The notes: generated from the letters alone by a model not told the origin. DNA of 64,000 nucleotides from an uncultured Rikenellaceae bacterium (GCA_946486375.1 CAMLTW010000011.1:1-64000), one strand, 5' to 3'; counted from the first letter of the stretch, positions 1-64,000 are shown. A program made the numbers and translations.

Positions 1-54
1 AGACTGTAAATCTGCTGACGCACGTCTTCGTAGGTTCGAATCCTGCTCTCCCCA
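1..54 (+). tRNA. tRNA-Tyr (GTA), 3' part only
   Basis: The window opens inside the anticodon stem. The loop CTGTAAA carries anticodon GTA (Tyr). A long variable arm follows, as expected for tRNA-Tyr, then a T arm (GTAGG-TTCGAAT-CCTGC, 30-46), the acceptor strand TCTCCCC and discriminator A at 54. The 5' half lies outside the window. CCA is not encoded directly after the discriminator. Confidence 0.93.
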
Positions 55-166
55 CTCCAGCTTCCGACAGCTGCGAAACAGTCCGGTCGGCAAAGCACGG
101 CCTTGCTTCGATAATCGGGAATTTTCCCGACTCCGGCAAGGAATGAAAAAAGATTTTCGACAGATT

Positions 167-239
167 GCGGAAATAGCTCAGTTGGTAGAGCACAACCTTG
201 CCAAGGTTGGGGTCGCGGGTCCGAGTCCCGTTTTCCGCT
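167..239 (+). tRNA. tRNA-Gly (GCC)
   Basis: A complete 73-nt cloverleaf: acceptor GCGGAAA pairs with TTTCCGC, the D arm contains AGCTCAGTTGGTAGAGC, anticodon stem CAACC/GGTTG carries loop TTGCCAA (anticodon GCC), and the T arm is CGGGTCCGAGTCCCG. It follows tRNA-Tyr by about 110 bases and is closed by the hairpin at 256-297, so the two are probably one transcript. An identical 73-nt copy lies in the opposite orientation at 45482-45554. Confidence 0.96.
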
Positions 240-255
240 CAAAAACAGACGATTG

Positions 256-297
256 AATCCTTACAACAAGCTAATCAGCAAGTTGTAAGGATTTTTA
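256..297 (+). terminator. Intrinsic terminator of the tRNA-Tyr/Gly transcript
   Basis: A perfect 12-bp stem, AATCCTTACAAC (256-267) with GTTGTAAGGATT (282-293), has a 14-nt loop and runs into a T-rich tail (TTTTTACTTT) on the + strand. The other side lacks a T tract, so it should stop rightward tRNA transcription and not the leftward GH9 gene. Confidence 0.88.
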
Positions 298-339
298 CTT
301 TGTCCTTGTTAATGATTGTTTTGGCGACTACTTTTTCTT

Positions 340-2493
340 TCATTCCCTCAATGTCCGCAGCACGCGGGGAGAGGTAACTCCTTCGTAAAAATTCAGGAAC
401 GCCAGGCTCATATTCCACACCGCATTATAGGCTGTCCATCCTTCGGGATGGCGGGGTTTTCCTTTCGGATCGAACGGATACATTTCGCTTCCGGGCAAAG
501 AGGTCAGCGAACCGCGGGTCAGTTCCAGACGGGCAGTCACATCCCGGGTATAGTGATAGGGCCATCCCTGGTCCACCCCCTCGAAACCGTTTTCAGGATG
601 ATTCGCCGCATGAGCATTCATCGGGTTACGACCGTAGAGGTTATCAAAGGCGGAATAGCCCAGCTGCACCATCCGTTCTTTCAGCGCCCGGTCTTCCTCC
701 CCGTCCAGCAGCAAGGCCAGTCCCAGCGCACACGCCGGAAACCCCGCGATATTGCCCGCTTCATTAAAACCGGGGATCGTCCAGTTCTCATCCAGATCGA
801 ACCGGCGGAAGTCCCACATGTTATCCGATTTGGCAACCATGTTTTCCGCCAGGTCCCGTAGTTTCGCTTTCAATCCTTCCGGTGCGTACTCCGGATAGTT
901 CAATGCCAGATGCACCAATCCCAGGATCGTTTTAGGTTCGCTCATCCGCTGCCCCTTCGAGTGGGCGGGATTGGTCCAGTCCAGTGTTTCTACGCACCAT
1001 TCGGCCTGTGCCAGCGCAGCCTGCAGGAAACGGGCGGCCCATTCGGGTTTCTCCCGCCGAGCGACTTCATACATCAACAGGTTCGGCAGGACTGAATGGC
1101 CGGGAGCGTTACGCCCCTTGCCCATGCCGATGATCGGGATCACGTCGAACAATCCGGCTCGCTCCCACCACATCCAGCCGGCCTGCAAGGCCATCCGATA
1201 AAAATCTTCACCGATATAATTCCGCATCGCCGGATAAGCGTACAGAAAATAAGCCAGCTGCTCTATACTCTGCCCGTGCATCCGTTCCCCGGCCGGATCG
1301 CCTCCCGTGCTGGGATCGATCGTGATCGGGTCCAACAGGATCCACCCCACTCCGAAACGGATGTCCTGGATAATATCCGGCACATCCGTCCGGTCGAGCG
1401 GAGGAAGCAACAGGTAATAATTCCGGGCGGTTACCAATACATCCCTATCGACCCGTTCCGGCGTAATCGTAAAGCCGGGATCGAGCACTTTGCGCCGTTC
1501 TTCGGACCAGGACACGCTTACGGGCATCCGATCAAAATAGTCGGGATCGGACAGGTACATCAACACCATTCCCGGGACTTCATAGGTGTAGTACGCCCCG
1601 TCCCGCCAGGCACACCCTCCGTAACCGGAAGGATGCGTACCCACTACGCTGCGGCAGTCGTTCATAAAGTAAACGGCCGGACGATAGGACATCCGCTGAA
1701 CGGCGTGCCGACCGATCTCGAACGGATAGGAAATGCCCTCCTTGAGCCCGTCTCCCCGGACCCGGATCACATATTCTTTCCCTGCCGTTTCCGGTGGATT
1801 GAATGGGGTAAAATCCCCTATCCCCTCCTTCAGACATCCCCGGTAGACCGTTTTTCCGGTCAGACTTTCCTGCACCTCGAAACGCAGGTCTGTTTTGGCC
1901 GTAGGAACGGTAAAGCGTTTGGGAGCTCCCAGGTTATAAGCCACCTGATTGACACACACCCAATGGGTGTCGGTACTGAAAGGCTCCTCGGGCTTGGTCT
2001 CCACCCCGTACGGGATCAACGGAACGTCTTTTCCCCAGAGCTGGATTTCCGTGATCCCGAACGGCATCGGATTGACTGTCCTCAGGCGCACGGCAGATGT
2101 GCCTACCGGGGTCTCGAAACGAACCGGCAGACGCATGCTGAAATTATTTTCGACGGTTGCTCCCGGAATATCTTCCCATTCGCCCCCGTGGTTATACTGA
2201 AGCACAAAAGTCCCTAGCGGCATGGCATTGACTTCATCGAAATAAATGTGGGCAGCATACAGGTCGAAATCCGCCGTCAGGTCGATCTCGATCCATTGCT
2301 CCTGATTGACCGTATGGCAGCGCAAGCTCCCGGTGACCGATGAACCGTCTGTAACGCATGGGGCCGCTGCCGGAGAAAAAGAGGAACGGACCGATTTGCG
2401 ACCGGCGAAATTAAAATAATCCTGGGACGAAGCTCCCGACGGAACCAGCAGAAGGCAGGCCCATAAAACGATATACGTATAATTCATGTTCAT
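340..2493 (-). CDS. GH9-like glycoside hydrolase with N-terminal discoidin-type and Ig-like domains
   Basis: About 717 residues from the ATG at 2493; ATGs at 2526, 2496 and 2487 are alternatives, and I chose this one because it places a short hydrophobic signal (YIVLWACLLLVPSGASSQ) at the front. Next comes an F5/8C-like beta-sandwich, roughly residues 20-160. An Ig-like segment starting WVCVNQVAYNLGAPKRF resembles the CelD_N domain that precedes GH9 catalytic modules. The C-terminal half is alpha-helical, with GRNPMNAHAANH and EGWTAYNAVWNMSLAFLNF recalling the GH9 (alpha/alpha)6 barrel. It is probably periplasmic or surface-exposed and is the last gene of the PUL operon. GH9 members are mostly endo-glucanases, but given the neighbours the substrate here could differ. 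The family is fairly likely; the exact activity is unknown. Confidence 0.65.
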   Translation of the reverse strand: MNMNYTYIVLWACLLLVPSGASSQDYFNFAGRKSVRSSFSPAAAPCVTDGSSVTGSLRCHTVNQEQWIEIDLTADFDLYAAHIYFDEVNAMPLGTFVLQYNHGGEWEDIPGATVENNFSMRLPVRFETPVGTSAVRLRTVNPMPFGITEIQLWGKDVPLIPYGVETKPEEPFSTDTHWVCVNQVAYNLGAPKRFTVPTAKTDLRFEVQESLTGKTVYRGCLKEGIGDFTPFNPPETAGKEYVIRVRGDGLKEGISYPFEIGRHAVQRMSYRPAVYFMNDCRSVVGTHPSGYGGCAWRDGAYYTYEVPGMVLMYLSDPDYFDRMPVSVSWSEERRKVLDPGFTITPERVDRDVLVTARNYYLLLPPLDRTDVPDIIQDIRFGVGWILLDPITIDPSTGGDPAGERMHGQSIEQLAYFLYAYPAMRNYIGEDFYRMALQAGWMWWERAGLFDVIPIIGMGKGRNAPGHSVLPNLLMYEVARREKPEWAARFLQAALAQAEWCVETLDWTNPAHSKGQRMSEPKTILGLVHLALNYPEYAPEGLKAKLRDLAENMVAKSDNMWDFRRFDLDENWTIPGFNEAGNIAGFPACALGLALLLDGEEDRALKERMVQLGYSAFDNLYGRNPMNAHAANHPENGFEGVDQGWPYHYTRDVTARLELTRGSLTSLPGSEMYPFDPKGKPRHPEGWTAYNAVWNMSLAFLNFYEGVTSPRVLRTLRE

Positions 2494-2526
2494 CATCTGT
2501 AAAAATAAAAGGATATCGGATGACAT

Positions 2527-2863
2527 TCAAAATCCGGCCTTCGGGCGGTTAGCGATATGCCCGGCAATGATCGGCACAACGGTTTTGTGCCACCGCGGTG
2601 CAAGGAACAATCCGACCGCAAATCCGGCAATGGCCATGCCCCCCTCCCAGCGAATAGGCGGATCCCCGTGCCACCAAAGTGCCGGCCGAGAAAAAACCCA
2701 TGTAAAACGAAAGCCCATTGATCGGCCAGGACACCGATTCGCAGGCGGTGAAAAACGACTTCATGGTTTTCCCCCGGTGCGCAAAAAGCAACCCCGTGGA
2801 GAGTATTCCTGCCGCAAAAAGACACACGGTCAAGATATCCGAAAATTCCATGGGAAAGTGCAT
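2527..2863 (-). pseudogene. Decayed N-terminal fragment of a sodium:solute symporter (SSS family)
   Basis: From an ATG at about 2863 the frame reads MEFSDILTVCLFAAGIL and then WPINGLSFYMGFFSAGTL, VARGSAYSLG, matching the first helices of SSS transporters (WISGLSFFMTFFSAGT type). Near 2650-2640 the similarity jumps frame and continues as GGMAIAGFAVGLFLAPRW, then stops just before the GH9 gene. Roughly 110 residues of a family normally about 500 long remain, with at least one frameshift and a probable small deletion. The gene was presumably the operon's sugar or uronate importer before it was cut. Family assignment rests on remembered motifs. Confidence 0.72.
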
Positions 2864-2980
2864 GTGATTGATAATAAAATTAATCCGGAACGTGTAGGAC
2901 AGTCTCAACAGTATGTTCCCCGGGATGGACTAAAGAATCCGGGACAATGTTCCGGCGCCGTTCCTGCGCAGAACGTTTTT

Positions 2981-4270
2981 CTACTTCGAGAACAATTCCC
3001 ATATCCAGTCCATGGCCCGCCGGATTTGCTCAGGGTAGGTGCCGTGGGTAGTTTCTTCGACCACCATCAGGGTTTTAGGGGCGGGGATGGTGTTGTAGGC
3101 TGAAAACGTCGTCGTGGGAGAACATACCCGGTCGTTGTAACCGAACGAATAAAATCCGGGCACCTCCACATAGCGGGCAAAATTAACCGCGTCGTAGTAG
3201 CGCGACGTTTCGATGGCTTCCGGATACCGGTTCGCCGGATTGCTGAACATATGCGGCCAGCCTCCGGCCCGTCCGTGGAGATACCCCGTCAGGTCGCACA
3301 ATGCCGGATAAAACGCCACCAGTCCGGTAACGCGTTTATCCAGGGATGCCGTCATGATCGCCAGCGCACCGCCCTGGCTCTCGCCGTAAACAGCCAGGTC
3401 TTCGCCATTGAACTGCGGCAGGGAGAAGATGAAATCGACCGCCCGGATACATCCCATGATCACCCGTTTGTAGTAATAATTGTCGCGGTTGTTCAGGTTG
3501 GTTTCATAGTATTTGAAAAGCGCTCCTGCGCGCAGGTTGTCGTAAACGGATCCAGGGAGATCGACCGGAATCCCATGGATTCCGATTTCGAAGGTGATCG
3601 CTCCTTTTTCGGCCATGGCCGCATCTCCCCGGTAGGCGCGCACACCGGCACCCGGTACCCGCAACAAGGCCGGGTACTTTTTACTGCCGTCCTTGGGCAC
3701 GCACAGCATACCGTATACGCGTGCGCCGGCATGGTAATTCTGTATTCCCACATGATACGCATCAATCTTTTCCGTACATCGTTCCGGCACCAACGTCATG
3801 CGTACATCCATCGGTATACGCGCATTGGCCGCCATGGCCTGCTGCCAAAACAGACGGAAGTCTTCGGGTTCGGTCGTCGTCGGCCGGATATTTTGCGGGG
3901 CGTAACCCGCCGTGGCCGACGCCGAATACTCGGCTCCTTCATACCGGACCGTCGCCCGGCAACGCAGGAAACCGGGCTTCCGCATCGTTCCCCCTTGAAT
4001 TTCCGCTTTTCCGTTCCGGGCGACTTCCGTTCCGATTCTCAACGGTTTCATCATATCCTCTGAAATTTCGTAACCGATTTCGACGCCTTCCAGCGAAATG
4101 CTGTTCTTTAATACCTGTACGGTAAATTCAACGGGTTCCCCAGTCTGATAGAGCCAATCCGCGCGATCGGGAGCCACCTGCACACGGATATATTGAGCCG
4201 ACAATCGGCAGATCCCCAGAAACGCCAAACAGCATGACAACCAAATCGCTTTACCATAAAATCTTTTCAT
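2981..4270 (-). CDS. Acetyl xylan esterase-like (CE7/AXE1) alpha/beta hydrolase
   Basis: 429 residues from the ATG at 4270; the longer open frame overlaps the upstream gene and is ignored. A signal peptide (KAIWLSCCLAFLGICRLSA) is followed by an Ig-like N-terminal domain of about 100 residues and an alpha/beta-hydrolase domain of the AXE1/cephalosporin-C deacetylase type. The nucleophile is Ser298 in YGESQGGA, with the acid likely in FGYNDRVC and the His in THGTYPEQ near the C-terminus. It should remove acetyl groups from plant or microbial polysaccharide in the periplasm. It starts 11 bases after the DUF2264 gene, in the same operon, which suits an acetylated target glycan. Confidence 0.85.
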   Translation of the reverse strand: MKRFYGKAIWLSCCLAFLGICRLSAQYIRVQVAPDRADWLYQTGEPVEFTVQVLKNSISLEGVEIGYEISEDMMKPLRIGTEVARNGKAEIQGGTMRKPGFLRCRATVRYEGAEYSASATAGYAPQNIRPTTTEPEDFRLFWQQAMAANARIPMDVRMTLVPERCTEKIDAYHVGIQNYHAGARVYGMLCVPKDGSKKYPALLRVPGAGVRAYRGDAAMAEKGAITFEIGIHGIPVDLPGSVYDNLRAGALFKYYETNLNNRDNYYYKRVIMGCIRAVDFIFSLPQFNGEDLAVYGESQGGALAIMTASLDKRVTGLVAFYPALCDLTGYLHGRAGGWPHMFSNPANRYPEAIETSRYYDAVNFARYVEVPGFYSFGYNDRVCSPTTTFSAYNTIPAPKTLMVVEETTHGTYPEQIRRAMDWIWELFSK

Positions 4271-4281
4271 AGTTGCATCGT

Positions 4282-5511
4282 TTAATTTTTTATCGGCTGA
4301 TCCCATTCGATCTCTTCTCCGTTCCAGGCACGTATGCTTGTCCACGGAGTATACGGATCGCTCCAGAAGGGATGCGAAACCGGAAGTCCGAGCGCAAGGA
4401 AAACCGTCGTGCAGTGATACAAACTTCCCGTATTGACATACGGTTCGGCGATACGCATCTGGTTCCCCACAAAACCGACCCGCAGCCACCCCTCGGCATC
4501 GAAATTATCCGGGTGCTCCAATTGGCGGAGGATCACGGCGGTCAAAGCGCACCGTACCTGGGCCGGCGTTACTTCTCCGGGCAGCATCTCCAGCAGGGCC
4601 GCCTGTGACAAGGCGTGGAAAGCGCCGAAACGGCAGGCCGCAATCGAACGGCCGATCACCGGATAGGTTCCGTCCGGTGCGATGAAACGTTCCAACGTCT
4701 TGGCATGCCGGGTGTGCCGCACACGTTCCGTAGCCAGGAATTCTCGCCCGGGAATGCCGTGGTCGTCCATCACCATCAGAACATCGAGCAGCATCGGGTG
4801 GATCACATAGCTGTTATAGTAGTCCATGTGGAAGGGCTGTCCGTCGCCGTACATGCCGTCGCCTTTGTAAAAATCATCCCGAAAACGTTCGATCCCGTAA
4901 AGCATGCGTGCCGTATCGCATTCTCCGGTAAAATCGAGAATGGCCGCCTCGACTGTCGAGGCAAACAGCAGCCAGTTGCTGTTCATCGGCGTGATGCTCC
5001 GGGTTTGTTTCAGGGCGGCGATCACATTGTCGCGGGCGGATGGTTCCAGCTTGTTCCACAACTGCCGGGGAGCTCGGAGCAGGCCCTCGGATAGGTAGGC
5101 GGCATCGACCAGGGGTTGTGTCCCGTGGTCGAAAGTCATGTAATCCGGATGGGACGGATCGACGGCGTGGGTCAAGGCCTGCCGGGCCAGCTGGCGGTAT
5201 TCCTCCTTCAATTCCGGTTCGCCGTCTTCCGATTCGAGCCAGGGCGAAATGCCGCAAAGGGTACGGCCCAAGGCTTCCAGGTAGGAGAAATCCCGGCGTT
5301 CCTGTTTTTTATCCGGGGACTCGTACGGCATGTTCGCCTTCAGGGTTCCCGCCGCTCCGTGGCGCAACACGGGATCCGAGATTTTCAACATGGCCTCCAC
5401 CCAGATTCGCCGTTCTTCCGCTCCGCTGCGTTTCCCGGACGGGGATTGTCCCTGCAACGAAAACACACTCAGGGACAGCCAGATCGAACAGGCAATGGTT
5501 ATCCTTTTCAT
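4282..5511 (-). CDS. DUF2264 family protein, secreted
   Basis: 409 residues with a signal peptide (MKRITIACSIWLSLSVFSLQG). The body matches the DUF2264 pattern: a helical, Trp-rich toroid with GISPWLESED near residue 90, MNSNWLLFAS near 180, GDGMYGDGQPFHMDYYNSY near 220 and APDGTYPVIGRS near 285. Members are common in polysaccharide loci and their fold suggests a glycoside hydrolase or lyase, but I know of no settled activity. The GDG.YGDG.PFH..YY stretch is the likeliest active-site region. It begins 4 bases after the acyltransferase stop and precedes the esterase by 11 bases, so the three genes are tightly linked. Confidence 0.82.
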   Translation of the reverse strand: MKRITIACSIWLSLSVFSLQGQSPSGKRSGAEERRIWVEAMLKISDPVLRHGAAGTLKANMPYESPDKKQERRDFSYLEALGRTLCGISPWLESEDGEPELKEEYRQLARQALTHAVDPSHPDYMTFDHGTQPLVDAAYLSEGLLRAPRQLWNKLEPSARDNVIAALKQTRSITPMNSNWLLFASTVEAAILDFTGECDTARMLYGIERFRDDFYKGDGMYGDGQPFHMDYYNSYVIHPMLLDVLMVMDDHGIPGREFLATERVRHTRHAKTLERFIAPDGTYPVIGRSIAACRFGAFHALSQAALLEMLPGEVTPAQVRCALTAVILRQLEHPDNFDAEGWLRVGFVGNQMRIAEPYVNTGSLYHCTTVFLALGLPVSHPFWSDPYTPWTSIRAWNGEEIEWDQPIKN

Positions 5512-5515
5512 GGTA

Positions 5516-6532
5516 TTATCCTTTTAAGAATTTCAACATTCGATTTTTACGATCCGGACGCTTGGCGGCGATCCGTCCGACCACCAGACTTTGCAGATAA
5601 CAGATCCCGATGGAACACCCGCCAACCAGCGCGTAACGCCATATCCAGCAGGTTTCCGTCAACATTTCGTTGACCGGGGCGACGAGCGGAATGTGCCACA
5701 GGTAGATCCAGATCGTATTTTGTCCGATAAACAAGACCCATTTCCGGTCCAACCATCGCGACCACCACCGGCGGCAGCTCCACAGCAACAGGCTGACGAG
5801 CGCTCCCCAAACCAGGTAATAGGTCTGAGGCGGGTATTTGTACCATTGCATTTTCAACCAGGAACCGCGTTCCGCCGCCACGCCGAAACCGAGCCAGACC
5901 ATAGCGACGGCAAAAAACAGAACGTACACCGATTGTACTTTGCCGGAGGTCCGCTTCATCCGCAGGCCGAGCAGGAAGAGAACGGCGTAACCCGTCGTAT
6001 AAAGTACATAATCCGTAACGAACCGGCCGGGATGCAGCGGGATCAGCCGGGCCACCAGATAGTACTGCGCTACCAGCCAAAGCCCTACCGACAGTCCGAA
6101 AATCCACTCTTTTTTTACCGCCCTTTCCAATCGCATGAGCGGAGGGGTTACCAGCATGATCGTCAGAAATATCCGGATCACCCACACATAGCCGATATTG
6201 GGATCGACCAGCAGGAACGTCCCGATAATTTTCTCCGTCGGCGTCATTTCCGCCATTCCCAACGCAGCAAAGAGCCAGTTGACCACGAAATAAGCCGCCA
6301 GGAAGAGGTATACCGGCGTCAGCAAGCGCTGAACGCGCTTCCAGACAAACCGGGGGTAAGATTCCATTTTCCGTCCGGCATAGGCCAGCCCGGAGACGAA
6401 GATCATCAACGATACATCGAACGTACGCAACTGGAATAACGCCGTGCCGGAAGGCAGGATATGCGCCAGGATTATGAATGCGATCCCGATGAACCGCAGG
6501 ATATCGATCGAAACATCACGTTTTGCTACCAT
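5516..6532 (-). CDS. Acyltransferase family 3 (OafA/WecH-like) membrane protein
   Basis: 338 residues from the ATG at 6532; a TTG at 6568 overlapping the GH105 stop is a weaker alternative. About ten hydrophobic helices begin with the family signature DVSIDILRFIGIAFIILAHI, carrying the conserved early His (the AH of LAHI) and later SLMIFVSGLAYAG. Members move acyl groups, usually acetyl, onto sugars across the inner membrane. Such a gene is unusual between degradative enzymes. It may modify the cell's own envelope glycan or an imported product, but the sequence does not show which. It lies 32 bases after GH105 and 4 bases before DUF2264. Confidence 0.83.
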   Translation of the reverse strand: MVAKRDVSIDILRFIGIAFIILAHILPSGTALFQLRTFDVSLMIFVSGLAYAGRKMESYPRFVWKRVQRLLTPVYLFLAAYFVVNWLFAALGMAEMTPTEKIIGTFLLVDPNIGYVWVIRIFLTIMLVTPPLMRLERAVKKEWIFGLSVGLWLVAQYYLVARLIPLHPGRFVTDYVLYTTGYAVLFLLGLRMKRTSGKVQSVYVLFFAVAMVWLGFGVAAERGSWLKMQWYKYPPQTYYLVWGALVSLLLWSCRRWWSRWLDRKWVLFIGQNTIWIYLWHIPLVAPVNEMLTETCWIWRYALVGGCSIGICYLQSLVVGRIAAKRPDRKNRMLKFLKG

Positions 6533-6564
6533 AGGATTACAGTGTTCGGGGTTGACTCGCGTAA

Positions 6565-7773
6565 TCAACTGCCTTCGGTTCGTTCCAGGTAGCGGCAGAG
6601 CTCCAGACCGGCCAACGCCAGAGCCGCCGTTCCGTAGACCTCGTTCTTATCGGCCGAAATGTTCTCCGGACGGTCGCCGATCGATTGCACGTACCCCAGC
6701 ATGCCGGAAGGCTGGATCGCCCGCTTCATCGCATTCCAAGCTTTCATAGCGACCGGCAGGTATTGTTCCTCGTCGAGCAACCCCCGATTAATTCCCCACC
6801 ACAAGCCGTACGTAAAGAATCCGGTAGCGCTGGTTTCCGGCGAAGGGTAGGTATCCGGATCCAGCAGGCTCGTACGCCAGTATCCGTCGCTGCCCTGCAA
6901 TTCGGCGATGCGGGACATCAGTTTACAAAAAATCTTTTCGTAGCGGCGTTTGGGGCCGTAACCGTCGGGCAGGCAGTCGATCACCCGGGCCAGAGCGCCT
7001 ACGACCCAACCGTTGCCCCGGCCCCAGAAGATTTTCTCCCCGTTGGCTTCCCGCATGTTCAGGTAATTGATGTCCCGGAACACCAGTTGTTCCTCCTCGT
7101 CATAGAGCACATCCAGCAGACGCCAGAACTCCCGGTTCATAAATCGGCGATAACGGCGATCTCCCGTCAGCTCGGCAAACTTGGCATAAGTCGGGGCGGC
7201 CATATACAGCGCATCGCACCAGCTCCACTTTTCCTGGTTGATCGCCAGGCGGGCGGCATACCCCCTGGTCCGGGGATAATCCTTCATCTGGAAATCGAGC
7301 CTTTCGATGGTCGGGATCAGCATCTTCCAGCCCCCCAGGAGTTTGTCCCAGGTATCGGCATTCCACGCGACCCCGGTCATGTCCGTCAGGATGCGGCGGG
7401 GTTTCGGATCGAGTTCGTATATCTTGGCGTACGCCAGGCAAACGGCCAAGTCGTTTGCCGGATTCAGGGATCTGCGCCCCGGTTCCCAGGCTATCTCTTG
7501 GGCAATCGTATGGTAAAGTGTACGGAATCCGCCCGAAGGATCGTAATCGTCCCAATCGGCTACGGCACTCAGGAAGACCCCATCGGCCCAACCGTTCCAG
7601 CGGGGGTTTTCGAAACCCCGCCCTTTTTCAGGCATGTGGGCGAACTGCCATTCGATAGCCCGATTGACGGTTTCCTTCACTTCTTTCGTTCCCACCGGGG
7701 GATCCGCAGCCCAAACCTGCATTCCACAACACCATGCCAAAGCAACAGCCGCTATTTTTATCGTTGTCATCAT
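6565..7773 (-). CDS. GH105 unsaturated uronyl hydrolase (rhamnogalacturonyl hydrolase type)
   Basis: 402 residues from the ATG at 7773 (or 7770). A signal peptide (TIKIAAVALAWCCGMQVWAA) precedes an (alpha/alpha)6 domain with family marks PRWNGWADGVFLSAVADWDD, DALYMAAPTYAKFAELTGD, WGRGNGWVVGALARV and SATGFFTYGLWWGINRGL. GH105 enzymes remove the 4,5-unsaturated uronic acid left by polysaccharide lyases, mostly from rhamnogalacturonan or ulvan-type products. The start codon overlaps the upstream GH78 stop as ATGATGA, so the two are translationally coupled. The pairing of rhamnosidase and unsaturated uronyl hydrolase is the best clue to the glycan handled by this locus. Confidence 0.88.
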   Translation of the reverse strand: MMTTIKIAAVALAWCCGMQVWAADPPVGTKEVKETVNRAIEWQFAHMPEKGRGFENPRWNGWADGVFLSAVADWDDYDPSGGFRTLYHTIAQEIAWEPGRRSLNPANDLAVCLAYAKIYELDPKPRRILTDMTGVAWNADTWDKLLGGWKMLIPTIERLDFQMKDYPRTRGYAARLAINQEKWSWCDALYMAAPTYAKFAELTGDRRYRRFMNREFWRLLDVLYDEEEQLVFRDINYLNMREANGEKIFWGRGNGWVVGALARVIDCLPDGYGPKRRYEKIFCKLMSRIAELQGSDGYWRTSLLDPDTYPSPETSATGFFTYGLWWGINRGLLDEEQYLPVAMKAWNAMKRAIQPSGMLGYVQSIGDRPENISADKNEVYGTAALALAGLELCRYLERTEGS

Positions 7774-10067
7774 ATTCCTTTTGTCGTGATTACATATGCT
7801 CCGGGAGCCAGCGCAAACGATGTATACCCGTCGCGCCGCCAACTTTCCGCCGCCTCCCGTTGCCGGGCGGACGGAGTCTTTCCATTGACCGCTACCGCCG
7901 TGTCATTCGTTCCGGGCAGTCGTACGATCGCCGTCGTACCTGCCGGAACACTTATGTTGAGCGTAAACCCGTCCGGCGCATCTTCAAAGCTGGAGCGGAT
8001 CATTCCCCGCACCGTGGGTACCGAAATGGAGGCCGAGGTAAATGAAGCGGGATGCGGTTCGATAAGAAAGGTACCGTATCCGGGTTCCAGCGGTGCGATC
8101 CCGCACAGGTGACGCGCGATGACCGTCTGAGCACCGCCGCTCCAGGCGTGGTTCGTCGTCCCGCCGCCGAAGCCCCGTTCGCCGATCCCCCAACCCTCGA
8201 AAAGGGTCGTGTGATTCGGGTCGTCCACCATTTCGGAAAAACGCTTGCGTGTCCGTTCCAAAGCGTATTTGCCTTCTCCCATTACAAAAAGCGCCTCCAT
8301 GACGTACTTCTCCATGTACGGACTGGCATGAAACTGTGTTTTGAACAGAGAAAGGACCCGATCGTATTTTGAACGGTCGGCAATCCCGGCGATCACGGCC
8401 AACGCCTGCACCCGGTCGTCGGTTTCGCCCTGATAAGAAGCATGCCGGTAAGCATAGCCGTTCCAGCAGCGGTTAAAGCCTTCTTTCACCCGCTCCAGTG
8501 TCTGCCGGTAGACGACAGCGTCGTCCGGCGAACCGAGCAGGTCCGCCATCCGGGCCGCACCGTCCAATGCCAGGCAGTGCCAGCCGGCCATGATCAGGCG
8601 AAGGTCCCGGTTATCTCCCCAGTCACCCCACGTCCAGCCTCCGGTCCGCAATTCGGTCAGCCCGGTATCATCCGTTGTCCAGAGGGAAAGGTATTTTTTT
8701 ACGGCCGGATAAACGGCCTCGATCATAGCCCGGTCTCCCGTATTCATGTAATAGTTCCAGAACCCGTAATATCCGACGCTGGCCAGCATCTGCCCCGGCA
8801 GCTCATCTTTGAAGCTGCCCGGAATCGGTGAAAAAAGCACGCCGTCGGGACGCTGCCAGCCCACCAGTTCCCGAATCGCCTTGCCCATCAGCGCGTGCGC
8901 GGAAGTGGAATAAGTATAAAAACTTTCACCCATCAACGACACCACATCTCCCCACCACTGGGCGCGTTCGCGGTCCGGACAGTCGAAGTAATTGTCGCGC
9001 ATATTGACATACAGGGTACGAAGGGCCTTTTTCCAAAAACGGTTGTAAAAATCATCGCTACACACAAAAGTGCCTTCCGCCGTAGCATCGTAACCGGTCT
9101 CCCTGTAGCCGACCGAAAGAACTTCCACCCCGCGGGGAACGGTCAGCAGCAGGCGTTCGCCGTTGAGCCATCCCAGGGATTCGTATTCCTGTACACCCCG
9201 GCGGGTCAGGTATTCCGCCCAGAGGTTGTCCGTGCCGCCGGCCACCGTATGATCGGTGGCGATTCCGACCGATCGTCCGCCGACCGGGTCGTTCAGGGTA
9301 AAGAGCGGGGTCATCTGCATATTGTACGGCAACGGAACGACGATCGTATCGACCGGGCCGCCGGGACGGCGTTCAAATACGGTTTTCTTGATTCCGAAAT
9401 CCTTCCATTGCGGAATGGGGCGTTCGACCAGGTTGTTCCAGGGAGCATCTCCCCATCGACCGATCTCCTGCGCAGGGAGGAAACCGTCCAGGGCATTCGT
9501 TCCGGCAGTCTGCCAACCGTCCAGGTCGAGCCGGGCATCGAAACGGATGTTAGACTCGGCCAGCCGGTAGTTCGGTGCCGGGCCGTCAGCGGTTCCGTAC
9601 GCCGGGTGAATGCGGCATAACCAGGTGGCGTCGCTCCCCCACGATCCGTTGCCCGTGTCCATGCGAAAAAACAGCCCGGCACGCCCGCTGTTGCGGTGTG
9701 AAAAGCCGTCTTTCCCGAAGTGCCAAAGCAGTATGGCGATGCGGTTCTCTCCCGGCTTCAGGTAAGGAGCCAGATCGACCGTATCGTAATACGTATCCCG
9801 CGGATTGGGTCCGCGTTTGAGTCCGCCCTCGAATACGGCCAGTTCGCCGTTAATCCAGAGCCAGTATTTCGTATCGGCGGCGATCGCCGCCAGCGCCTGA
9901 TGCGGCACCTTCCGGATTTGAAAATCCCGACGGAACGCAATCCAGGTATTGGGCGCATCCGCTCCCGCTTCCGGAGTCGAAATCCAGCATGCATCCTCGC
10001 GGCTGTTGCCCTTGCCGAAAACTGCGGAGGCAGACAGGCATAGTAATAGAAACAATATGTTCTTCAT
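7770..10067 (-). CDS. GH78 alpha-L-rhamnosidase
   Basis: 765 residues with a signal peptide (MKNILFLLLCLSASAVFG). The N-terminal beta domain (IAADTKYWLWINGELAVFEG, then DLAPYLKPGENRIAILLWHF) is typical of bacterial rhamnosidases. The (alpha/alpha)6 core holds NYFDCPDRERAQWWGD, with the putative general acid in the DRE at about residues 365-367, and the C-terminal beta-sandwich follows LFEGWGIGERG. It should release terminal alpha-L-rhamnose in the periplasm. It sits 18 bases after the beta-helix gene and overlaps GH105 by 4 bases. It is clearly different from the second GH78 at 33769. Confidence 0.9.
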   Translation of the reverse strand: MKNILFLLLCLSASAVFGKGNSREDACWISTPEAGADAPNTWIAFRRDFQIRKVPHQALAAIAADTKYWLWINGELAVFEGGLKRGPNPRDTYYDTVDLAPYLKPGENRIAILLWHFGKDGFSHRNSGRAGLFFRMDTGNGSWGSDATWLCRIHPAYGTADGPAPNYRLAESNIRFDARLDLDGWQTAGTNALDGFLPAQEIGRWGDAPWNNLVERPIPQWKDFGIKKTVFERRPGGPVDTIVVPLPYNMQMTPLFTLNDPVGGRSVGIATDHTVAGGTDNLWAEYLTRRGVQEYESLGWLNGERLLLTVPRGVEVLSVGYRETGYDATAEGTFVCSDDFYNRFWKKALRTLYVNMRDNYFDCPDRERAQWWGDVVSLMGESFYTYSTSAHALMGKAIRELVGWQRPDGVLFSPIPGSFKDELPGQMLASVGYYGFWNYYMNTGDRAMIEAVYPAVKKYLSLWTTDDTGLTELRTGGWTWGDWGDNRDLRLIMAGWHCLALDGAARMADLLGSPDDAVVYRQTLERVKEGFNRCWNGYAYRHASYQGETDDRVQALAVIAGIADRSKYDRVLSLFKTQFHASPYMEKYVMEALFVMGEGKYALERTRKRFSEMVDDPNHTTLFEGWGIGERGFGGGTTNHAWSGGAQTVIARHLCGIAPLEPGYGTFLIEPHPASFTSASISVPTVRGMIRSSFEDAPDGFTLNISVPAGTTAIVRLPGTNDTAVAVNGKTPSARQREAAESWRRDGYTSFALAPGAYVITTKGI

Positions 10068-10085
10068 CGCATTTTCCTTATTCGG

Positions 10086-11774
10086 TTACTCCACGGGCAC
10101 GATCCGCACATCATCCACAAAAATCGTTTTGTCGCCTTCCCGGCTGCTACGCAGCTCGATCAGGCGGGCGCCGGCTTCTACGGTAAATGGGACGCTTTCA
10201 TATTCATCGAACATCGGCCCGGGAAGGATTTCTCCTCCCTGCTGCACGTTATCGATCAGCACCGTCAGGCCCTGTTCCGTCGCTTCGCCCCGGTTCCGGT
10301 ACGCCAACCTGAAGCAGAGTTTATAGGTGCCGCCCGCAAAGGTCACGCACTGCGAAACGTTGGACACCCCTTGCAGGAACAACACTTGGGTTCCCTGCGG
10401 GGCGGCCGGCGCACCGAAATCGCTGCCGTTCCGGGCAATACCGCCGCCGCGGAATGTCCACGAGGCTCCGGCAGGGATACGGCTGTGGTTCTGGACGGCA
10501 GGGGCTTCAAAACCGCCGTTGAGCAGTTTCGGTTGGCCGTCCAGCGGAGGCGCGATCGAAAGAGGCTCCCCATCGGCGGTTTTATTACCCGTAACAGTGA
10601 CCGACGGATCGACCGTAGTAAGGAACCCGAGGTCCGGCCGCAACGAAAAGGTATTATTGCGGATAATCCCGTCGTTGTTGTTATTGATTTTGGTAAAATG
10701 AATTTCGAAACCGCGGGGATCGTGCCAATTGCGGCCATTGTTCTCGAACCGGCAATTTTCCACGACGCAGGCTTTGTTTACCAGGCCCCGCCGGTTGTCG
10801 TAGAACATGATCGCGCACCCGTCGTTATCGTGGAAGTAACAATCGGCCACGGTTACATTGACATTGTTGCACTCGAAGTCCAGTGCTTCCGCATCCGGAT
10901 TGGTGCCGTAACGCTTCTGGAAAGCCACTTCGCAATTCCGGACCGTAAAGTCTTTGGTGCTTCCCAGGTATATGCCGCAGGCGCCGTTGGGATAGTCGCC
11001 CGTACCGTTGCGGAAAACTTTGCAACCGCTCATTTCACCCCCCTCGACGGACATGATCGAAAACCCGCCGTAAAGGCACTCCGTCGCTTCACAGTCCGAG
11101 ATGTGCACTTCCTTGCAGCCGCCGACAGCCAGCATCATCTCCACATTGTTCCCGGTACAGCGACGTACGGCGACATTCCGGTAACCGGGCGTATCCTGCG
11201 CCTTAAAGAAAATACCTGCCAGCTTCATATCGTGCACATGTACGTTTTCCACCGTGATGTGACCGTGTTCCTTGCCGTCGGTTATATCGAAGCGCAGCCC
11301 GTATTGGTAGAAAGGCCCGAAGTCGAGATTGCTGACTGTCAGGCAATCGGCATTATTGATCAGCATCAGCACCCGAATATCCTTTGCCGGATGGGTAATT
11401 TTGGGCCGGTTGCCCGTTCCGTAAGATGAAATGACGATCGGGTCGGTTTCACTGCCACGGAATTTGGACGTAAAGGTAACGGCCTCGCTCCAGATGTCTC
11501 CGCTGCGCAACAGGATGCTGTCTCCGGGGTTATACTGTCCGGAGTTGATCTTTTTCAACGATCGCCAGGGAGACTTTTCCGACAAACCGTCGTTGGAATC
11601 GGAGCCCATGGAACTGCTTATATAATAATTTTTCGTCCCGTTGCCCGGCTCGGGCGGTGGTGTCGGAGCCGGCGTTTCCCCTCCGCTCTTGCCGCAACTC
11701 GCATATTGCGCCGTACAGAAAATCAGAAAGCAGGTCAGGAAGAATCCGGTTGCTTTTCTCAAATCAGTTTTCAT
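10086..11774 (-). CDS. Right-handed beta-helix lipoprotein with C-terminal carbohydrate-binding-like domain
   Basis: 562 residues from the ATG at 11774, overlapping the GH2 gene end by 11 bases. The lipobox is QYASC followed by a Pro-rich linker. Then comes a DUF1565-type start (YYISSSMGSDSNDGLSEKSP) and repeated beta-helix coils rich in Asn/Asp and Cys (VRRCTGNN, ISDCEATEC, VRNCEVAFQ, VADCYFHDN, VENCRFENN), roughly residues 60-400. From about residue 410 (LLNGGFEAP) a beta-sandwich resembling CBM-type modules completes it. The fold is that of pectate lyases, GH28 and alginate epimerases. No lyase catalytic triad is obvious to me, so lyase or glycosidase activity is an inference. A lyase here would feed the unsaturated uronyl hydrolase GH105. 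Confidence 0.78.
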   Translation of the reverse strand: MKTDLRKATGFFLTCFLIFCTAQYASCGKSGGETPAPTPPPEPGNGTKNYYISSSMGSDSNDGLSEKSPWRSLKKINSGQYNPGDSILLRSGDIWSEAVTFTSKFRGSETDPIVISSYGTGNRPKITHPAKDIRVLMLINNADCLTVSNLDFGPFYQYGLRFDITDGKEHGHITVENVHVHDMKLAGIFFKAQDTPGYRNVAVRRCTGNNVEMMLAVGGCKEVHISDCEATECLYGGFSIMSVEGGEMSGCKVFRNGTGDYPNGACGIYLGSTKDFTVRNCEVAFQKRYGTNPDAEALDFECNNVNVTVADCYFHDNDGCAIMFYDNRRGLVNKACVVENCRFENNGRNWHDPRGFEIHFTKINNNNDGIIRNNTFSLRPDLGFLTTVDPSVTVTGNKTADGEPLSIAPPLDGQPKLLNGGFEAPAVQNHSRIPAGASWTFRGGGIARNGSDFGAPAAPQGTQVLFLQGVSNVSQCVTFAGGTYKLCFRLAYRNRGEATEQGLTVLIDNVQQGGEILPGPMFDEYESVPFTVEAGARLIELRSSREGDKTIFVDDVRIVPVE

Positions 11775-14289
11775 ATTCAATCGTTTTATCGGTTTCATGC
11801 TTGCGTATCGTCCGAAGTTCGGCCACCGCCTTTTTCAGGCCTTTGATCCGGGCTTCGAAAAAAATCCGTCCGGATTGTTCGGCTGCCTGCACGAGGGCTA
11901 CCAACTGTCCCTTGAACAAGCTCATCCGGGGTTCGTGAAACAGTTCCAGAGAGGTGGGATCGCCGTTCGCCGCTGCACGAAAGGATCCGGTACCGGTCAC
12001 CCGGAATTCCACCTGTTCCGACGCTTCGGGACAAAGGTTTCCGTGTTTGTCAACCACTCGGACGGTAATAAAAGCCAGGTCTTGTCCGTCCGCAGTAAGT
12101 TCCGGACGGTCTGTCAGCAGTTCGATCCGATGGGGCCTGCCTGCCGTATGCACCTCGCAGGAATCCGCCGGCAGCCCCTGCCCGTCGAGCGCAACGATCT
12201 TCAGCGTCCCCGGTTCATACCGAACCTCAGGCCACATCAGCCGGTAACGGCGCTGGCGGGTCAGATCGTTCGACGTATCCGCCCCTTCGGTACCTTCCCG
12301 GGTTACCGTCATGTCCTTGCGGACCACACCCTGACTGCGGCCGTTCACGAACAACTCGGCGGCCGGATAACTCGTATATACGAATACCGGAATATTTTCG
12401 CCCTCCCGGCCGGGCCAGGTCCAGTGCGGCAGGATGTGCAAAGTCGGTTCCTGTGTATTCCATTGGCTCCGGTAAAGATAATACCGATCTTTGGGTAATC
12501 CGGCCAGGTCGAAAATACCGAATGTAGAACTGTGATTGGGCCATACCTCGTGATAGGGGGTCGGCTCTCCCAAGTAATCGAAACCGGTCCAGACGAACTG
12601 ACCGATGTACCACGGCAGATCGTCGTTCAGCAGAAAGTCGTCTTCCGGCAGATTGGACCAACTCCCGTGCTCGACGTCGTAACCGGAAGACTGTCCGTCC
12701 GGATGCCGGGCGTTGCGGCTGCGAACGACCGGAAAATGGTAGGTCCCGCGCGAACTGAACGTCGAAGCGGTTTCGCTTCCCATCAGGATCTGATGGGGAA
12801 GCTGTTCGTAAGCCGCTCCGAACAGATGGGTCCGGTAGTTGAAACCGACCACATCCAGCACATCGGCGTAATGCGTATCGATGGCGTCCTGCACCCGGTC
12901 TATCCCGGCCGTGACCGGCCGGGTCGGATCTTCGCGACGGCAGATGTCCCGCAGCCATCTGGCAATCCGGGCGCCGTCGTAACTGCTCTGGTCCGGCACC
13001 TCGTTGCCGATGCACCACATCACGACCGACGGGTGGTTACGGAAGTGGCGGATTGCATTCACCAGGTCCCGTTCGGCCCACCGGTCAAACCAGAGGTGGT
13101 AGCCATTCTTCATTTTCGGGGCGCGCCATTCGTCGAACGTCTCGACCATGACCATGAACCCCATCTCGTCACACAGCTCGATCAGCTCCGGGGCCGGGAT
13201 GTTGTGCGACGTCCGGATAGCATTGCACCCCATGCCTTTGAGCAGGACGAGCTGCCGGCGCAGGGCACTCCGATTGACCGCAGCACCCAGCGGGCCCAGA
13301 TCGTGGTGGTTGCAGACACCTTTGAATTTCAGCGGCTCCCCGTTCAGAGTCATTCCCCGGCCCGGTATGATCTCCAGCCGGCGCACCCCGAAACGGGTCC
13401 GGTATTCGTCCCGAGGAACACCGTCGAGCAGCAGTTGAGATTCGGCGGTGTAAAGCGCCGGCGAATCGGGCGACCAGAGTTCGGGTTCCGGAATGCTGAA
13501 ATGCTGTTCAAACAGGTCTCCTTCGCAGTCGGAAAGAACGCTTTCCGCCGTGGATACGACTTGTCCCGAACAGTCCCGGAGCAGCGTTTTCAGGCAGAGT
13601 TCCCCGATCACCCCTTCGGGCCGCTCCACGGTCGTTTGCAGGGTTACGCGCGCATATTCCCGACTGACGACAGGGGTCGTGACCCGGGTTCCCCATATCG
13701 GAATATACACCTTTTCGGTCACGGTCAGGTGTACATTTCGGTACAGGCCGGCTCCGGGATACCAGCGGGACGACTCGGGGAGGTTCTCCAACCGAACGGC
13801 GAGCACGTTGTCTTCCGCTTTCAGGAAAGAAGTGATATCGAAATGAAACGCATTGTACCCGTAGGCCCAGTTCCCCAGGTACCGACCGTTCAGCCAGACC
13901 CGGGCGTCGCTCATCGCTCCGTCGAAAAGCAGCGAAGCGCACTTGTCCCCGCTGAACTCCGGCGCGTCGAAACGCAGGCGGTACCAACCGGTCCCGACAA
14001 AGGGCAATCCGCCGGTCCGTCCGGCTTTGAGGGTGGCGACCTTTTCGCCGTCCTGCACAATGGCTACAAACTGGGGGTCGTTATTCACATCGAACGGGCC
14101 GTAAATCGCCCAATCGTGGGGTACGCACACCTGTTGCCACGACGAGTCGTCGAACGACGGATCCGAAGCCGACGCCTCGTCGGTGCGCGAAAAACGCCAC
14201 CCCTGCTCCAACCGGCGCTCCTGGCGGAGCTGAGCCGGCAACGGAAGCGTCCACAGGCAAAGCAGTGCGATAACGATGATTCGTTTCAT
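11764..14289 (-). CDS. GH2 family beta-glycosidase (beta-galactosidase/beta-glucuronidase type)
   Basis: 841 residues with signal peptide IIVIALLCLWTLPLPA. Order: sugar-binding domain (RLEQGWRFSRTDEA, VPHDWAIYGPFD), immunoglobulin-like domain, TIM barrel from about 320 (GVCNHHDLGPLGAAVNRSAL; NAIRTSHNIPAPELI), then C-terminal beta domains of the DUF4982 type. The general acid/base is Glu430 in WCIGNEVPD and the nucleophile Glu506 in LMGSETAST. GH2 proteins of this length in PULs remove beta-linked galactose, glucuronate or arabinose; sequence alone does not choose. It is the first enzyme gene after the second SusCD pair, 58 bases downstream of SusD. Confidence 0.9.
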   Translation of the reverse strand: MKRIIVIALLCLWTLPLPAQLRQERRLEQGWRFSRTDEASASDPSFDDSSWQQVCVPHDWAIYGPFDVNNDPQFVAIVQDGEKVATLKAGRTGGLPFVGTGWYRLRFDAPEFSGDKCASLLFDGAMSDARVWLNGRYLGNWAYGYNAFHFDITSFLKAEDNVLAVRLENLPESSRWYPGAGLYRNVHLTVTEKVYIPIWGTRVTTPVVSREYARVTLQTTVERPEGVIGELCLKTLLRDCSGQVVSTAESVLSDCEGDLFEQHFSIPEPELWSPDSPALYTAESQLLLDGVPRDEYRTRFGVRRLEIIPGRGMTLNGEPLKFKGVCNHHDLGPLGAAVNRSALRRQLVLLKGMGCNAIRTSHNIPAPELIELCDEMGFMVMVETFDEWRAPKMKNGYHLWFDRWAERDLVNAIRHFRNHPSVVMWCIGNEVPDQSSYDGARIARWLRDICRREDPTRPVTAGIDRVQDAIDTHYADVLDVVGFNYRTHLFGAAYEQLPHQILMGSETASTFSSRGTYHFPVVRSRNARHPDGQSSGYDVEHGSWSNLPEDDFLLNDDLPWYIGQFVWTGFDYLGEPTPYHEVWPNHSSTFGIFDLAGLPKDRYYLYRSQWNTQEPTLHILPHWTWPGREGENIPVFVYTSYPAAELFVNGRSQGVVRKDMTVTREGTEGADTSNDLTRQRRYRLMWPEVRYEPGTLKIVALDGQGLPADSCEVHTAGRPHRIELLTDRPELTADGQDLAFITVRVVDKHGNLCPEASEQVEFRVTGTGSFRAAANGDPTSLELFHEPRMSLFKGQLVALVQAAEQSGRIFFEARIKGLKKAVAELRTIRKHETDKTIEYEN

Positions 14290-14347
14290 TCCTTATTCTT
14301 AATTTAGGTGGGTCATGTATGGGACGGTTCCGGGGAACCGTCCGGGA

Positions 14348-16576
14348 TCAGTTCCAATCCGGATTTTGCCAGTTCTGTCCGGTGTATTTCGCCATTTTAT
14401 TCACTTCGGTCTGTTCCAACGGATAGAGCATATACTTCGGAGCCCAGCAGGAGCGATCGAAACCGATGCGGGTATACACGAATCCGTCATCTTTTTTCTC
14501 GATCCGCATACCGGTTACCTGTTTATCCGTATCGGAAAGGATTCCCCAGCGGCGGACATCGAAGTAGCGATGTTCCTCGAAGGCCAGCTCGACCCGGCGT
14601 TCGTTGCGGTATTTCTTTTCAAAATCGTCCTTCGACAGGCCGGACGGAAAACCGGGCATGCCAGCCCGGGCCCGGACGGCATCGACCGCTTCACGGGCAC
14701 TCATTTGGATACCATTGCCCAGGTCGACTTTCACATCGGGGCCATAGGCCCGATTGGCCGCTTCCGCAAAATTCAGATATATCTCGGCCAGGCGGAACAA
14801 ACGTATCGCACCGTCGGCACTGTTGCTGACGCCCGAACGCCAGTTGTTGTATTTGCGCAGGTAGTATCCGGTGCGGGTATGGCGACGGTCGTTCGTCGAT
14901 ATGCCATCGTCTCCCCCGACGTAAGTGTCCACCGTCGAAGCGGTCGATTCCACCTTGATGTTCAGGCGCATATTCCGGAACGAAAACGACAAGCCGGCCT
15001 GATTGGTCGGATCCAGACGTAACTCGCTGTCGGCTTTCCCCCATTTCCCTTTGTATTTGGCATACATGTGTTCGGTCATGTCGTACGTCATCGTTTTCCA
15101 GACCCCGCCGGTCGACGGAATCGTTCCGACGGCAAACTGTTTTCCTCCGCCCGCCAGACCGGGTTTGAAATAAATCTCCGCTCTTGGCAAGTCCACGGTG
15201 CTTTTGATGTCGAACGAAACAAGGATCCGTTCCGATTCCCAGGTGATTTTCAGATCCGTTTTAACCGGCAGCCAGAAATAAGGATCTCCTCCGGTCGTGG
15301 TGATGTCGTAATAAATCCCGTTCTCGTCTTCTTTCTGCTGGGCAGAAGCTTGTGCATTGAAGCTGGAGACCGCAACGGGATATACGTCATTGCGTTCCGG
15401 AGCGGTACTGCCCAGCGAACGGGCCGCTCCGTTATAGTAAATCGAAGCATAAAAACGCGGGTCCCGTCCTTCGTACGGATTGGCTGGATCATAGCCCGAA
15501 GCCTCGTTGACAATCGGCTGGAGGTGATCCGCATCCGAGTAACCGAGAATCGGCGCTTCGCCCGTAACGGCCATTTCGTAACAGTCGATCAGTTCCTGGG
15601 TCGGACACGGCCCCGAATGAGTCATCCCGGGCGTCGTCGGCAAGCCGGCGGTTTTCCAGACTTCCAGCTTCGAACCGCACTGGTAGATAGTCTCCTTGTC
15701 CACCGAACGGCGGTCGTCGGAAGTGCTGATGAAGTAAAGCGCGTACGGATTCTGGGCTGCATCCTCGTCCGGTTCCACATCGAAGAGTTTATAGTCGTTG
15801 GTCAGCAACTGTCCCAACGCTTCGCCGCTTACCTTCGCCGCGTCTTTCCACGAATAGGTGCCGTCGGACCAGTAGGGACTGGCCGCATACGTGATGGCCT
15901 GGGAACGGATGGCATATGGGATCGCGCGCGTCATGATCCCGAAAGAGTTCTCGGGCACCATCCACGAAAAACCGTCCGTGGTAGAAGGAGCCGACAGCGC
16001 CGCATTGCAATCTTCGAGGATCAGCGCCACGACCTCCGAGAACTTGGACTTCCGGTCGGACGAATAATCGTGCGTGGTTTCATAAGGAGCCAGCAATACC
16101 GGGACTTCGCCGTAACGTTTGATTAACTGAAGGTAATACAACGCCCGCAGGGTACGGGCCTGGGCGATCCATCCGGCGATCTCGCTTTCGGTCGCCAGGA
16201 TCAGGGCCGGGTTCACGTCCTTCATGTTTTCCAGGAACACGTTACATTTGCGGATCCCTTCGTAAAGCGAGGCCCAGGGGTTGCCGTCCGGGGAATAGCT
16301 GCCGAAATTCTGCACCGTGATACCGCCGGCATACCACATGGCGTACTTGGAACCGGCCACCGCATCATCGGCATGCTGCGCCTCGTCGCTATAGGAAGCA
16401 CGGGCCAGGCTCGGCGCCGGGCAATAGCCGTAGCATGAATTGAGGTAACCCACAATACCGGCACGTTCGGAGAATATCTTATCCATTGTGGTCCGTCCGT
16501 CGGGGTCCAGGTCCAGCAAATCGTTGCACGACATGCCGGTAATGGAAAGTATCATCAATAAAATATATTTTTTCAT
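14348..16576 (-). CDS. SusD/RagB family lipoprotein with a large internal insertion
   Basis: 742 residues, well above the usual 500-650. The lipobox is SITGMSC, followed by the SusD start NDLLDLDPDGRTTMDKIF. Standard SusD parts are present: EIAGWIAQARTLRALYYLQL, EGRDPRFYASIYYNGA near 375-390, FRLAEIYLNFAEAAN, RNERRVELAFEEHRYFDVRR and the closing YTGQNWQNPDWN. Between YYNGA and the next conserved part an extra beta-rich segment of roughly residues 400-545 appears (FWLPVKTDLKITWESERI, VWKTMTYDMTEHMY, SFRNMRLNIKVES), which the neighbouring SusD lacks. It looks like an inserted ligand-binding domain. The protein would sit on the cell surface as the lid of the adjacent SusC at 16606. Confidence 0.92.
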   Translation of the reverse strand: MKKYILLMILSITGMSCNDLLDLDPDGRTTMDKIFSERAGIVGYLNSCYGYCPAPSLARASYSDEAQHADDAVAGSKYAMWYAGGITVQNFGSYSPDGNPWASLYEGIRKCNVFLENMKDVNPALILATESEIAGWIAQARTLRALYYLQLIKRYGEVPVLLAPYETTHDYSSDRKSKFSEVVALILEDCNAALSAPSTTDGFSWMVPENSFGIMTRAIPYAIRSQAITYAASPYWSDGTYSWKDAAKVSGEALGQLLTNDYKLFDVEPDEDAAQNPYALYFISTSDDRRSVDKETIYQCGSKLEVWKTAGLPTTPGMTHSGPCPTQELIDCYEMAVTGEAPILGYSDADHLQPIVNEASGYDPANPYEGRDPRFYASIYYNGAARSLGSTAPERNDVYPVAVSSFNAQASAQQKEDENGIYYDITTTGGDPYFWLPVKTDLKITWESERILVSFDIKSTVDLPRAEIYFKPGLAGGGKQFAVGTIPSTGGVWKTMTYDMTEHMYAKYKGKWGKADSELRLDPTNQAGLSFSFRNMRLNIKVESTASTVDTYVGGDDGISTNDRRHTRTGYYLRKYNNWRSGVSNSADGAIRLFRLAEIYLNFAEAANRAYGPDVKVDLGNGIQMSAREAVDAVRARAGMPGFPSGLSKDDFEKKYRNERRVELAFEEHRYFDVRRWGILSDTDKQVTGMRIEKKDDGFVYTRIGFDRSCWAPKYMLYPLEQTEVNKMAKYTGQNWQNPDWN

Positions 16577-16605
16577 ATCGGGTTCTTGATTTTAGCGGTT
16601 GTGCT

Positions 16606-19600
16606 TCAAAACTTCACACTCAACCCCAGATTGTAAAAGCGGTACACGGGAACCGATGCATAATTCCCCTCCGGACCGAAATCATCGCTCTTCATCTTGT
16701 CCCAGGTAAAGAGGTTATGGGCGCTGAAACAGAGGCGGATACTGTTGGCAGTAATCGCACGGGAAATCCGGGTCGGCAGCGTATAGCCGATCTCCAGACT
16801 TTTCAGACGCAGATAGGACCGGTCGTAGAGGTAGTATTCGTTCGACGTATGACTGGTGCCCTTCCGAGTGGAAAGTGCCGGGGAATCGATCGCCTGCCCC
16901 GTCCGGTACCGCTCTTCCGTCCAGGCATTCCGGTGCAACGAACCGAAAACTCCGTCGTATTCGTATTCGAAGATGCCGACGCCGGACGCCATCCTCGAAT
17001 ATTCCCCGACTCCCTGGAACAACACGCTCAGATCGAACGACTTATACATAAAGTTCCCGTAGAACGCATAATAATAGCGGGGAAGCGTCCCGGTGCCCAC
17101 AGGCGCCTTGTCTTTCTCGTTGATATAGCCGTCCTTGTTCAAGTCGACGTAGCGGAGGTCTCCGACACGCGGCGTCCCGAACTCATACACCTTGTCGTTC
17201 TCGCTCAACTCCTGTTGCGAGTTGAAGAAGCCATTGCCGTTGCTCCGGTCGATCAGATAACCGAATTCCTGACCGAAAGAGTAACCCTCCCACCAGTTCC
17301 GATAAGCGTAATCCTCTCCCTTCGGACTTTCATCCGTCCGGGTGACCGTATTCTTCGCACAGGAAAAATACCCTCCGACGTTGACGGTCAGGTTCGAACC
17401 GAACGCCCTGGCATAATCGAGGGCCACTTCATACCCTTCGTTCTTGAAGCCCCCTGTGTTGGTTTTGGGCAGGGTTCCCAGCGGCGCGCCTTGGTAAGTC
17501 GGCACCGTCGCCGAGGCACCGATCACCATATTGTCCATCTTCTCCCGGAAAAGATCGACCGATACGGTCAGTTGGTCGAACAAGCCCAGTTCGATCCCGT
17601 AATTCTGTTTTTTCACGAATTCCGGTTCGATAAACGGATTGGCCACCTGCGATTCAGTCACGATGCGCAGCAACGAGCCGATCGGACCTCCCGCTTTGAT
17701 CGTCAGGTTATCGAGGTAGATATAGCGTCCCAGTCCGGTACGGTCGATGCCCGTTTTACCATAGGAAGCGCGCAGTTTCAGCAGGCTCAGCCACTTAGAA
17801 TCCCGAAGGAATTTTTCATTGGAAACCAGCCAGGCCCCGGAAACCGCAGGCGTGGTCGAAAACCGGTTGTCGCGGGCATATTGCTCCGACCCGGAATAAC
17901 CGACGTCGAATTTCAGCAGGTAGCGGTCGTCATAGTTGTAGGAGGCTTCGAAACCGGAGCTGATACGCCGGTAAGGAAGCAGCGCGGGAGAGGTGAAATC
18001 GTCCTTGCTCAGGTCCTGGTAAAAGGCATATCCCATAGCTCCTACCCGGTGGCGTCCGAAAGCACGATCGTAATGAATCATGCACTGGTAGGTCATCTGG
18101 TGAAACATGTTGTAGGTCTTCCCGTACGTGAGCGCTCCGTCGACTGCCGTTCCGTATTTCTCGAACGCCGGTTCCGGGGTGTTCGAAGAGCGGATCCAGC
18201 GCTGGTAGGTCTGCGAAGCGACCAGGTTGTTCGAGGAATTGATGTGATAAGCGATCGAACCGTTCATGCCGAGCCCCGGCGTAAGGAAACTCATATCGAG
18301 ATCGAGCTGAAACTGTGCGTAGATGTTCGTTCCCGTACGCTGGATGTATCCCATCCGGTTGATCATCCCGTAAGGGGCGTTCGTCAACTTGTCCGTCACA
18401 ATCACACCGCCGCCTTCCTGGATCACCTCGCCCGTCTGCGGATCGACCTGCTCCGGGGTAACGGGACCGTACACGGTCGGGGCCCTATAGAGCAACTGCT
18501 CGTATATGGTGCCCAACGCACCGCCGCCCGGAGTTTTTTCCCTGCGGATATTTCCCGCCAGGCGCAACGAGCCGGTCAGGTATTTATTCAGTTTCACGTC
18601 GGCATTGGAGCGGAAATTAACGCCGAAGTTATTGTTGTTCGGCTTATAATCCCTGCTGTCGTCCGTGTGGTAAAAACCGCCCTGGTGCAACAGGTTGATG
18701 TTGGTGTAAAACCGTACCTTGTCGTTGCCGTACTGGAGGTCGAAGCCCAGCCGCTGCATATGACTGACATCCCTCAGGAACATATCCCGCCAGTTGTTTT
18801 CCGGATAAAGTTCCCGGTCTTCCCCCGAGCGGAACTTCCCGATCTCCTCATCGCTGTAATAGTAGTTGTCGCCCAAACCATCGTTCCGGGCGGCCTGGTT
18901 GCGCAACTCGGCGTATTCGGCCGAACCGATGAACGCCGGTTCGGTCGACCGCTGCTGGAACGTCTGATCGAATCGCACGTTCATACGAAACGGTGTCCGG
19001 GTACCGCGCCGGGTGGTTACCACAATTACTCCGTCTCCGCCCTGAATACCGTACAGGGCCTGTACCGAAGCATCCTTCAACACGGAGATCGATTCGATCT
19101 CCGCGGGCGTTATGTTATCCAGCACACTGATGGTATTGTAGCCGATCACCGTGCCGTCGATAATCACGATCGGCTGGTTACCCCGGATGGAGGAAACTCC
19201 GCGTACGTAGAGATTGGTAGAGGTGCGGAACGGTTCGGAATTGCTTTCCGAGGTAAACAGTCCCGGCAAACGGCCGGCCAGGGCCATGGATAAATTCGTC
19301 ACCGGTGATTTTTGCAACTGATCGCCCGTCACCCGGCTGACGGCACCCGATAGTTCGCCCGCCCGTTGGCTCGTGTACCCCAGGTATACTTGCTCGTTGC
19401 AGTCGTAGGATCCGGCTGCCTGCAGGGTGACGGACTCTTTCAGGTCATCCACTTCGGTTTTCAAGGGACGGAAGCCGGGTGCCGAATAGAGGATTTCCGT
19501 CCGACGGGTCACCATTCCCAGGGTGTAGCGTCCCTCGTGGTCCGTCACTGTGGCATCCCGTCCGTCCGCGGTGGATACGGTGATCCCGGCCAACGGACGG

Positions 19601-19716
19601 CCCGATTCATCGGTGACCGTACCGTGCAGTTGGAAGGATTCTTCCTGCGCATGAACAGCCATACAGAGAACCAGACTGCACGCGATTATTATAAACTTAA
19701 TGATATATTGTTTCAT
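16606..19716 (-). CDS. SusC/RagA family TonB-dependent outer-membrane transporter
   Basis: 1036 residues: signal peptide (FIIIACSLVLCMAVHAQ), carboxypeptidase-regulatory-like domain (GTVTDESGRPLAGITVSTAD, about 30-110), plug (KSPVTNLSMALAGRLPGLF; VRGVSSIRGNQPIVIIDG; ISVLKDASVQALYGIQGGDG) and a beta-barrel ending in Phe (YRFYNLGLSVKF). The second conserved element reads YLGYTSQRAGELSGAVSRV where many SusC proteins have VVGYGTQ, so this one is somewhat diverged. With the SusD at 14348 it forms an oligosaccharide importer powered by TonB. It follows the first SusD by 27 bases. Confidence 0.95.
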   Translation of the reverse strand: MKQYIIKFIIIACSLVLCMAVHAQEESFQLHGTVTDESGRPLAGITVSTADGRDATVTDHEGRYTLGMVTRRTEILYSAPGFRPLKTEVDDLKESVTLQAAGSYDCNEQVYLGYTSQRAGELSGAVSRVTGDQLQKSPVTNLSMALAGRLPGLFTSESNSEPFRTSTNLYVRGVSSIRGNQPIVIIDGTVIGYNTISVLDNITPAEIESISVLKDASVQALYGIQGGDGVIVVTTRRGTRTPFRMNVRFDQTFQQRSTEPAFIGSAEYAELRNQAARNDGLGDNYYYSDEEIGKFRSGEDRELYPENNWRDMFLRDVSHMQRLGFDLQYGNDKVRFYTNINLLHQGGFYHTDDSRDYKPNNNNFGVNFRSNADVKLNKYLTGSLRLAGNIRREKTPGGGALGTIYEQLLYRAPTVYGPVTPEQVDPQTGEVIQEGGGVIVTDKLTNAPYGMINRMGYIQRTGTNIYAQFQLDLDMSFLTPGLGMNGSIAYHINSSNNLVASQTYQRWIRSSNTPEPAFEKYGTAVDGALTYGKTYNMFHQMTYQCMIHYDRAFGRHRVGAMGYAFYQDLSKDDFTSPALLPYRRISSGFEASYNYDDRYLLKFDVGYSGSEQYARDNRFSTTPAVSGAWLVSNEKFLRDSKWLSLLKLRASYGKTGIDRTGLGRYIYLDNLTIKAGGPIGSLLRIVTESQVANPFIEPEFVKKQNYGIELGLFDQLTVSVDLFREKMDNMVIGASATVPTYQGAPLGTLPKTNTGGFKNEGYEVALDYARAFGSNLTVNVGGYFSCAKNTVTRTDESPKGEDYAYRNWWEGYSFGQEFGYLIDRSNGNGFFNSQQELSENDKVYEFGTPRVGDLRYVDLNKDGYINEKDKAPVGTGTLPRYYYAFYGNFMYKSFDLSVLFQGVGEYSRMASGVGIFEYEYDGVFGSLHRNAWTEERYRTGQAIDSPALSTRKGTSHTSNEYYLYDRSYLRLKSLEIGYTLPTRISRAITANSIRLCFSAHNLFTWDKMKSDDFGPEGNYASVPVYRFYNLGLSVKF

Positions 19717-19743
19717 AGTCTGTTCGGTTAATCGGTTTATGGC

Positions 19744-21651
19744 CTACCATCCGGGATTTTGCCACCTCACGCCGGTCAAGGCTTCCATCGTGTTGGCATC
19801 GCCCATCGGAATGGGAATCCAGAGGAATTTGTTTTCATAGCAGAGCCGCTGGTTCACGACCTGGCGACTATAGGTATAGCGCAGAAAATTGCCGTTTTCA
19901 TCGACTTCGCGTTTGACACGCATGGCCGTCAGCCACTTGTCCGTTTTCGAAAGATCTCCGTCCGGGGTCGACCAACGACGGACATCGTAATACCGGAACC
20001 CTTCGAGCGCCAGCTCCACCCGGCGTTCGTTGCGGATGCGAAGGATCAGCTTTTCGCGGGTTATGTTCGACGGCAACGCCGGCATACCGGCACGGGCACG
20101 GATTTCGTTGACGGCCGCAATTGCTTCCGGCAAGTGTCCGGCTTCGGCCGCAGCTTCCGCAAAATTCAGAATGACTTCTCCCAGGCGGAACATTTTAAAC
20201 CGCGCTCCTTTGACTCCCAGATCGTTGCCGGAGAAAGGATGCAGGAATTTTCGCTCGTAATAACCGGTACGGGTGCCGGTACGCCGGATCGCCGCCAGGC
20301 CGGTATACGGCTCTTCGGGGTAGGTGGCGATGATGCGTATCCGGTTACCCGGGGTTCCGGGATAATTTTCCGGGCTTTGTTCTTTCGATTCGGTGATCGG
20401 CCAGTAACATTTGCGCTTCGATCCGTTGTAGTAGATCGACGCATAAAAACGCGGATCCCTGTTTTCGTATGGATTTTCCGGATCATACAAGGTATTTTCC
20501 GGATTGTAATTGGGTTCCAGGTGTCGTTCGTCCCGGTACGGGTCGGCCAGGTCGAGGATGGGCTGGCCGTCCGTCGTTTCGTAGGCATCCACCAATTCTT
20601 GGGAGGGACACGTTCCAGTTTTCAGGTTGTACATCGCCCCGATACCGTCCACATTCTGGATGTCGCCCTGGTCGTTTTTGCCCTGGTAAATCGTTTCCTT
20701 GTCGGCCGGCGAAGCGCTGTATTCCATGTTCTGTGTAAAATACTCGTTGTACAACGCCGATGGGTCGCTGGGCAAGAACGCGTTCGGATCCTTGTAAGTC
20801 GTCGGGAAATTGACCTTGTTATACAGTGCGTACCCATTGTCGCGCAGGTTTTGCAGGGAGGTCTTGTTGACCTGGTACGCCTCTTCCCAATGATTCTCTC
20901 CCTCATTGTACAGCGGGCTGGCCGCATAAAGGATCATGCGCGATTTTATGGCTTCCGCCAATGCTTTGGTCACACGGACCCGTTCGGCATCCGTCGTGAT
21001 GCGCCAGGGAAGTTCGGATGTCGCCAACGCTATGTCGCAATCCTCGAGGATAAATTTCACCACGTCGTAATAGCTTTCCTTGGTGATGGTACTGAAATCC
21101 ACGTCCATCGTGTAAGCTTTCCGCACAATCGGCAGCCCGGTTCCGAACCAACGCAGCAATTCGCTGTAATAGAACGCTCGAAGCACATGCGCTTCAGCTT
21201 TCCAACGGCGGCGGTCGCTCTCGCTGTTCACCGCAGCCTGATCGATGCGGGTAATGAATACGGCACATTTGCGAATGGCTGCCCAGTAGCGGGTCCAATA
21301 ATCGCCGTTGCCGTTTTCAGCGCTCACGTTCAGGATCGGATGGTAAGAGGCGGAAGCATTCCCCCGGTAAAGCAATCCGGACATCAATCCCGGTTCGGTT
21401 TCGGCATCGGTATCCCAGGCTTCGTCCGACCAGACGACCAGTCCCCGGCACCAGTATCGGAACTTTACCCCCATATCGGGCAGATCTCCGTAACAGCTGT
21501 TGAGGTAGGCACTGGTTTTATCGTTATCGGCGAATATTTCGTCGAGCGTGATGAAACCGTCGGGAGCAATGTCGAGTGCGTCCATGCAGAATTGAAAGGG
21601 CACACAGATCGCCATTCCCAATACGATGTATATTTTTTTCAACCAATTCAT
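19744..21651 (-). CDS. SusD/RagB family lipoprotein
   Basis: 635 residues. The N-terminal membrane signal ends in a lipobox-like VPFQFC, followed by MDALDIAPDGFITLDEIFAD, the usual SusD opening. TPR-like helical parts (RWKAEAHVLRAFYYSELLRW; AIKSRMILYAASPLYN), YENRDPRFYASIYYNGS, FRLGEVILNFAEAAAEAG and RNERRVELALEGFRYYDVRR are all present. It is a surface glycan-binding partner of the SusC at 21665, whose stop lies 13 bases upstream. No extra domain is inserted, unlike its paralogue at 14348. Confidence 0.94.
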   Translation of the reverse strand: MNWLKKIYIVLGMAICVPFQFCMDALDIAPDGFITLDEIFADNDKTSAYLNSCYGDLPDMGVKFRYWCRGLVVWSDEAWDTDAETEPGLMSGLLYRGNASASYHPILNVSAENGNGDYWTRYWAAIRKCAVFITRIDQAAVNSESDRRRWKAEAHVLRAFYYSELLRWFGTGLPIVRKAYTMDVDFSTITKESYYDVVKFILEDCDIALATSELPWRITTDAERVRVTKALAEAIKSRMILYAASPLYNEGENHWEEAYQVNKTSLQNLRDNGYALYNKVNFPTTYKDPNAFLPSDPSALYNEYFTQNMEYSASPADKETIYQGKNDQGDIQNVDGIGAMYNLKTGTCPSQELVDAYETTDGQPILDLADPYRDERHLEPNYNPENTLYDPENPYENRDPRFYASIYYNGSKRKCYWPITESKEQSPENYPGTPGNRIRIIATYPEEPYTGLAAIRRTGTRTGYYERKFLHPFSGNDLGVKGARFKMFRLGEVILNFAEAAAEAGHLPEAIAAVNEIRARAGMPALPSNITREKLILRIRNERRVELALEGFRYYDVRRWSTPDGDLSKTDKWLTAMRVKREVDENGNFLRYTYSRQVVNQRLCYENKFLWIPIPMGDANTMEALTGVRWQNPGW

Positions 21652-21664
21652 ATCGACATGCGGT

Positions 21665-24600
21665 TTAGAAAGTTAAATGGGCTCCGACATTAAACATGCG
21701 GGTAACCGGATAGGTCATGGAACCGTTCGGCTCGGGATCCAGGTGATCGGTCCTCAGCTTGTCCCAGGTATAGAGGTTCTGTCCGCTGACGAACAGCCGC
21801 AGCCTGGTGATGCCGACCCTCCGAAAAACCTTGGCAGGGAACGTATAACCCAGTTCCAAGTTTTTCAGGCGGACGAAAGAACGATTCTGTATGAAGAATG
21901 TGTTCTGGATGTGATTGGTCGTCTGCTGGGTACTGAGGGCCGGGTAAGTAATCTTCTCCCCGTTGGCCCAGCGTTCCGGCGTCCAGGCGTTGCGGTGGTA
22001 ATCGAAGTAGGTTCCCCAGTGCATGTATTCGTACACGACGTTACCCCCGTAGAGACCATGATAACCGCCTGTCCCCTGGAAGAACACCGTCAGGTCAAAC
22101 CCCTTCCAGTCGACACCGAACGTAACCCCGAACGTTCTCCGCGGTACCGTACCGTAGCCGATCGGAGCCATATCCGCCTCGGAGATCTGTTTGTCGCCGT
22201 TCAAGTCTTTGTAGATAAAGTCTCCCGGACGGGGCGTACCGAAGGTATAAGTCAGGTCGGTGTTGTCCAACAGTTCCCGTGTCCAGTAACCGCCCCTGTC
22301 CCAGTCAATCTCGTAGCCGAAATGCTGTCCGATCGGATAACCCGTCTTCCGGTAGCGATAGGCGTAAGTCTTGTCGTAGGGCACCTCGTCCGCAAACGTC
22401 CGTTTGTTCCGGTTGAACCCCAGGTTACCACGCAGCGAGAGGAAAAGCCCCTTGACCACTTCCCGGTTGTAGCTAAGTTCGATTTCCATCCCTTTGTTTT
22501 CAATCTGCCCGATATTCATTTTCGGAATATTGCTCTGGGAAACCCCCAGGAACGTCGGGACAGTCCCCCTCTCCTGCAGGATATCGCTGCGGTCTTCATG
22601 GAAAATATCCACAGAACCGGACAAGTCCTTGAAAATACGGAAATCGAGACCGACATTCAATTTCTTGGCTGTTTCCCAAGTCACATCGGCATTTCCCTGC
22701 AGTCCTTCCCTGACCGTTTGTCCCAAACCCAGACTGGGCAAATATCCTCCCGCCATCGTAATATTGTCCAGATAAAGGAAACGTTGCGATCCCATCTTAT
22801 CGTTTCCCACCTTACCGTAGGAAGCGCGCACTTTCAGGAAAGTGAGCCATTTGCTGTCCTTCAGGAACTTCTCGTTGCTGATGGCCCATCCGGCTGAAAC
22901 AGCGGGGAAAAAGCCGAAACGTTTTTTCGGGGAAAACTGTTCCGACCCGTTGTACCCCATATTTACTTCCACGAAGTAGCGGTCATCAAAACTGTAGGTG
23001 GCCCGGAAAGCGATTCCGAGGACGTTATACGGCATAGAACCCAGGTTGTCGCCGCCCTCGTTCTCCCAGTATTCCCGTTGCCCCAGGAACATTCCCGTCA
23101 CATCGTGGCGACCGAACGAGCGGTTGTAGTTGAGGGAAGCCTGAGCATCGATCTTATACTGCGTACGGGCATATTTGTTGATCGACAGGCGGACTTCATC
23201 CGTTTTATGGGGGGCAAAATGGAACGAATCTTCCCCATCCGGCACCGCACGCCATTGTTTTCCCCGGGTATGTCCGGCAGTCACCGTCCGGGAAAAAGAA
23301 TCGTAAGAGACCATCCCTTTTATCGTAAGCCCCTCGGTTACGGTCTTACTCAGGTCCCACTCGATCCCGAGGGTCGAATTGAGGTTCGATTTGAAGTTTT
23401 CCGTAAACCCGTACCTGTTCACCAGTTCATAGGGAGACTGGGATGCCGACGCCGCACCATTGATATCGGTCGGAATCACCATCTGGCCCGGCTCGGCGCC
23501 GAATCCTTCGAGGGTCATGGGCCCGCGCACCGTCGGAATCATGGCGTTGATCAGATTGAATACTCCCCGCATCATCTCCGTGGTGTTGTTATTATAGGAC
23601 CAGGAAGCCGGCATATTTACCTTTTCAAAATAGGTCCCCACATTCAGAAACATCTTCATGGAAGGAGCGATCTTATAATCCAGATTAGCGCGGAAACTCA
23701 ACCGATTCATCCGGGTAGCCGGATTGTAGCCCAGTTGTGACTTCGGTTCCGTTTTCAGGTTACCGCCCTGATGTACGTATCCGGTGTTCAGGAAATAGCC
23801 CAGCCGATCGGTACCGCCCGACATGTTCGCATTGATCGTCGTTTGCGGAGCATAACGCCGGATCATTTCCCGATAGTAATCGTGGTCGGGATACATATAC
23901 CGAAGCGCCTTAGCCTTGGCTTCATAATCCGGATCGCCTGGGTTCAGCCCCTTCAGGGGGTTGGCATAGCGGTCAATGAGTTCTTTGCTGATCAGATCGT
24001 CGCCCCGGTAACCATCGTTATAAAGCGCTTCGTTACGCAAGTTGAGGTAATCGACCGAATGCAGGCGGGAAGGTTCACGGGTGAACGTCGAAAAACTCTG
24101 CGTGGCATTGATCGACAAGCGGGTTTTCCCTTTTTCACCGCGTTTGGTTGTGATCATGATGACCCCGTTGGCTCCCCGTACCCCGAACACGGCTGTCGCC
24201 GAAGCGTCTTTCAGTACGGAGATCGACTCCACTTCATTCGGATCGATCGTCCGGATATTATCGCGGGGCACGCCATCGATCAGGATCAGCGGAGAGGTCG
24301 TATTGGTCGTGCCGGCTCCCCGAAGGTAAAGCGTAGCATCGTCCACTCCCGGCTGGCCGGAAGTCTGGGTAGAGGAAAGGCCGGACACATGACCCGCCAA
24401 GGCATTCGCCAGACTGGGCGATGTACTTTTGATCAGGTCTTTCGTGTTAGCCGTAGAGATGGCTCCGGTTATGGAAGCCTTCTTTTGGGTAGCGTACCCG
24501 ACCACGACCAACTCGGTAATCTCGGTCGACATCTCGTTCAGAGTCACGTCGAAGTAACGGCGTTCGCCCACCGGCATCTCGACCGTCTCGAAACCGAGGA

Positions 24601-24916
24601 AAGAGAAAACCAGCACGGATTCACCGTCGGGGACCGTAATGGTGAATGTACCGTCACCGGAGCTTGTGGTTCCCGTCTGAGTGCCCTTTATATGAATGGT
24701 CACTCCGGGCATCGGCTGGCCGCCCGGATCGCGCATCACCCCTGAAACGGGGAAGGAACTCTCCTGGGCATGTGCCATCCCAGCCGGAATAAGCATACAC
24801 GATAACAGGGTCAGCCGGAGAAACACGTGTTCCCATCGTCCGCAGCGCGGTTTGCGCAGGCGAAGGAGATCGGAAACACGCCGACAGAATGGGACTAAGA
24901 GGACTTCTCGGGTCAT
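21665..24916 (-). CDS. SusC/RagA family TonB-dependent transporter
   Basis: 1083 residues from the ATG at 24916. The N-terminus has about 28 extra basic residues before the hydrophobic signal (VFLRLTLLSCMLIPAGMAHA). A carboxypeptidase-regulatory-like domain follows (GVMRDPGGQPMPGVTIHIKG), then the classical VVVGYATQKKASITGAIS box, the plug (SPSLANALAGHVSGLSSTQT; LRGAGTTNTTSPLILIDGVP; ISVLKDASATAVFGVRGANG) and a barrel ending YPVTRMFNVGAHLTF. It is the first gene of the tandem susCDsusCD array. A 219-base spacer separates it from the GH3 gene transcribed the same way. I found no TAnnTTTG match there, so the operon promoter is unresolved. Confidence 0.94.
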   Translation of the reverse strand: MTREVLLVPFCRRVSDLLRLRKPRCGRWEHVFLRLTLLSCMLIPAGMAHAQESSFPVSGVMRDPGGQPMPGVTIHIKGTQTGTTSSGDGTFTITVPDGESVLVFSFLGFETVEMPVGERRYFDVTLNEMSTEITELVVVGYATQKKASITGAISTANTKDLIKSTSPSLANALAGHVSGLSSTQTSGQPGVDDATLYLRGAGTTNTTSPLILIDGVPRDNIRTIDPNEVESISVLKDASATAVFGVRGANGVIMITTKRGEKGKTRLSINATQSFSTFTREPSRLHSVDYLNLRNEALYNDGYRGDDLISKELIDRYANPLKGLNPGDPDYEAKAKALRYMYPDHDYYREMIRRYAPQTTINANMSGGTDRLGYFLNTGYVHQGGNLKTEPKSQLGYNPATRMNRLSFRANLDYKIAPSMKMFLNVGTYFEKVNMPASWSYNNNTTEMMRGVFNLINAMIPTVRGPMTLEGFGAEPGQMVIPTDINGAASASQSPYELVNRYGFTENFKSNLNSTLGIEWDLSKTVTEGLTIKGMVSYDSFSRTVTAGHTRGKQWRAVPDGEDSFHFAPHKTDEVRLSINKYARTQYKIDAQASLNYNRSFGRHDVTGMFLGQREYWENEGGDNLGSMPYNVLGIAFRATYSFDDRYFVEVNMGYNGSEQFSPKKRFGFFPAVSAGWAISNEKFLKDSKWLTFLKVRASYGKVGNDKMGSQRFLYLDNITMAGGYLPSLGLGQTVREGLQGNADVTWETAKKLNVGLDFRIFKDLSGSVDIFHEDRSDILQERGTVPTFLGVSQSNIPKMNIGQIENKGMEIELSYNREVVKGLFLSLRGNLGFNRNKRTFADEVPYDKTYAYRYRKTGYPIGQHFGYEIDWDRGGYWTRELLDNTDLTYTFGTPRPGDFIYKDLNGDKQISEADMAPIGYGTVPRRTFGVTFGVDWKGFDLTVFFQGTGGYHGLYGGNVVYEYMHWGTYFDYHRNAWTPERWANGEKITYPALSTQQTTNHIQNTFFIQNRSFVRLKNLELGYTFPAKVFRRVGITRLRLFVSGQNLYTWDKLRTDHLDPEPNGSMTYPVTRMFNVGAHLTF

Positions 24917-25135
24917 AGGCTTTGTTTTAGGTTATAGTTAAAGTTCGGTGAATCATCCGGTAGTAAAAATACCCTTTATTAGCATGAAACGGCTTTTTTT
25001 TGCTATCCATTTTCTTTGGCTTTCCGGGCAGGAATCGTTTTCTCTTCCGGTTGCCGGCCATTTTTTCCGTTAGCCGGTCGAATACGGTTTACGGCAAGAC
25101 CGGAAAAAGAAAGCACGGCAGTTCTGAAGCTTTCG

Positions 25136-27439
25136 TTAGTCTGCGGCCGTAAGCGTAAATACGGCGCTTTTCGTTCGGTGGCTGTCCGGGCCTATCATAA
25201 CCTCGAATTCTCCCGGTTCGAGGATGTATTCAAGGCGGTTATCGTAAAATTTCAGCAATTCGGGCGTAATGGTAAAACTGACGGTTCTCCGTTCTCCCGG
25301 TTCGAGATGGATTTTCTCGAACCCTTTCAGTTCTTTCACCGGCCGGGTGACCGATCCGACCCGGTCGCCGATATAGAGTTGGACGACCTCGTTACCGCCA
25401 CGGGTTCCGGTGTTGGTCACTTCCACCCGTGCGGTAAGCGTTTCTCCCTCGTGAATGGTTTGTTTGTCAAGGAGCACTTTTCCGTATCCGAACGTGGTGT
25501 AGGACAATCCGTAACCGAAAGGATAAAGCGGCAGGTGCGTTTCATCGATGTATCCGGTCACGTAGGCAGCGATTGATCCGTCGGGATGGGGCGGACGTCC
25601 CGTTTTCCGGTGGTGATAGCGGATGGGAACCTGCCCCAGGCTCCGGGGGAAGGTCATCGTCAGCCTGCCGCCCGGTTCGGCATCCCCGAAAAGCACGTCG
25701 GATACGGCCAGTCCGGCTTCGGTTCCGGGAAACCAGATGTTGAGAATAGCATCCAGGTGCTCCTGTTCCCAAGCCAGCGTCAGCGGCCGGCCGGTACACA
25801 GCACCAGGACGATGGGTTTGCCGGTAGCTTCCAGTTTTTCAAGCAATTCCTTCTGGGCGTCCGGAATATCGAGGGAGGTGCGTGAGGCCCCTTCACCGGA
25901 CATTTCGGCCGCTTCGCCCATCACCGCCACTACCACATCGGAACGGCGGGCCAGCGCCAATGCCTCTTCTCGCATTGCGGCATCGGAACGTCCGTCGCGC
26001 GGGAACGATTTGCCCCACTGCGACACCCGTCGCTCCAGAGCCGTGTCGTACGTCAGGTTACACCCCTTGGCATACCGGAGTTCCACCCGGTCGCCGACCG
26101 TTCGGCGCAAACCGTCCAGTATCGTCACAGGTGTACGGTAATCGGCACCCAACGACCAGGTTCCGACAATATTCGACCGGTTATCCGCCAACGGGCCGAT
26201 GACCGCGATGCTTCCTTTTTTATCCAGCGGCAGAATGTTATCCCGATTTTTCAGCAGCACAAAACTCTCGGCAGCGATCCGGCGCGCTTCGGCCCGGTGT
26301 GCGGGCGTGAACACGTCAGTCTTTACCCGGGCCGTATCACAATACTTATACGGGTCGGCGAAAAGGCCCAGTTTGTACTTCGCTTCCAGAATCCGGCGGC
26401 ACGCCCGGTCGATCTGTTGCAGGGTTACTTTCCCCTCATCGTAAGATTTCTTCAAAGTGCCGGCAAATCCCTGGCTCGCCATATCCATGTCCAGTCCGGC
26501 TTTCAGGGCACGGACCGAAACCCCCTGCAAATCTCCAATCCCATGGACGGTCATCTCCCGGACGGCATCCCAATCGGTGACGACAAATCCGTCGAAGCCC
26601 CAGCGTTGCCGCAAAACGTCGCTCATCAGCCAGTCGTTGGCGCCGGCCGGCACCCCCTCGACCTCGTTGAAAGCGGTCATCAGGCTACCGACGCCGGCCT
26701 TGACCGCCGCTTCGAAAGGAGGGAAATATTCATTGAACATGCGCATACGGCTCATGTCGACCGTGTTGTAATCTTTCCCGCCTTCCGGCGCCCCATAAAG
26801 GGCAAAATGTTTGACACAGGCCAAGATCTGGTCGTTGCGGGTGAGGTTTCCCTGGTAGCCCTTGACATAGGCGACGGCTACTTCCGAAGCGAGGTATGGG
26901 TCTTCCCCGGCCCCCTCCGCCACCCGGCCCCAACGGGCATCGTAAGAAATATCGACCATCGGGCTGTACGTCCAGCAGACTCCCTGAGCGCTCGCTTCGA
27001 CGGCGGAAATACGAGCGGCTGTTTCGATGGACGACCGGTTCCAGGTCGCGGACAATCCCAGCGGGATCGGGAACACTGTATTGTATCCATGTATCACATC
27101 CATCCCGAACAGCAGCGGGATACCCATCCGGCTTTCGTTTACGGCGATTCGCTGCAACTCCAGGATTTTTTCCGAAGACATGACGTTCAACAGGCCGCCG
27201 ACCTCTCCGCGGACGATCTTCTCGCCGGTACCCGTCCGGATAGCCGGGCCTGTCCTGACCGATCCTTCGATACTGGTCAGGTTCAGTTGTCCTATTTTCT
27301 CCTCGACCGTCATCTCCCCCAGCAGCCGGTCGATGTACCGGTTCATTGCCCTATCTTCCCGGCTGCCGTCTTTGTCCGCACATCCGGCGACCAGCCCGCC
27401 GAGCAGAAGAAACCATCCGATTATTTTTACCGCATTCAT
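25136..27439 (-). CDS. GH3 family beta-glycosidase lipoprotein (BglX-like)
   Basis: 767 residues. The lipobox GGLVAGC anchors it to a membrane. It has the full GH3 layout: TIM barrel with IGQLNLTSIEG, GIPLLFGMDVIHGYNTVFPI and the nucleophile Asp289 in FVVTDWDAV; an alpha/beta sandwich (IAVIGPLADNRSNIVGTWSL; VVAVMGEAAEMSGEGASR); and a C-terminal fibronectin-like domain (RVEVTNTGTRGGNEVVQLYI). This arrangement resembles BglX beta-glucosidases; xylosidase or arabinosidase activity cannot be excluded. It lies between the regulator and the first SusC and is transcribed with the PUL. A -7 element just upstream (27462-27469) suggests its own promoter. Confidence 0.92.
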   Translation of the reverse strand: MNAVKIIGWFLLLGGLVAGCADKDGSREDRAMNRYIDRLLGEMTVEEKIGQLNLTSIEGSVRTGPAIRTGTGEKIVRGEVGGLLNVMSSEKILELQRIAVNESRMGIPLLFGMDVIHGYNTVFPIPLGLSATWNRSSIETAARISAVEASAQGVCWTYSPMVDISYDARWGRVAEGAGEDPYLASEVAVAYVKGYQGNLTRNDQILACVKHFALYGAPEGGKDYNTVDMSRMRMFNEYFPPFEAAVKAGVGSLMTAFNEVEGVPAGANDWLMSDVLRQRWGFDGFVVTDWDAVREMTVHGIGDLQGVSVRALKAGLDMDMASQGFAGTLKKSYDEGKVTLQQIDRACRRILEAKYKLGLFADPYKYCDTARVKTDVFTPAHRAEARRIAAESFVLLKNRDNILPLDKKGSIAVIGPLADNRSNIVGTWSLGADYRTPVTILDGLRRTVGDRVELRYAKGCNLTYDTALERRVSQWGKSFPRDGRSDAAMREEALALARRSDVVVAVMGEAAEMSGEGASRTSLDIPDAQKELLEKLEATGKPIVLVLCTGRPLTLAWEQEHLDAILNIWFPGTEAGLAVSDVLFGDAEPGGRLTMTFPRSLGQVPIRYHHRKTGRPPHPDGSIAAYVTGYIDETHLPLYPFGYGLSYTTFGYGKVLLDKQTIHEGETLTARVEVTNTGTRGGNEVVQLYIGDRVGSVTRPVKELKGFEKIHLEPGERRTVSFTITPELLKFYDNRLEYILEPGEFEVMIGPDSHRTKSAVFTLTAAD

Positions 27440-27461
27440 ACGTTATCAAACTTCTCGCAGA

Positions 27462-27469
27462 CAAAGTTA
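27462..27469 (-). promoter_or_regulatory. Putative -7 element for the GH3/PUL transcript
   Basis: On the minus strand the bases read TAACTTTG, fitting the Bacteroidetes TAnnTTTG consensus, about 22 bases before the GH3 ATG. No TTTG-like -33 box is present at the normal distance, which is compatible with an activator-dependent promoter; the divergent regulator gene lies next door. Confidence 0.5.
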
Positions 27470-27643
27470 CCGGCTTGCCTGACGGGGGACGAACGCATAC
27501 CGTTCATTTTGTTCGGTATCCGCGCCAAAGAGCCGGGCCGCTACTTTCGATTGCCGTTCAAATAATTCCGAATTCCATCCAAAGGGTGTTTATATGGCTA
27601 AAAATGTTTAATTTAGTCCATTCGCAATCCCAAACTCGATACT

Positions 27644-30600
27644 ATGCGCCGGATTCTGCCTTTACTCGCCGGATGTTTATTTTTCCTACTCACCCTTGCT
27701 TCCGCGACGGACTATACTCCGTCCGGGTATGAAAATACAGGGAGTGCGAACACCGTCTCCCCGAATCTGTCCCACCTTCATGTCCGCGATTTCTGCCAGG
27801 ACAGCCTGGGGTACATGTGGATCGCTACCGCTCGGGGGCTGAACCGTTACAACGGGTATGATTTCAAACAGTTTTTTCACGACAAGGAGAATGTACGGTC
27901 ATTGGACAATGACATGATCTACTCCCTGTTCCTCGATTCACGCCACCGGTTATGGGTCGGAACGAGCACGGGCGTCAACCGGTATGATTTCGAGAACGAC
28001 CGGTTTATTCGCTATGACATGCCGTACGCCTATGTGCACACGTTCTACGAAAACCGGGAGGGAGAAATTTGGGTCGGAACGACGATCGGCGTCGGGCGGA
28101 TCGACGAAAGCGCTTCTTCCGTCCATATCTTTCCGGATACCCCGCCAGCCTATAAAACTGTCAGCACCCTGCTGGAAGACAGCCGGGGGAACCAGTGGGC
28201 CGGCAGCGGCGGCGGTCTTATTCACCTCCATCCGGATTTGCCCTGGGAACTGTTTCCGCTGCCGGGCGACCGGAGGGTAAACTGCCTCTGCCTCGACCCG
28301 CAAGGCATCTTCATGATCGGCACCAATTCCGGAATCGTTTTTTTCGATCCGTCGGGCAACCGTTTCCTCGACGTCCCGGAAACACTTACATCCGGCACTC
28401 CCCTCAATTCGCTGTACATTCACTTTATCCGGGAAATAGCTCCCTTGCGATACCTGATCGGCACATCCGCCGACGGACTGTTTCTGTACGATGCGCTCCG
28501 GCAAACCCTGGAACACAACCCGTTCGAGTATTCCGAGCCGCTGGAATCACAACAGCCTATCTGTTGCAAGACAGACAACCAGGGCAACGTGTGGATCGGA
28601 TCGTTCGACAAGGGCTTCGCCGTGTACAATACGCAGCACAGCTTTTTTAACCGGGACCCGCGGCTGAACCATACTTTCCAGGATGTGTTTACCACAAGGA
28701 TCATCGAAGACAGGTACCGGAACCTCTGGATCGGCACCCGTTACAAAGGGCTGTACCACTACGGGAAGGACGGCGAAGTCCGAATATACGATTCTTCCGA
28801 CTCGCTCCTGTTCAAAAGAAACAACAACCTGGTGGAAGAGTTGTTCATCGATTCCCGGGATCGTTTGTGGATCGTGGGCGCCAATCGGATAATGGCCTGC
28901 ACATTCGACCGGGCCGGAAATATTTCCCGGCAACGGCTGATTCTTCTCGAAGGGTCTTCCGGCGCCGCTTCGATCACCGAAGACGAACGGGGAAACATCT
29001 GGTTCGGCCTGGCGAGCGGCCTGTTCCTCATCCGAAGCGGTGAGCTTCACGGAGCTTTTGAACGCATCTATGCCGGAAATATCCCGAAAGTTTACCGGCG
29101 TAGCGGAGGAGAAATACTCTTTTCGGCTTACGGCAAAGGTTTATTCCAAGTCGACGACGACCTGTCCGTCCGCCGGGTCGGAATGCCCGCACCGGAAGCC
29201 GTACCCCTCTCGCGCCACTGCGTCGACTTGTTCGAAGATTCGCAAAACAGGCTCTGGCTCGGCACCTACAATGAAGGGACGATGTATATCAAAGGAAGCG
29301 AATACCGCATTTTCGGCATGTCCGACGGTTTGCCCTGTAACGACATCACCTGTATCCAGGCAGACCGGGAGGGAAATATCTGGCTGAGTACCGCCAACGG
29401 ACTCTCCCGCATCGCCCCCGACTTCTCCGTTGCCAACTATTTCGAACACGATGGCACACAGGGGAATCAATACCATGAAAAGGCCACCCTGGCACGTTCC
29501 GACGGAACCCTGTTTTTCACCGGAAATCATGGGCTAACCTTTTTCGATCCCCGCCAGATCGTCCGCAACAGCCATCCGGCACCCATCGTGATCGAAGACC
29601 TGAAAATCCACAATGAAAGCATACGCCCCGGCGAAAAAAGTTCCATATTGACGAGTGTGATCTCGTTTGCCGAGCGGATCGTCCTGAACCACAGACACTC
29701 CCTGATCTCGATCGACTATTCCGGAATCGATTTCCTGGTTCCTCATAAATTGACCTATGCCTACAAATTGGAAGGTTTCGACGCCCAGTGGAACCGTGTC
29801 GGAGACCACCGGCGGGCGACCTACTCGAACCTTACGCCGGGACATTACCGGTTCATGGTTACCGCCTTCAACAACGATGGACTGGAAAGCGTAAGGCCGG
29901 CAGTACTGGAAATCGACGTCAAACCGGCCCCGTGGGCGACTTGGTGGGCTTGGTTGCTCTATTTTGCCGTGTTCTGTGCTGCGATCTATACGTTCATGCG
30001 GCTGTGGACCAAAATAAAACTGCAAAAGCAGAGCCTGGAAATGGAGAGCTACGAACGTGAAAGGGAACGCGAGGTGACGGAGATGAAAATGACTTTCTAT
30101 ACCAACATTTCCCACGAACTGCGGACGCCGCTCACCCTGATATCGGCCCCGGTCCAACAGCTGCTCGGCAGCACGGACCCCGACAGCCGCGAAGGGGAAC
30201 TGTTGCAGACCATCTCTCGGAACCGGAACCGGCTGCACCGGCTGATAGACCAACTGCTCGACTTCCGGAAAATGGAGGACGGGGTGCTAGCCCTGAAAAC
30301 CAGCCGGGGAAATCTGACCAAAACGCTTGCCTCCATCATCGACCCCTATCTTTCAACGGCTTCGGAGAAAAAGATCGATATTCGCTTCGAGCCTTATTCC
30401 CCCGACCTGGAGATGTGGTTCGACCCGGATAAAATCGAGAAGATCATGCACAACCTCCTCTCCAACGCCATGAAGCATACGCCCGCGAACGGTCGGATCA
30501 GTATAACGACCCGTCGGGTTCTTTTTTCGGAAGTCCGGACACAGTACGAGGAAGTGATCCCGTTGGGTGAACAATATGTCGAAATCACGGTTTCGGACAC

Positions 30601-31702
30601 AGGCCCCGGGCTTCCGCCCGATAAGTTGGGCGAGCTGTTCGTCCGTTACCGCCAGATCGAATCGGCCACGGGCTTGAAGCCGGACTACGCCGGCACCGGC
30701 ATCGGGCTGCATTACACCAAGAGACTGACCGAAACCCATCACGGGGGTATTTCGGCCAGCATCGCTCCCGAAGGAGGAATGAACTTTTCGGTATTGCTGC
30801 CTCTGGAAGACGTATATGCCCCGTCGGAAAAGAACATCGGCGAAAAATCGGATAGCGGATTCGGGATCGTCGGCGACCCGGAAACGGATCACGCCGAGAC
30901 GGAGGAACATTTTAACCCGGGCGCCCATGACCATACGGTATTGATCGCCGAGGACAACATCGAACTAATGGTCTATTTCAGACAGATGCTGGGCGACAGG
31001 TACAATATCCTCGAAGCTCCGGACGGAGCTCGTGCCTGGAAGATCATGCAGGAAAAATGCCCGGACCTGGTGCTCTCGGATGTGGTGATGCCGGAACTTT
31101 CAGGCTACGAACTCTGCACCCGGATCAAGCAGGATCCGGCACTCAGCCATATTCCCGTCGTGCTGTTGACAGCCAAGACCTCCATGTCCGAGCAGATCGA
31201 GGGGCTTTCGCACGGGGCGGATGCCTACATCTGCAAACCGTTCAACGTCGACTACCTGCTGCTGACGATCGAAAACAGCCTTCGCAACCGGGAACGACTG
31301 CGCACATTTTATTCCACCCCCAAGCCGGCCGACGGTCCGGAGGAACCGCCTGTCCGGTTGAATATGCTCGACCAGCGTTTCATGGACAAACTGATGGAGT
31401 TGCTCGAAAACGAGCTCTCCGACCCCAACCTGAACATCGACAACATCGCCAGGGAGATGGCCTTCAGTCGGACCAGTTTCTACCGGAAACTGAAGGGGTT
31501 AACGGATACGCCTCCCGCCGATTTCATTCGCAATTACCGGCTCAAGCGGGCTGCCGAAATGATCCAGGAAGGCTCCTGGACCCTGTATGAGGTGGCGGAA
31601 AGAAGCGGTTTCGGCAACTATACCCATTTCTCCGTGCTCTTTAAAAAGCATTTCGGGATTTCTCCCCGAAACTACAAAGAAAATTCCAAAAATGAGACGT
31701 AA
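27644..31702 (+). CDS. Hybrid two-component system sensor/regulator (HTCS) of the PUL
   Basis: 1352 residues in one chain. A signal peptide (LPLLAGCLFFLLTLASA) precedes two-component propeller repeats (about 45-640; DSLGYMWIATARGLNRYNGY, DSRHRLWVGTSTGVNRYD). A Y_Y_Y domain (YAYKLEGFDAQWNRVGDHRR) and a transmembrane helix (WWAWLLYFAVFCAAIYTF) follow. The histidine kinase has His824 in NISHELRTPLTL, and the ATPase has KIMHNLLSNAMKHTP and GTGIGLHYTK. The receiver phospho-acceptor is Asp1146 in LVLSDVVMPE. An AraC-type HTH ends the protein (MAFSRTSFYRKLKGLTDTPP; VAERSGFGNYTHFSVLFKKH). Such proteins bind an oligosaccharide in the periplasm and activate the adjacent susCD operon. It is divergent from GH3 across 204 bases. 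Confidence 0.96.
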   Translation: MRRILPLLAGCLFFLLTLASATDYTPSGYENTGSANTVSPNLSHLHVRDFCQDSLGYMWIATARGLNRYNGYDFKQFFHDKENVRSLDNDMIYSLFLDSRHRLWVGTSTGVNRYDFENDRFIRYDMPYAYVHTFYENREGEIWVGTTIGVGRIDESASSVHIFPDTPPAYKTVSTLLEDSRGNQWAGSGGGLIHLHPDLPWELFPLPGDRRVNCLCLDPQGIFMIGTNSGIVFFDPSGNRFLDVPETLTSGTPLNSLYIHFIREIAPLRYLIGTSADGLFLYDALRQTLEHNPFEYSEPLESQQPICCKTDNQGNVWIGSFDKGFAVYNTQHSFFNRDPRLNHTFQDVFTTRIIEDRYRNLWIGTRYKGLYHYGKDGEVRIYDSSDSLLFKRNNNLVEELFIDSRDRLWIVGANRIMACTFDRAGNISRQRLILLEGSSGAASITEDERGNIWFGLASGLFLIRSGELHGAFERIYAGNIPKVYRRSGGEILFSAYGKGLFQVDDDLSVRRVGMPAPEAVPLSRHCVDLFEDSQNRLWLGTYNEGTMYIKGSEYRIFGMSDGLPCNDITCIQADREGNIWLSTANGLSRIAPDFSVANYFEHDGTQGNQYHEKATLARSDGTLFFTGNHGLTFFDPRQIVRNSHPAPIVIEDLKIHNESIRPGEKSSILTSVISFAERIVLNHRHSLISIDYSGIDFLVPHKLTYAYKLEGFDAQWNRVGDHRRATYSNLTPGHYRFMVTAFNNDGLESVRPAVLEIDVKPAPWATWWAWLLYFAVFCAAIYTFMRLWTKIKLQKQSLEMESYEREREREVTEMKMTFYTNISHELRTPLTLISAPVQQLLGSTDPDSREGELLQTISRNRNRLHRLIDQLLDFRKMEDGVLALKTSRGNLTKTLASIIDPYLSTASEKKIDIRFEPYSPDLEMWFDPDKIEKIMHNLLSNAMKHTPANGRISITTRRVLFSEVRTQYEEVIPLGEQYVEITVSDTGPGLPPDKLGELFVRYRQIESATGLKPDYAGTGIGLHYTKRLTETHHGGISASIAPEGGMNFSVLLPLEDVYAPSEKNIGEKSDSGFGIVGDPETDHAETEEHFNPGAHDHTVLIAEDNIELMVYFRQMLGDRYNILEAPDGARAWKIMQEKCPDLVLSDVVMPELSGYELCTRIKQDPALSHIPVVLLTAKTSMSEQIEGLSHGADAYICKPFNVDYLLLTIENSLRNRERLRTFYSTPKPADGPEEPPVRLNMLDQRFMDKLMELLENELSDPNLNIDNIAREMAFSRTSFYRKLKGLTDTPPADFIRNYRLKRAAEMIQEGSWTLYEVAERSGFGNYTHFSVLFKKHFGISPRNYKENSKNET

Positions 31703-31795
31703 GCCGATGGGATTTGCAGGATAAACCGTATTCCGGAACAGCGTGGGGTTTCCCCTCAAACCAGTTTCCGCCAATCGCGGGCCGGAAAATGTCGG

Positions 31796-31835
31796 GCAAG
31801 AGAACGGGCTGATACCTTTAGTACCGCTCTCTTGC
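31796..31835. terminator. Possible bidirectional terminator between convergent genes
   Basis: GCAAGAGA (31796-31803) pairs with TCTCTTGC (31828-31835). After one A/C mismatch three more pairs (CGG/CCG) extend the stem around a loop of about 16 bases. It sits in the 147-base gap between the converging HTCS and DUF5722 stops. No clear T tract is seen on either side, so the call is tentative. Confidence 0.4.
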
Positions 31836-31849
31836 TCTCCGGATGTTTT

Positions 31850-33526
31850 TTACGGATGCCCGACCTCTTCCAGTATGTCCCAGCTTTCAATGCCGATCAC
31901 CGGAAGGTATTTCCCGAACACTTCCTCTTCGCGGGGAGTCCCGGCCGCCCGGTAAACATGCCACACTTCTTTGGCCGCCAATCCGTCCTTCGGGAACTTA
32001 CGCAAACCGATGCGCAGGCCGAACTCTTCCTCGTGGTCGGACCAGTTGTGCCACTGGTGGGCGTCGATGCCGTCCAACTGCCTGATTTTAGTCCATCCCC
32101 AGGCCAGGCCGGCTGCCTGGCGGGTTTCGTCCGTTTCGGTGTAATCCGGTGAATTGGTGCCGTTTTCCGAAAGCCACAAGGTACGTTTCTCCGTTCCCTG
32201 ATACCGGTTTTCCGGCAGCTTGATCCAATGGTCCAGCACCTCCAGGTTCTTGTAGGTAATAATCGGGGTCGACATGCGATAGTGCGCCTTGTCGTCGAGC
32301 CAGGTCTGCGGCTTCCGAAGGTCCTGCGGATAACAATGGAAAGCCAGCCCCCAGGGAAAGTCGCCTTCCGTCCGGCAATAGCGGTTCAGCGTTTCCAGCA
32401 TGTCAAGCGTGGCATAGGTCTTCTCGTTGTCCGCTACCGCCCAGGCATGCGTGTGCGACACCATGACCTCGGCATGAGGGTCGTACCGGCGAACGATGTT
32501 GTGGCACATCCTCAACGATTTCACATACGTATCCATATAGACGCCGACAGGTTTTCCTTCTCCCATATTGGTCCATTCAAGCGGAGAATCCACCTCGTTA
32601 TGCATGATCCAGTAATGAATCCTCCCGTATTTTTTATCCGGACGCGTGTAGCGTTCCGCCAGAAAGTCCAGTATGGCCGCATAGGCATGGGTACTTTCGG
32701 CACAGGTCAGATTCGGCATGGTGTAGCGGCCTTCAGGCGTAAAGTCCGGGTGCTGCAACAGGGCGCCTATCACCGGATCGGCGCTTTGACTGGCAGGATT
32801 GACCAGGATAATACCGGCGACTACGATCCCCCGGTCCCGGCAGGCGATCAGGGCTTTATCCATTCTCCGGAGCGGTACTTCGTCGATGTAATAGGAACGT
32901 CCGCCGTACCGGTGTTCCAGCCTGCCCTCGCCCGGATGGGAATGCAACAGGGTCGTAATCCGGATATTGACCGTGGCACTCGTGATCCCCAGTGTATCGA
33001 GGTCGCTGAACATCATGGCAAAACAGCGGCAATCGCCGAGCCCTTTTTTCGAGGCGGGTTTTTCCCGGACCGTGGTCCGGGATGCTTCAATCCGGTCGGC
33101 ATACCGGGCATGGGAGGCGATTTCATCCCTGCCCTGCCGCTCCCGGACGACAAGCCAGCGGGATAGCGTGCGATCATAAACGAATCCGTCCCGCTCGACA
33201 AACCGGTCGAAGGTCTTGCTGAAAGAGGCAGACGAAACGGGTACCCGTGCAGCAAACCCGGTTTCGGCCAATACATCTCCGTAAGGCGTCACTTCGACCA
33301 GATCGTAATTCCCGTCCCGGTCGGTCTGTCCGTGTACCGTAATTACAGACATTTCCGCTTCCACCGCAGTAATGGCGCAGGGATATTCTGTCGAAAGATA
33401 CTTCCGTAAATCGTCGGCCCGCTTTTCTTCTCCGGTCAATTCCGGACCCGGTCTGCAACCAGCCTCCCCCCATAACATCACCAAACAAAATACGGCAGAC
33501 CAGGTTGTCTTCCATTTGTTCTTCAT
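31850..33526 (-). CDS. DUF5722 family lipoprotein, predicted clan GH-A-type glycosidase
   Basis: 558 residues from the ATG at 33526, with lipobox-like LVMLWGEAGC. An N-terminal beta domain of about 110 residues is followed by a likely TIM barrel: DTLGITSATVNIRITTLLHS, GIVVAGIILVNPASQSADP, KYGRIHYWIMHNEVDSPLEW and RTLWLSENGTNSPDY. The Glu in the HNEVDS motif and the Glu in SENGTNS lie where clan GH-A enzymes carry acid/base and nucleophile, so I infer a retaining glycosidase; the family has no activity I can name with confidence. A -7 element lies at 33567-33574. It converges on the HTCS gene and is divergent from the second GH78. Confidence 0.78.
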   Translation of the reverse strand: MKNKWKTTWSAVFCLVMLWGEAGCRPGPELTGEEKRADDLRKYLSTEYPCAITAVEAEMSVITVHGQTDRDGNYDLVEVTPYGDVLAETGFAARVPVSSASFSKTFDRFVERDGFVYDRTLSRWLVVRERQGRDEIASHARYADRIEASRTTVREKPASKKGLGDCRCFAMMFSDLDTLGITSATVNIRITTLLHSHPGEGRLEHRYGGRSYYIDEVPLRRMDKALIACRDRGIVVAGIILVNPASQSADPVIGALLQHPDFTPEGRYTMPNLTCAESTHAYAAILDFLAERYTRPDKKYGRIHYWIMHNEVDSPLEWTNMGEGKPVGVYMDTYVKSLRMCHNIVRRYDPHAEVMVSHTHAWAVADNEKTYATLDMLETLNRYCRTEGDFPWGLAFHCYPQDLRKPQTWLDDKAHYRMSTPIITYKNLEVLDHWIKLPENRYQGTEKRTLWLSENGTNSPDYTETDETRQAAGLAWGWTKIRQLDGIDAHQWHNWSDHEEEFGLRIGLRKFPKDGLAAKEVWHVYRAAGTPREEEVFGKYLPVIGIESWDILEEVGHP

Positions 33527-33566
33527 AAAAATCCCTGTTTGCATGATTACTTCCATTCTACCTTTA

Positions 33567-33574
33567 CAAAGGTA
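33567..33574 (-). promoter_or_regulatory. Putative -7 element for the DUF5722 gene
   Basis: The minus strand reads TACCTTTG (TAnnTTTG consensus) about 40 bases upstream of the chosen ATG at 33526. No convincing -33 TTTG is visible at 18-19 bases, as for the GH3 promoter. Confidence 0.45.
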
Positions 33575-33679
33575 GCCTTCTCCCCGGATCGGGCCTTTTG
33601 TACCCGTTCAATTTGTTCCGAATCCCGTTCAAAAGAATCTCCGCGGTTTGCGGAAGGTAGCGGGAATGGTTTCGTATTT

Positions 33680-33687
33680 TAACTTTG
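33680..33687 (+). promoter_or_regulatory. Putative -7 element for the second GH78 gene
   Basis: TAACTTTG fits TAnnTTTG and is identical to the GH3 element. It lies 81 bases before the ATG at 33769. A TTTG at 33647-33650 is too far away (29-base spacer) to serve as a normal -33 box, so control by an activator is possible. Confidence 0.45.
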
Positions 33688-33768
33688 TACAATACCGGGG
33701 GTAAGAATGACTTCCCCAAAAAACAGCCGGATCGAACCGGAAAATGAATAACCAATATCTTTTCACGC

Positions 33769-36186
33769 ATGAAAGTATGCCATAGCGTCATCCGGACCTT
33801 TTTCCTTTTCGCCTGCCTGTTTCCCGGTATGTTCCCTTTGTCCGCGCAGATCCGACTCAAAGGGGTCCGGCAGGAAGACATAGCCTCCCGCTTCTTCACC
33901 GAGCGCTGGCCGGCCTATTGGATTTCTGCCCCTGGAGCCACCGACCACCAATACAATGTCTGCCATTTTCGGAAGTCGTTCACGCTGTCCGAACGTCCGG
34001 AGAAGTTTATCGTGCACGTCTCTGCCGATAATCGGTATAAATTGTACGTCAACGGTTGTCTTGCCTCATTGGGGCCGGCCTGCGGCGATGTGCTGAACTG
34101 GAATTTCGAAACGGTCGACTTGGCCCCGTACCTGAAAGAAGGGAAGAATACGGTGGCCGCCGTGGTCTGGAATTTTGCGAACTGGAAACCCGTCGCACAA
34201 ATCAGTTCCGGAAGAACAGCCTTTATCCTGCAAGGCAACGACGAACCGGAAGAAATCCTGAACACGGATTCCTCCTGGAGCAGTTATAAAAACGAATCCT
34301 ATAGTCCGCACCAATTACCTGTATCCGGTTATTATGCCGCCGGTGCCTGTGAAAAAATCGACGCAGCACGATATCCCTGGGGCTGGGAACAGACGGAATA
34401 CGACGATTCGTCCTGGGGCTCCGCCGTGAAGCGGATGAAAGGGGCCATGAAAGGGGCGATCGATTATCCGGGCTGGCAGTTGGTTCCGCGCTCGATACCG
34501 CATATGGAGATGACGGAAGCAAGAATCCCGGTGTTGCGGAAAGCAGACGGCTTGCAACTCCCTGCCGGTTTTCCCGCCCGGCGGGAACCGTTGACATTTC
34601 CGCCTCATACGACCGCCGAACTGTTGCTGGACAACGAAGTGTTGACCACAGGCTATCCGCACCTGCTGTTCAACAGGGGAAAAGACGCTGTCGTACAGAT
34701 CGGATACGCCGAAGCGCTGTATGAGGATACGATTTCCGAAAGAAAAGGAAACCGCAATGAGATCGAAGGCAAACACTTTATAGGCTACGAAGACCTCCTC
34801 CTTCCGGACGGGGGCATGGGACGCAGTTTCACTCCGCTCTGGTGGCGTACCTGGCGGTATATCCGGATCCGGGTGAAGACAAAGGACGAACCGCTGATGA
34901 TCGAAGACCTTTATGCCACGACGTCCATGTACCCATTCGTACGGGAAAGCGAGTTTCATTCGGATGATCCCCTGCTGGACGATATACTTGAAACGGGATG
35001 GCGCACAGCCCGGTTGTGCGCCCACGAGAGCTACATGGACTGCCCTTACTACGAACAACTGCAATATTTCGGCGATACCCGGATACAGTCGTTGATCACC
35101 TTGTTCAATACGCGGGACGACCGGCTCGTCCGCAATGCCCTGGAGCAGGGGCGTCAATCCCTGGTGCCCGACGGGATCACCATGAGCCGTTATCCCTCGG
35201 AAATACACCAATTCATCCCCCCATTCTCCCTGTGGTGGATCTGTATGGGGCACGACTACTGGATGTACCGCGGCAATGAAACCTACCTGAAAACCCTTCT
35301 GCCCGCTTACCGCAGCATACTTTCCTGGTTCGAACAATATCTCAAAACCGATTACAGTCTTGGCAGGATTCCTTATTGGTTCTTTGCCGACTGGAGCGGA
35401 ACGCCTTTCGGGGAACCGGTGCGGGAAACAGAGGGCAATTCGGCCTTTCAGGACTTATTGTATGTTATCGCCCTGCAATCCGCTGCGGAAATGGAAATGG
35501 CTTTCGGTTCGAAAGCGACCGGCGAACACCAGGCGGAACTGGCCCGGGAAATCCGGCAAACCATGCGGGAAAAATACTGGAACACGGAGCGGAAACTCTT
35601 TGCCGACACTTACGGGCAGTACAGCTTTTCCCAACATGTGAACGTATTGGCCATCCTGGCCGGAGTTGTGGAGGGAGAAGATGCTTCCGTCCTGCTGCAA
35701 AGCATCGTTAACGATGAAACGCTTCTGCCCTGTACCATTTACTTCCGTTATTACCTGCAAGTTGCCATGAAACAGACCGGAAACGGACACTTGTTGCTGG
35801 ATAACCTCCAACTGTGGAAAGACCAGCTGGCGCTGGGTCTGACCACTTGGGCCGAGCGGCCGGAGCCATCCCGTTCGGATTGCCACGCGTGGGGAGCCAG
35901 CCACAATATCGAGTTCTACCGCACCGTTTTAGGGATCGAGTCCGCCGCACCCGGATTCCGCCGGATCCGGATCGAACCGGCACCGGGGACACTGAAGGAA
36001 GCATCGGGAACGGTACCGCATCCCGATGGAGAAATCAACGTGCGATACAGGCTCACCGGGAAGAATGGCATCCGGGCTGAAATAGAAATCCCGGCAGAAA
36101 CTGCGGGAACATTTGTCTGGAACGGTGTAAGCCATCCCCTGACCGGAGGAAAACAGATTGTAAATATCCTCGAATCGAATGAGTAA
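33769..36186 (+). CDS. GH78-type alpha-L-rhamnosidase, second copy
   Basis: 805 residues with signal peptide TFFLFACLFPGMFPLSA. The N-terminal beta domain resembles the other rhamnosidase (FIVHVSADNRYKLYVNGCLA; LAPYLKEGKNTVAAVVWNFA). The (alpha/alpha)6 barrel carries AHESYMDCPYYEQLQYFGDT, in which Glu replaces the usual DRE pattern of GH78 active sites. A C-terminal beta-sandwich follows (LGIESAAPGFRRIRIEPAPG). The altered motif suggests a different linkage or subfamily from the copy at 7770. It is transcribed away from DUF5722 and ends in a strong hairpin at 36259. Secreted to the periplasm; it probably works with the PUL although not in the main operon. Confidence 0.85.
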   Translation: MKVCHSVIRTFFLFACLFPGMFPLSAQIRLKGVRQEDIASRFFTERWPAYWISAPGATDHQYNVCHFRKSFTLSERPEKFIVHVSADNRYKLYVNGCLASLGPACGDVLNWNFETVDLAPYLKEGKNTVAAVVWNFANWKPVAQISSGRTAFILQGNDEPEEILNTDSSWSSYKNESYSPHQLPVSGYYAAGACEKIDAARYPWGWEQTEYDDSSWGSAVKRMKGAMKGAIDYPGWQLVPRSIPHMEMTEARIPVLRKADGLQLPAGFPARREPLTFPPHTTAELLLDNEVLTTGYPHLLFNRGKDAVVQIGYAEALYEDTISERKGNRNEIEGKHFIGYEDLLLPDGGMGRSFTPLWWRTWRYIRIRVKTKDEPLMIEDLYATTSMYPFVRESEFHSDDPLLDDILETGWRTARLCAHESYMDCPYYEQLQYFGDTRIQSLITLFNTRDDRLVRNALEQGRQSLVPDGITMSRYPSEIHQFIPPFSLWWICMGHDYWMYRGNETYLKTLLPAYRSILSWFEQYLKTDYSLGRIPYWFFADWSGTPFGEPVRETEGNSAFQDLLYVIALQSAAEMEMAFGSKATGEHQAELAREIRQTMREKYWNTERKLFADTYGQYSFSQHVNVLAILAGVVEGEDASVLLQSIVNDETLLPCTIYFRYYLQVAMKQTGNGHLLLDNLQLWKDQLALGLTTWAERPEPSRSDCHAWGASHNIEFYRTVLGIESAAPGFRRIRIEPAPGTLKEASGTVPHPDGEINVRYRLTGKNGIRAEIEIPAETAGTFVWNGVSHPLTGGKQIVNILESNE

Positions 36187-36258
36187 GCAGGAAACTCACC
36201 GATGAGAGATCGGGCAGGAAAATGTTTAGTCTAAAGCCAGGAGTACCATTCGATATCG

Positions 36259-36294
36259 AACCTTGAGGTTTGCAACAATGCAAATCTCAAGGTT
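36259..36294 (+). terminator. Strong hairpin downstream of the GH78 gene
   Basis: AACCTTGAGGTTTGC (36259-36273) pairs over 15 positions with GCAAATCTCAAGGTT (36280-36294), allowing one G-U pair, around loop AACAAT. It lies 72 bases past the GH78 stop. The trailing T run is short (TTTTC), so it may work partly as an mRNA 3' end stabiliser. Confidence 0.75.
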
Positions 36295-36721
36295 TTCAGT
36301 TTGGGGAAGCAGGCAAGTGTGTCGACATGCCTGCCTCTTTTCGGATGCGCGGATCGGCCTGGTTCGGGCAAGTCGTCGGACGATCCTGGAAATCTTCCCG
36401 GTAATCGTATCGGAACTCGGATTGAATGACGAACGGAGAAAACATTTCTACCTGCTCCGCCGGGAAAGAATATGCCGGAACTTGGCCGGCAGGTTCGTTA
36501 CGACCCGACACATCCTGCCGACGGGCGATACTTATAAAGCCTGTGCGGAACGGCTTTCGAGAAGGCCGATCCGTCACAACATAAGCAAAGCACCGGTTAA
36601 CCGGGCCTTCGACGGAGACCACCTTTCCTTTCGGGACGGGTCAGGGTGTCGCGCCGGAAGGGGCAGGGCCTTTTTTCCGCTCGAAGATAATGATGGCAGA
36701 AAGCAGGGAGGATGCCGCCGG
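36295..36721. other. Stretch without a recognised gene
   Basis: About 430 bases between the GH78 terminator and the end of the FimB-like gene. Open frames exist on both strands but none has a plausible start, recognisable motif or consistent codon pattern. I see no tRNA, repeat or transposase remnant. Confidence 0.6.
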
Positions 36722-37678
36722 TTAACCGAAAATACCGGAGTCGATGGTTTCGTGTTTTTCGTTCCAGTTGCTGACCTCGAATCCGTTTCCTTCCGTTTCC
36801 TCGGAAAGGATTTCCCCCATGTCGACGGTCACGATCAGTTTGGTATTGGCCGTCAGCGCATTTTCCAACGCTACGCGGGAAACCCGTTCCTGTCCGTTCT
36901 TCAGCGTCAGCACGATCGTCAGGATGGGCGCGGGCGCGGAGGGGAATAGCATGGCCATCGGATTGGTAGCCTGAAGGCTGTCGGCGGCCATACGCAGGGG
37001 GAACTGGATCGTTTTGGAAAAATTTTCCGGTACGGCCGTATAAAAATTCAGGGCTCCTGCTACCGGCCCGATCAGCACTTCCACGCTGTCGATGCTTGCA
37101 TCGAGCCTGCTTCCGTCTTTTTTCCGGAGTACCACGGTCAGACCGGCCACCGCCCGTTGCAAGGGAACGGCGATGCTTTCCGTACCGATTTTGACCGAGC
37201 GCACACTGTGAACCAGATCGTAAACGGGCATATAAACGGTATCTCCGATTTTCGAAGTTTTTCTCAGTTGAAGCGTTTGCTTCGCCAAATCGCCTCCGAG
37301 CGTGAGGGCCGCCTCCCCTACGGCGACCTGGAAAGGATACGAGGCCTGCGTCTGGGTGGTTCCCCAATAGAGCAGGTTATACGTGCCTGTCGGAAGCAGA
37401 ACGGGACGGTGCGCCTGATAGATGCTGCCGTCCCGGATATAGTAAAAGGCATTGAAGGCCATGAGCTGGTCGTTGTAATAGTTGCCGAAATAGGTGGATG
37501 TTCCGGCGGTGCAGGGATAAACTTCCAGTACGCCCGTAAAGGGAGAACTGGCGGTAGTGGCGTACAGGGCCGGCGAAACCAGTTTCCCTTTCTCGTCGGG
37601 ATAGATGGGCGAACAGTTGTCCTTGGTACAGGCGGAAACGGCCAGGGCTATTCCCAGTAAAAGAAAACCGTATTTCAT
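36722..37678 (-). CDS. FimB/Mfa2-like fimbrial anchor-type lipoprotein
   Basis: 318 residues from the ATG at 37678. The signal MKYGFLLLGIALAVSAC ends in a clear lipobox. The protein is beta-rich throughout: LLPTGTYNLLYWGTTQTQ near 100, YMPVYDLVHSVRSVKIG near 150, a repeat-like second half and the ending ANTKLIVTVDMGEILSEETE. This matches the general plan of Mfa2/FimB two-domain lipoproteins, which anchor and limit fimbriae in Bacteroidales; overall identity looks low, so the label is tentative. It stands alone, divergent from the ECF sigma gene 270 bases away, with no fimbrillin gene in view. Confidence 0.55.
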   Translation of the reverse strand: MKYGFLLLGIALAVSACTKDNCSPIYPDEKGKLVSPALYATTASSPFTGVLEVYPCTAGTSTYFGNYYNDQLMAFNAFYYIRDGSIYQAHRPVLLPTGTYNLLYWGTTQTQASYPFQVAVGEAALTLGGDLAKQTLQLRKTSKIGDTVYMPVYDLVHSVRSVKIGTESIAVPLQRAVAGLTVVLRKKDGSRLDASIDSVEVLIGPVAGALNFYTAVPENFSKTIQFPLRMAADSLQATNPMAMLFPSAPAPILTIVLTLKNGQERVSRVALENALTANTKLIVTVDMGEILSEETEGNGFEVSNWNEKHETIDSGIFG

Positions 37679-37823
37679 GGTTGCGAGTTTTTCAACGGGT
37701 GTTGCAATGAATATGCCACAAGCACGCTTCGCCCGAAACCGCACCGAAAGCGTTTCGGAATTTTTCCGTTCGCAGCGGAAGCTGCCGGAAAACGGACGAA
37801 ATTTTTTTCGTTCGGCCCTCCGC

Positions 37824-37858
37824 TTTGCGCCGAACGGATAAAAAACTCCCTACATTTG
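37824..37858 (+). promoter_or_regulatory. Putative promoter of the ECF sigma operon
   Basis: TACATTTG at 37851-37858 fits the -7 consensus. TTTG at 37824-37827 is a candidate -33 box but with a 23-base spacer, longer than at the tRNA promoters here (18). The first start codon (GTG, 37948) is 89 bases downstream. Confidence 0.5.
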
Positions 37859-37947
37859 TCCGGGGCCGGAAGAAAGAATTTCGTTCCGGTGCAACAATAA
37901 TTCGCCTTCGGGCATCATTATAAAGGTGAGGCAAACCATTCGACACA

Positions 37948-38481
37948 GTGACGGAAAGGCAGCTAATAGAGGGTTGTAAGCGTGGGGACGCCAAAGCGCT
38001 CAAGCAACTGTACGAAACCTTTGCGGGCAAAATGTTCGGAGTCTGCTACCGGTATGCGGGCAACCGGGAGACGGCCCGCGACCTGTTGCACGACGGTTTC
38101 GTCACCCTCTATACCAAGATCGGCGATTTCCGGGGCGACGGTTCCTTCGAAGGATGGGTGAGGCGCATTTTCGTGACCACGGCGCTGGGCTACCTTCGGA
38201 AGAACGGGTCCGTTTGGGACGAACGTCCGGCGGACGAAATGTACGGCCTGCAGGGGGACGAGCCGTCCGCGCTCGAACGCCTGTCGGCAGAGGATTTGCT
38301 CCGGGTCATCGGTCGGCTGCCGGCCGGGTATCGCACGGTGCTGAATCTTTACGCCGTGGAAGGATATTCTCACCGGGAAATAGCGGAGATGCTCCACATC
38401 AGCGAAAATACGTCCCGGTCGCAGTATTCGAGGGCACGCTCCCAGCTTTGCAGGTTGTTGGAACAGGTAAATTCGGTATAG
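37948..38481 (+). CDS. ECF-type RNA polymerase sigma factor
   Basis: 177 residues starting with GTG at 37948. Region 2 contains ALKQLYETFAGKMFGVCYRY and ETARDLLHDGFVTLYTKIGD. Region 4 contains RLPAGYRTVLNLYAVEGYSH, REIAEMLHISENTSRSQYSR and a basic end. It should direct polymerase to a small regulon, probably including its own operon. The next gene starts 7 bases on and has an N-terminal cytoplasmic segment plus one membrane helix, the layout of an anti-sigma factor joined to a surface domain. Free-standing ECF factors of this type are common in Bacteroidetes. Confidence 0.93.
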   Translation: MTERQLIEGCKRGDAKALKQLYETFAGKMFGVCYRYAGNRETARDLLHDGFVTLYTKIGDFRGDGSFEGWVRRIFVTTALGYLRKNGSVWDERPADEMYGLQGDEPSALERLSAEDLLRVIGRLPAGYRTVLNLYAVEGYSHREIAEMLHISENTSRSQYSRARSQLCRLLEQVNSV

Positions 38482-38488
38482 CTTTTCC

Positions 38489-39766
38489 ATGAAAAGAGAC
38501 AGGTTCGAAGAAATATTGCAGGACAGGCTTCGGGATTTCGAGCTGGAGCCTTCCGAGAAGGATTGGGCGGCCCTGGCGCGGGAACTGGGCATCCCGGCAC
38601 GAAAACGGGTGCCGCTGGTTCGATATGCGACCGCCGCTGCAGTGCTGGTGGCGGGGGTGCTGGGCGTAACGCTTTTCCTGACCGATCCGGCCCGGCCCGG
38701 TGTGGAAGAAACGACGGTGGCGGAGGAAACCGGCTCCGTTGCACGGACGCCGGTAGACGGGGCAAAAGGATCTTTGCCGGAAGGGGAAACCGGTTCGGCC
38801 GTGGAAGCGGTGGTTCGGCTGAAGGAGGCTATCGAAAAGTCGAGACGGGGGGAACGGCAGCGGCAGGAATGGCTGGCAGCGGCGACCGAAACGGAGGGAA
38901 CCGAAAAAGAAGAACTGTCTCCGACCGTCGTTCCGGAGGAAGCGGGAGGAAATGGAGAAACGGCGGCAGCGGAGAGTGCTTCCCGGAACAGGACGGCGAC
39001 GCCGGGCGGGAATGCGTCATCGGGGTTCCGCCCTTCGCCTGCGGGGGAAAGGTCCGCACGGGCAGTTGAAACGGCCGGAAGGGATACGCGTCGGACGGAC
39101 GGCGGTTGGGGACTTTCCCTGTTTGCGGGCGGTCGTACGAAGCTGGGCGGCGGCAGCAATGCTCCGGGAGGCCCTTTGATACAGAGCAGTCCTTCCGTAC
39201 ATACCGGAATCGTGGAATACGACATGTCGAAAGTTTCCGCGCTGGCGGTGAAAGAGACGGAGTACGATCACCGGTTCCCGCTCTCTTTCGGGCTGACCGT
39301 CCGGAAAAGGCTGGGCGCACGTTGGGGGGTGGAAACGGGTTTGGTTTACACCTACCTGTCGTCCAAAGCGGAGATGGAAGGCACTTACCGGTACAAGGTG
39401 AAGCAGCAATTGCATTACCTGGGAGTTCCGGTAGCATTCACCTATACGCCTTACCGGACGCAGCGGTTCGAGTTTTACCTGCGGGCGGGCGCGACGGCGG
39501 ACTTCAACATCGGGGGCAAGCGAACGACCGATATCGTCTCGGCCTCCGGCAACGGAACCACCGCCACCGAACGGTTCCGTACGGAAAGCGTGCAATGGTC
39601 GGCTTCGGGGAATGCCGGGATCATGTATAACGTCAGTCCGACGGTCGGCTTCTATTTCGAACCGGGCGTAGGCTACTATTTCGAAAATACCCATCAGGCG
39701 GAATCCTACTGGACGGAGAATCCCTGGAATTTCAACATGCGGCTGGGAATAAGAACCAATTTTTAG
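38489..39766 (+). CDS. Anti-sigma-like N-terminus fused to an outer-membrane beta-barrel-like domain
   Basis: 425 residues. Residues 1-45 are charged (DRLRDFELEPSEKDWAALAR) and precede one membrane helix (YATAAAVLVAGVLGVTLFL). A long Glu/Gly/Arg-rich low-complexity linker (about 70-195) follows, then a beta-barrel-like domain resembling PorT/OmpA-type barrels (PLSFGLTVRKRLGARWGVET; FEFYLRAGATADFNIGGKRT; FYFEPGVGYYFENTHQAESY; ending FNMRLGIRTNF). A cytoplasmic start, a membrane helix and a barrel-like end do not fit one simple location. The barrel may be a beta-domain used for sensing. Neighbouring genes suggest joint control with the sigma factor. Confidence 0.72.
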   Translation: MKRDRFEEILQDRLRDFELEPSEKDWAALARELGIPARKRVPLVRYATAAAVLVAGVLGVTLFLTDPARPGVEETTVAEETGSVARTPVDGAKGSLPEGETGSAVEAVVRLKEAIEKSRRGERQRQEWLAAATETEGTEKEELSPTVVPEEAGGNGETAAAESASRNRTATPGGNASSGFRPSPAGERSARAVETAGRDTRRTDGGWGLSLFAGGRTKLGGGSNAPGGPLIQSSPSVHTGIVEYDMSKVSALAVKETEYDHRFPLSFGLTVRKRLGARWGVETGLVYTYLSSKAEMEGTYRYKVKQQLHYLGVPVAFTYTPYRTQRFEFYLRAGATADFNIGGKRTTDIVSASGNGTTATERFRTESVQWSASGNAGIMYNVSPTVGFYFEPGVGYYFENTHQAESYWTENPWNFNMRLGIRTNF

Positions 39767-39872
39767 GGAAGCCGTTTTTTTCGGAGACCGGTGCAACTTT
39801 CCGGCTTTTCCTTTCATCTATCCTGTGAAGAAAAATCCTTATGTCAGAAAACTATTCAAGATGATCGGACTT

Positions 39873-40634
39873 ATGAAAACTTTATCGAGACTGAAGTGGG
39901 CCGTCTTGTCGGCGGTCGTGATGGCGGGAGTGTCGTCCTGCGACTGGGACGACGGATACAGCCTGGATAAATTCTACCTCAGTTATGCGACCATGACGGG
40001 AACGCCGAGGGATTACGACATGATACTGGACAACGGCGCCAAGGCGGAAATCGTGGCTTCCGACGTATATTTCTCGGATCATATCCGGGTCGAAGGCCTT
40101 CGGGTGCTGGCCAACTATACGGTGCTGGACGACCGGAACAATGCGGAAGGAACGAAAGATTATCTGGTCAAACTGAATTTCGTCGACACTTTGTTGTGCA
40201 AGCAGCCTGTTTACGCTTCGCAGATCGACGAAGAGGAGATCGGGGACGATCCGATCCGGGTGAACGAGGCGTGGTTCGGCGGGAAGTACCTCAACATCGC
40301 CTTCACTTTCTTTCATGAAGCCAAAGGTGTGAAACATTTCCTGAATCTGGTGGTGAACGACGCACACCCCGATGCCGACGAGGATAACGTATATGTGGAA
40401 TTCCGGCACAATGCCTATGGAGAAGAGCGGTTCCGCGAAGCGGGAGGCGTGGTTTCATTCGACCTGACCTCTCTGGTGCCGGAAGGAAAGAATTCGGTGA
40501 CAGTTCACCTGAGCCATGTGGATTACAACGGGGAGACGATCGAGGATTCGGGCACTTTCAGGCTGAAGGGAAACAATCTCACCCCTCCGGAAAACGTTTT
40601 GCAGAAAAGCGCATTCAGCAATATGGTGAAATAA
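39873..40634 (+). CDS. NigD-like lipoprotein
   Basis: 253 residues from the ATG at 39873, with an ATG at 39861 and a GTG at 39825 as alternatives. The chosen start gives a good lipoprotein signal (KTLSRLKWAVLSAVVMAGVSSC). The NigD-like N-terminal OB-type domain is visible (DGYSLDKFYLSYATMTGTPR; RVEGLRVLANYTVLDDRNN), followed by the C-terminal beta domain (NEAWFGGKYLNIAFTFFHEA; NLVVNDAHPDADEDNVYVEF). NigD-like proteins are widespread in Bacteroidales and their function is not settled; some accompany bacteriocin immunity loci. It is the third gene of the sigma operon and is followed by a strong terminator. Confidence 0.85.
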   Translation: MKTLSRLKWAVLSAVVMAGVSSCDWDDGYSLDKFYLSYATMTGTPRDYDMILDNGAKAEIVASDVYFSDHIRVEGLRVLANYTVLDDRNNAEGTKDYLVKLNFVDTLLCKQPVYASQIDEEEIGDDPIRVNEAWFGGKYLNIAFTFFHEAKGVKHFLNLVVNDAHPDADEDNVYVEFRHNAYGEERFREAGGVVSFDLTSLVPEGKNSVTVHLSHVDYNGETIEDSGTFRLKGNNLTPPENVLQKSAFSNMVK

Positions 40635-40680
40635 AAACAGTCGAAATATCATTATTCAAGTATTTATAACAATACCTATC

Positions 40681-40722
40681 GGGTCGGACAGGAACGTACT
40701 TATCCCCTGTCCGGCCCTTATT
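40681..40722 (+). terminator. Intrinsic terminator of the sigma/NigD-like operon
   Basis: GGGTCGGACAGG (40681-40692) pairs with CCTGTCCGGCCC (40706-40717), 12 positions including one T-G pair, with a 13-nt loop followed by TTATTTC. It is 46 bases after the NigD-like stop. Confidence 0.82.
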
Positions 40723-40779
40723 TCATTCTTTCGGTTCATCCGCCTCCGTTTCGGGTGAAATCCTCTGCCTGCGTGCGAG

Positions 40780-40989
40780 GTGCTCCGGCAGGCCACTTCC
40801 GGAAACGCGGAAATCTTCGCCCTTTCGGGCAAATTGAACCCTTATCCCGACGGTAAATTGGGCGGAATCGAACCGGGCGTCTACGCCGATCCGCTGAAGG
40901 ACATTTCCGTGGTGACCCGGCCCGACGAACACCTGAAACTGATCCTGAAAGACGGGAAGATTTACAAAAACGAGCTGGGGAAAGAATGA
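40780..40989 (+). pseudogene. C-terminal remnant of an amidohydrolase
   Basis: The 69-residue frame contains ATSGNAEIFALSGKLNPYPD, then GKLGGIEPGVYAD and DISVVTRPDEHLKLILKDGK with IYKNEL. This is the familiar end of imidazolonepropionase-like amidohydrolases (TSTNAEI..., GKLGVIEEGAYADLLLVDGNPLEDI...), except that the residues between YAD and PL (usually about seven, LLLVDGN) are missing. The rest of the gene, about 350 residues, is absent and no start codon context is seen, so it is a fossil left between the sigma operon and the sulfatase. Confidence 0.72.
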
Positions 40990-41197
40990 TCCGAGGGATG
41001 TTGCCCCGGTGAACGGCTTCCGTCGGGACACGAAGCGATTCCGATGGTTCCCGGCAAATTCCGGTTCCCGCAGGAACCCGCTCTTTCATTCGCCGATCCC
41101 GGCAAAAACAGTTCCTTTTTCCGGTCGGTCGTCCCGCACGACTGAACCCGACGAATAATCCGGACAAAATTACCCACTTCTCTCCGTCCGCCCGGCT

Positions 41198-41205
41198 TAC
41201 ATTTG
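41198..41205 (+). promoter_or_regulatory. Putative -7 element for the sulfatase gene
   Basis: TACATTTG matches TAnnTTTG and lies 98 bases before the ATG at 41304. No TTTG is seen 18-20 bases further upstream. Confidence 0.4.
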
Positions 41206-41303
41206 TTTCGGAAAACAACCGACGTTGAACGGAAACCGTCTTGGCACATTGTCCGTGTGCCGCATCGGGAAGCCATTTTACTCGGAACAAGTTCGAATCT
41301 GCC

Positions 41304-42755
41304 ATGAAAAGGAAAATCATGAACCGAAAGTGGATGTTGGCCGGTCTGGGACTGACCGCCGCGCTGCCGACTGCCCGGGCGCAAAAGGCGCCTGCGGAAA
41401 ACGGAGCACGAAATAACGTTTTGTTTATCCTTTGCGATGACCTGCGGCCGGAACTGGAATGTTACAACCACCCGGTCGTGAAGACGCCGAACATCAACCG
41501 GCTGGCCGAAAGCGGGGTGGTCTTCAACCGTGCTTTCTGCAACGTTCCCGTATCCGGGGCTTCCCGGGCGAGTCTGCTGACCGGCATGCGTCCGACCCGG
41601 AACCTGTTCGAAAACTGGAACGTCCGGGTCGACCGGCAGGTGCCGGAAGCAGTCACACTGAATCAGGCGTTTCAGGAAGCGGGCTACACCACGGTTTCCA
41701 ACGGAAAGATTTTCCATCATCAGGACGAAGCCTCGAATCGCTATTGGGACGACATCCTGCCGTATCGGAATCCCCTGGACTATCATACGGAAGAGAACCT
41801 GGCCTTCATGCGGATACAGGAGGAAACGGGAATCCGCAAGCGGGGATGGTTCCACGAAGCCGCCGGTTTGCCCGAAGAACGGTATCTGGACGGGCGCACG
41901 CTCCGGAAAAGCGTGGACGATCTGCGTAAACTGGCCGGACGTTCGGAGCCGTTTTTCCTCGCCGTGGGTTTCGTGCGTCCCCACCTGCCTTTTGTGGCTC
42001 CGAAAAAATACTGGGAGCTGTACCCGCCGGAAGAAATAGAAATTCCAGATAACTATGTACTGAAAACCGATCACAGGATTCCGGCACGGGCGCTCACCCA
42101 TTGGGGAGAACTGCTGGCCTACCGGGGAATCCCCGACACGGGGCCATTGAGCCGGGATGCGGCCCGCACGATGATACGCGGGTATTATGCATGCGTTTCT
42201 TTTATCGATGCCCTGATCGGGCAGCTGCTCGACGAACTGGAACGGCTGGGGCTGGCGGACAACACGACGGTAGTGCTGACCGGAGATCACGGCTGGAACC
42301 TGGGCGAGCACGGCATGTGGTGCAAACATTCGGTGCTGGAAACCAGCCTGCGGGTTCCCCTCATCATCCGGACGCCGGGCGGTCTGCAAGGCTACCGAAG
42401 CAACGAAATCGTGGAATTGCTGGACTTGTATCCTACCCTTTGCGACGTGGCGCGATTGTCCGAACCGGCTCAACTGGAAGGAGAAAGTCTGCTGCCGCTG
42501 TTGAGGGACAAGCAGGCGCGCAGCAAGGGATACGCCGTGGCCCGGTGGGAAAACGGATTCGCATACGTGGAGGATCGTTATTCCTATACGGAATGGTGGG
42601 ACAAGGACGACCGCACCGTCGACCGGATGCTATTCGACCACACTTTCGACCCGGAAGAAAACTATAATGTAGCCGGCAAACCGTGGTACAGGCACGTTGT
42701 CGAAGAACTCGGCGGGAGGCTGCGGGAAGCCCGTGGCAGGCGTTTTTCGGAATAA
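41304..42755 (+). CDS. Serine-type sulfatase (iduronate-2-sulfatase-like)
   Basis: 483 residues from the ATG at 41304, with a signal sequence (MLAGLGLTAALPTARAQ). The alkaline-phosphatase-fold core shows the metal-binding NNVLFILCDDLRPELECY (Asp45/Asp46) and the maturation motif VPVSGASRASLLTGMRP, in which Ser84 would be converted to formylglycine. Further motifs are FFLAVGFVRPHLPFVAPKKY and VVLTGDHGWNLGEHGMWCKH. The overall pattern is that of the iduronate-2-sulfatase branch (S1 family). A Ser at the active site requires an anaerobic radical-SAM maturase (anSME), which is not in this window. It acts in the periplasm on a sulfated sugar. It stands alone, without SusCD neighbours. Confidence 0.9.
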   Translation: MKRKIMNRKWMLAGLGLTAALPTARAQKAPAENGARNNVLFILCDDLRPELECYNHPVVKTPNINRLAESGVVFNRAFCNVPVSGASRASLLTGMRPTRNLFENWNVRVDRQVPEAVTLNQAFQEAGYTTVSNGKIFHHQDEASNRYWDDILPYRNPLDYHTEENLAFMRIQEETGIRKRGWFHEAAGLPEERYLDGRTLRKSVDDLRKLAGRSEPFFLAVGFVRPHLPFVAPKKYWELYPPEEIEIPDNYVLKTDHRIPARALTHWGELLAYRGIPDTGPLSRDAARTMIRGYYACVSFIDALIGQLLDELERLGLADNTTVVLTGDHGWNLGEHGMWCKHSVLETSLRVPLIIRTPGGLQGYRSNEIVELLDLYPTLCDVARLSEPAQLEGESLLPLLRDKQARSKGYAVARWENGFAYVEDRYSYTEWWDKDDRTVDRMLFDHTFDPEENYNVAGKPWYRHVVEELGGRLREARGRRFSE

Positions 42756-43019
42756 CCGGCCAACGGGAGGAAGGCAGGAACGGTTCTTTCCGGCATCTGG
42801 GACCATACAATACAGATTCCTTTCCCTGTTTTTGCCGGAAACAAGACAGAAAACGGTGCGCATTCAACGAATCGGAATTCGGTGAAGCGCTTTCCGGTGC
42901 TTTTTTGTGTCGGTGTGACCCGGACACATTGCCGCAATATTTTCTCCTCTTCCGGTCTGCAAGAAGGCATAATTATTGACCCGTTCCGTTTCCATTACAG
43001 ATAACGAGCAGACACGCTT

Positions 43020-44162
43020 ATGGCAGAAATATATCAGGCGAACGACGTCGTCCGGCCGATCGACGTCTTCGACATTCGGGATTTGAAGAAAGAAGCCGGA
43101 CAAGTAATCCCCAAGGGCGGATTCGGTTACATCGTCGGCGGAGCCGGGGACGGGTGGACGCTGCGGCAAAACACCGAGGCTTTCAATCACAAGCAGCTGG
43201 CGCCCCGCGTACTGGCCGATCTGGAAAAGCCCGACCCGTCGACGTCCATTTTGGGAACCGATATCCGTCTGCCGGCGATCATGGCTCCGGTCGCCGCGCA
43301 GGGACTGGCGCACGTATCGGCGGAAAGCGGAACGGCGCGTGGCGTGGCTCAGTCGGGCACCATCATGGCTGTCAGCACTTATGCCGGACAGACCATTGCA
43401 GAAATCACCAAAGCCGGAGACGGAGCGCCCCAATGGTTCCAGCTCTATCCCAGCAAGAACGAAAAGTTCAACCGGTGGGTACTCGATCAGGCGATGGAAA
43501 GCGGCATGAAAGCCATCATTCTTACCGGCGATGCCACGGTGGGCGGCAACCGTGAAGCGGACATCCGCAATCATTTCACCTTTCCGCTGAAAATGGCGAA
43601 CCTGGAGAAATTCGGAGGCGGAGAAGGACAGTCCATGAGCGAGATTTATGCGCAGGGCCTGCAGAAAATCGCTCCGGAAACCGTTGAAAAGGTCGCCAAA
43701 CTGACCGGGCTTCCGGTCATCGTTAAGGGAATCCAAACGCCTATGGATGCCATGCTGGCGATCGGATCCGGAGCTTCCGCCGTTTACGTTTCCAACCATG
43801 GAGGGCGGCAGTTGGACGGAGGACCCGCTTCCTTCGATGTGTTGCAGTCCATTGCCGAAGCGGTGGACGGAAGGGTTCCGGTCATCTTCGACAGCGGTAT
43901 TCGTCGGGGACAGCACATTTTCAAGGCGCTGGCCAGCGGAGCCGACGTGGTAGGCATCGGACGTCCGGCGATTTACGGATTGGCGGTCGGCGGCTGGCAA
44001 GGGGTAAAATCGGTATTCGACTTTTTTTACCGCGAACTGACGATGGTCATGCAGCTGGCCGGAACCAAAACCGTGGAAGAGATCAAAAAGACCAGACTGC
44101 TGGATCTCCCCTACGGCATCCTTCCCGACCTTCCTTTGGAAACAGAACAAGTCATCAGGTAA
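43020..44162 (+). CDS. FMN-dependent alpha-hydroxy-acid oxidase, L-lactate oxidase type
   Basis: 380 residues, cytoplasmic, with no signal peptide. It is a TIM-barrel flavoenzyme of the glycolate/lactate oxidase family: FGYIVGGAGDGWTLRQNTEA, PAIMAPVAAQGLAHVSAESG, WFQLYPSKNEKFNRWVL, VIVKGIQTPMDAMLAIGSGA and VYVSNHGGRQLDGGPASFDV with catalytic His260, then PVIFDSGIRRGQHIFKALAS. The wording resembles Lactobacillales lactate oxidases (EC 1.1.3.2, lactate + O2 to pyruvate + H2O2), which is odd in a presumed strict anaerobe. It may use another acceptor. It is a single gene with a likely terminator at 44168. Confidence 0.87.
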   Translation: MAEIYQANDVVRPIDVFDIRDLKKEAGQVIPKGGFGYIVGGAGDGWTLRQNTEAFNHKQLAPRVLADLEKPDPSTSILGTDIRLPAIMAPVAAQGLAHVSAESGTARGVAQSGTIMAVSTYAGQTIAEITKAGDGAPQWFQLYPSKNEKFNRWVLDQAMESGMKAIILTGDATVGGNREADIRNHFTFPLKMANLEKFGGGEGQSMSEIYAQGLQKIAPETVEKVAKLTGLPVIVKGIQTPMDAMLAIGSGASAVYVSNHGGRQLDGGPASFDVLQSIAEAVDGRVPVIFDSGIRRGQHIFKALASGADVVGIGRPAIYGLAVGGWQGVKSVFDFFYRELTMVMQLAGTKTVEEIKKTRLLDLPYGILPDLPLETEQVIR

Positions 44163-44167
44163 ACCTC

Positions 44168-44213
44168 GGAAAAACAGAACGCAGGTTCCCTTCAACGGCA
44201 TCCTCTGTTTTCC
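44168..44213 (+). terminator. Probable terminator of the lactate oxidase-like gene
   Basis: AAAACAGA (44171-44178) pairs with TCTGTTTT (44204-44211), with flanking GG/CC pairs after one bulged A. The loop is 25 bases and the right arm supplies the T tract. Moderate quality. Confidence 0.5.
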
Positions 44214-44490
44214 TCTGCTCATGTGACTTTCAAAATAGTATTCTGCAAAAACGAGAACATGGCCTAAATCCGGGTCGTACCTCTTTTTTGCTTACACCTT
44301 TTTTATTTTAACCTGAGCGCTTATTCTCTCGGATGTATGGAAGCGCCATTTGCTCGCAAATTTTCTGTGACCCACGCCCTTTCAGGTTTAAAAGTTTTTC
44401 CATTGAGACGGTAGTGAAATTTAGAACAAAGAAGCTACCACCGGGCAGGCTATGCGATTGTACCTTTGATTATTAAACCGTATATACTGT
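44214..44490. other. AT-rich spacer at the left edge of the accessory island
   Basis: Base composition drops visibly from about 44265 onward compared with the preceding genes. No reading frame or RNA is recognised. TACCTTTG at 44461-44468 is a possible -7 element 23 bases before the HNH gene ATG, but it lacks a -33 TTTG at the right spacing. Confidence 0.5.
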
Positions 44491-45441
44491 ATGCCTTTTC
44501 ATTTAGGGAATGACCAGTCTGTGTATATAGAGCTTACTAATCCGATTCACGGTGGAGAAGGATGGGATTTTGGGGAATTTTTGTGGAGCCCTACACGAAA
44601 TAATATAGGAGGTGATAGTTGGGGAATACTCCGTAAATTGAAGCCAGGAGATATTGTGATTCATTCTCTTAAATTTCCAGGTAAAAATCATGAGTTTGTA
44701 GGGGTATCCTTGGTTAAAGGAAAATGTATTGAGACATGTTCTGAACCGTTTAATCCAGGAAGGTGGAAAGGATATTACAAATATTATAAGGTACCCTTAC
44801 AATTTTATAGCCCTTTCCAAAAACCCTTGTCGGTAAAAAGCTTTTTGGAAGAGTTTAAGGACCAACTTATATTTTTAAATATCTCAAACACTTTTTACAC
44901 AAAAGACGCAAAAAAGTGTTGTCAAAAATACGTCGCTTCCGTTCCTAATGTGTTGTTTAATTTGTTGATAGAGTTCTTTGAGAAAAATAATGTTACTTTA
45001 TTTGAACATATTCTTCTACAGGACGAGGGAGAAAATGTTGCAAGCGAGAAAGAAAGAGGAGCGCCCAGAGTAAAAACAACGATTGAGCGAACTATTAGGG
45101 ATACCGCCATTGTAAAAGAACTGAAGAAAGAGTATGATAATCGTTGCCAAATATGTGGAAGAAAAATAATCTTACCAAACGGGAATGGTTATTCTGAAGG
45201 TCATCATCTACAAAAACTTAACCCTCAACATTTGGGGCCTGATATAAAGGAAAATATAATTATTTTATGTCCTACCCATCATGCAGAATTCGATTTTGGA
45301 GCAATCGGAATCAATAGCGATTATAGGATAGTACATATTGATCCCAACAATGAATTCAATGGAGCGCAATTAGCCTACTCCAGAAAAGATTTAGGAGAAA
45401 TTTATTTACACTACCACATGAAAAAAATATTCAGTAAATAA
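44491..45441 (+). CDS. EVE/PUA-like domain fused to an HNH endonuclease
   Basis: 316 residues in strikingly AT-rich DNA. Residues about 20-115 look like an EVE/PUA-type modified-base reader: FLWSPTRNN, WGILRKLKPGDIVIHSL and HEFVGVSLVKGK. A mostly helical linker follows, then an HNH nuclease from about 200: Cys219/Cys222 in NRCQICGRK, GYSEGHHLQKLNP with His238/239, and NIIILCPTHHAEFD with Cys260 and His263/264. Fusions of this kind cut DNA carrying modified cytosine, so a modification-dependent (type IV-like) restriction enzyme against phages is the likeliest role. It is a single gene ended by the hairpin at 45450. Composition suggests recent transfer. Confidence 0.78.
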   Translation: MPFHLGNDQSVYIELTNPIHGGEGWDFGEFLWSPTRNNIGGDSWGILRKLKPGDIVIHSLKFPGKNHEFVGVSLVKGKCIETCSEPFNPGRWKGYYKYYKVPLQFYSPFQKPLSVKSFLEEFKDQLIFLNISNTFYTKDAKKCCQKYVASVPNVLFNLLIEFFEKNNVTLFEHILLQDEGENVASEKERGAPRVKTTIERTIRDTAIVKELKKEYDNRCQICGRKIILPNGNGYSEGHHLQKLNPQHLGPDIKENIIILCPTHHAEFDFGAIGINSDYRIVHIDPNNEFNGAQLAYSRKDLGEIYLHYHMKKIFSK

Positions 45442-45449
45442 TAAATTCA

Positions 45450-45475
45450 GCAGGCAACCGTTTTCGATTGCCTGC
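45450..45475. terminator. Bidirectional terminator between HNH gene and tRNA-Gly
   Basis: GCAGGCAA (45450-45457) pairs perfectly with TTGCCTGC (45468-45475) over a 10-nt loop. It lies 8 bases after the rightward HNH stop and 6 bases before the 3' end of the leftward tRNA, so it can serve both. Confidence 0.78.
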
Positions 45476-45481
45476 TTTGTG

Positions 45482-45554
45482 AGCGGAAAACGGGACTCGG
45501 ACCCGCGACCCCAACCTTGGCAAGGTTGTGCTCTACCAACTGAGCTATTTCCGC
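45482..45554 (-). tRNA. tRNA-Gly (GCC), second copy
   Basis: On the minus strand the sequence is base-for-base the same as the tRNA-Gly at 167-239: acceptor GCGGAAA, anticodon loop TTGCCAA, T arm CGGGTCCGAGTCCCG, 73 nt. A complete promoter (45826-45855) lies about 270 bases upstream. The two identical copies are inverted relative to each other and 45 kb apart. Confidence 0.96.
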
Positions 45555-45825
45555 AATATGTCGATTTGTTTCTTCCCTACTATCAGGCTGTCCTATCCGT
45601 GAGGAGAACCTCAACCGATGAACGTCCTTCCCTTTCCGCATATCCCGAAACCGGAAAAGCACTTTTCCAAACCCACAAAAGAAATGCCTCTCTCTTTCAT
45701 CCCGATCGGAAGTCTCCTTGCCCCCGCGCCATCCGGACTGCACACCCCTCATCCTTTATTCTTAGCCGGTTAAGGACGATTTCGGAGAATACTGCCTCCC
45801 CCTTTTCCCATCTCTATGCAGGGCA

Positions 45826-45855
45826 CAAAGATAATAAAAATCACAAGAAAGCAAA
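45826..45855 (-). promoter_or_regulatory. Promoter for tRNA-Gly (leftward)
   Basis: On the minus strand TTTG (45852-45855), an 18-base spacer and TATCTTTG (45826-45833) form a full Bacteroidetes promoter. Spacing equals that of the tRNA promoter at 60322-60351. The transcript would have a leader of roughly 260 bases before the tRNA, in which I see no gene. Confidence 0.7.
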
Positions 45856-45899
45856 TATCAGGGCATATTTTCTTAAGATTTTTACCGGCGTTTTTCCAT

Positions 45900-46727
45900 G
45901 GGTATAAAGCCGCACCGATCGCCCTTCAGGACGTGGTGGAAATGATGCTCAATGCAACGCAAAACTATAAACAGCCGCTTGACGAAGAGCGCCTATTTGG
46001 ATGGCACGCTGCTCTGTTTCCTCTTGGAAGAAGCAAAATGCACCGGATTTGATGGTGCTCGTTACCGCAGCGGAGAAATGCAGGTTAGTTCGAGAGCAAT
46101 GGGTAAAGAAAAATTCCATTACGAGGCCCCAGCTCCGCAGACGGTAAAAAGCGAAGTGGATGTTTTTGGTTTGGTTCAACCGGGATAACAGTTTAGACCT
46201 GGTTTTGAAGGCAGAGATAGCTTATTTCTGGCACAATATAACTCACCCTTTCGACAATGGTAACAACCGAATCCTGCGAGCGTTGTCTGGTATGCTGCTT
46301 GCATGCTCAGACAACACTTCCCAGCGTTTTACAGTCTATCCAACCAAATACTGACTGAAAGAAAAACTTATTACAAGACCCTGAAGAAAATTCAATTCAG
46401 CGACGGGGATATGACCCAGTAGCTCATTTGGTATCTGACATATCTGTATCGTGTCCCACAATCCATGGAAACCACTTTTCAGAAAGTGAGTGTAAAAGCC
46501 CAATTTTGAGTCGGACACAAGATGACAGAGCTAAATACGCGCCAACGACTCATACTTAATAAATTGCTTGATGGATTCGAAGGAAAACCCGCTTTTCTCT
46601 AAGTGAGCAAAAATAACCAAATCTTCTCGAACTGCTCTTTTACGCGATACCCAGGATTTAATTGAAAAGGGCATCTTACAGTAAGAAGCTCAAGGTGGCC
46701 GAAGCACCAATTGTGAATTAGCCACTT
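45900..46727 (+). pseudogene. Decayed Fic family gene (DUF4172-Fic type)
   Basis: Family similarity runs rightward through several frames: VVEMMLNATQNYKQPLDEER then LFGWHAALFPLGRSKMHRI; next frame SGEMQVSSRAMGKEKFHYEA; next frame FNRDNSLDLVLKAEIAYFWH with HPFDNGNNRILRAL, a worn form of the Fic active site HPFxDGNGR; then the winged-helix tail RQRLILNKLLDGFEGKPAFL, DTQDLIEKGIL and GGRSTNCEL. At least three frameshifts and several stops are needed, and the N-terminal DUF4172 part is missing. The parent would have AMPylated target proteins. Now dead. Confidence 0.8.
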
Positions 46728-46951
46728 AAGTTATAAGTTATTTTCAACCTCTTCCTTAACTTTGATACATAATTATAGGGCTGCTTATTCGAAGCTTCTT
46801 CTCCGGTCGCAGTCAGCATCCCTATCGCTTCCGGGTCTGTCGGATGAGGATGATTGTTGTGTCCCTGCTTGTTCCTTTCGGGTGTATCCGTGTGGTTAAT
46901 GAACGGTAGAATAACAACGTAACGCTCAACACAAGCCCGGTACTTCCCCAT
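46718..46951 (-). CDS. Small hypothetical frame, doubtful
   Basis: 77 residues beginning MGKYRACVERYVVILPFINH and ending in a basic stretch (KLRKRLKITYNLSG), with GHNNHPHPTDPEAIGMLTAT in the middle. Its composition is protein-like and it opposes the Fic remnant, overlapping its last bases. I do not recognise a family. It may be an intact short gene or another fossil in this decayed stretch. Confidence 0.3.
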   Translation of the reverse strand: MGKYRACVERYVVILPFINHTDTPERNKQGHNNHPHPTDPEAIGMLTATGEEASNKQPYNYVSKLRKRLKITYNLSG

Positions 46952-47255
46952 GCGGATATTTCCCTAAACCGCGCCTCGTAGTCAATCTAATAGGCTCGCG
47001 ACATACAGGCAGGTATATCGAAATATCGTGGTTGGCAAGGCTTATCGAACGATGGCTCGTGGTTTTTGACGTCCAAATAGCTTTGTTGTCCCTTTAAAAA
47101 ACACATTGCCTGCAGCCACTGCAAAATAACTTCGCAATTTTAAAAGTGTAATATATAGTACTCAACAATATTACATTCATTTAAATATGCTTTATTTTTG
47201 TCACTTACTCTATTTTATATAACTTATTTTACAATATTTAGCAAGTTTGTTAGTG
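46952..47255. other. AT-rich non-coding stretch upstream of the RiPP cluster
   Basis: About 300 bases, very AT-rich after 47090 (TTTAAATATGC, TATATAACTTATTTTACAAT). No frame, tRNA or repeat is recognised. The promoter of the peptide cluster follows directly. Confidence 0.6.
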
Positions 47256-47285
47256 TTGCATATTGAATAATAAATATTATATTTG
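47256..47285 (+). promoter_or_regulatory. Promoter of the radical-SAM peptide cluster
   Basis: TTG (47256-47258), a 19-base spacer and TATATTTG (47278-47285) fit the Bacteroidetes -33/-7 pattern. Transcription would begin near 47292 and leave a leader of about 118 bases before the precursor ATG at 47411. Confidence 0.68.
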
Positions 47286-47410
47286 TTAGGCAACCTTGGT
47301 TCAATCAACCGGTTGGCGTTGACAGCTTACCCTATGATTGGATTGAGACTTTATTTTCATCCTTTTTATCAAATTACTTTTTACTCCATTAACACCTAAA
47401 ATTTAACCTT

Positions 47411-47875
47411 ATGAAAAGCTTCGAACAGATCAACGGCTCGCTTCAGGCATGGATCCGTGCCATGAAAGAAGGAAAAGCGAATGGCGACACGGCAAATGCC
47501 GTCATGAACGGACAAGAGTTAAAAAAGGATGCGCTCGAGCTGGTCAGCCAGTTGCAGAACTCCCTGACCGGCAAGGACAGGGAGCAATTCGATGAACTCC
47601 TCAAAGCCATCAATGAAAAGGGACCCGAAATGCGGGAAAGCATCGCCCAATTGGTTTATGAAGGGAAAACGTCCCATGAAGACTTCCAAAAGGTCTTGGC
47701 CCAGTATGGCATCTCCGGTTCGCAGCCCGTGGTCAACGGCTGCGAGGTTTGCTCGGCTTGCAGCGCCTGCGTTTCCTGCACCATATGCGCCTTGTGCGTC
47801 GTTACAGGTATCGAAGCGGCATCCGTAACGTCGGCAATCTCCGTCGTCGAAACCGTAAGCGCTATCAATGGCTGA
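47411..47875 (+). CDS. Ribosomal peptide precursor with a seven-cysteine (Cxx)n core
   Basis: 154 residues. Residues 1-110 form a charged, helical leader (SFEQINGSLQAWIRAMKEGK; EDFQKVLAQYGISGSQPVVN). At residue 110 a Gly precedes CEVCSACSACVSCTICALC, in which Cys 111, 114, 117, 120, 123, 126 and 129 fall exactly every third position. A tail of about 25 small and hydrophobic residues follows (VVTGIEAASVTSAISVVETV). The leader has no cysteine. The gene directly precedes two radical SAM/SPASM genes, the classical setting of thioether-bridged RiPPs. Known Bacteroidetes targets include CXXX-repeat peptides; a CXX repeat is different. A hairpin after the stop would favour surplus precursor mRNA. 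A metal-binding peptide is the alternative, less likely given the neighbours. Confidence 0.82.
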   Translation: MKSFEQINGSLQAWIRAMKEGKANGDTANAVMNGQELKKDALELVSQLQNSLTGKDREQFDELLKAINEKGPEMRESIAQLVYEGKTSHEDFQKVLAQYGISGSQPVVNGCEVCSACSACVSCTICALCVVTGIEAASVTSAISVVETVSAING

Positions 47876-47903
47876 TCGTAATTAACGCACGAAATTGAGT
47901 TTT

Positions 47904-47947
47904 TCTGACCTTGAGAAGGATGCCGCACATTCTCAAGGTCAGATTTT
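47904..47947 (+). terminator. Attenuating hairpin between precursor and maturase genes
   Basis: TCTGACCTTGAGAA (47904-47917) pairs perfectly with TTCTCAAGGTCAGA (47930-47943) over a 12-nt loop and is followed by TTTT. It sits 28 bases past the precursor stop and 27 before the first maturase start. No promoter is seen after it, so partial read-through probably sets a high precursor-to-enzyme ratio. Confidence 0.82.
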
Positions 47948-47970
47948 AACCCTTACTTACCCCGATTACC

Positions 47971-49464
47971 ATGCACCCGATTGATTTTCATGTTTTCCGA
48001 ACCAGTTCCGGGAGCCAATATTTGTACGATGTAAATACCAATACGGTACATCCGCTCAGCGACGGCATTCCGGAAGAGGTGATCCGGGATATTTATGCCG
48101 CCCAAACAGCAGACCGCTTGGGTGCACTATCGGAAAAATATCCCGCCCATCAGTCTTTTTTCAGGTATGCAACTCTATGGCGGAGCCACACCGACGCATT
48201 CCGGAATCATCCGCCTCAGGAGAAAACGTACCTGCGAAGTATAGCGGAAGCTCAGAAAAACCAGTTGATCACCAGCCTTGCCTGGGATTTGATCCTGATC
48301 ACTACCGAACAGTGCAACATGCGATGCGCCTATTGCGTCCATGAGCAAGACCTCTATCCCAACCGAAGACCGCACGGCTCGAAATCCATGAGTTTGGAAA
48401 CGATGAGAAAAGCCATCGATCTGTATTTCGCCATGAATCGCTCCGACCGGGTGCGCCCGTTTAAGAACAGAGCGCTTAATATCGCCTTTTACGGCGGCGA
48501 GGCGCTGTTGAATTTCCGTGCGATCAGGGAAGCCGTATCCTATGCCCGGGAGAGCTATGACGGTCCTTTCGAATTACACCTGGGCATATCCACAAACCTC
48601 ACCCTGTTCGATCCGCAATGGTTGCCTTTCCTGCGCGACAACGAAGTTTCGCTCAGCATAAGCCTGGACGGCCCCCAAAAAGAACATGACCGTTACCGCC
48701 GGATGAAAAACGGGGCGCCCTCCTTTGAAATCCTCGAAAAGAAGTTGAAGATGATCCATGAGTTCGACGGCGAATATTTTAAAAACTACCTGTCGGCCAA
48801 CATTACGACAAACGGGAATACGCAATTTATGGACGTGGTGCGCTTTTTCGAGGAGGAACACGAGCGCGTTCCTAAAATCCAGGCCATTTCTCCACTCAAA
48901 GATTTGGAAACCTCGCATTTCCATCAGATGTATCCATATGATCGTGAGGCATACATAGAATCCATCCGGGCACTGAACCATTATTTTACGAGCGAATGCC
49001 TGGCCGGTCGGCAATTCGTCAAGGGGGAGGCCCTTTATGCATTCACCTACAATTTCGTGAGCGATTTTTACAATAGCCCGCATTTCATCAGCCGACGCAA
49101 AAACTGGTACACGGGCAGTTGCATCCCGGGTCGCAAGATCACCGTCACCCCTGACGAATACATACATGTGTGTGAAAGAGTCGGTACGGGACGACCCGTG
49201 GGAGACCTTGACCGGGGAATAGACGAAGAAAAAATCCTCGCCTATTTCAATGAATTCCTGGCCTCTACGGATGATTGTCCTAAGTGCTGGGCCCGGAACC
49301 GATGTAAAATATGTCCGGCTGAAGTGGACAGCGATTCGGGTGACTGCTATTTCGAGAACCGTTGCGAGCAGATGCGAAACAACCTGAACCGGCAATTTGT
49401 CAATGTCTACTCGCTTCTTGAACAAAAGCCCGATCTGTTTGCGGGCGAATACGAATATTTTTAA
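47971..49464 (+). CDS. Radical SAM/SPASM peptide maturase 1
   Basis: 497 residues. The N-terminal part (YLYDVNTNTVHPLSDGIPEE) resembles the peptide-recognition region of SCIFF/ranthipeptide-type maturases. The radical SAM cluster is CNMRCAYC, Cys115/119/122, followed by LNIAFYGGEALLNFRAIREA and VSLSISLDGPQKEHDRYRRM. The SPASM end starts at GSCIPGRKITVTPDEYIHVC (Cys384) and continues with DDCPKCWARNRCKIC, CYFENRC. This SG.C.PG.....V.......C pattern is known from enzymes that join Cys sulfur to peptide carbon. I infer that it installs thioether links in the neighbouring (Cxx)7 peptide. Spacing of 12 bases to the next gene shows an operon. Confidence 0.87.
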   Translation: MHPIDFHVFRTSSGSQYLYDVNTNTVHPLSDGIPEEVIRDIYAAQTADRLGALSEKYPAHQSFFRYATLWRSHTDAFRNHPPQEKTYLRSIAEAQKNQLITSLAWDLILITTEQCNMRCAYCVHEQDLYPNRRPHGSKSMSLETMRKAIDLYFAMNRSDRVRPFKNRALNIAFYGGEALLNFRAIREAVSYARESYDGPFELHLGISTNLTLFDPQWLPFLRDNEVSLSISLDGPQKEHDRYRRMKNGAPSFEILEKKLKMIHEFDGEYFKNYLSANITTNGNTQFMDVVRFFEEEHERVPKIQAISPLKDLETSHFHQMYPYDREAYIESIRALNHYFTSECLAGRQFVKGEALYAFTYNFVSDFYNSPHFISRRKNWYTGSCIPGRKITVTPDEYIHVCERVGTGRPVGDLDRGIDEEKILAYFNEFLASTDDCPKCWARNRCKICPAEVDSDSGDCYFENRCEQMRNNLNRQFVNVYSLLEQKPDLFAGEYEYF

Positions 49465-49470
49465 AGGAGG
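49463..49470 (+). promoter_or_regulatory. Shine-Dalgarno sequence of maturase 2
   Basis: AAAGGAGG lies 6 bases before the ATG at 49477 and overlaps the maturase 1 stop codon. Strong Shine-Dalgarno sequences are uncommon in Bacteroidetes; this one fixes the start and implies coupled translation. Confidence 0.7.
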
Positions 49471-49476
49471 ATCGGG

Positions 49477-50754
49477 ATGGAATACTTTAATTTATACAAT
49501 CACTGTTACTTTCATCGAGGCGAGAAAAACGCTGCCGTATACGACATATTTCAGAAAAGGATTTTCTGGATCGAGGATTCCCGCAAAATCGATTTCCTGG
49601 ACATGAGCCGTCGCGGCTTGAGCCTTTCCGAAATCAGCCGCCGGTTGAGCGTCGAAGAGAGCCTGATCCGGAATTTTGCCGCCTTTTATGAAACAGTGGA
49701 GTTGGGTGCCTTTTACGAGTCGCCGAAGGTCAGCCCCAAATACCGGCCCTTCATCCATCCGCATCTCGAAAGGGAAAAATCGTTCTATCGTCCGCTGGGC
49801 GTCGTTTCTCTGGAAGTCTCTTCCCGGTGCACCGGTCAATGCTGGTTTTGCGACTCCGATAAAAGACTGGCGAGTCTCGAATGCACCTGCGGATGTTTCT
49901 CGAATCGCCCCAAAATCGAATATGCGATCGACGAGGTGATCGGGCATTTGGCCTGCGCAGCTCCCGCCTCCATCGAACTCACCGGGGGAGACCCTTTCTC
50001 TAATCGGGCCGATACACTATCCTGCATCATGGCCGCTTCGCGGCACTCTATTCCCGTAAACGTACGTACTTTCGGGAGCCTGCTTACGAGCCGGGATATT
50101 GTTTTTCTGAAACAGTACAAAGCAAGCATGTCGCTCGTTCTTTCGAATTTCGCGCCGGAGTCTTCTCAAGAGGATATCGCCAGGATTTCTCGGATTCTCT
50201 CCTGGTCCGCCGCGGAAAAGTATTTCGATATCGACGTCGTTTTACTGATGGATGAAAATCACGTCGAACAGTTGGAGGCCGCCAGGCAATGGTTCGGAGG
50301 GATCGGACTGCCGATACGCACTGTCACTTTGTATTATCCTGTCGAACTGTTGCATGCCACGGATAATGAACGGAGCCAGCGGCTCAAAGCATGCCTGATG
50401 TCCTCGCCGGACCGGTTTGCAGTCGATATGAACGGACTGGCCCGTAATGTAAAGGGGCACTCCTGTTGGCAGGATCATCTTTGCATTCTGTCGAACGGCG
50501 ACGTAACACCTTGCCTGGCTGAACGGGATCACGTCTACGGAAATGCCAAAACAGAGAACATTCTGGATATCATTCGCGGCAAAAGATCCGAAAAACTGAT
50601 GGGGATGACGAAACAGACCATGGATGAGCGTTGTGCGCATTGTGAATTTTCCATCGGCTGTGCCCCCTGCTCGGTTGCGACTAAGAAAATGCAGGGTTCC
50701 TATGAAAAGCCGGGGTGGAATTGTGTTTACCGACCGGATATCGGACGATTCTGA
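49477..50754 (+). CDS. Radical SAM/SPASM peptide maturase 2 with N-terminal recognition-like domain
   Basis: 425 residues. Residues 1-85 (NAAVYDIFQKRIFWIEDSRK; GLSLSEISRRLSVEESLIRN) look like a PqqD-type peptide-binding winged helix. The radical SAM motif is CTGQCWFC, Cys118/122/125, followed by SIELTGGDPFSN. Extra cysteines occur just after it (LECTCGCFS). The SPASM part is GHSCWQDHLCILSNGDVTPC then CAHCEFSIGCAPC. It differs strongly from maturase 1, so the two may make different changes to one peptide, or one may act as a partner. A full CxxxCxxC motif argues against a pseudo-rSAM protein. No transporter or leader peptidase follows; a hairpin closes the cluster at 50834. Confidence 0.86.
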   Translation: MEYFNLYNHCYFHRGEKNAAVYDIFQKRIFWIEDSRKIDFLDMSRRGLSLSEISRRLSVEESLIRNFAAFYETVELGAFYESPKVSPKYRPFIHPHLEREKSFYRPLGVVSLEVSSRCTGQCWFCDSDKRLASLECTCGCFSNRPKIEYAIDEVIGHLACAAPASIELTGGDPFSNRADTLSCIMAASRHSIPVNVRTFGSLLTSRDIVFLKQYKASMSLVLSNFAPESSQEDIARISRILSWSAAEKYFDIDVVLLMDENHVEQLEAARQWFGGIGLPIRTVTLYYPVELLHATDNERSQRLKACLMSSPDRFAVDMNGLARNVKGHSCWQDHLCILSNGDVTPCLAERDHVYGNAKTENILDIIRGKRSEKLMGMTKQTMDERCAHCEFSIGCAPCSVATKKMQGSYEKPGWNCVYRPDIGRF

Positions 50755-50833
50755 ACCCTCTGAAAACGCTTTTTTCAGTCGGCATACCATTCCGGATGCT
50801 GAAAAAGCGATCATCAACCATGTCCCAAATCAT

Positions 50834-50872
50834 AGCCCCGATGCAATGCAGGCCGCATCGGGGCTGTGTTTT
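50834..50872 (+). terminator. Terminator closing the RiPP operon
   Basis: AGCCCCGATGC (50834-50844) pairs perfectly with GCATCGGGGCT (50855-50865) over a 10-nt loop and is followed by GTGTTTT. It lies 80 bases past the maturase 2 stop. Confidence 0.78.
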
Positions 50873-50976
50873 GCGGATAGCAGCATAGCAGTATTATTTC
50901 AACAGGTCGTCCTATGTGAACGACTTACAACGATTATGCTATCTCCGTCCTGCGTTCCTTGCAGGGCGCACACCTT

Positions 50977-51834
50977 TCACTCGGCGGCCGAATCTTCCTC
51001 GATCCGTTCGGCCTCCTTTGCTGCCAGCACTTGTGCGGCATTGAGCGGCGAAACGACCTTCTTGCCTGTTTGGGCTTCGATTTCGCGGCGCGTGTTTCCG
51101 GCTATGCGCCCGCCCTGTTTGGCGACCTCGCAGTTGGCCGCTACGGTCGCGGGCTTTTTCTGCCGGGATATTTCCGTCGTGGTCGCTTCGGCCAGCATGT
51201 TGAGCACCAGCTCCAGGTTGGTCATGTTGTCGCGCAGGCTCTCGGTTTTCAGTCCCTTGTACTGCTTGTATTGCCGGGTGGTCATTCCCGCCCATCCGAG
51301 CGTGATGATGTCGGTCAGCGTGGCAAACTCCTGTCCCTTTTTGATTCCCCGCCGTTCCCACTCGTCCGTCAGCTCCTTGCGCACCTCGATGGATTTCAGC
51401 CGCTGGTTGATCCATCTTTCGGAATAGCCCTTGCGGTGGTAGTATTCCATCGACCGCTCGATTCCCATTTCCGGATCGTCGATTTCTTCCAGCCGCTCGC
51501 GCCCCAACTGCGCCAACCATTGTTTGAACGGCTCGGCTTTCGGGGAAGGAATCGACTGGATCAGCCGGAAAAGCTGCTCCACATCGGCCACGTCGGTTAG
51601 TCGCATCTTTCCGTCCGGCGCTTGCATTTTCAAACCGTGACAATTTGTCACGGTTTCATTTCCCTCGGCTTTAAGACGTTGCTTCAGCTTTCGCCAATAG
51701 GCGGCCGCATCGACGCTGTCGGTCAGAACTCCGACTACATCCACGATGGATACGTACCATTTTTCCGCCTCGGCGTCCCAGACGGAGCGGACTTTTTTGT
51801 CCTCGAACAATCGGATGGCGTTTTCCTTCGTCAT
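50977..51834 (-). CDS. Bro-N / DinD-like domain protein
   Basis: 285 residues. The N-terminal half has the Bro-N layout of phage antirepressors: VRSVWDAEAEKWYVSIVDVV, DAAAYWRKLKQRLKAEGNE, LKMQAPDGKMRLTDVADVEQ and PKAEPFKQWLAQLG. The second half (KGYSERWINQRLKSIEVRKE; TDIITLGWAGMTTRQYKQYK) is typical of the longer chromosomal form related to DNA-damage-inducible protein D. The protein ends in a basic region with KKPATVAANCEVAKQGGRIA. Function in Bacteroidales is unknown; DNA binding or a phage-related switch is an inference. Its base composition is like the host genes, unlike the AT-rich gene next to it. TAAATTTG on the minus strand at 51868-51875 may be its -7 element. Confidence 0.78.
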   Translation of the reverse strand: MTKENAIRLFEDKKVRSVWDAEAEKWYVSIVDVVGVLTDSVDAAAYWRKLKQRLKAEGNETVTNCHGLKMQAPDGKMRLTDVADVEQLFRLIQSIPSPKAEPFKQWLAQLGRERLEEIDDPEMGIERSMEYYHRKGYSERWINQRLKSIEVRKELTDEWERRGIKKGQEFATLTDIITLGWAGMTTRQYKQYKGLKTESLRDNMTNLELVLNMLAEATTTEISRQKKPATVAANCEVAKQGGRIAGNTRREIEAQTGKKVVSPLNAAQVLAAKEAERIEEDSAAE

Positions 51835-51917
51835 AAACCTGGAATAATAATATTAGATAACTATATACAAATTTACACAAACGATATTATCGAAAGGGGG
51901 CTTGCGGAAACCATATA

Positions 51918-53915
51918 TTAATCTTGCATTTGAGATATATCGGTTAGTTCTTTTAAATCCTCAGGAATTACTATTCGAGATTCATATGCGATAATATTTG
52001 CATTGTCATAATATTGACTATAAAGACATTTGCCAACAAAAAATTCTACGATTAATGTTATTGCGGGAAGAACCCAAGTGACAACCTTGTTTACATCTCT
52101 ATCTAATCCTGTATAAATTAAGTAACTCATTACGGAGCATATCACTAATACAGATACAAATAAAAACCAAGTCCGTCCTCTCCACTTTGCTAAAGCTCGA
52201 TTTGTTATTTCTTTTCTTTTAATCTGTCGAATTTCATTAGTTGTCTTCAGCCGTTTCAATTTTTCAGCATCTAAATCAGCTGATTTCGGAGACATATTAG
52301 CAACTCGTTCTAATTTGTTAAGCAGACCTTCAAATCTTTGAATCCTTTCATTTTCCTCTTTTTCCTGCTTCTCGGCTTCCTCTTTTATGGTTGCTATGAA
52401 TTTCTGACCATCGTTTTTAGCGAGATTGTTCAAACTTTCGATGCCTTTTAATTCTTTATTACTTATTCTAGTAGCAACTTTTATAATATCGATATCGGTA
52501 AGTGTAGAATCTTTTTGGTATTTCTGAATATTCTCATCAAGTTCTTTTATTATTGCTGAATGCGGTAAATCCGAATTAAGAGTGTATGCAATAAGAGAGT
52601 TCAACCCACTATCAATCACCTCATCTTCCAGAGAATTCACTAAATCTGGTTTAGCAAACCAAAGAATATTTAACAAATCATCAGCTCTTATTACTTCTGG
52701 TAAATATCCATTTTGAGAGTGATACTCTATGCTGTCTGTTTCTAAATCTCGATTGAAAGAATTATTCACAAACCAACATTTTGCATCTTCGAAATGCTTT
52801 ATGCGTTTATTCCCTCTTTTTTCTCTAACATATAGCTTAGCCGTGATATCATGCAAAGCGGCAAAATCACTATTTCTGTATCTTTTAAGTTCTGTATATT
52901 CTATGCTGACCCTTGCTTGATTCTTATATTTTTCCGTATATGGAACAGGAGTAATATTAAATTCATCTGCTAATGTTTTTTCCAGACCATCAGCAATTTT
53001 TTCCAAATCGCTCCTGTTTAATTTACGTCTAATACAAGCATTCCAAATATCTTCGGGATTTACTAATTTAGAGAGAAATGTATTTTCAAAATTTTCGGCT
53101 TTTTTCATTAGAAGTCCGTATGTTTCTTCTAACGTAATATTCAATACTCTAAACGAATAGCCAAACTTTGATGCTATTTTCAGCAATTCCCTACAAGTAT
53201 TAGTCGATTCTGTGGTGTTGAGGTCTAATAAACTAACAATGAAATTGGTGTCAAAAATAAGTTCGACCTTATTATTCTCTGCTTCTTGAATCTCATATTC
53301 TAAATAGCATGAAATAATTGAACCTAAATATATTTGGCGTATCAAATTGAAACAATCTGGAAGTTTTTTGAAAAAATCCACAAATTGAGCCTCTACCGAA
53401 AAATCTTGTGAAGAACCTTTTGATTTAATGGCTAAGTATCTTCCTATTCTCTCCTTATTGCTATCAATAAAATCAAATATAGAAGTGCTTCCAGTATAAT
53501 TCAGATTGGCTATTGAACAAAAATCCTCGAAATATTTCTGAACAAAAGCTACCTTTTGACGATTATGTTCAATAACCTCATTAAACGCTTCAAATTTGTA
53601 GTTTTTAATCCAAAAACTTCCATCCTTATATAATGCCAGCTTAGTATCTTCTTTGGTATTGATTTCCTGCCCAATTTTTAATAGAATTTTATTTAGGATA
53701 GAATTTGGGAATGGGAGAAAAAAATTCTTTAAAATCCATTCCTTTAATTCGTTTGTTGATTCTCCTTTATATTGACACTCCTCTGTAGTAAAACGATATA
53801 AGGCATATTTTACAATAGGTACAAAAATATCAATACTACTATTGATGAAATTTCCTGTATTTCTTATTTGAGCAAGCAGTGAATAGGTGACAACCTTATC
53901 AATCTCCATAATCAT
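51918..53915 (-). CDS. Large AT-rich gene: PIN-like domain with coiled coil and C-terminal membrane anchor
   Basis: 665 residues from the ATG at 53915 (ATG at 53909 also possible). The first 215 residues are helical without recognised motifs. KVELIFDTNFIVSLLDLN (Asp222) looks like the first acidic motif of a PIN-type nuclease, with later acidic candidates in TLEETYGLL and RNSDFAALHDITAKLYV. Residues about 500-570 are a charged coiled coil (EEAEKQEKEENERIQRFEGL). Two membrane segments follow (WFLFVSVLVICSVMSYLIYT; VVTWVLPAITLIVEFFVG). I do not recognise the full family. A membrane-tethered RNase used in phage defence is a reasonable guess, given the AT-rich DNA and neighbours. Confidence 0.7.
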   Translation of the reverse strand: MIMEIDKVVTYSLLAQIRNTGNFINSSIDIFVPIVKYALYRFTTEECQYKGESTNELKEWILKNFFLPFPNSILNKILLKIGQEINTKEDTKLALYKDGSFWIKNYKFEAFNEVIEHNRQKVAFVQKYFEDFCSIANLNYTGSTSIFDFIDSNKERIGRYLAIKSKGSSQDFSVEAQFVDFFKKLPDCFNLIRQIYLGSIISCYLEYEIQEAENNKVELIFDTNFIVSLLDLNTTESTNTCRELLKIASKFGYSFRVLNITLEETYGLLMKKAENFENTFLSKLVNPEDIWNACIRRKLNRSDLEKIADGLEKTLADEFNITPVPYTEKYKNQARVSIEYTELKRYRNSDFAALHDITAKLYVREKRGNKRIKHFEDAKCWFVNNSFNRDLETDSIEYHSQNGYLPEVIRADDLLNILWFAKPDLVNSLEDEVIDSGLNSLIAYTLNSDLPHSAIIKELDENIQKYQKDSTLTDIDIIKVATRISNKELKGIESLNNLAKNDGQKFIATIKEEAEKQEKEENERIQRFEGLLNKLERVANMSPKSADLDAEKLKRLKTTNEIRQIKRKEITNRALAKWRGRTWFLFVSVLVICSVMSYLIYTGLDRDVNKVVTWVLPAITLIVEFFVGKCLYSQYYDNANIIAYESRIVIPEDLKELTDISQMQD

Positions 53916-54007
53916 TAATATTTTTTATATTCTAGTGACCACGCTGTATTTTCTGTAAATACATTTTCATATGTTTGCTACCTCTATTTTCCGTATATTT
54001 TCATCAT

Positions 54008-54916
54008 TCAGACCGTAGCCGCCGGGCTGTCCGCGATTTTCCGGTCGTAGTAGGCGAAGCGTTCGCGGCAGATTTTTTCCACGATCCGGCCCAGCAGTTC
54101 CACCTTCGGGCGCAGGGCGTCGATGTCCGCTTTTGTCACCTCGAAAGTATCATTATAGCGTGCTTCCACATAGGCCCGTTGCAACAGCTCGAAAAGCCGT
54201 TTTTCTTCCGGCGTGTCCTGCGGGAAAACCGCCGCCAGCTCCAGCGTGCAGGCTTTGCATTTTTCGAGCAGATACCCCAGTTCGTGTTCCTTGTATCCGT
54301 ACAGGGCATATACCAGCGGAATGGATTTCAGGAAATACTCCGTAGCCTGATGCAAGAAGAAAGAACAATCCGCATATTCTTCATCATTATATGCTACTTG
54401 TGCATATCGTAAAAATCTATGAGCACGGGGATATTTTACCGCATAGTATTCTTGCGCCATTTCCTTAATCTCGCAGAAATCCAGCGATCGCGGCGCAGCC
54501 AGTTCATGCTTCCCGGAATCGTAAAGCACGATTCCTCCGTTCACGATCTCGACATAGAAATAGCGTCCTTCCGAAAGGGCGTGGTTCAGCTTCGCGATGC
54601 TTTCGGTAATGATCTGCGGTCGCGTCTGAAACTCCGCGTCCTTGCCCTGCATGAACCGTTCGGCGATCCGTTTGGTCGCCGTGGACTCCCGGTTTCCCAA
54701 CCGACGGTTCGTTACCACCAGCAAATCGTAGTCGCTTATATAATAGGTCTTCACGCCGAAATCCCGCCGCTCGTCGCATTCCACGTACGTACCGCGGGCA
54801 TAGCTTCCGTACAGGATCACCATTACCGTGTCCGGGATTTCTTCGCGGATCAGCGACACCAGCTCCCGCAGGTCGGCCTGTTTGCGTTCGGGCAGAAACT
54901 CCATCGTGCTGTTCAT
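54008..54916 (-). CDS. Nucleotidyltransferase (MNT)-HEPN fusion protein
   Basis: 302 residues from the ATG at 54916. The N-terminal domain is a minimal nucleotidyltransferase: VMVILYGSYARGTYVEC with Gly37/Ser38, then SDYDLLVV with Asp62 and Asp64. The gap between the two is longer than usual because of an inserted stretch (DERRDFGVKTYYI). The C-terminal domain (about 155-290) is helical HEPN: CSFFLHQATEYFLKSI, ELGYLLEKCK, YVEARYNDTFEVTKADIDAL. In separate-gene MNT/HEPN pairs the HEPN is an RNase toxin and MNT modifies it; joined proteins of this kind are common and may be self-contained. I see no classical Rx4-6H motif, so RNase activity is uncertain. TAAATTTG on the minus strand at 54922-54929 lies only 5 bases from the ATG. 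Confidence 0.8.
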   Translation of the reverse strand: MNSTMEFLPERKQADLRELVSLIREEIPDTVMVILYGSYARGTYVECDERRDFGVKTYYISDYDLLVVTNRRLGNRESTATKRIAERFMQGKDAEFQTRPQIITESIAKLNHALSEGRYFYVEIVNGGIVLYDSGKHELAAPRSLDFCEIKEMAQEYYAVKYPRAHRFLRYAQVAYNDEEYADCSFFLHQATEYFLKSIPLVYALYGYKEHELGYLLEKCKACTLELAAVFPQDTPEEKRLFELLQRAYVEARYNDTFEVTKADIDALRPKVELLGRIVEKICRERFAYYDRKIADSPAATV

Positions 54917-54951
54917 AGACACAAATTTAGGAAGATTCTGCCAAAAACACA

Positions 54952-54981
54952 TTGCACGACGGATTTAAATTCATACATTTG
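54952..54981 (+). promoter_or_regulatory. Orphan rightward promoter
   Basis: TTG (54952-54954), a 19-base spacer and TACATTTG (54974-54981) match the consensus. Downstream lies a 41-codon frame (ATG 55075, start MAEGGSVRFDDNATYPLSG) that I do not recognise, then the oppositely directed XRE gene. Possible products are a small peptide or an RNA antisense to the XRE gene. Confidence 0.5.
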
Positions 54982-55271
54982 CCGTACGCCTCCTTGAAGC
55001 GCGGTTCGTTGTATAGGGGCGGCACAGGCCGTCCGGGAATGAACCAAAAGCAAATACAATGCGAGCTTTAAGGAATGGCCGAAGGCGGCTCAGTCCGTTT
55101 CGACGACAACGCGACCTATCCGTTAAGCGGATTCCGTTTCATCCCGATCCGGGATGCGTTTATTTATTCCCAGAGATTAATGCAAACCTCGATGCCATGA
55201 AAAAAATCTACCGACGGGATTCGGTAGCATTCGCACGGCATTCCGACGTTTTCTACCCGGAAGCCAGTCGA

Positions 55272-55511
55272 TTATTTTTTCGGCGGATAATTGATGGGGG
55301 CAAAGAATTCACCAATAGTGATTCCGTAAAGTTTACAAAGTTTCAAGATGGAAGGAAGTGTAGGAAAAGAGACCCCCGATTCATAGCGGGAAATATCCAA
55401 ATGCGTGTGTTCAATAACGTATTCCTGCGAATAACGGTATTGTTTACGTAGCTGCCGCATTCGCTCAACTAACTGACTTATGAATAGATCGTCTGAACTT
55501 TTCGATTTCAT
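55272..55511 (-). CDS. Small XRE-family HTH regulator
   Basis: 79 residues from the ATG at 55511. It is almost entirely one helix-turn-helix domain: VERMRQLRKQYRYSQEYVIE, HLDISRYESGVSFPTLPSIL, KLCKLYGITIGEFFAPI. Such Cro/C1-type proteins bind DNA as dimers. In Bacteroidales mobile elements they often control transfer or cargo genes. It is divergent from the non-coding stretch and SLOG genes to its right. Confidence 0.9.
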   Translation of the reverse strand: MKSKSSDDLFISQLVERMRQLRKQYRYSQEYVIEHTHLDISRYESGVSFPTLPSILKLCKLYGITIGEFFAPINYPPKK

Positions 55512-55559
55512 TGATGCAAATGAAAAGTACCAGACCTGTTTTTGCACACGTGGATTCAC

Positions 55560-56332
55560 GTGTAAAATAGATTTTTTTGTATATTTGTCGCAAGCAAGAG
55601 ACCTATTTATGCTAACTTTGTCACGTTTTAATACGGGTTAAAACCGTAACGTACTAAATAAAGGTAGAAGACGAACCTTTATGCCAACGGTGAAATTGCA
55701 GGCTGTTATATTAATTCTTTAGTATAATAGTTTTCTTAGTGGCTTAAGATTTGTCCGAAACCTGAGTTGTGCCGTGTACCTTCGGGTACGCGGCCGGCTT
55801 GGGCGTAGGTCAACTTACCGCTAAGGGCGCTGCAATGCCTACCGTTGGGAGTTGTATCTGCGCCCTCGCTGTTTTCTGCGGGGGAAGCGGGATCGAAGAA
55901 AATCATCCGCAATCCCTTACAGTATGTTACGGTCAGGCAATTTCCCCTTCCCATACTCACAGGCTCCGGCGAATCCCGTTCGCCGGTCGGGCGATCCTAT
56001 TCGCACTTTCCCGCTCGCGGAGCAACCCCTATGGTGTAAAGCCTCCATAACCGTCCTCCGGCTTCCGGAGGGCAACGATTTAACCTTATTCACCGGGACG
56101 CGGCGACATTTGTTCGTGATCCATACAGCGTTGCAGGCTGCTGGTGTTTCCGCGTCCCTTTTCTTACGGCTGTCGAGCGACAGCATTTCAAATACCTTTT
56201 TTCAGGATCGGGAGCGGCGGCTCGCTGCCTTCGGAGCAAGTTGGCAGAATATCCGGCAGCGCGCGGCCGCCGCTCCTTTTTTCAACCGATGGACCTCCGA
56301 GGCACCGATCCGAGCAATCCCTGCAGGTTGAT
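55560..56332 (+). other. Non-coding stretch with stable hairpins, possible structured RNA or long leader
   Basis: 770 bases with no convincing gene. TATATTTG at 55580-55587 is a possible rightward -7 element. Three strong hairpins follow: GCCGTGTACC-TTCG-GGTACGCGGC (55771-55794, 10 bp including one T-G pair, UUCG tetraloop), CCGGCGAA-tcccg-TTCGCCGG (55966-55986) and CCTCCGG-ctt-CCGGAGG (56055-56071). The open frames across it have no start context or known motif. It could be a regulatory RNA or the leader of the SLOG genes; I do not match it to a named RNA family. Confidence 0.45.
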
Positions 56333-56362
56333 ATGTTCACCCAAACAAATCCGACAGCGAAC

Positions 56363-56965
56363 ATGAGAGCTAAAAAACACAACGAATACTTCGCCCGCGA
56401 AACGGATATTTCCGGCATCATCCGGCCGCGGGATCAAACCGTCTCTTTCGTGGGACTTCCGACCCGAACGGTACCCGTGCCCGTGATCCGCTACACCCTC
56501 GAAAAGACCCTGGAAAGGCTGATCCGAAAAGGGTACACGCAGTTTATGACCGGCATCAACGGCCAGTTCGAGCGAACGGCCGGGGAAGTCATGCTTCAGA
56601 TGAAAAGCAGGTATCCCGAAAAGGCCATCGCGTTGGTACTCGTCATAAGTAATTATTTGTATGAAAAGATGAGCCAAAAGCCCACGAGCGTCAGAAGGGT
56701 ACACCGTGGAGCGGACGCGGTGATCGTTATGGGTGAAGAGGCTCCGTTCTACAATGCCAACCATACCATGTGCCATTTTTTACTCTCGAACTGCAAGCGG
56801 CTTTGCTACAGCCGAAAGAGCCGGGAATGCCAGAACTGGTATCCGGGACTTTCCGTGCTTTCCCAGGCGGACAGCACACCGGAGCTGTTCGATATGACCG
56901 CCGAAATTTTGATGGCCCGGCTGGCAAGGCCGGAGTTGTGTGAAAAAAACAAGCACGGATCATGA
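56363..56965 (+). CDS. SLOG/DUF1273-like protein 1
   Basis: 200 residues from the ATG at 56363; an ATG at 56333 would add ten residues. The core resembles YpsA/DUF1273 proteins of the SLOG (Rossmann-like) superfamily: QTVSFVGLPTR, LEKTLERLIRKGYTQFMTGI, NGQFERTAGEVMLQMKSRYP, AIALVLVIS and later ADAVIVMGEEAPFYN. SLOG proteins bind nucleotide-type ligands, and some work in conflict systems or in conjugative elements. The usual G(H)R motif near the start is altered to GLPTR. Its stop overlaps the next start as ATGA, so the pair is made together. Confidence 0.68.
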   Translation: MRAKKHNEYFARETDISGIIRPRDQTVSFVGLPTRTVPVPVIRYTLEKTLERLIRKGYTQFMTGINGQFERTAGEVMLQMKSRYPEKAIALVLVISNYLYEKMSQKPTSVRRVHRGADAVIVMGEEAPFYNANHTMCHFLLSNCKRLCYSRKSRECQNWYPGLSVLSQADSTPELFDMTAEILMARLARPELCEKNKHGS

Positions 56966-57579
56966 GTTGTCGTCGCACCAAACTCTCCCACGAGTTCTAC
57001 GAATGGGAGGACGATATTGCAGGGGCCATCGATGGGACGCTTAAAACCGCCGCCTTTTTCGGCAACAAGCCTCAATGCTACCGGAAAACGCCTCCCGGCC
57101 GGCAGGACGTCCTGCGGGTGACGGCCCGGAAGATCGAAGGGCTTTACCGGGAAGGATACCGGCAGTTCCTAACGGGCATCTTCGGGGAATTCGAAAGAGG
57201 CGCGCTCGAAACACTGCTGAAACTGCGCGACAGGCATCCCGAAGTTCGGCTCGTTCTGTTTCTGGGAAGAAGGGAACACCTGAGCATCTATTCCCAGCTG
57301 CAGCCGGTACCGTGGGCATACCGAACGGCCGACAGCGTGATCGTGATGGAAGAACGGGAAGACCGGGTTACGTTCGCCCTTTTGCATTGTTCGACCCTCG
57401 TTTACAGCTACCGGGGGTTATACGCCCCTTCCTTTCCGGATTCTCACCCGACGGGGACAGCAGGCCCGAATCCCCCCATCCGGCTGATCGACGCTGCCGA
57501 AGCGATCTGGAAGGCAGCGGACAAAACGGACGCGAACGGAGAGGAAGAACCGTCGTCACCTTATGATGAAAACGGATAA
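56962..57579 (+). CDS. SLOG/DUF1273-like protein 2
   Basis: 205 residues, a diverged relative of the gene before it: LKTAAFFGNKPQCYR, KIEGLYREGYRQFLTGIFGE, FERGALETLLKLRDRHPEVR, LVLFLGRRE and ADSVIVMEEREDRVTFAL. The C-terminus (AADKTDANGEEEPSSPYDEN) is acidic and probably unstructured. Translation is coupled by a 4-base overlap. Two unequal copies side by side suggest a heterodimer or a duplicated sensor. Function is unknown. Confidence 0.65.
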   Translation: MSCRRTKLSHEFYEWEDDIAGAIDGTLKTAAFFGNKPQCYRKTPPGRQDVLRVTARKIEGLYREGYRQFLTGIFGEFERGALETLLKLRDRHPEVRLVLFLGRREHLSIYSQLQPVPWAYRTADSVIVMEEREDRVTFALLHCSTLVYSYRGLYAPSFPDSHPTGTAGPNPPIRLIDAAEAIWKAADKTDANGEEEPSSPYDENG

Positions 57580-57793
57580 TTCAAGGAAAGAAGGGCGCAG
57601 TCAGAAGGAACAGACAACCATGCGATGAACGAGCGTGGCGTTTGATCGACTTTACACCCAGGAAGCTACGTATCGGTTCCATGCCAACAGGATTGAAGCG
57701 TACTTTTTCGGGTAACGGATGGAGCCCGAATTGCATCGATGGTTTATGTGGGCGTGTTGCTTCGCAATCCTACCGGCCTTCCGAGCCGGGATG

Positions 57794-58285
57794 CTATAAC
57801 TTCAATGCCCTGTTTTCCACACGTATACGAACAAACAGCATCAGGGCGTTGAGCAAACTGAACACGATTGCCGTAAAATAGAGATGAAATATGAGCGGTA
57901 TAAGCGTTATCTCAGCAATCACTATTACGTAATTGGGATGCTTCATAAATCGGTAAGGCCCCTTTTTCACCAACGGGCAATCGGGGATACGATAAATCCG
58001 CGTGTTCCAGAATTTACCCAGTGAAAAAACAGTCCAGGCTTTGAATCCCAGCAGCAGGAAGTAAAGCACAAGCAATGGGATACTGTAACCCTTTTCCGGA
58101 GTAAGAACATACTCCGTGACTAAGGATACGAAAAAAAGAACATGCAGCAGAACGATACAGGGGTAGTGCCTTCGTCCGTACTCTACGGCTCCCCGGGCCA
58201 ATAACCAGCGTTCGTTGCGTCGCGCCAAAAGCAGTTCGCCCAGGCGAAGCAGCAACACGAACAGGACAAAAAGGGCAAAGACCAT
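57794..58285 (-). CDS. ICMT-family membrane methyltransferase (BpsB/YpbQ-like)
   Basis: 163 residues with about four to five membrane helices (MVFALFVLFVLLLRLGELLL; VLLHVLFFVSLVTEYVL; LPLLVLYFLLLGFKAWTV analogue near residue 70). The conserved C-terminal motif is PLVKKGPYRFMKHPNYVIVI followed by a Glu, the isoprenylcysteine carboxyl methyltransferase signature. It starts 3 bases after the type III PKS stop. The same gene order exists in Bacillus bpsA-bpsB, where the protein O-methylates alkylpyrones, so the same job is inferred here. Confidence 0.84.
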   Translation of the reverse strand: MVFALFVLFVLLLRLGELLLARRNERWLLARGAVEYGRRHYPCIVLLHVLFFVSLVTEYVLTPEKGYSIPLLVLYFLLLGFKAWTVFSLGKFWNTRIYRIPDCPLVKKGPYRFMKHPNYVIVIAEITLIPLIFHLYFTAIVFSLLNALMLFVRIRVENRALKL

Positions 58286-58288
58286 CGC

Positions 58289-59347
58289 TTACCGATTGAG
58301 TTGCAGCAGTACCATTTCACTCGAAAACCCCGGCCCCATGGCCATCATCAGGCCGTATCCTTGCTCATATTCCTGAAGGATCCGGGCAAGTACATACAGC
58401 ACCGTTGCGCTGGACATATTGCCGTAGTTGCGCATTACCTCCCGCGTGAAGCGCAGCGCGTCTTCTTGCATGCCCAGGGCCGCTTCGTAAGCGCTCAGCA
58501 CCTTTTTGCCGCCCGGATGGAAAATGAAGTTTCGGATATCGGATAGGGTGAGCCCCTGCGCGGACAGGAATGCCGTGACGTCTTCCCGGACATTGCCGGC
58601 GATCAAGGCCGGTATTCCCGGCGAAAACAGCACTTTGAAGCCATTGTCCGTAAAATCCCAACCCATGATGTCCTGCGTGTCGTAGTAGAGCCGGCTCCGG
58701 GCGGCCTGAAAGCCGATTTTCCCCGTTGCGGGATGGGCGACTCCGTCGCCCAGAATCAGGCAGGCCGCTACACCGTCGGCAAACAGGCAGGAGCCGATGA
58801 AGTTGCTTTTGCTTGCGTCGTGGCGCAGGAATGTAAGCGAGCACAACTCGACGGCGACCAGCAGCACGGTTGCTGCCGGATTCGCTTTCGCAAGCGTGCA
58901 AGCCTTTGCAAAACCCGATACTCCGCCGCCGCATCCCAGACCGAATATCGACATGCGGTTCACGTGCGGGTTGAGCCGCATCCGGTCTATGATGAGAGCA
59001 TCCATACCGGGCGTCGCAAGTCCGGTGGTGGAAACGAATATCAAATCCGTTATTTTGTCTTTCGCGAGACCTGCCACCGAAAGGGCCTTTTCGGCGGCTT
59101 CCATCGAGTATGCGAGTGCAAGGCGGATATATTCACGGTTTTGCTCCTCGAAGGTATGGGGTTGTTCGCAGTATGCGAGCGGCTTGCACAGGTTCCGGCT
59201 CTCAATTTCGGAATGGTCGAACACCTGCAACAGGCGTTCCGTATCCCCGAAGGAAGGAGCGAACACCCTTTTTGCAAAATTTTTAACCGCTTGCTGCGAA
59301 GTCTTGTGGGGAAAATCTATGGTGGAGATGGCTGCTAAAGAAGGCAT
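58289..59347 (-). CDS. Type III polyketide synthase (chalcone synthase-like)
   Basis: 352 residues, full length for the family. The catalytic triad is visible: Cys139 in IFGLGCGGGVSGFAKAC, His277 in NFIFHPGGKKVL and Asn310 in MRNYGNMSSATVLYVL. Other marks are VSTTGLATPGMDALI and CLFADGVAACLILGDG. The enzyme would extend a fatty acyl or other CoA starter with malonyl-CoA units to an alkylpyrone, resorcinol or similar ring. Cytoplasmic, possibly handing its product to the adjacent membrane methyltransferase. Type III synthases are uncommon in Bacteroidales. The pair lies beside a relaxase fragment and tRNA genes, which suggests acquisition. Confidence 0.93.
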   Translation of the reverse strand: MPSLAAISTIDFPHKTSQQAVKNFAKRVFAPSFGDTERLLQVFDHSEIESRNLCKPLAYCEQPHTFEEQNREYIRLALAYSMEAAEKALSVAGLAKDKITDLIFVSTTGLATPGMDALIIDRMRLNPHVNRMSIFGLGCGGGVSGFAKACTLAKANPAATVLLVAVELCSLTFLRHDASKSNFIGSCLFADGVAACLILGDGVAHPATGKIGFQAARSRLYYDTQDIMGWDFTDNGFKVLFSPGIPALIAGNVREDVTAFLSAQGLTLSDIRNFIFHPGGKKVLSAYEAALGMQEDALRFTREVMRNYGNMSSATVLYVLARILQEYEQGYGLMMAMGPGFSSEMVLLQLNR

Positions 59348-59398
59348 GGTAATCGGTTTTTGGGAAAGTTCCGGAGCGATTTATTTACAACAACCGTG

Positions 59399-59806
59399 CT
59401 ACGATGCGTTTGTTTGGTTCCGGTATCGGTCTACGGCGCTTCGTACCACTGACGACACCCGCGCCTTGACGTCGCCACGGGGGTAATCTACCTTTTTCAT
59501 ATCCCACAAATCCGGATTCACGTCTTCCTCCCGCTCTTTCCCCTTTTCCACCCGGTAGAGTCCGTACTCTTTTTCGAACTCCCGCATGATCGGCCGGGAG
59601 CGTTTGCCTTCGTTGTCGTGCTCGATCTTCTTTCCGGCGCGGTCGATCCGGCAGGCTATGATATGGATGTGCTCGCGGTCGATGTCCCGGTGAAGGTACA
59701 CCACATACGGCTGTTCTCCGTACCCCATGCGGCGCATGTACCGTTCGGCGATCTCGGCCAGCAATACGCTGGCAGTATAGAAATATTGCGGGATAAAAGG
59801 CAGCAA
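59399..59806 (-). pseudogene. Fragment of a conjugative-transposon relaxase (MobB-like)
   Basis: Similarity to CTnDOT-type relaxases covers LLAEIAERYMRRMGYGEQPY, VVYLHRDIDREHIHIIACRI (the H...HxH metal site), RSRPIMREFEKEYGLYRVEK and VDYPRGDVKARVSSVVRSAV. The N-terminal part carrying the catalytic Tyr is missing, as is most of the C-terminus; full proteins are about 300-400 residues. The first dozen residues of the open frame are unrelated. A leftover of a mobile element that once lay next to the tRNA genes. Confidence 0.75.
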
Positions 59807-59917
59807 AACAGCGAAATAACGGCTAATCGCAACCTATTTCCAGAGTTAAAACAGGTCACGAATAAGGTCATCCTAACCTGCCGTTCATTGCTTTTTCCTG
59901 GGGCGGACCAAAAAGAA

Positions 59918-59952
59918 AAAATCCTTACATATCATGGATACATAAGGATTTT
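59918..59952 (-). terminator. Terminator of the leftward tRNA operon
   Basis: AAAATCCTTA (59918-59927) pairs with TAAGGATTTT (59943-59952) over a 15-nt loop. On the minus strand it ends in TTTTTTCTTTTT. Its stem core is the same as in the terminator at 256-297, also behind a tRNA-Gly. Confidence 0.85.
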
Positions 59953-59987
59953 GCTACATATTTCAGCCTGTCTGTAAGGCTCTCTTG

Positions 59988-60060
59988 AGCGGAAGACGAG
60001 ATTCGAACCCGCGACCCTTAGCTTGGAAGGCTAATGCTCTACCGACTGAGCTACTTCCGC
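59988..60060 (-). tRNA. tRNA-Gly (TCC)
   Basis: 73 nt on the minus strand: acceptor GCGGAAG, D arm AGCTCAGTCGGTAGAGC, anticodon stem TTAGC/GCTAA with loop CTTCCAA (anticodon TCC) and T arm CGGGTTCGAATCTCG. Last of three tRNAs transcribed together. Confidence 0.95.
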
Positions 60061-60064
60061 AAAA

Positions 60065-60139
<75 letters not shown>

Positions 60140-60148
60140 CTTTTTCGG

Positions 60149-60221
60149 AGCGGAAAACGAGACTCGAACTCGCGACCCCAACCTTGGGAAGGTTGTGCTC
60201 TACCAACTGAGCTATTTCCGC
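60149..60221 (-). tRNA. tRNA-Gly (CCC)
   Basis: 73 nt on the minus strand: acceptor GCGGAAA, anticodon stem CAACC/GGTTG with loop TTCCCAA (anticodon CCC), T arm CGAGTTCGAGTCTCG. First gene of the three-tRNA transcript. It differs from the GCC tRNAs at 167 and 45482 by only a few bases. Confidence 0.95.
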
Positions 60222-60321
60222 AACAATCTTTCAATCCGTCCTTCTTCTTCAGATCAAGCCCCCGGCAACCCTTCCGAGTATGTCGCCCTCACCAACGGAA
60301 CCGCCTTTGTAAACGGCGACA

Positions 60322-60351
60322 CAAAAATAATAAAAAATCCGTTCCGCCAAA
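60322..60351 (-). promoter_or_regulatory. Promoter of the three-tRNA operon
   Basis: On the minus strand TTTG (60348-60351), an 18-base spacer and TATTTTTG (60322-60329) match the Bacteroidetes consensus, about 100 bases before tRNA-Gly(CCC). The layout is the same as at 45826-45855. Confidence 0.75.
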
Positions 60352-60427
60352 CCTCCGGACCGAAAAATTCTCCCGAAGGGGTGTTTTTTCCGGGTTCCTT
60401 CCCGACGCTCCCGACCGGCACCAACTG

Positions 60428-61663
60428 TCAGAACCGGCGATCGTCGAAGTAAGAGTCCTTGAGTCCCAGGAAATAAAGGATTCCGTCCAGACCGATGGTG
60501 GAAAGCGACTGTTGGGCGTTCGCCTTCACCTTCGGTTTGGCATGAAAAGCAATTCCCAGCCCGGCGATGCTCAACATCGGCAGGTCGTTGGCCCCATCTC
60601 CTACGGCGATGCATTGGGAAATGTCCACGTTTTCCACCTGCGCCAGCAGCCGGAGCAGCTCGGCTTTCCGTTTGCCGTCCACGATGTCGCCGATATGCCG
60701 TCCGGTCAGTTTCCCGTCCGCGATCTCCAGTTCGTTGGCGTACATGTAATCGAATCCGTAGCGCTGTTTCAGGTAATTCCCGAAATAGGTGAATCCCCCC
60801 GACAGAATCGCCGTCTTGAATCCGACCCGTTTCAGCACATGGATCAGGCGATCGAGTCCCTCGGTGATCGGCAGGTTCCGGGCAATCTCTTCCATGACCG
60901 AGACGTCCAGCCCCTTGAGCATGGCGATCCGGCGTCGGAAACTTTCGTTGAAGTCGATCTCTCCCCGCATGGCGGATTCGGTGATGGCCTTTACCTGCTC
61001 CCCCACCCCGGCCCGCTCGGCCAGCTCGTCGATCACCTCGGTTTCGATCAGCGTCGAATCCATGTCGAAACAGATCAAACGGCGGCAACGGCGGAACATG
61101 TCGTCCTGCTGCAACGAAATATCCACGCCCAATTCGGTGGAAAGCTGCATGAACCGGGACTGCATCTCCGCCCGGTCGAGCGGCGTTCCCCGCACCGAAA
61201 GTTCGATGCAGGACTTCGGCGCCCGCGCATCCTCCTGCAAAGGAATCCGCCCCGTAAGCCGGAGAATGGAGTCGATGTTCATTCCCTGCTGCGCCACCAC
61301 CTTCGTCACTTCCGCGATCTGCCGGGCGGTCAGCTTCCGTCCCAGCACGGTAATGATGTAACGGTTCTTCCCCTGCAAGCCGACCCACTCTTCATAATGG
61401 TCTTCCGCGATCGGCGTGAACCGGATATTCACACCCAGCTCGTAGGCCTTGAACAGCAGGTCTTTCATGATGTCCCCGGCCTTGTCGGCGGTCGTCCGGA
61501 ACAGGATCCCCATCGAAAGGGTCTGGTGGATGTTGGCCTGTCCGATGTCGAGGATAAAGGCTTCGTAACCGGCCAGGATGCCGGTCAGGGTGGAAGTGAG
61601 TCCGGGTTTGTCCTCCCCGGAGATATTGATTTGAATGATTTCTACCTTTTCGTTCATTTCCAA
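60428..61663 (-). CDS. serB: Phosphoserine phosphatase with N-terminal ACT domains
   Basis: 411 residues. Residues about 1-175 hold two ACT-type regulatory domains (IIQINISGEDKPGLTSTLTG; YIITVLGRKLTARQIAEVTK). The HAD phosphatase follows: motif I ICFDMDSTLIETEVIDELAE with the nucleophile Asp in DMDST, motif II AILSGGFTYFG, and motif III/IV VGDGANDLPMLSIAGLGIAF. It catalyses the last step of serine synthesis in the cytoplasm. The ACT domains may bind serine. It lies upstream of the tRNA genes on the same strand. Confidence 0.95.
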   Translation of the reverse strand: MEMNEKVEIIQINISGEDKPGLTSTLTGILAGYEAFILDIGQANIHQTLSMGILFRTTADKAGDIMKDLLFKAYELGVNIRFTPIAEDHYEEWVGLQGKNRYIITVLGRKLTARQIAEVTKVVAQQGMNIDSILRLTGRIPLQEDARAPKSCIELSVRGTPLDRAEMQSRFMQLSTELGVDISLQQDDMFRRCRRLICFDMDSTLIETEVIDELAERAGVGEQVKAITESAMRGEIDFNESFRRRIAMLKGLDVSVMEEIARNLPITEGLDRLIHVLKRVGFKTAILSGGFTYFGNYLKQRYGFDYMYANELEIADGKLTGRHIGDIVDGKRKAELLRLLAQVENVDISQCIAVGDGANDLPMLSIAGLGIAFHAKPKVKANAQQSLSTIGLDGILYFLGLKDSYFDDRRF

Positions 61664-61726
61664 AGCATTACAACCTCCCCTCCGACCCGGTCTTTCCGGT
61701 GTCCCGGAAGGAAAGGAGCCGCAAAG

Positions 61727-62575
61727 TTAAGCATTTTTCACGCACCCCGTCAAGGCCCATCCCTCTTTTGTCCGCACTTCCCGAAGCGAGAAGCCCAGGG
61801 AAACGGCTTTCGCCTCGATGACCGGAACGTCGATTTCCAAAAAACCGCTCATCCACAGCGTGCCTCCCGGACGAAGGACGTCCGCATACCGCTGCATGTC
61901 GTTCAAGAGAATGTTCCGATTGATGTTGGCCAGCACGAAATCGTATATCGCGCCTCCGGCGAGCAGCGACGCATCCCCCAGCAAAGGACGTACCCGATCG
62001 CGGACACCGTTAGCCGCGAGGTTCTCCCGGCAGTTCTCGTATGCCCATTCGTCCACGTCGATCGCATCCACCGCCAAGGCGCCCAGCCGAACGGCCAGAA
62101 TGGCCAGAACGCCCGTCCCGCTCCCCATGTCCAGTCCCTGTTTCCCTCGGAAGTCGCCGTCCAGCAGGGCTTCGAGCATCAGACGGGTCGTCGCATGATG
62201 GCCCGTCCCGAACGACATTTTGGGCATGATCACGATTTCGTGTTCCACGTTAGGCCGCGGCTCGTGGAACGGAGCGCGGATGCAACACCGGTTTTCCACC
62301 TCGATGGGCTGAAAATTGGACTCCCACAGGGCGTTCCAGTTCGTATCGTCCGGTATTTCGGTCGCCGTCCACCGGTATCCCGCATTTTTCAGATACTTCT
62401 CCGCCTCGTCCCGGCAGCCGCCTTCCGCCCCGGCGGGAACATAGCCGCAAAGCGTTTTTTCCTGCTCCTCGTAGTCCGAAAAACTGTCGAATCCCAGATC
62501 GGCCAGCTCGGCCACTACCACATCGGCGGCTTCCGCATCGGGAATGCCCGCTATCCTGTATTCCGTGTATTTCAT
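61727..62575 (-). CDS. prmA: Ribosomal protein L11 methyltransferase
   Basis: 282 residues from the ATG at 62575. The N-terminal substrate-recognition part (YTEYRIAGIPDAEAADVVVA) is followed by a class I SAM methyltransferase: IVIMPKMSFGTGHHATTRLM, QGLDMGSGTGVLAILAVRLG, VDAIDVDEWAYENCRENL and YDFVLANINRNILLNDM, where the ANINR motif is typical of PrmA. It trimethylates ribosomal protein L11. It lies 11 bases after the peptidase gene and 63 before serB. Confidence 0.94.
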   Translation of the reverse strand: MKYTEYRIAGIPDAEAADVVVAELADLGFDSFSDYEEQEKTLCGYVPAGAEGGCRDEAEKYLKNAGYRWTATEIPDDTNWNALWESNFQPIEVENRCCIRAPFHEPRPNVEHEIVIMPKMSFGTGHHATTRLMLEALLDGDFRGKQGLDMGSGTGVLAILAVRLGALAVDAIDVDEWAYENCRENLAANGVRDRVRPLLGDASLLAGGAIYDFVLANINRNILLNDMQRYADVLRPGGTLWMSGFLEIDVPVIEAKAVSLGFSLREVRTKEGWALTGCVKNA

Positions 62576-62586
62576 TCCGTTTCCGA

Positions 62587-63927
62587 TTATTCGTTCAACC
62601 ACCGGGACAGGCGATCCCATACCTTCTCCTGCATCCCTTCGGGCAGGTTTCCGATCCGGGTGCGGTGGCTTCCGCCCGGCTTTACGACCAATTGCAGGTT
62701 CTTTTTCCCTTCAAAAAGAGAAGCATCGGGAGCAACGGCGCTCCAAGGGTCGTATTCTCCGTAAATGCAGATCATTTTCGGATCGTTCCTGCGAAGGTAC
62801 CGGTAAACATCCCGCCCTACCCGACGGCTGAACCGGATGCCTTTCGCATCCTCCGGCAGCATGATACGACGCAGGTATCCGCGGGCCGATCCGATCGTCA
62901 GCCATTCCCGAAAAGGACGGACGTCGTATCCGTAATAGCCCAGTTCCCGTGCCGCCTGCACAAAGAAAGAAGGCTCGTCGTTCACGGCGAAATAGTCCGG
63001 CCCCACCACCTTCACCAAATGATCGAGCACGGCCTTCGGCGAAGCATCCTCCGCAGGAAGGTCTTCCGGCGAAACACCCCACTGCCAGAAAGCAAACGAA
63101 TATTCCAGCACGCAATAGTCGTAAGCCTCATCCGTCGGAATCCGGAACTTCAGTCCCTTTTCCCGGCAGTAAGCCTCGAACAAGGGCCGGATCGCTTCCC
63201 GTTCCCGGAGCGCCCGGATCTGGAAGGTCCGGACTTTCTCCCGTTGTTCGGGCGTCCCGCAGCGGGAGGCGATGAACGGCTCGTGCCGACCGTCCTCCAC
63301 TCCGAAGCACACCGGGCCTACATAAGGCACGCAAATATCCGTGTCATCCGGGAAATAAGTCTTGTACATCAGAGTGGTCGTTCCTCCCTTGCTGATCCCG
63401 GTGGCGATCCATTTTTCCGGATAAAGGGGCGCCAGCATCGTCCGGATCCGGTGCAGGTCGTTCATCGAAGCGGCCACGGTCAGGTAATCCCAGTTGCGGG
63501 GCGAAGGCGTCGAACCGGCGAAATAACGGTGTTCCACCACGACCAGGTTGGTACCGAACCGGGCGGAAATCTCCTCGCGGTATTCGGGTTTGAGCGCATA
63601 ATCGGCCCGATACCCTTCCGTGACGATCACCGTCGGAGCATCCTTCCCCGCATACCCCACCACGAACCGTTGCACGAACGTGCCGGCTTCGGGGTCGCTG
63701 TAATCCAACGGTTGAGTCACCTCTACGAGGTACTTTTCCCGGAAAGGCCCCGGATCGAGGTACTCCACGGACACCACTCCGTTCATGCGCCTCAGTTCCG
63801 GGTCCAGATTCACGATCGTCAAACCGGGATCGTCCGCTTCGGCACGGATGCCCGTCTGTCCGAATCCGGCACGGGGAACGCCCGTCGCAAGGATCAGAAA
63901 CAGCAGGAGGAAAACTCCCTTTTTCAT
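62587..63927 (-). CDS. Secreted S28/S37-type serine peptidase (PS-10 family)
   Basis: 446 residues with signal peptide KKGVFLLLFLILATGVPRAG. Alpha/beta-hydrolase features are VEVTQPLDYSDPEAGTFVQR, TNLVVVEHRYFAGSTPSPRN, the nucleophile Ser in IATGISKGGTTTLMYKTYFP, the acid in GEYDPWSA and the His in GGSHRTRIGNLPE. These fit the PS-10/S37 peptidases related to S28 prolyl tripeptidyl-aminopeptidases. Probably periplasmic, releasing short peptides. Upstream on the minus strand TATATTTG (63953-63960) is a candidate -7 element 26 bases before the ATG. Confidence 0.85.
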   Translation of the reverse strand: MKKGVFLLLFLILATGVPRAGFGQTGIRAEADDPGLTIVNLDPELRRMNGVVSVEYLDPGPFREKYLVEVTQPLDYSDPEAGTFVQRFVVGYAGKDAPTVIVTEGYRADYALKPEYREEISARFGTNLVVVEHRYFAGSTPSPRNWDYLTVAASMNDLHRIRTMLAPLYPEKWIATGISKGGTTTLMYKTYFPDDTDICVPYVGPVCFGVEDGRHEPFIASRCGTPEQREKVRTFQIRALREREAIRPLFEAYCREKGLKFRIPTDEAYDYCVLEYSFAFWQWGVSPEDLPAEDASPKAVLDHLVKVVGPDYFAVNDEPSFFVQAARELGYYGYDVRPFREWLTIGSARGYLRRIMLPEDAKGIRFSRRVGRDVYRYLRRNDPKMICIYGEYDPWSAVAPDASLFEGKKNLQLVVKPGGSHRTRIGNLPEGMQEKVWDRLSRWLNE

Positions 63928-63980
63928 TGCGTACTATTTTTATATCGACTTACAAATATAATCCTTACTTTTGAATTCAT

Positions 63981-64000
63981 ATGTCGAAAAAATACGGATG
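63981..64000 (+). CDS. Possible start of a rightward gene, cut by the window end
   Basis: ATG at 63981 opens MSKKYG at the window edge, divergent from the peptidase gene. TACTTTTG at 63966-63973 is a -7-like match but is too close to the ATG for a normal leader. Identity cannot be judged from six codons. Confidence 0.3.

What the first reader, a model, noticed from the sequence alone, without database searches (positions are those of the whole stretch)
47256..50754. Candidate new RiPP system built on a (Cxx)7 core peptide
The 154-residue precursor has cysteines at residues 111, 114, 117, 120, 123, 126 and 129, exactly every third residue, and none in its 110-residue leader. Two radical SAM/SPASM genes follow in one operon with its own promoter and terminator. 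Established knowledge: ranthipeptide/SCIFF and CXXX-repeat peptides are processed by this enzyme class. A strict CXX period would put successive side chains about 120 degrees apart on a helix and may give a new thioether pattern. Novelty is inference.
Basis: partly seen in the sequence, partly recalled or inferred. Interest (0 to 1): 0.92.

Follow-up and report, generated by a model that had tools for sequence, protein, structure and literature searches.

The report
Predicted seven-rung sactipeptide from a Bacteroidete
A bacterium of the phylum Bacteroidota appears to encode a small peptide that two radical enzymes staple into a hairpin with up to seven sulfur bridges, like the known antibiotic thurincin H but almost twice as long; the chemistry is predicted from sequence and has not been shown.

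Summary
There is a 154-residue ORF with Cys at 111, 114, 117, 120, 123, 126 and 129 and none elsewhere, followed by two radical SAM genes in one operon. After the last Cys, polar residues sit at every third position (E135, S138, S141, S144, E147, S150, N153), with mostly hydrophobic or small residues between. That is the layout of type I sactipeptides, nested hairpins of Cys-S-to-alpha-carbon bridges. The period (3) and turn (last Cys to first acceptor, +6) equal those of thurincin H, which has four bridges; here seven fit. The enzymes also point to sactipeptides. The closest two-gene match found is a Ruminococcus albus plasmid pair beside huazacin-family precursors, and the cysteine spacings match the published TrnC/TrnD pair of thuricin CD. 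The leader (110 residues) has no relative I could find, no NCBIfam cut-off is met, and no relative of the operon turned up in the Bacteroidota genomes searched. Best reading: a new, unusually long variant of dual-radical-SAM sactipeptides. Bond number and chemistry are inferred.

The parts
47256..47285 (+). Bacteroidetes-type promoter, TTG-N19-TATATTTG
   Evidence: Read directly from the sequence; consensus TTTG/N19-21/TAnnTTTG from established knowledge, not tested
47411..47740 (+). Leader of the precursor, residues 1-110, no Cys, predicted all-helical
   Evidence: single-sequence AlphaFold2 gives five helices at low-to-medium pLDDT, about 56-74; no family and no PDB fold match with E<=0.001
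47741..47797 (+). Donor half of the core: (CXX)6C, Cys111-129
47813..47869 (+). Proposed acceptor half: E135 S138 S141 S144 E147 S150 N153, every third residue
   Evidence: 8 of 8 polar in register (with T132) against 2 of 17 out of register, Fisher p 4e-5; 1 of 20000 shuffles as good over periods 2-5; nested sum 264, gap 6
47904..47943 (+). Hairpin between precursor and maturases, probable partial terminator that would keep precursor transcript in excess
   Evidence: -22.2 kcal/mol, z -5.8, followed by ATTTT; function inferred
47971..49464 (+). rSAM1: TrnC-type radical SAM/SPASM maturase, proposed catalyst of the thioether bridges
   Evidence: SPASM Cys 384, 401, 436, 439, 445, 448, 459/465
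49477..50754 (+). rSAM2: TrnD-type partner radical SAM/SPASM protein
   Evidence: full-length relative next to the rSAM1 homologue on R. albus pRUMAL03
50831..50868 (+). Operon terminator-like hairpin
   Evidence: -27 kcal/mol

Best explanation
The operon makes a type I (nested-hairpin) sactipeptide. rSAM1 and rSAM2 work together: rSAM2 helps bind the leader and rSAM1 abstracts the alpha-hydrogen of acceptor residues and joins each to a cysteine sulfur. Starting at the turn and working outward, the bridges would be C129-E135, C126-S138, C123-S141, C120-S144, C117-E147, C114-S150 and C111-N153: a seven-rung ladder, against four in thurincin H. A protease then removes the long helical leader, perhaps near VVNG/C111. 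Shown here: the ORFs, the double period-3 layout, the cysteine motifs, and the matching gene order beside huazacin-family precursors in R. albus. Inferred: the S-C-alpha chemistry, the number of rungs, the division of labour (taken from TrnC/TrnD), the cleavage site, and any antibacterial activity.
For: 1) Core geometry: seven Cys every third residue, then seven polar residues every third residue, nested sum 264, gap C129 to E135 = 6. Thurincin H is Cys4-Ser28, Cys7-Thr25, Cys10-Thr22, Cys13-Asn19 (PMC8172795): same period, same gap of 6. 2) Enzyme pair: R. albus 7 plasmid pRUMAL03 carries two huazacin-family precursors (NF037972, 50.1 bits) followed by homologues of rSAM1 (28% identity) and rSAM2 (23% over full length) in the same order. 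3) Cysteine spacing: TrnC SPASM is Cx16C x36 Cx2Cx5Cx2C, TrnD is Cx2Cx5C plus C412 (PMC12093266); rSAM1 is C384x16C401 x34 C436x2Cx5Cx2C448, rSAM2 is C386x2Cx5C395 plus C416. 4) Published precedent: thuricin Z (ThzC/ThzD) and thuricin CD (TrnC/TrnD) both use two rSAM enzymes for nested sactionines. 5) Closest solved structure by sequence to rSAM1 is 5wgg, a thioether-forming maturase (CteB by prior knowledge), E 2e-21.
Against: No chemistry is shown. The precursor matches no family, including huazacin. rSAM1 scores below every curated cut-off, and its best model is CcpM (202 of 500 bits), whose product chemistry I do not know. The expected glycine in the SPASM Cx11Gx4C motif is Glu396. The 110-residue leader is far longer than the 9-residue leaders of gnavucin D and thurincin H (PMC13239113). 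No transporter, protease or immunity gene is adjacent, and no C39-peptidase exporter was found in the genome. An alternative nested register (sum 261, gap 3, first acceptor T132) also gives seven polar acceptors. No relative is available to test covariation of donors and acceptors. The R. albus precursors do not have Cys every third residue.
Confidence: 0.66

Rival explanations
1. A ranthipeptide: the two enzymes join Cys sulfurs to beta or gamma carbons of acceptors (Glu, Ser, Asn), in nested or non-nested order.
For: rSAM1 is distantly like CteB and has weak PapB and SCIFF scores; two of the seven proposed acceptors are Glu, and PapB joins Cys to Asp or Glu (abstract of PMC9413430).
Against: Known ranthipeptides place the acceptor among the cysteines (prior knowledge); here the residues between Cys are mixed (EV, SA, SA, VS, TI, AL) and an acceptor row lies after the Cys block. 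The TrnD-like partner is described for sactipeptides. Scores are far below cut-off.
Confidence: 0.17
2. A radical-SAM-modified peptide with a different product (epimerised, C-C linked, or only part of the Cys used), the period-3 core being an amphipathic helical hairpin.
For: Radical SAM/SPASM families carry out many reactions (one search shows weak hits to cyclophane and other maturases); single-sequence AlphaFold2 draws helices at 122-132 and 142-152 at low confidence.
Against: Seven Cys in strict register with seven polar residues is best explained by cross-links; the nearest two-enzyme system is beside huazacin-family (sactipeptide) precursors.
Confidence: 0.12
3. Not a RiPP: a Cys-rich metal- or cluster-binding protein that lies by chance next to two radical SAM genes.
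For: CxxCxxC motifs bind metals, and the precursor search matches a ferredoxin-like stretch weakly; (CXX)n tracts exist in viral contigs without rSAM motifs nearby.
Against: Shared operon with a promoter and a hairpin after the first gene, a separate Cys-free leader, and the acceptor register.
Confidence: 0.05

Closest known systems
Thurincin H (Bacillus thuringiensis, thnA/thnB)
   Same: Cys every third residue in the first half of the core, acceptors every third residue in the second half, gap of 6 at the turn, nested (published positions)
   Different: Four rungs against a possible seven; one rSAM enzyme (ThnB) against two; 9-residue leader against 110; three precursor copies and dedicated transporter and protease genes, none seen here
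Thuricin CD (TrnA/TrnB with TrnC/TrnD)
   Same: Two adjacent rSAM enzymes; first with seven-Cys SPASM motif at nearly the same residue numbers, second with Cx2Cx5C plus one more Cys
   Different: Two different 3-bridge peptides against one precursor; donor Cys spaced by four (C5, C9, C13); rSAM2 here keeps extra Cys (330, 346, 398) and passes the Pfam SPASM cut-off
Thuricin Z/huazacin (ThzA, ThzC, ThzD) and the R. albus pRUMAL03 cluster
   Same: Two rSAM genes after the precursor(s), full-length similarity to both R. albus enzymes
   Different: Cys period four and gap of ten in thuricin Z; no HuaA model match for the window precursor; ABC transporter genes present there, absent here
Bacteroidales GG system (TIGR04148 rSAM plus TIGR04150 pseudo-rSAM)
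   Same: Same order of bacteria and two-gene order; rSAM2 aligns over its whole length with TIGR04150 proteins in profile comparison (359 columns, prob 87, E 4e-6)
   Different: TIGR04150 partners lack the CxxxCxxC motif that rSAM2 keeps; rSAM1 scores 168 of 300 bits for TIGR04148

Membership tests
Type I (nested-hairpin) sactipeptides | Cys donors in the N-terminal half of the core, acceptors in the C-terminal half, nested order possible | tested here: met
   seven Cys then seven polar residues in register, permutation 1 of 20000
Type I (nested-hairpin) sactipeptides | Sulfur-to-alpha-carbon bonds, minus 2 Da each | not testable with these tools
   Needs mass spectrometry or NMR
Ruminococcin C-type sactipeptide maturase | Curated model RumMC NF035951 above cut-off (720 bits) | tested here: not met
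   165.1 bits
Thuricin CD/Z-type dual-rSAM systems | First enzyme: CxxxCxxC plus seven-Cys SPASM motif | tested here: met
   Cys spacing matches, but Gly of Gx4C is Glu396
Thuricin CD/Z-type dual-rSAM systems | Second enzyme: CxxxCxxC plus Cx2Cx5C and a further Cys, truncated SPASM | tested here: inconclusive
   C118/122/125, C386x2Cx5C395 and C416 present; SPASM is less truncated, Pfam SPASM 36.5 bits
Thuricin CD/Z-type dual-rSAM systems | Direct sequence similarity to TrnC/TrnD or ThzC/ThzD | not tested
   I did not have those sequences; the R. albus pair served as proxy
Huazacin family precursor (NF037972) | Precursor above 35 bits | tested here: not met
   No match at E<=10 for precursor or core
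SCIFF / ranthipeptide | Maturase models TIGR03974 or PapB NF047865 above cut-off | tested here: not met
   99.6 of 425 and 116.4 of 340 bits
CXXX-repeat peptides | Cys every fourth residue and maturase TIGR04115 above cut-off | tested here: not met
   Period is 3; 58.1 of 350 bits
Bacteroidales GG system | TIGR04148 and TIGR04150 above cut-off | tested here: not met
   TIGR04148 167.8 of 300; TIGR04150 not listed for rSAM2

The most novel reading that the evidence does not exclude
A Bacteroidota sactipeptide with seven nested sulfur-to-alpha-carbon rungs on one hairpin, a longer ladder than any I found described, built by two radical SAM enzymes on a precursor with an unusual 110-residue helical leader; the ladder length would be set simply by repeating the three-residue unit on both strands.
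Probability: 0.45. Interest if true: 0.75.

Novelty: new variant of a known kind. Interest (0 to 1): 0.6.

Why it matters
If true, it shows that sactipeptide ladders can be lengthened by repeating a three-residue unit, takes nested sactipeptides into a Gram-negative phylum where a 2023 survey called class I bacteriocins of Bacteroidales elusive (PMC10352776), and gives a regular substrate for asking how an rSAM pair sets bridge order and number. The profile link between the partner enzyme and the cluster-less TIGR04150 proteins suggests one lineage of partner subunits that keep, or lose, their own radical chemistry.

Tried and rejected
Precursor hits in two same-family genomes (G059, G042) were read and rejected: one is a low-complexity CNA repeat, the other a ferredoxin-like CxxCxxC stretch. 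The (CXX)7 DNA pattern in 395 genomes of the class gave mostly antisense collagen-like or simple repeats; among the same-order genomes listed only this locus and one simple repeat matched. The same pattern in viral contigs gave repeats and Cys-rich tracts, none resembling this precursor. TIGR04148/TIGR04150 loci (L013-L015, L051, L053) were first taken as homologous systems; they are a related but distinct family, without a (CXX)n precursor seen nearby. Profile hits of rSAM2 in other genomes of the order cover only the C-terminal part, as grasp-with-spasm proteins would (that identity is inferred). Viral and phage collections gave no relative of rSAM1, rSAM2 or precursor, nor of the R. albus rSAM2. 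AlphaFold2 without an alignment failed for rSAM2 (mean pLDDT 37) and was weak for the precursor (55); its fold search gave nothing. The core matched nothing in the PDB sequence search, as expected for so short a peptide.

Full report
OBSERVATION. The ORF 47411-47875 encodes 154 residues with Cys only at 111, 114, 117, 120, 123, 126 and 129. Equal spacing by three has a chance of about 7e-7 given seven Cys in the 44-residue core, and the five-Cys version of the DNA pattern occurs nowhere else in the window, with none in 100 shuffles. Two radical SAM genes follow at 47971-49464 and 49477-50754, and the third-position G+C of all three ORFs (0.60-0.67) is close to that of ordinary genes of the window (0.68-0.71). 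A Bacteroidetes-type promoter precedes them and a strong hairpin follows the last gene; a second strong hairpin separates precursor and enzymes.

The 25 residues after the last Cys are VVTGIEAASVTSAISVVETVSAING. Read in threes, T132, E135, S138, S141, S144, E147, S150 and N153 are all polar, while only 2 of the other 17 residues are (Fisher p 4e-5; 1 of 20000 shuffles reaches this over periods 2-5). Seven cysteines every third residue are therefore followed by seven polar residues every third residue. Folding the chain at VVTGI pairs C129-E135, C126-S138, C123-S141, C120-S144, C117-E147, C114-S150 and C111-N153. Published thurincin H bridges are Cys13-Asn19, Cys10-Thr22, Cys7-Thr25 and Cys4-Ser28 (PMC8172795): the same period on both strands and the same +6 step at the turn. 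Thuricin Z is also nested, with period four and a step of ten. A register shifted by three (T132 as first acceptor) also gives polar acceptors but a turn of only two residues; I think it less likely.

THE ENZYMES. rSAM1 resembles many thioether-forming maturases, none above cut-off: CcpM 202 bits, TIGR04148 168, RumMC 165, lachnocin 149, PapB 116, SCIFF 100. Its nearest solved relative by sequence is 5wgg. rSAM2 keeps CxxxCxxC and a SPASM domain and has only weak family hits. In the plasmid collection rSAM2 had a single match, on Ruminococcus albus pRUMAL03. There it directly follows a homologue of rSAM1, and both follow two copies of a huazacin-family precursor. Identities are 28% (rSAM1) and 23% (rSAM2) over essentially the full length, and shared features of rSAM2 include the FC-x-SD motif and extra cysteines after it. 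[quoted passage not shown] rSAM1 and rSAM2 repeat those spacings. I could not align them to TrnC/TrnD directly.

RELATION TO OTHER BACTEROIDOTA SYSTEMS. In the same order, TIGR04148 rSAM genes are followed by TIGR04150 pseudo-rSAM genes. rSAM2 aligns with those along its length, so the partner subunits may share ancestry; the pseudo-rSAM proteins lack the radical cluster motif. This link rests on one profile comparison of shallow alignments.

DISTRIBUTION. There is no true relative of the precursor in the 268 genomes of the family; the best rSAM1 matches are 25-30% identical in the family and order samples; a full-length rSAM2 relative is absent from 316 genomes sampled across the phylum. The neighbourhood holds a tRNA-Gly, a Bro-N gene and low-G+C genes, consistent with an accessory hot spot and gain by transfer (inference). 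The window lies in Bacteroidota, judged from SusC/SusD-type genes and promoter type; the species is not known to me.

HOW IT LIKELY WORKS. Transcription of the precursor in excess of the enzymes (hairpin, inferred); leader recognition by the enzyme pair; sequential S-C-alpha bridge formation; removal of the leader by an unlinked protease; export by unlinked machinery, since no transporter is adjacent and no C39 peptidase was found in the genome. Activity against other bacteria is a guess by analogy. Only the sequence features are shown.

NOVELTY. I found no report of more than four sactionine bridges on one nested hairpin in the papers searched; the library lacks most subscription journals, so this is weak evidence. 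I file it as a new variant of a known kind. What is unusual is the possible seven-rung length, the Bacteroidota host and the 110-residue leader.

Noticed in passing
window 57794-59347 (-): A type III polyketide synthase (chalcone/stilbene synthase-like) next to an isoprenylcysteine carboxyl methyltransferase-like membrane protein; looks like a small biosynthetic pair.
   Followed up: no
window 59399-59806 (-): Relaxase (MobA/VirD2) fragment of 135 residues near three tRNA genes at 59987-60221, suggesting a mobile-element remnant.
   Followed up: no
window 54008-54952 (-): Protein with nucleotidyltransferase and HEPN domains, possibly a toxin-antitoxin or defence-type gene.
   Followed up: no
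window 51918-53915 (-) and 44491-45441 (+): Two genes with markedly low third-position G+C (0.25 and 0.30) flank the operon; the second has an HNH domain. They look recently acquired.
   Followed up: partly
window 46160-46354 (+): Short ORF with HPFDNGNNRILR, reminiscent of a broken Fic-type motif; possible gene remnant upstream of the operon (read).
   Followed up: no
L087, L094, L129 (viral contigs): Long (CXX)n tracts such as CIDCKDCKNCINCTRCINCTNC, with no radical SAM-like motif found in the locus; a strict Cys-every-third period has other uses.
   Followed up: partly
L052:6304-6564 (-) in G212: 86-residue Cys-rich, Gly-rich peptide with LGGCYECGCCEVCTC next to a 547-residue Cys-rich ORF whose region matched rSAM1; another possible radical SAM RiPP in the same bacterial family.
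   Followed up: no
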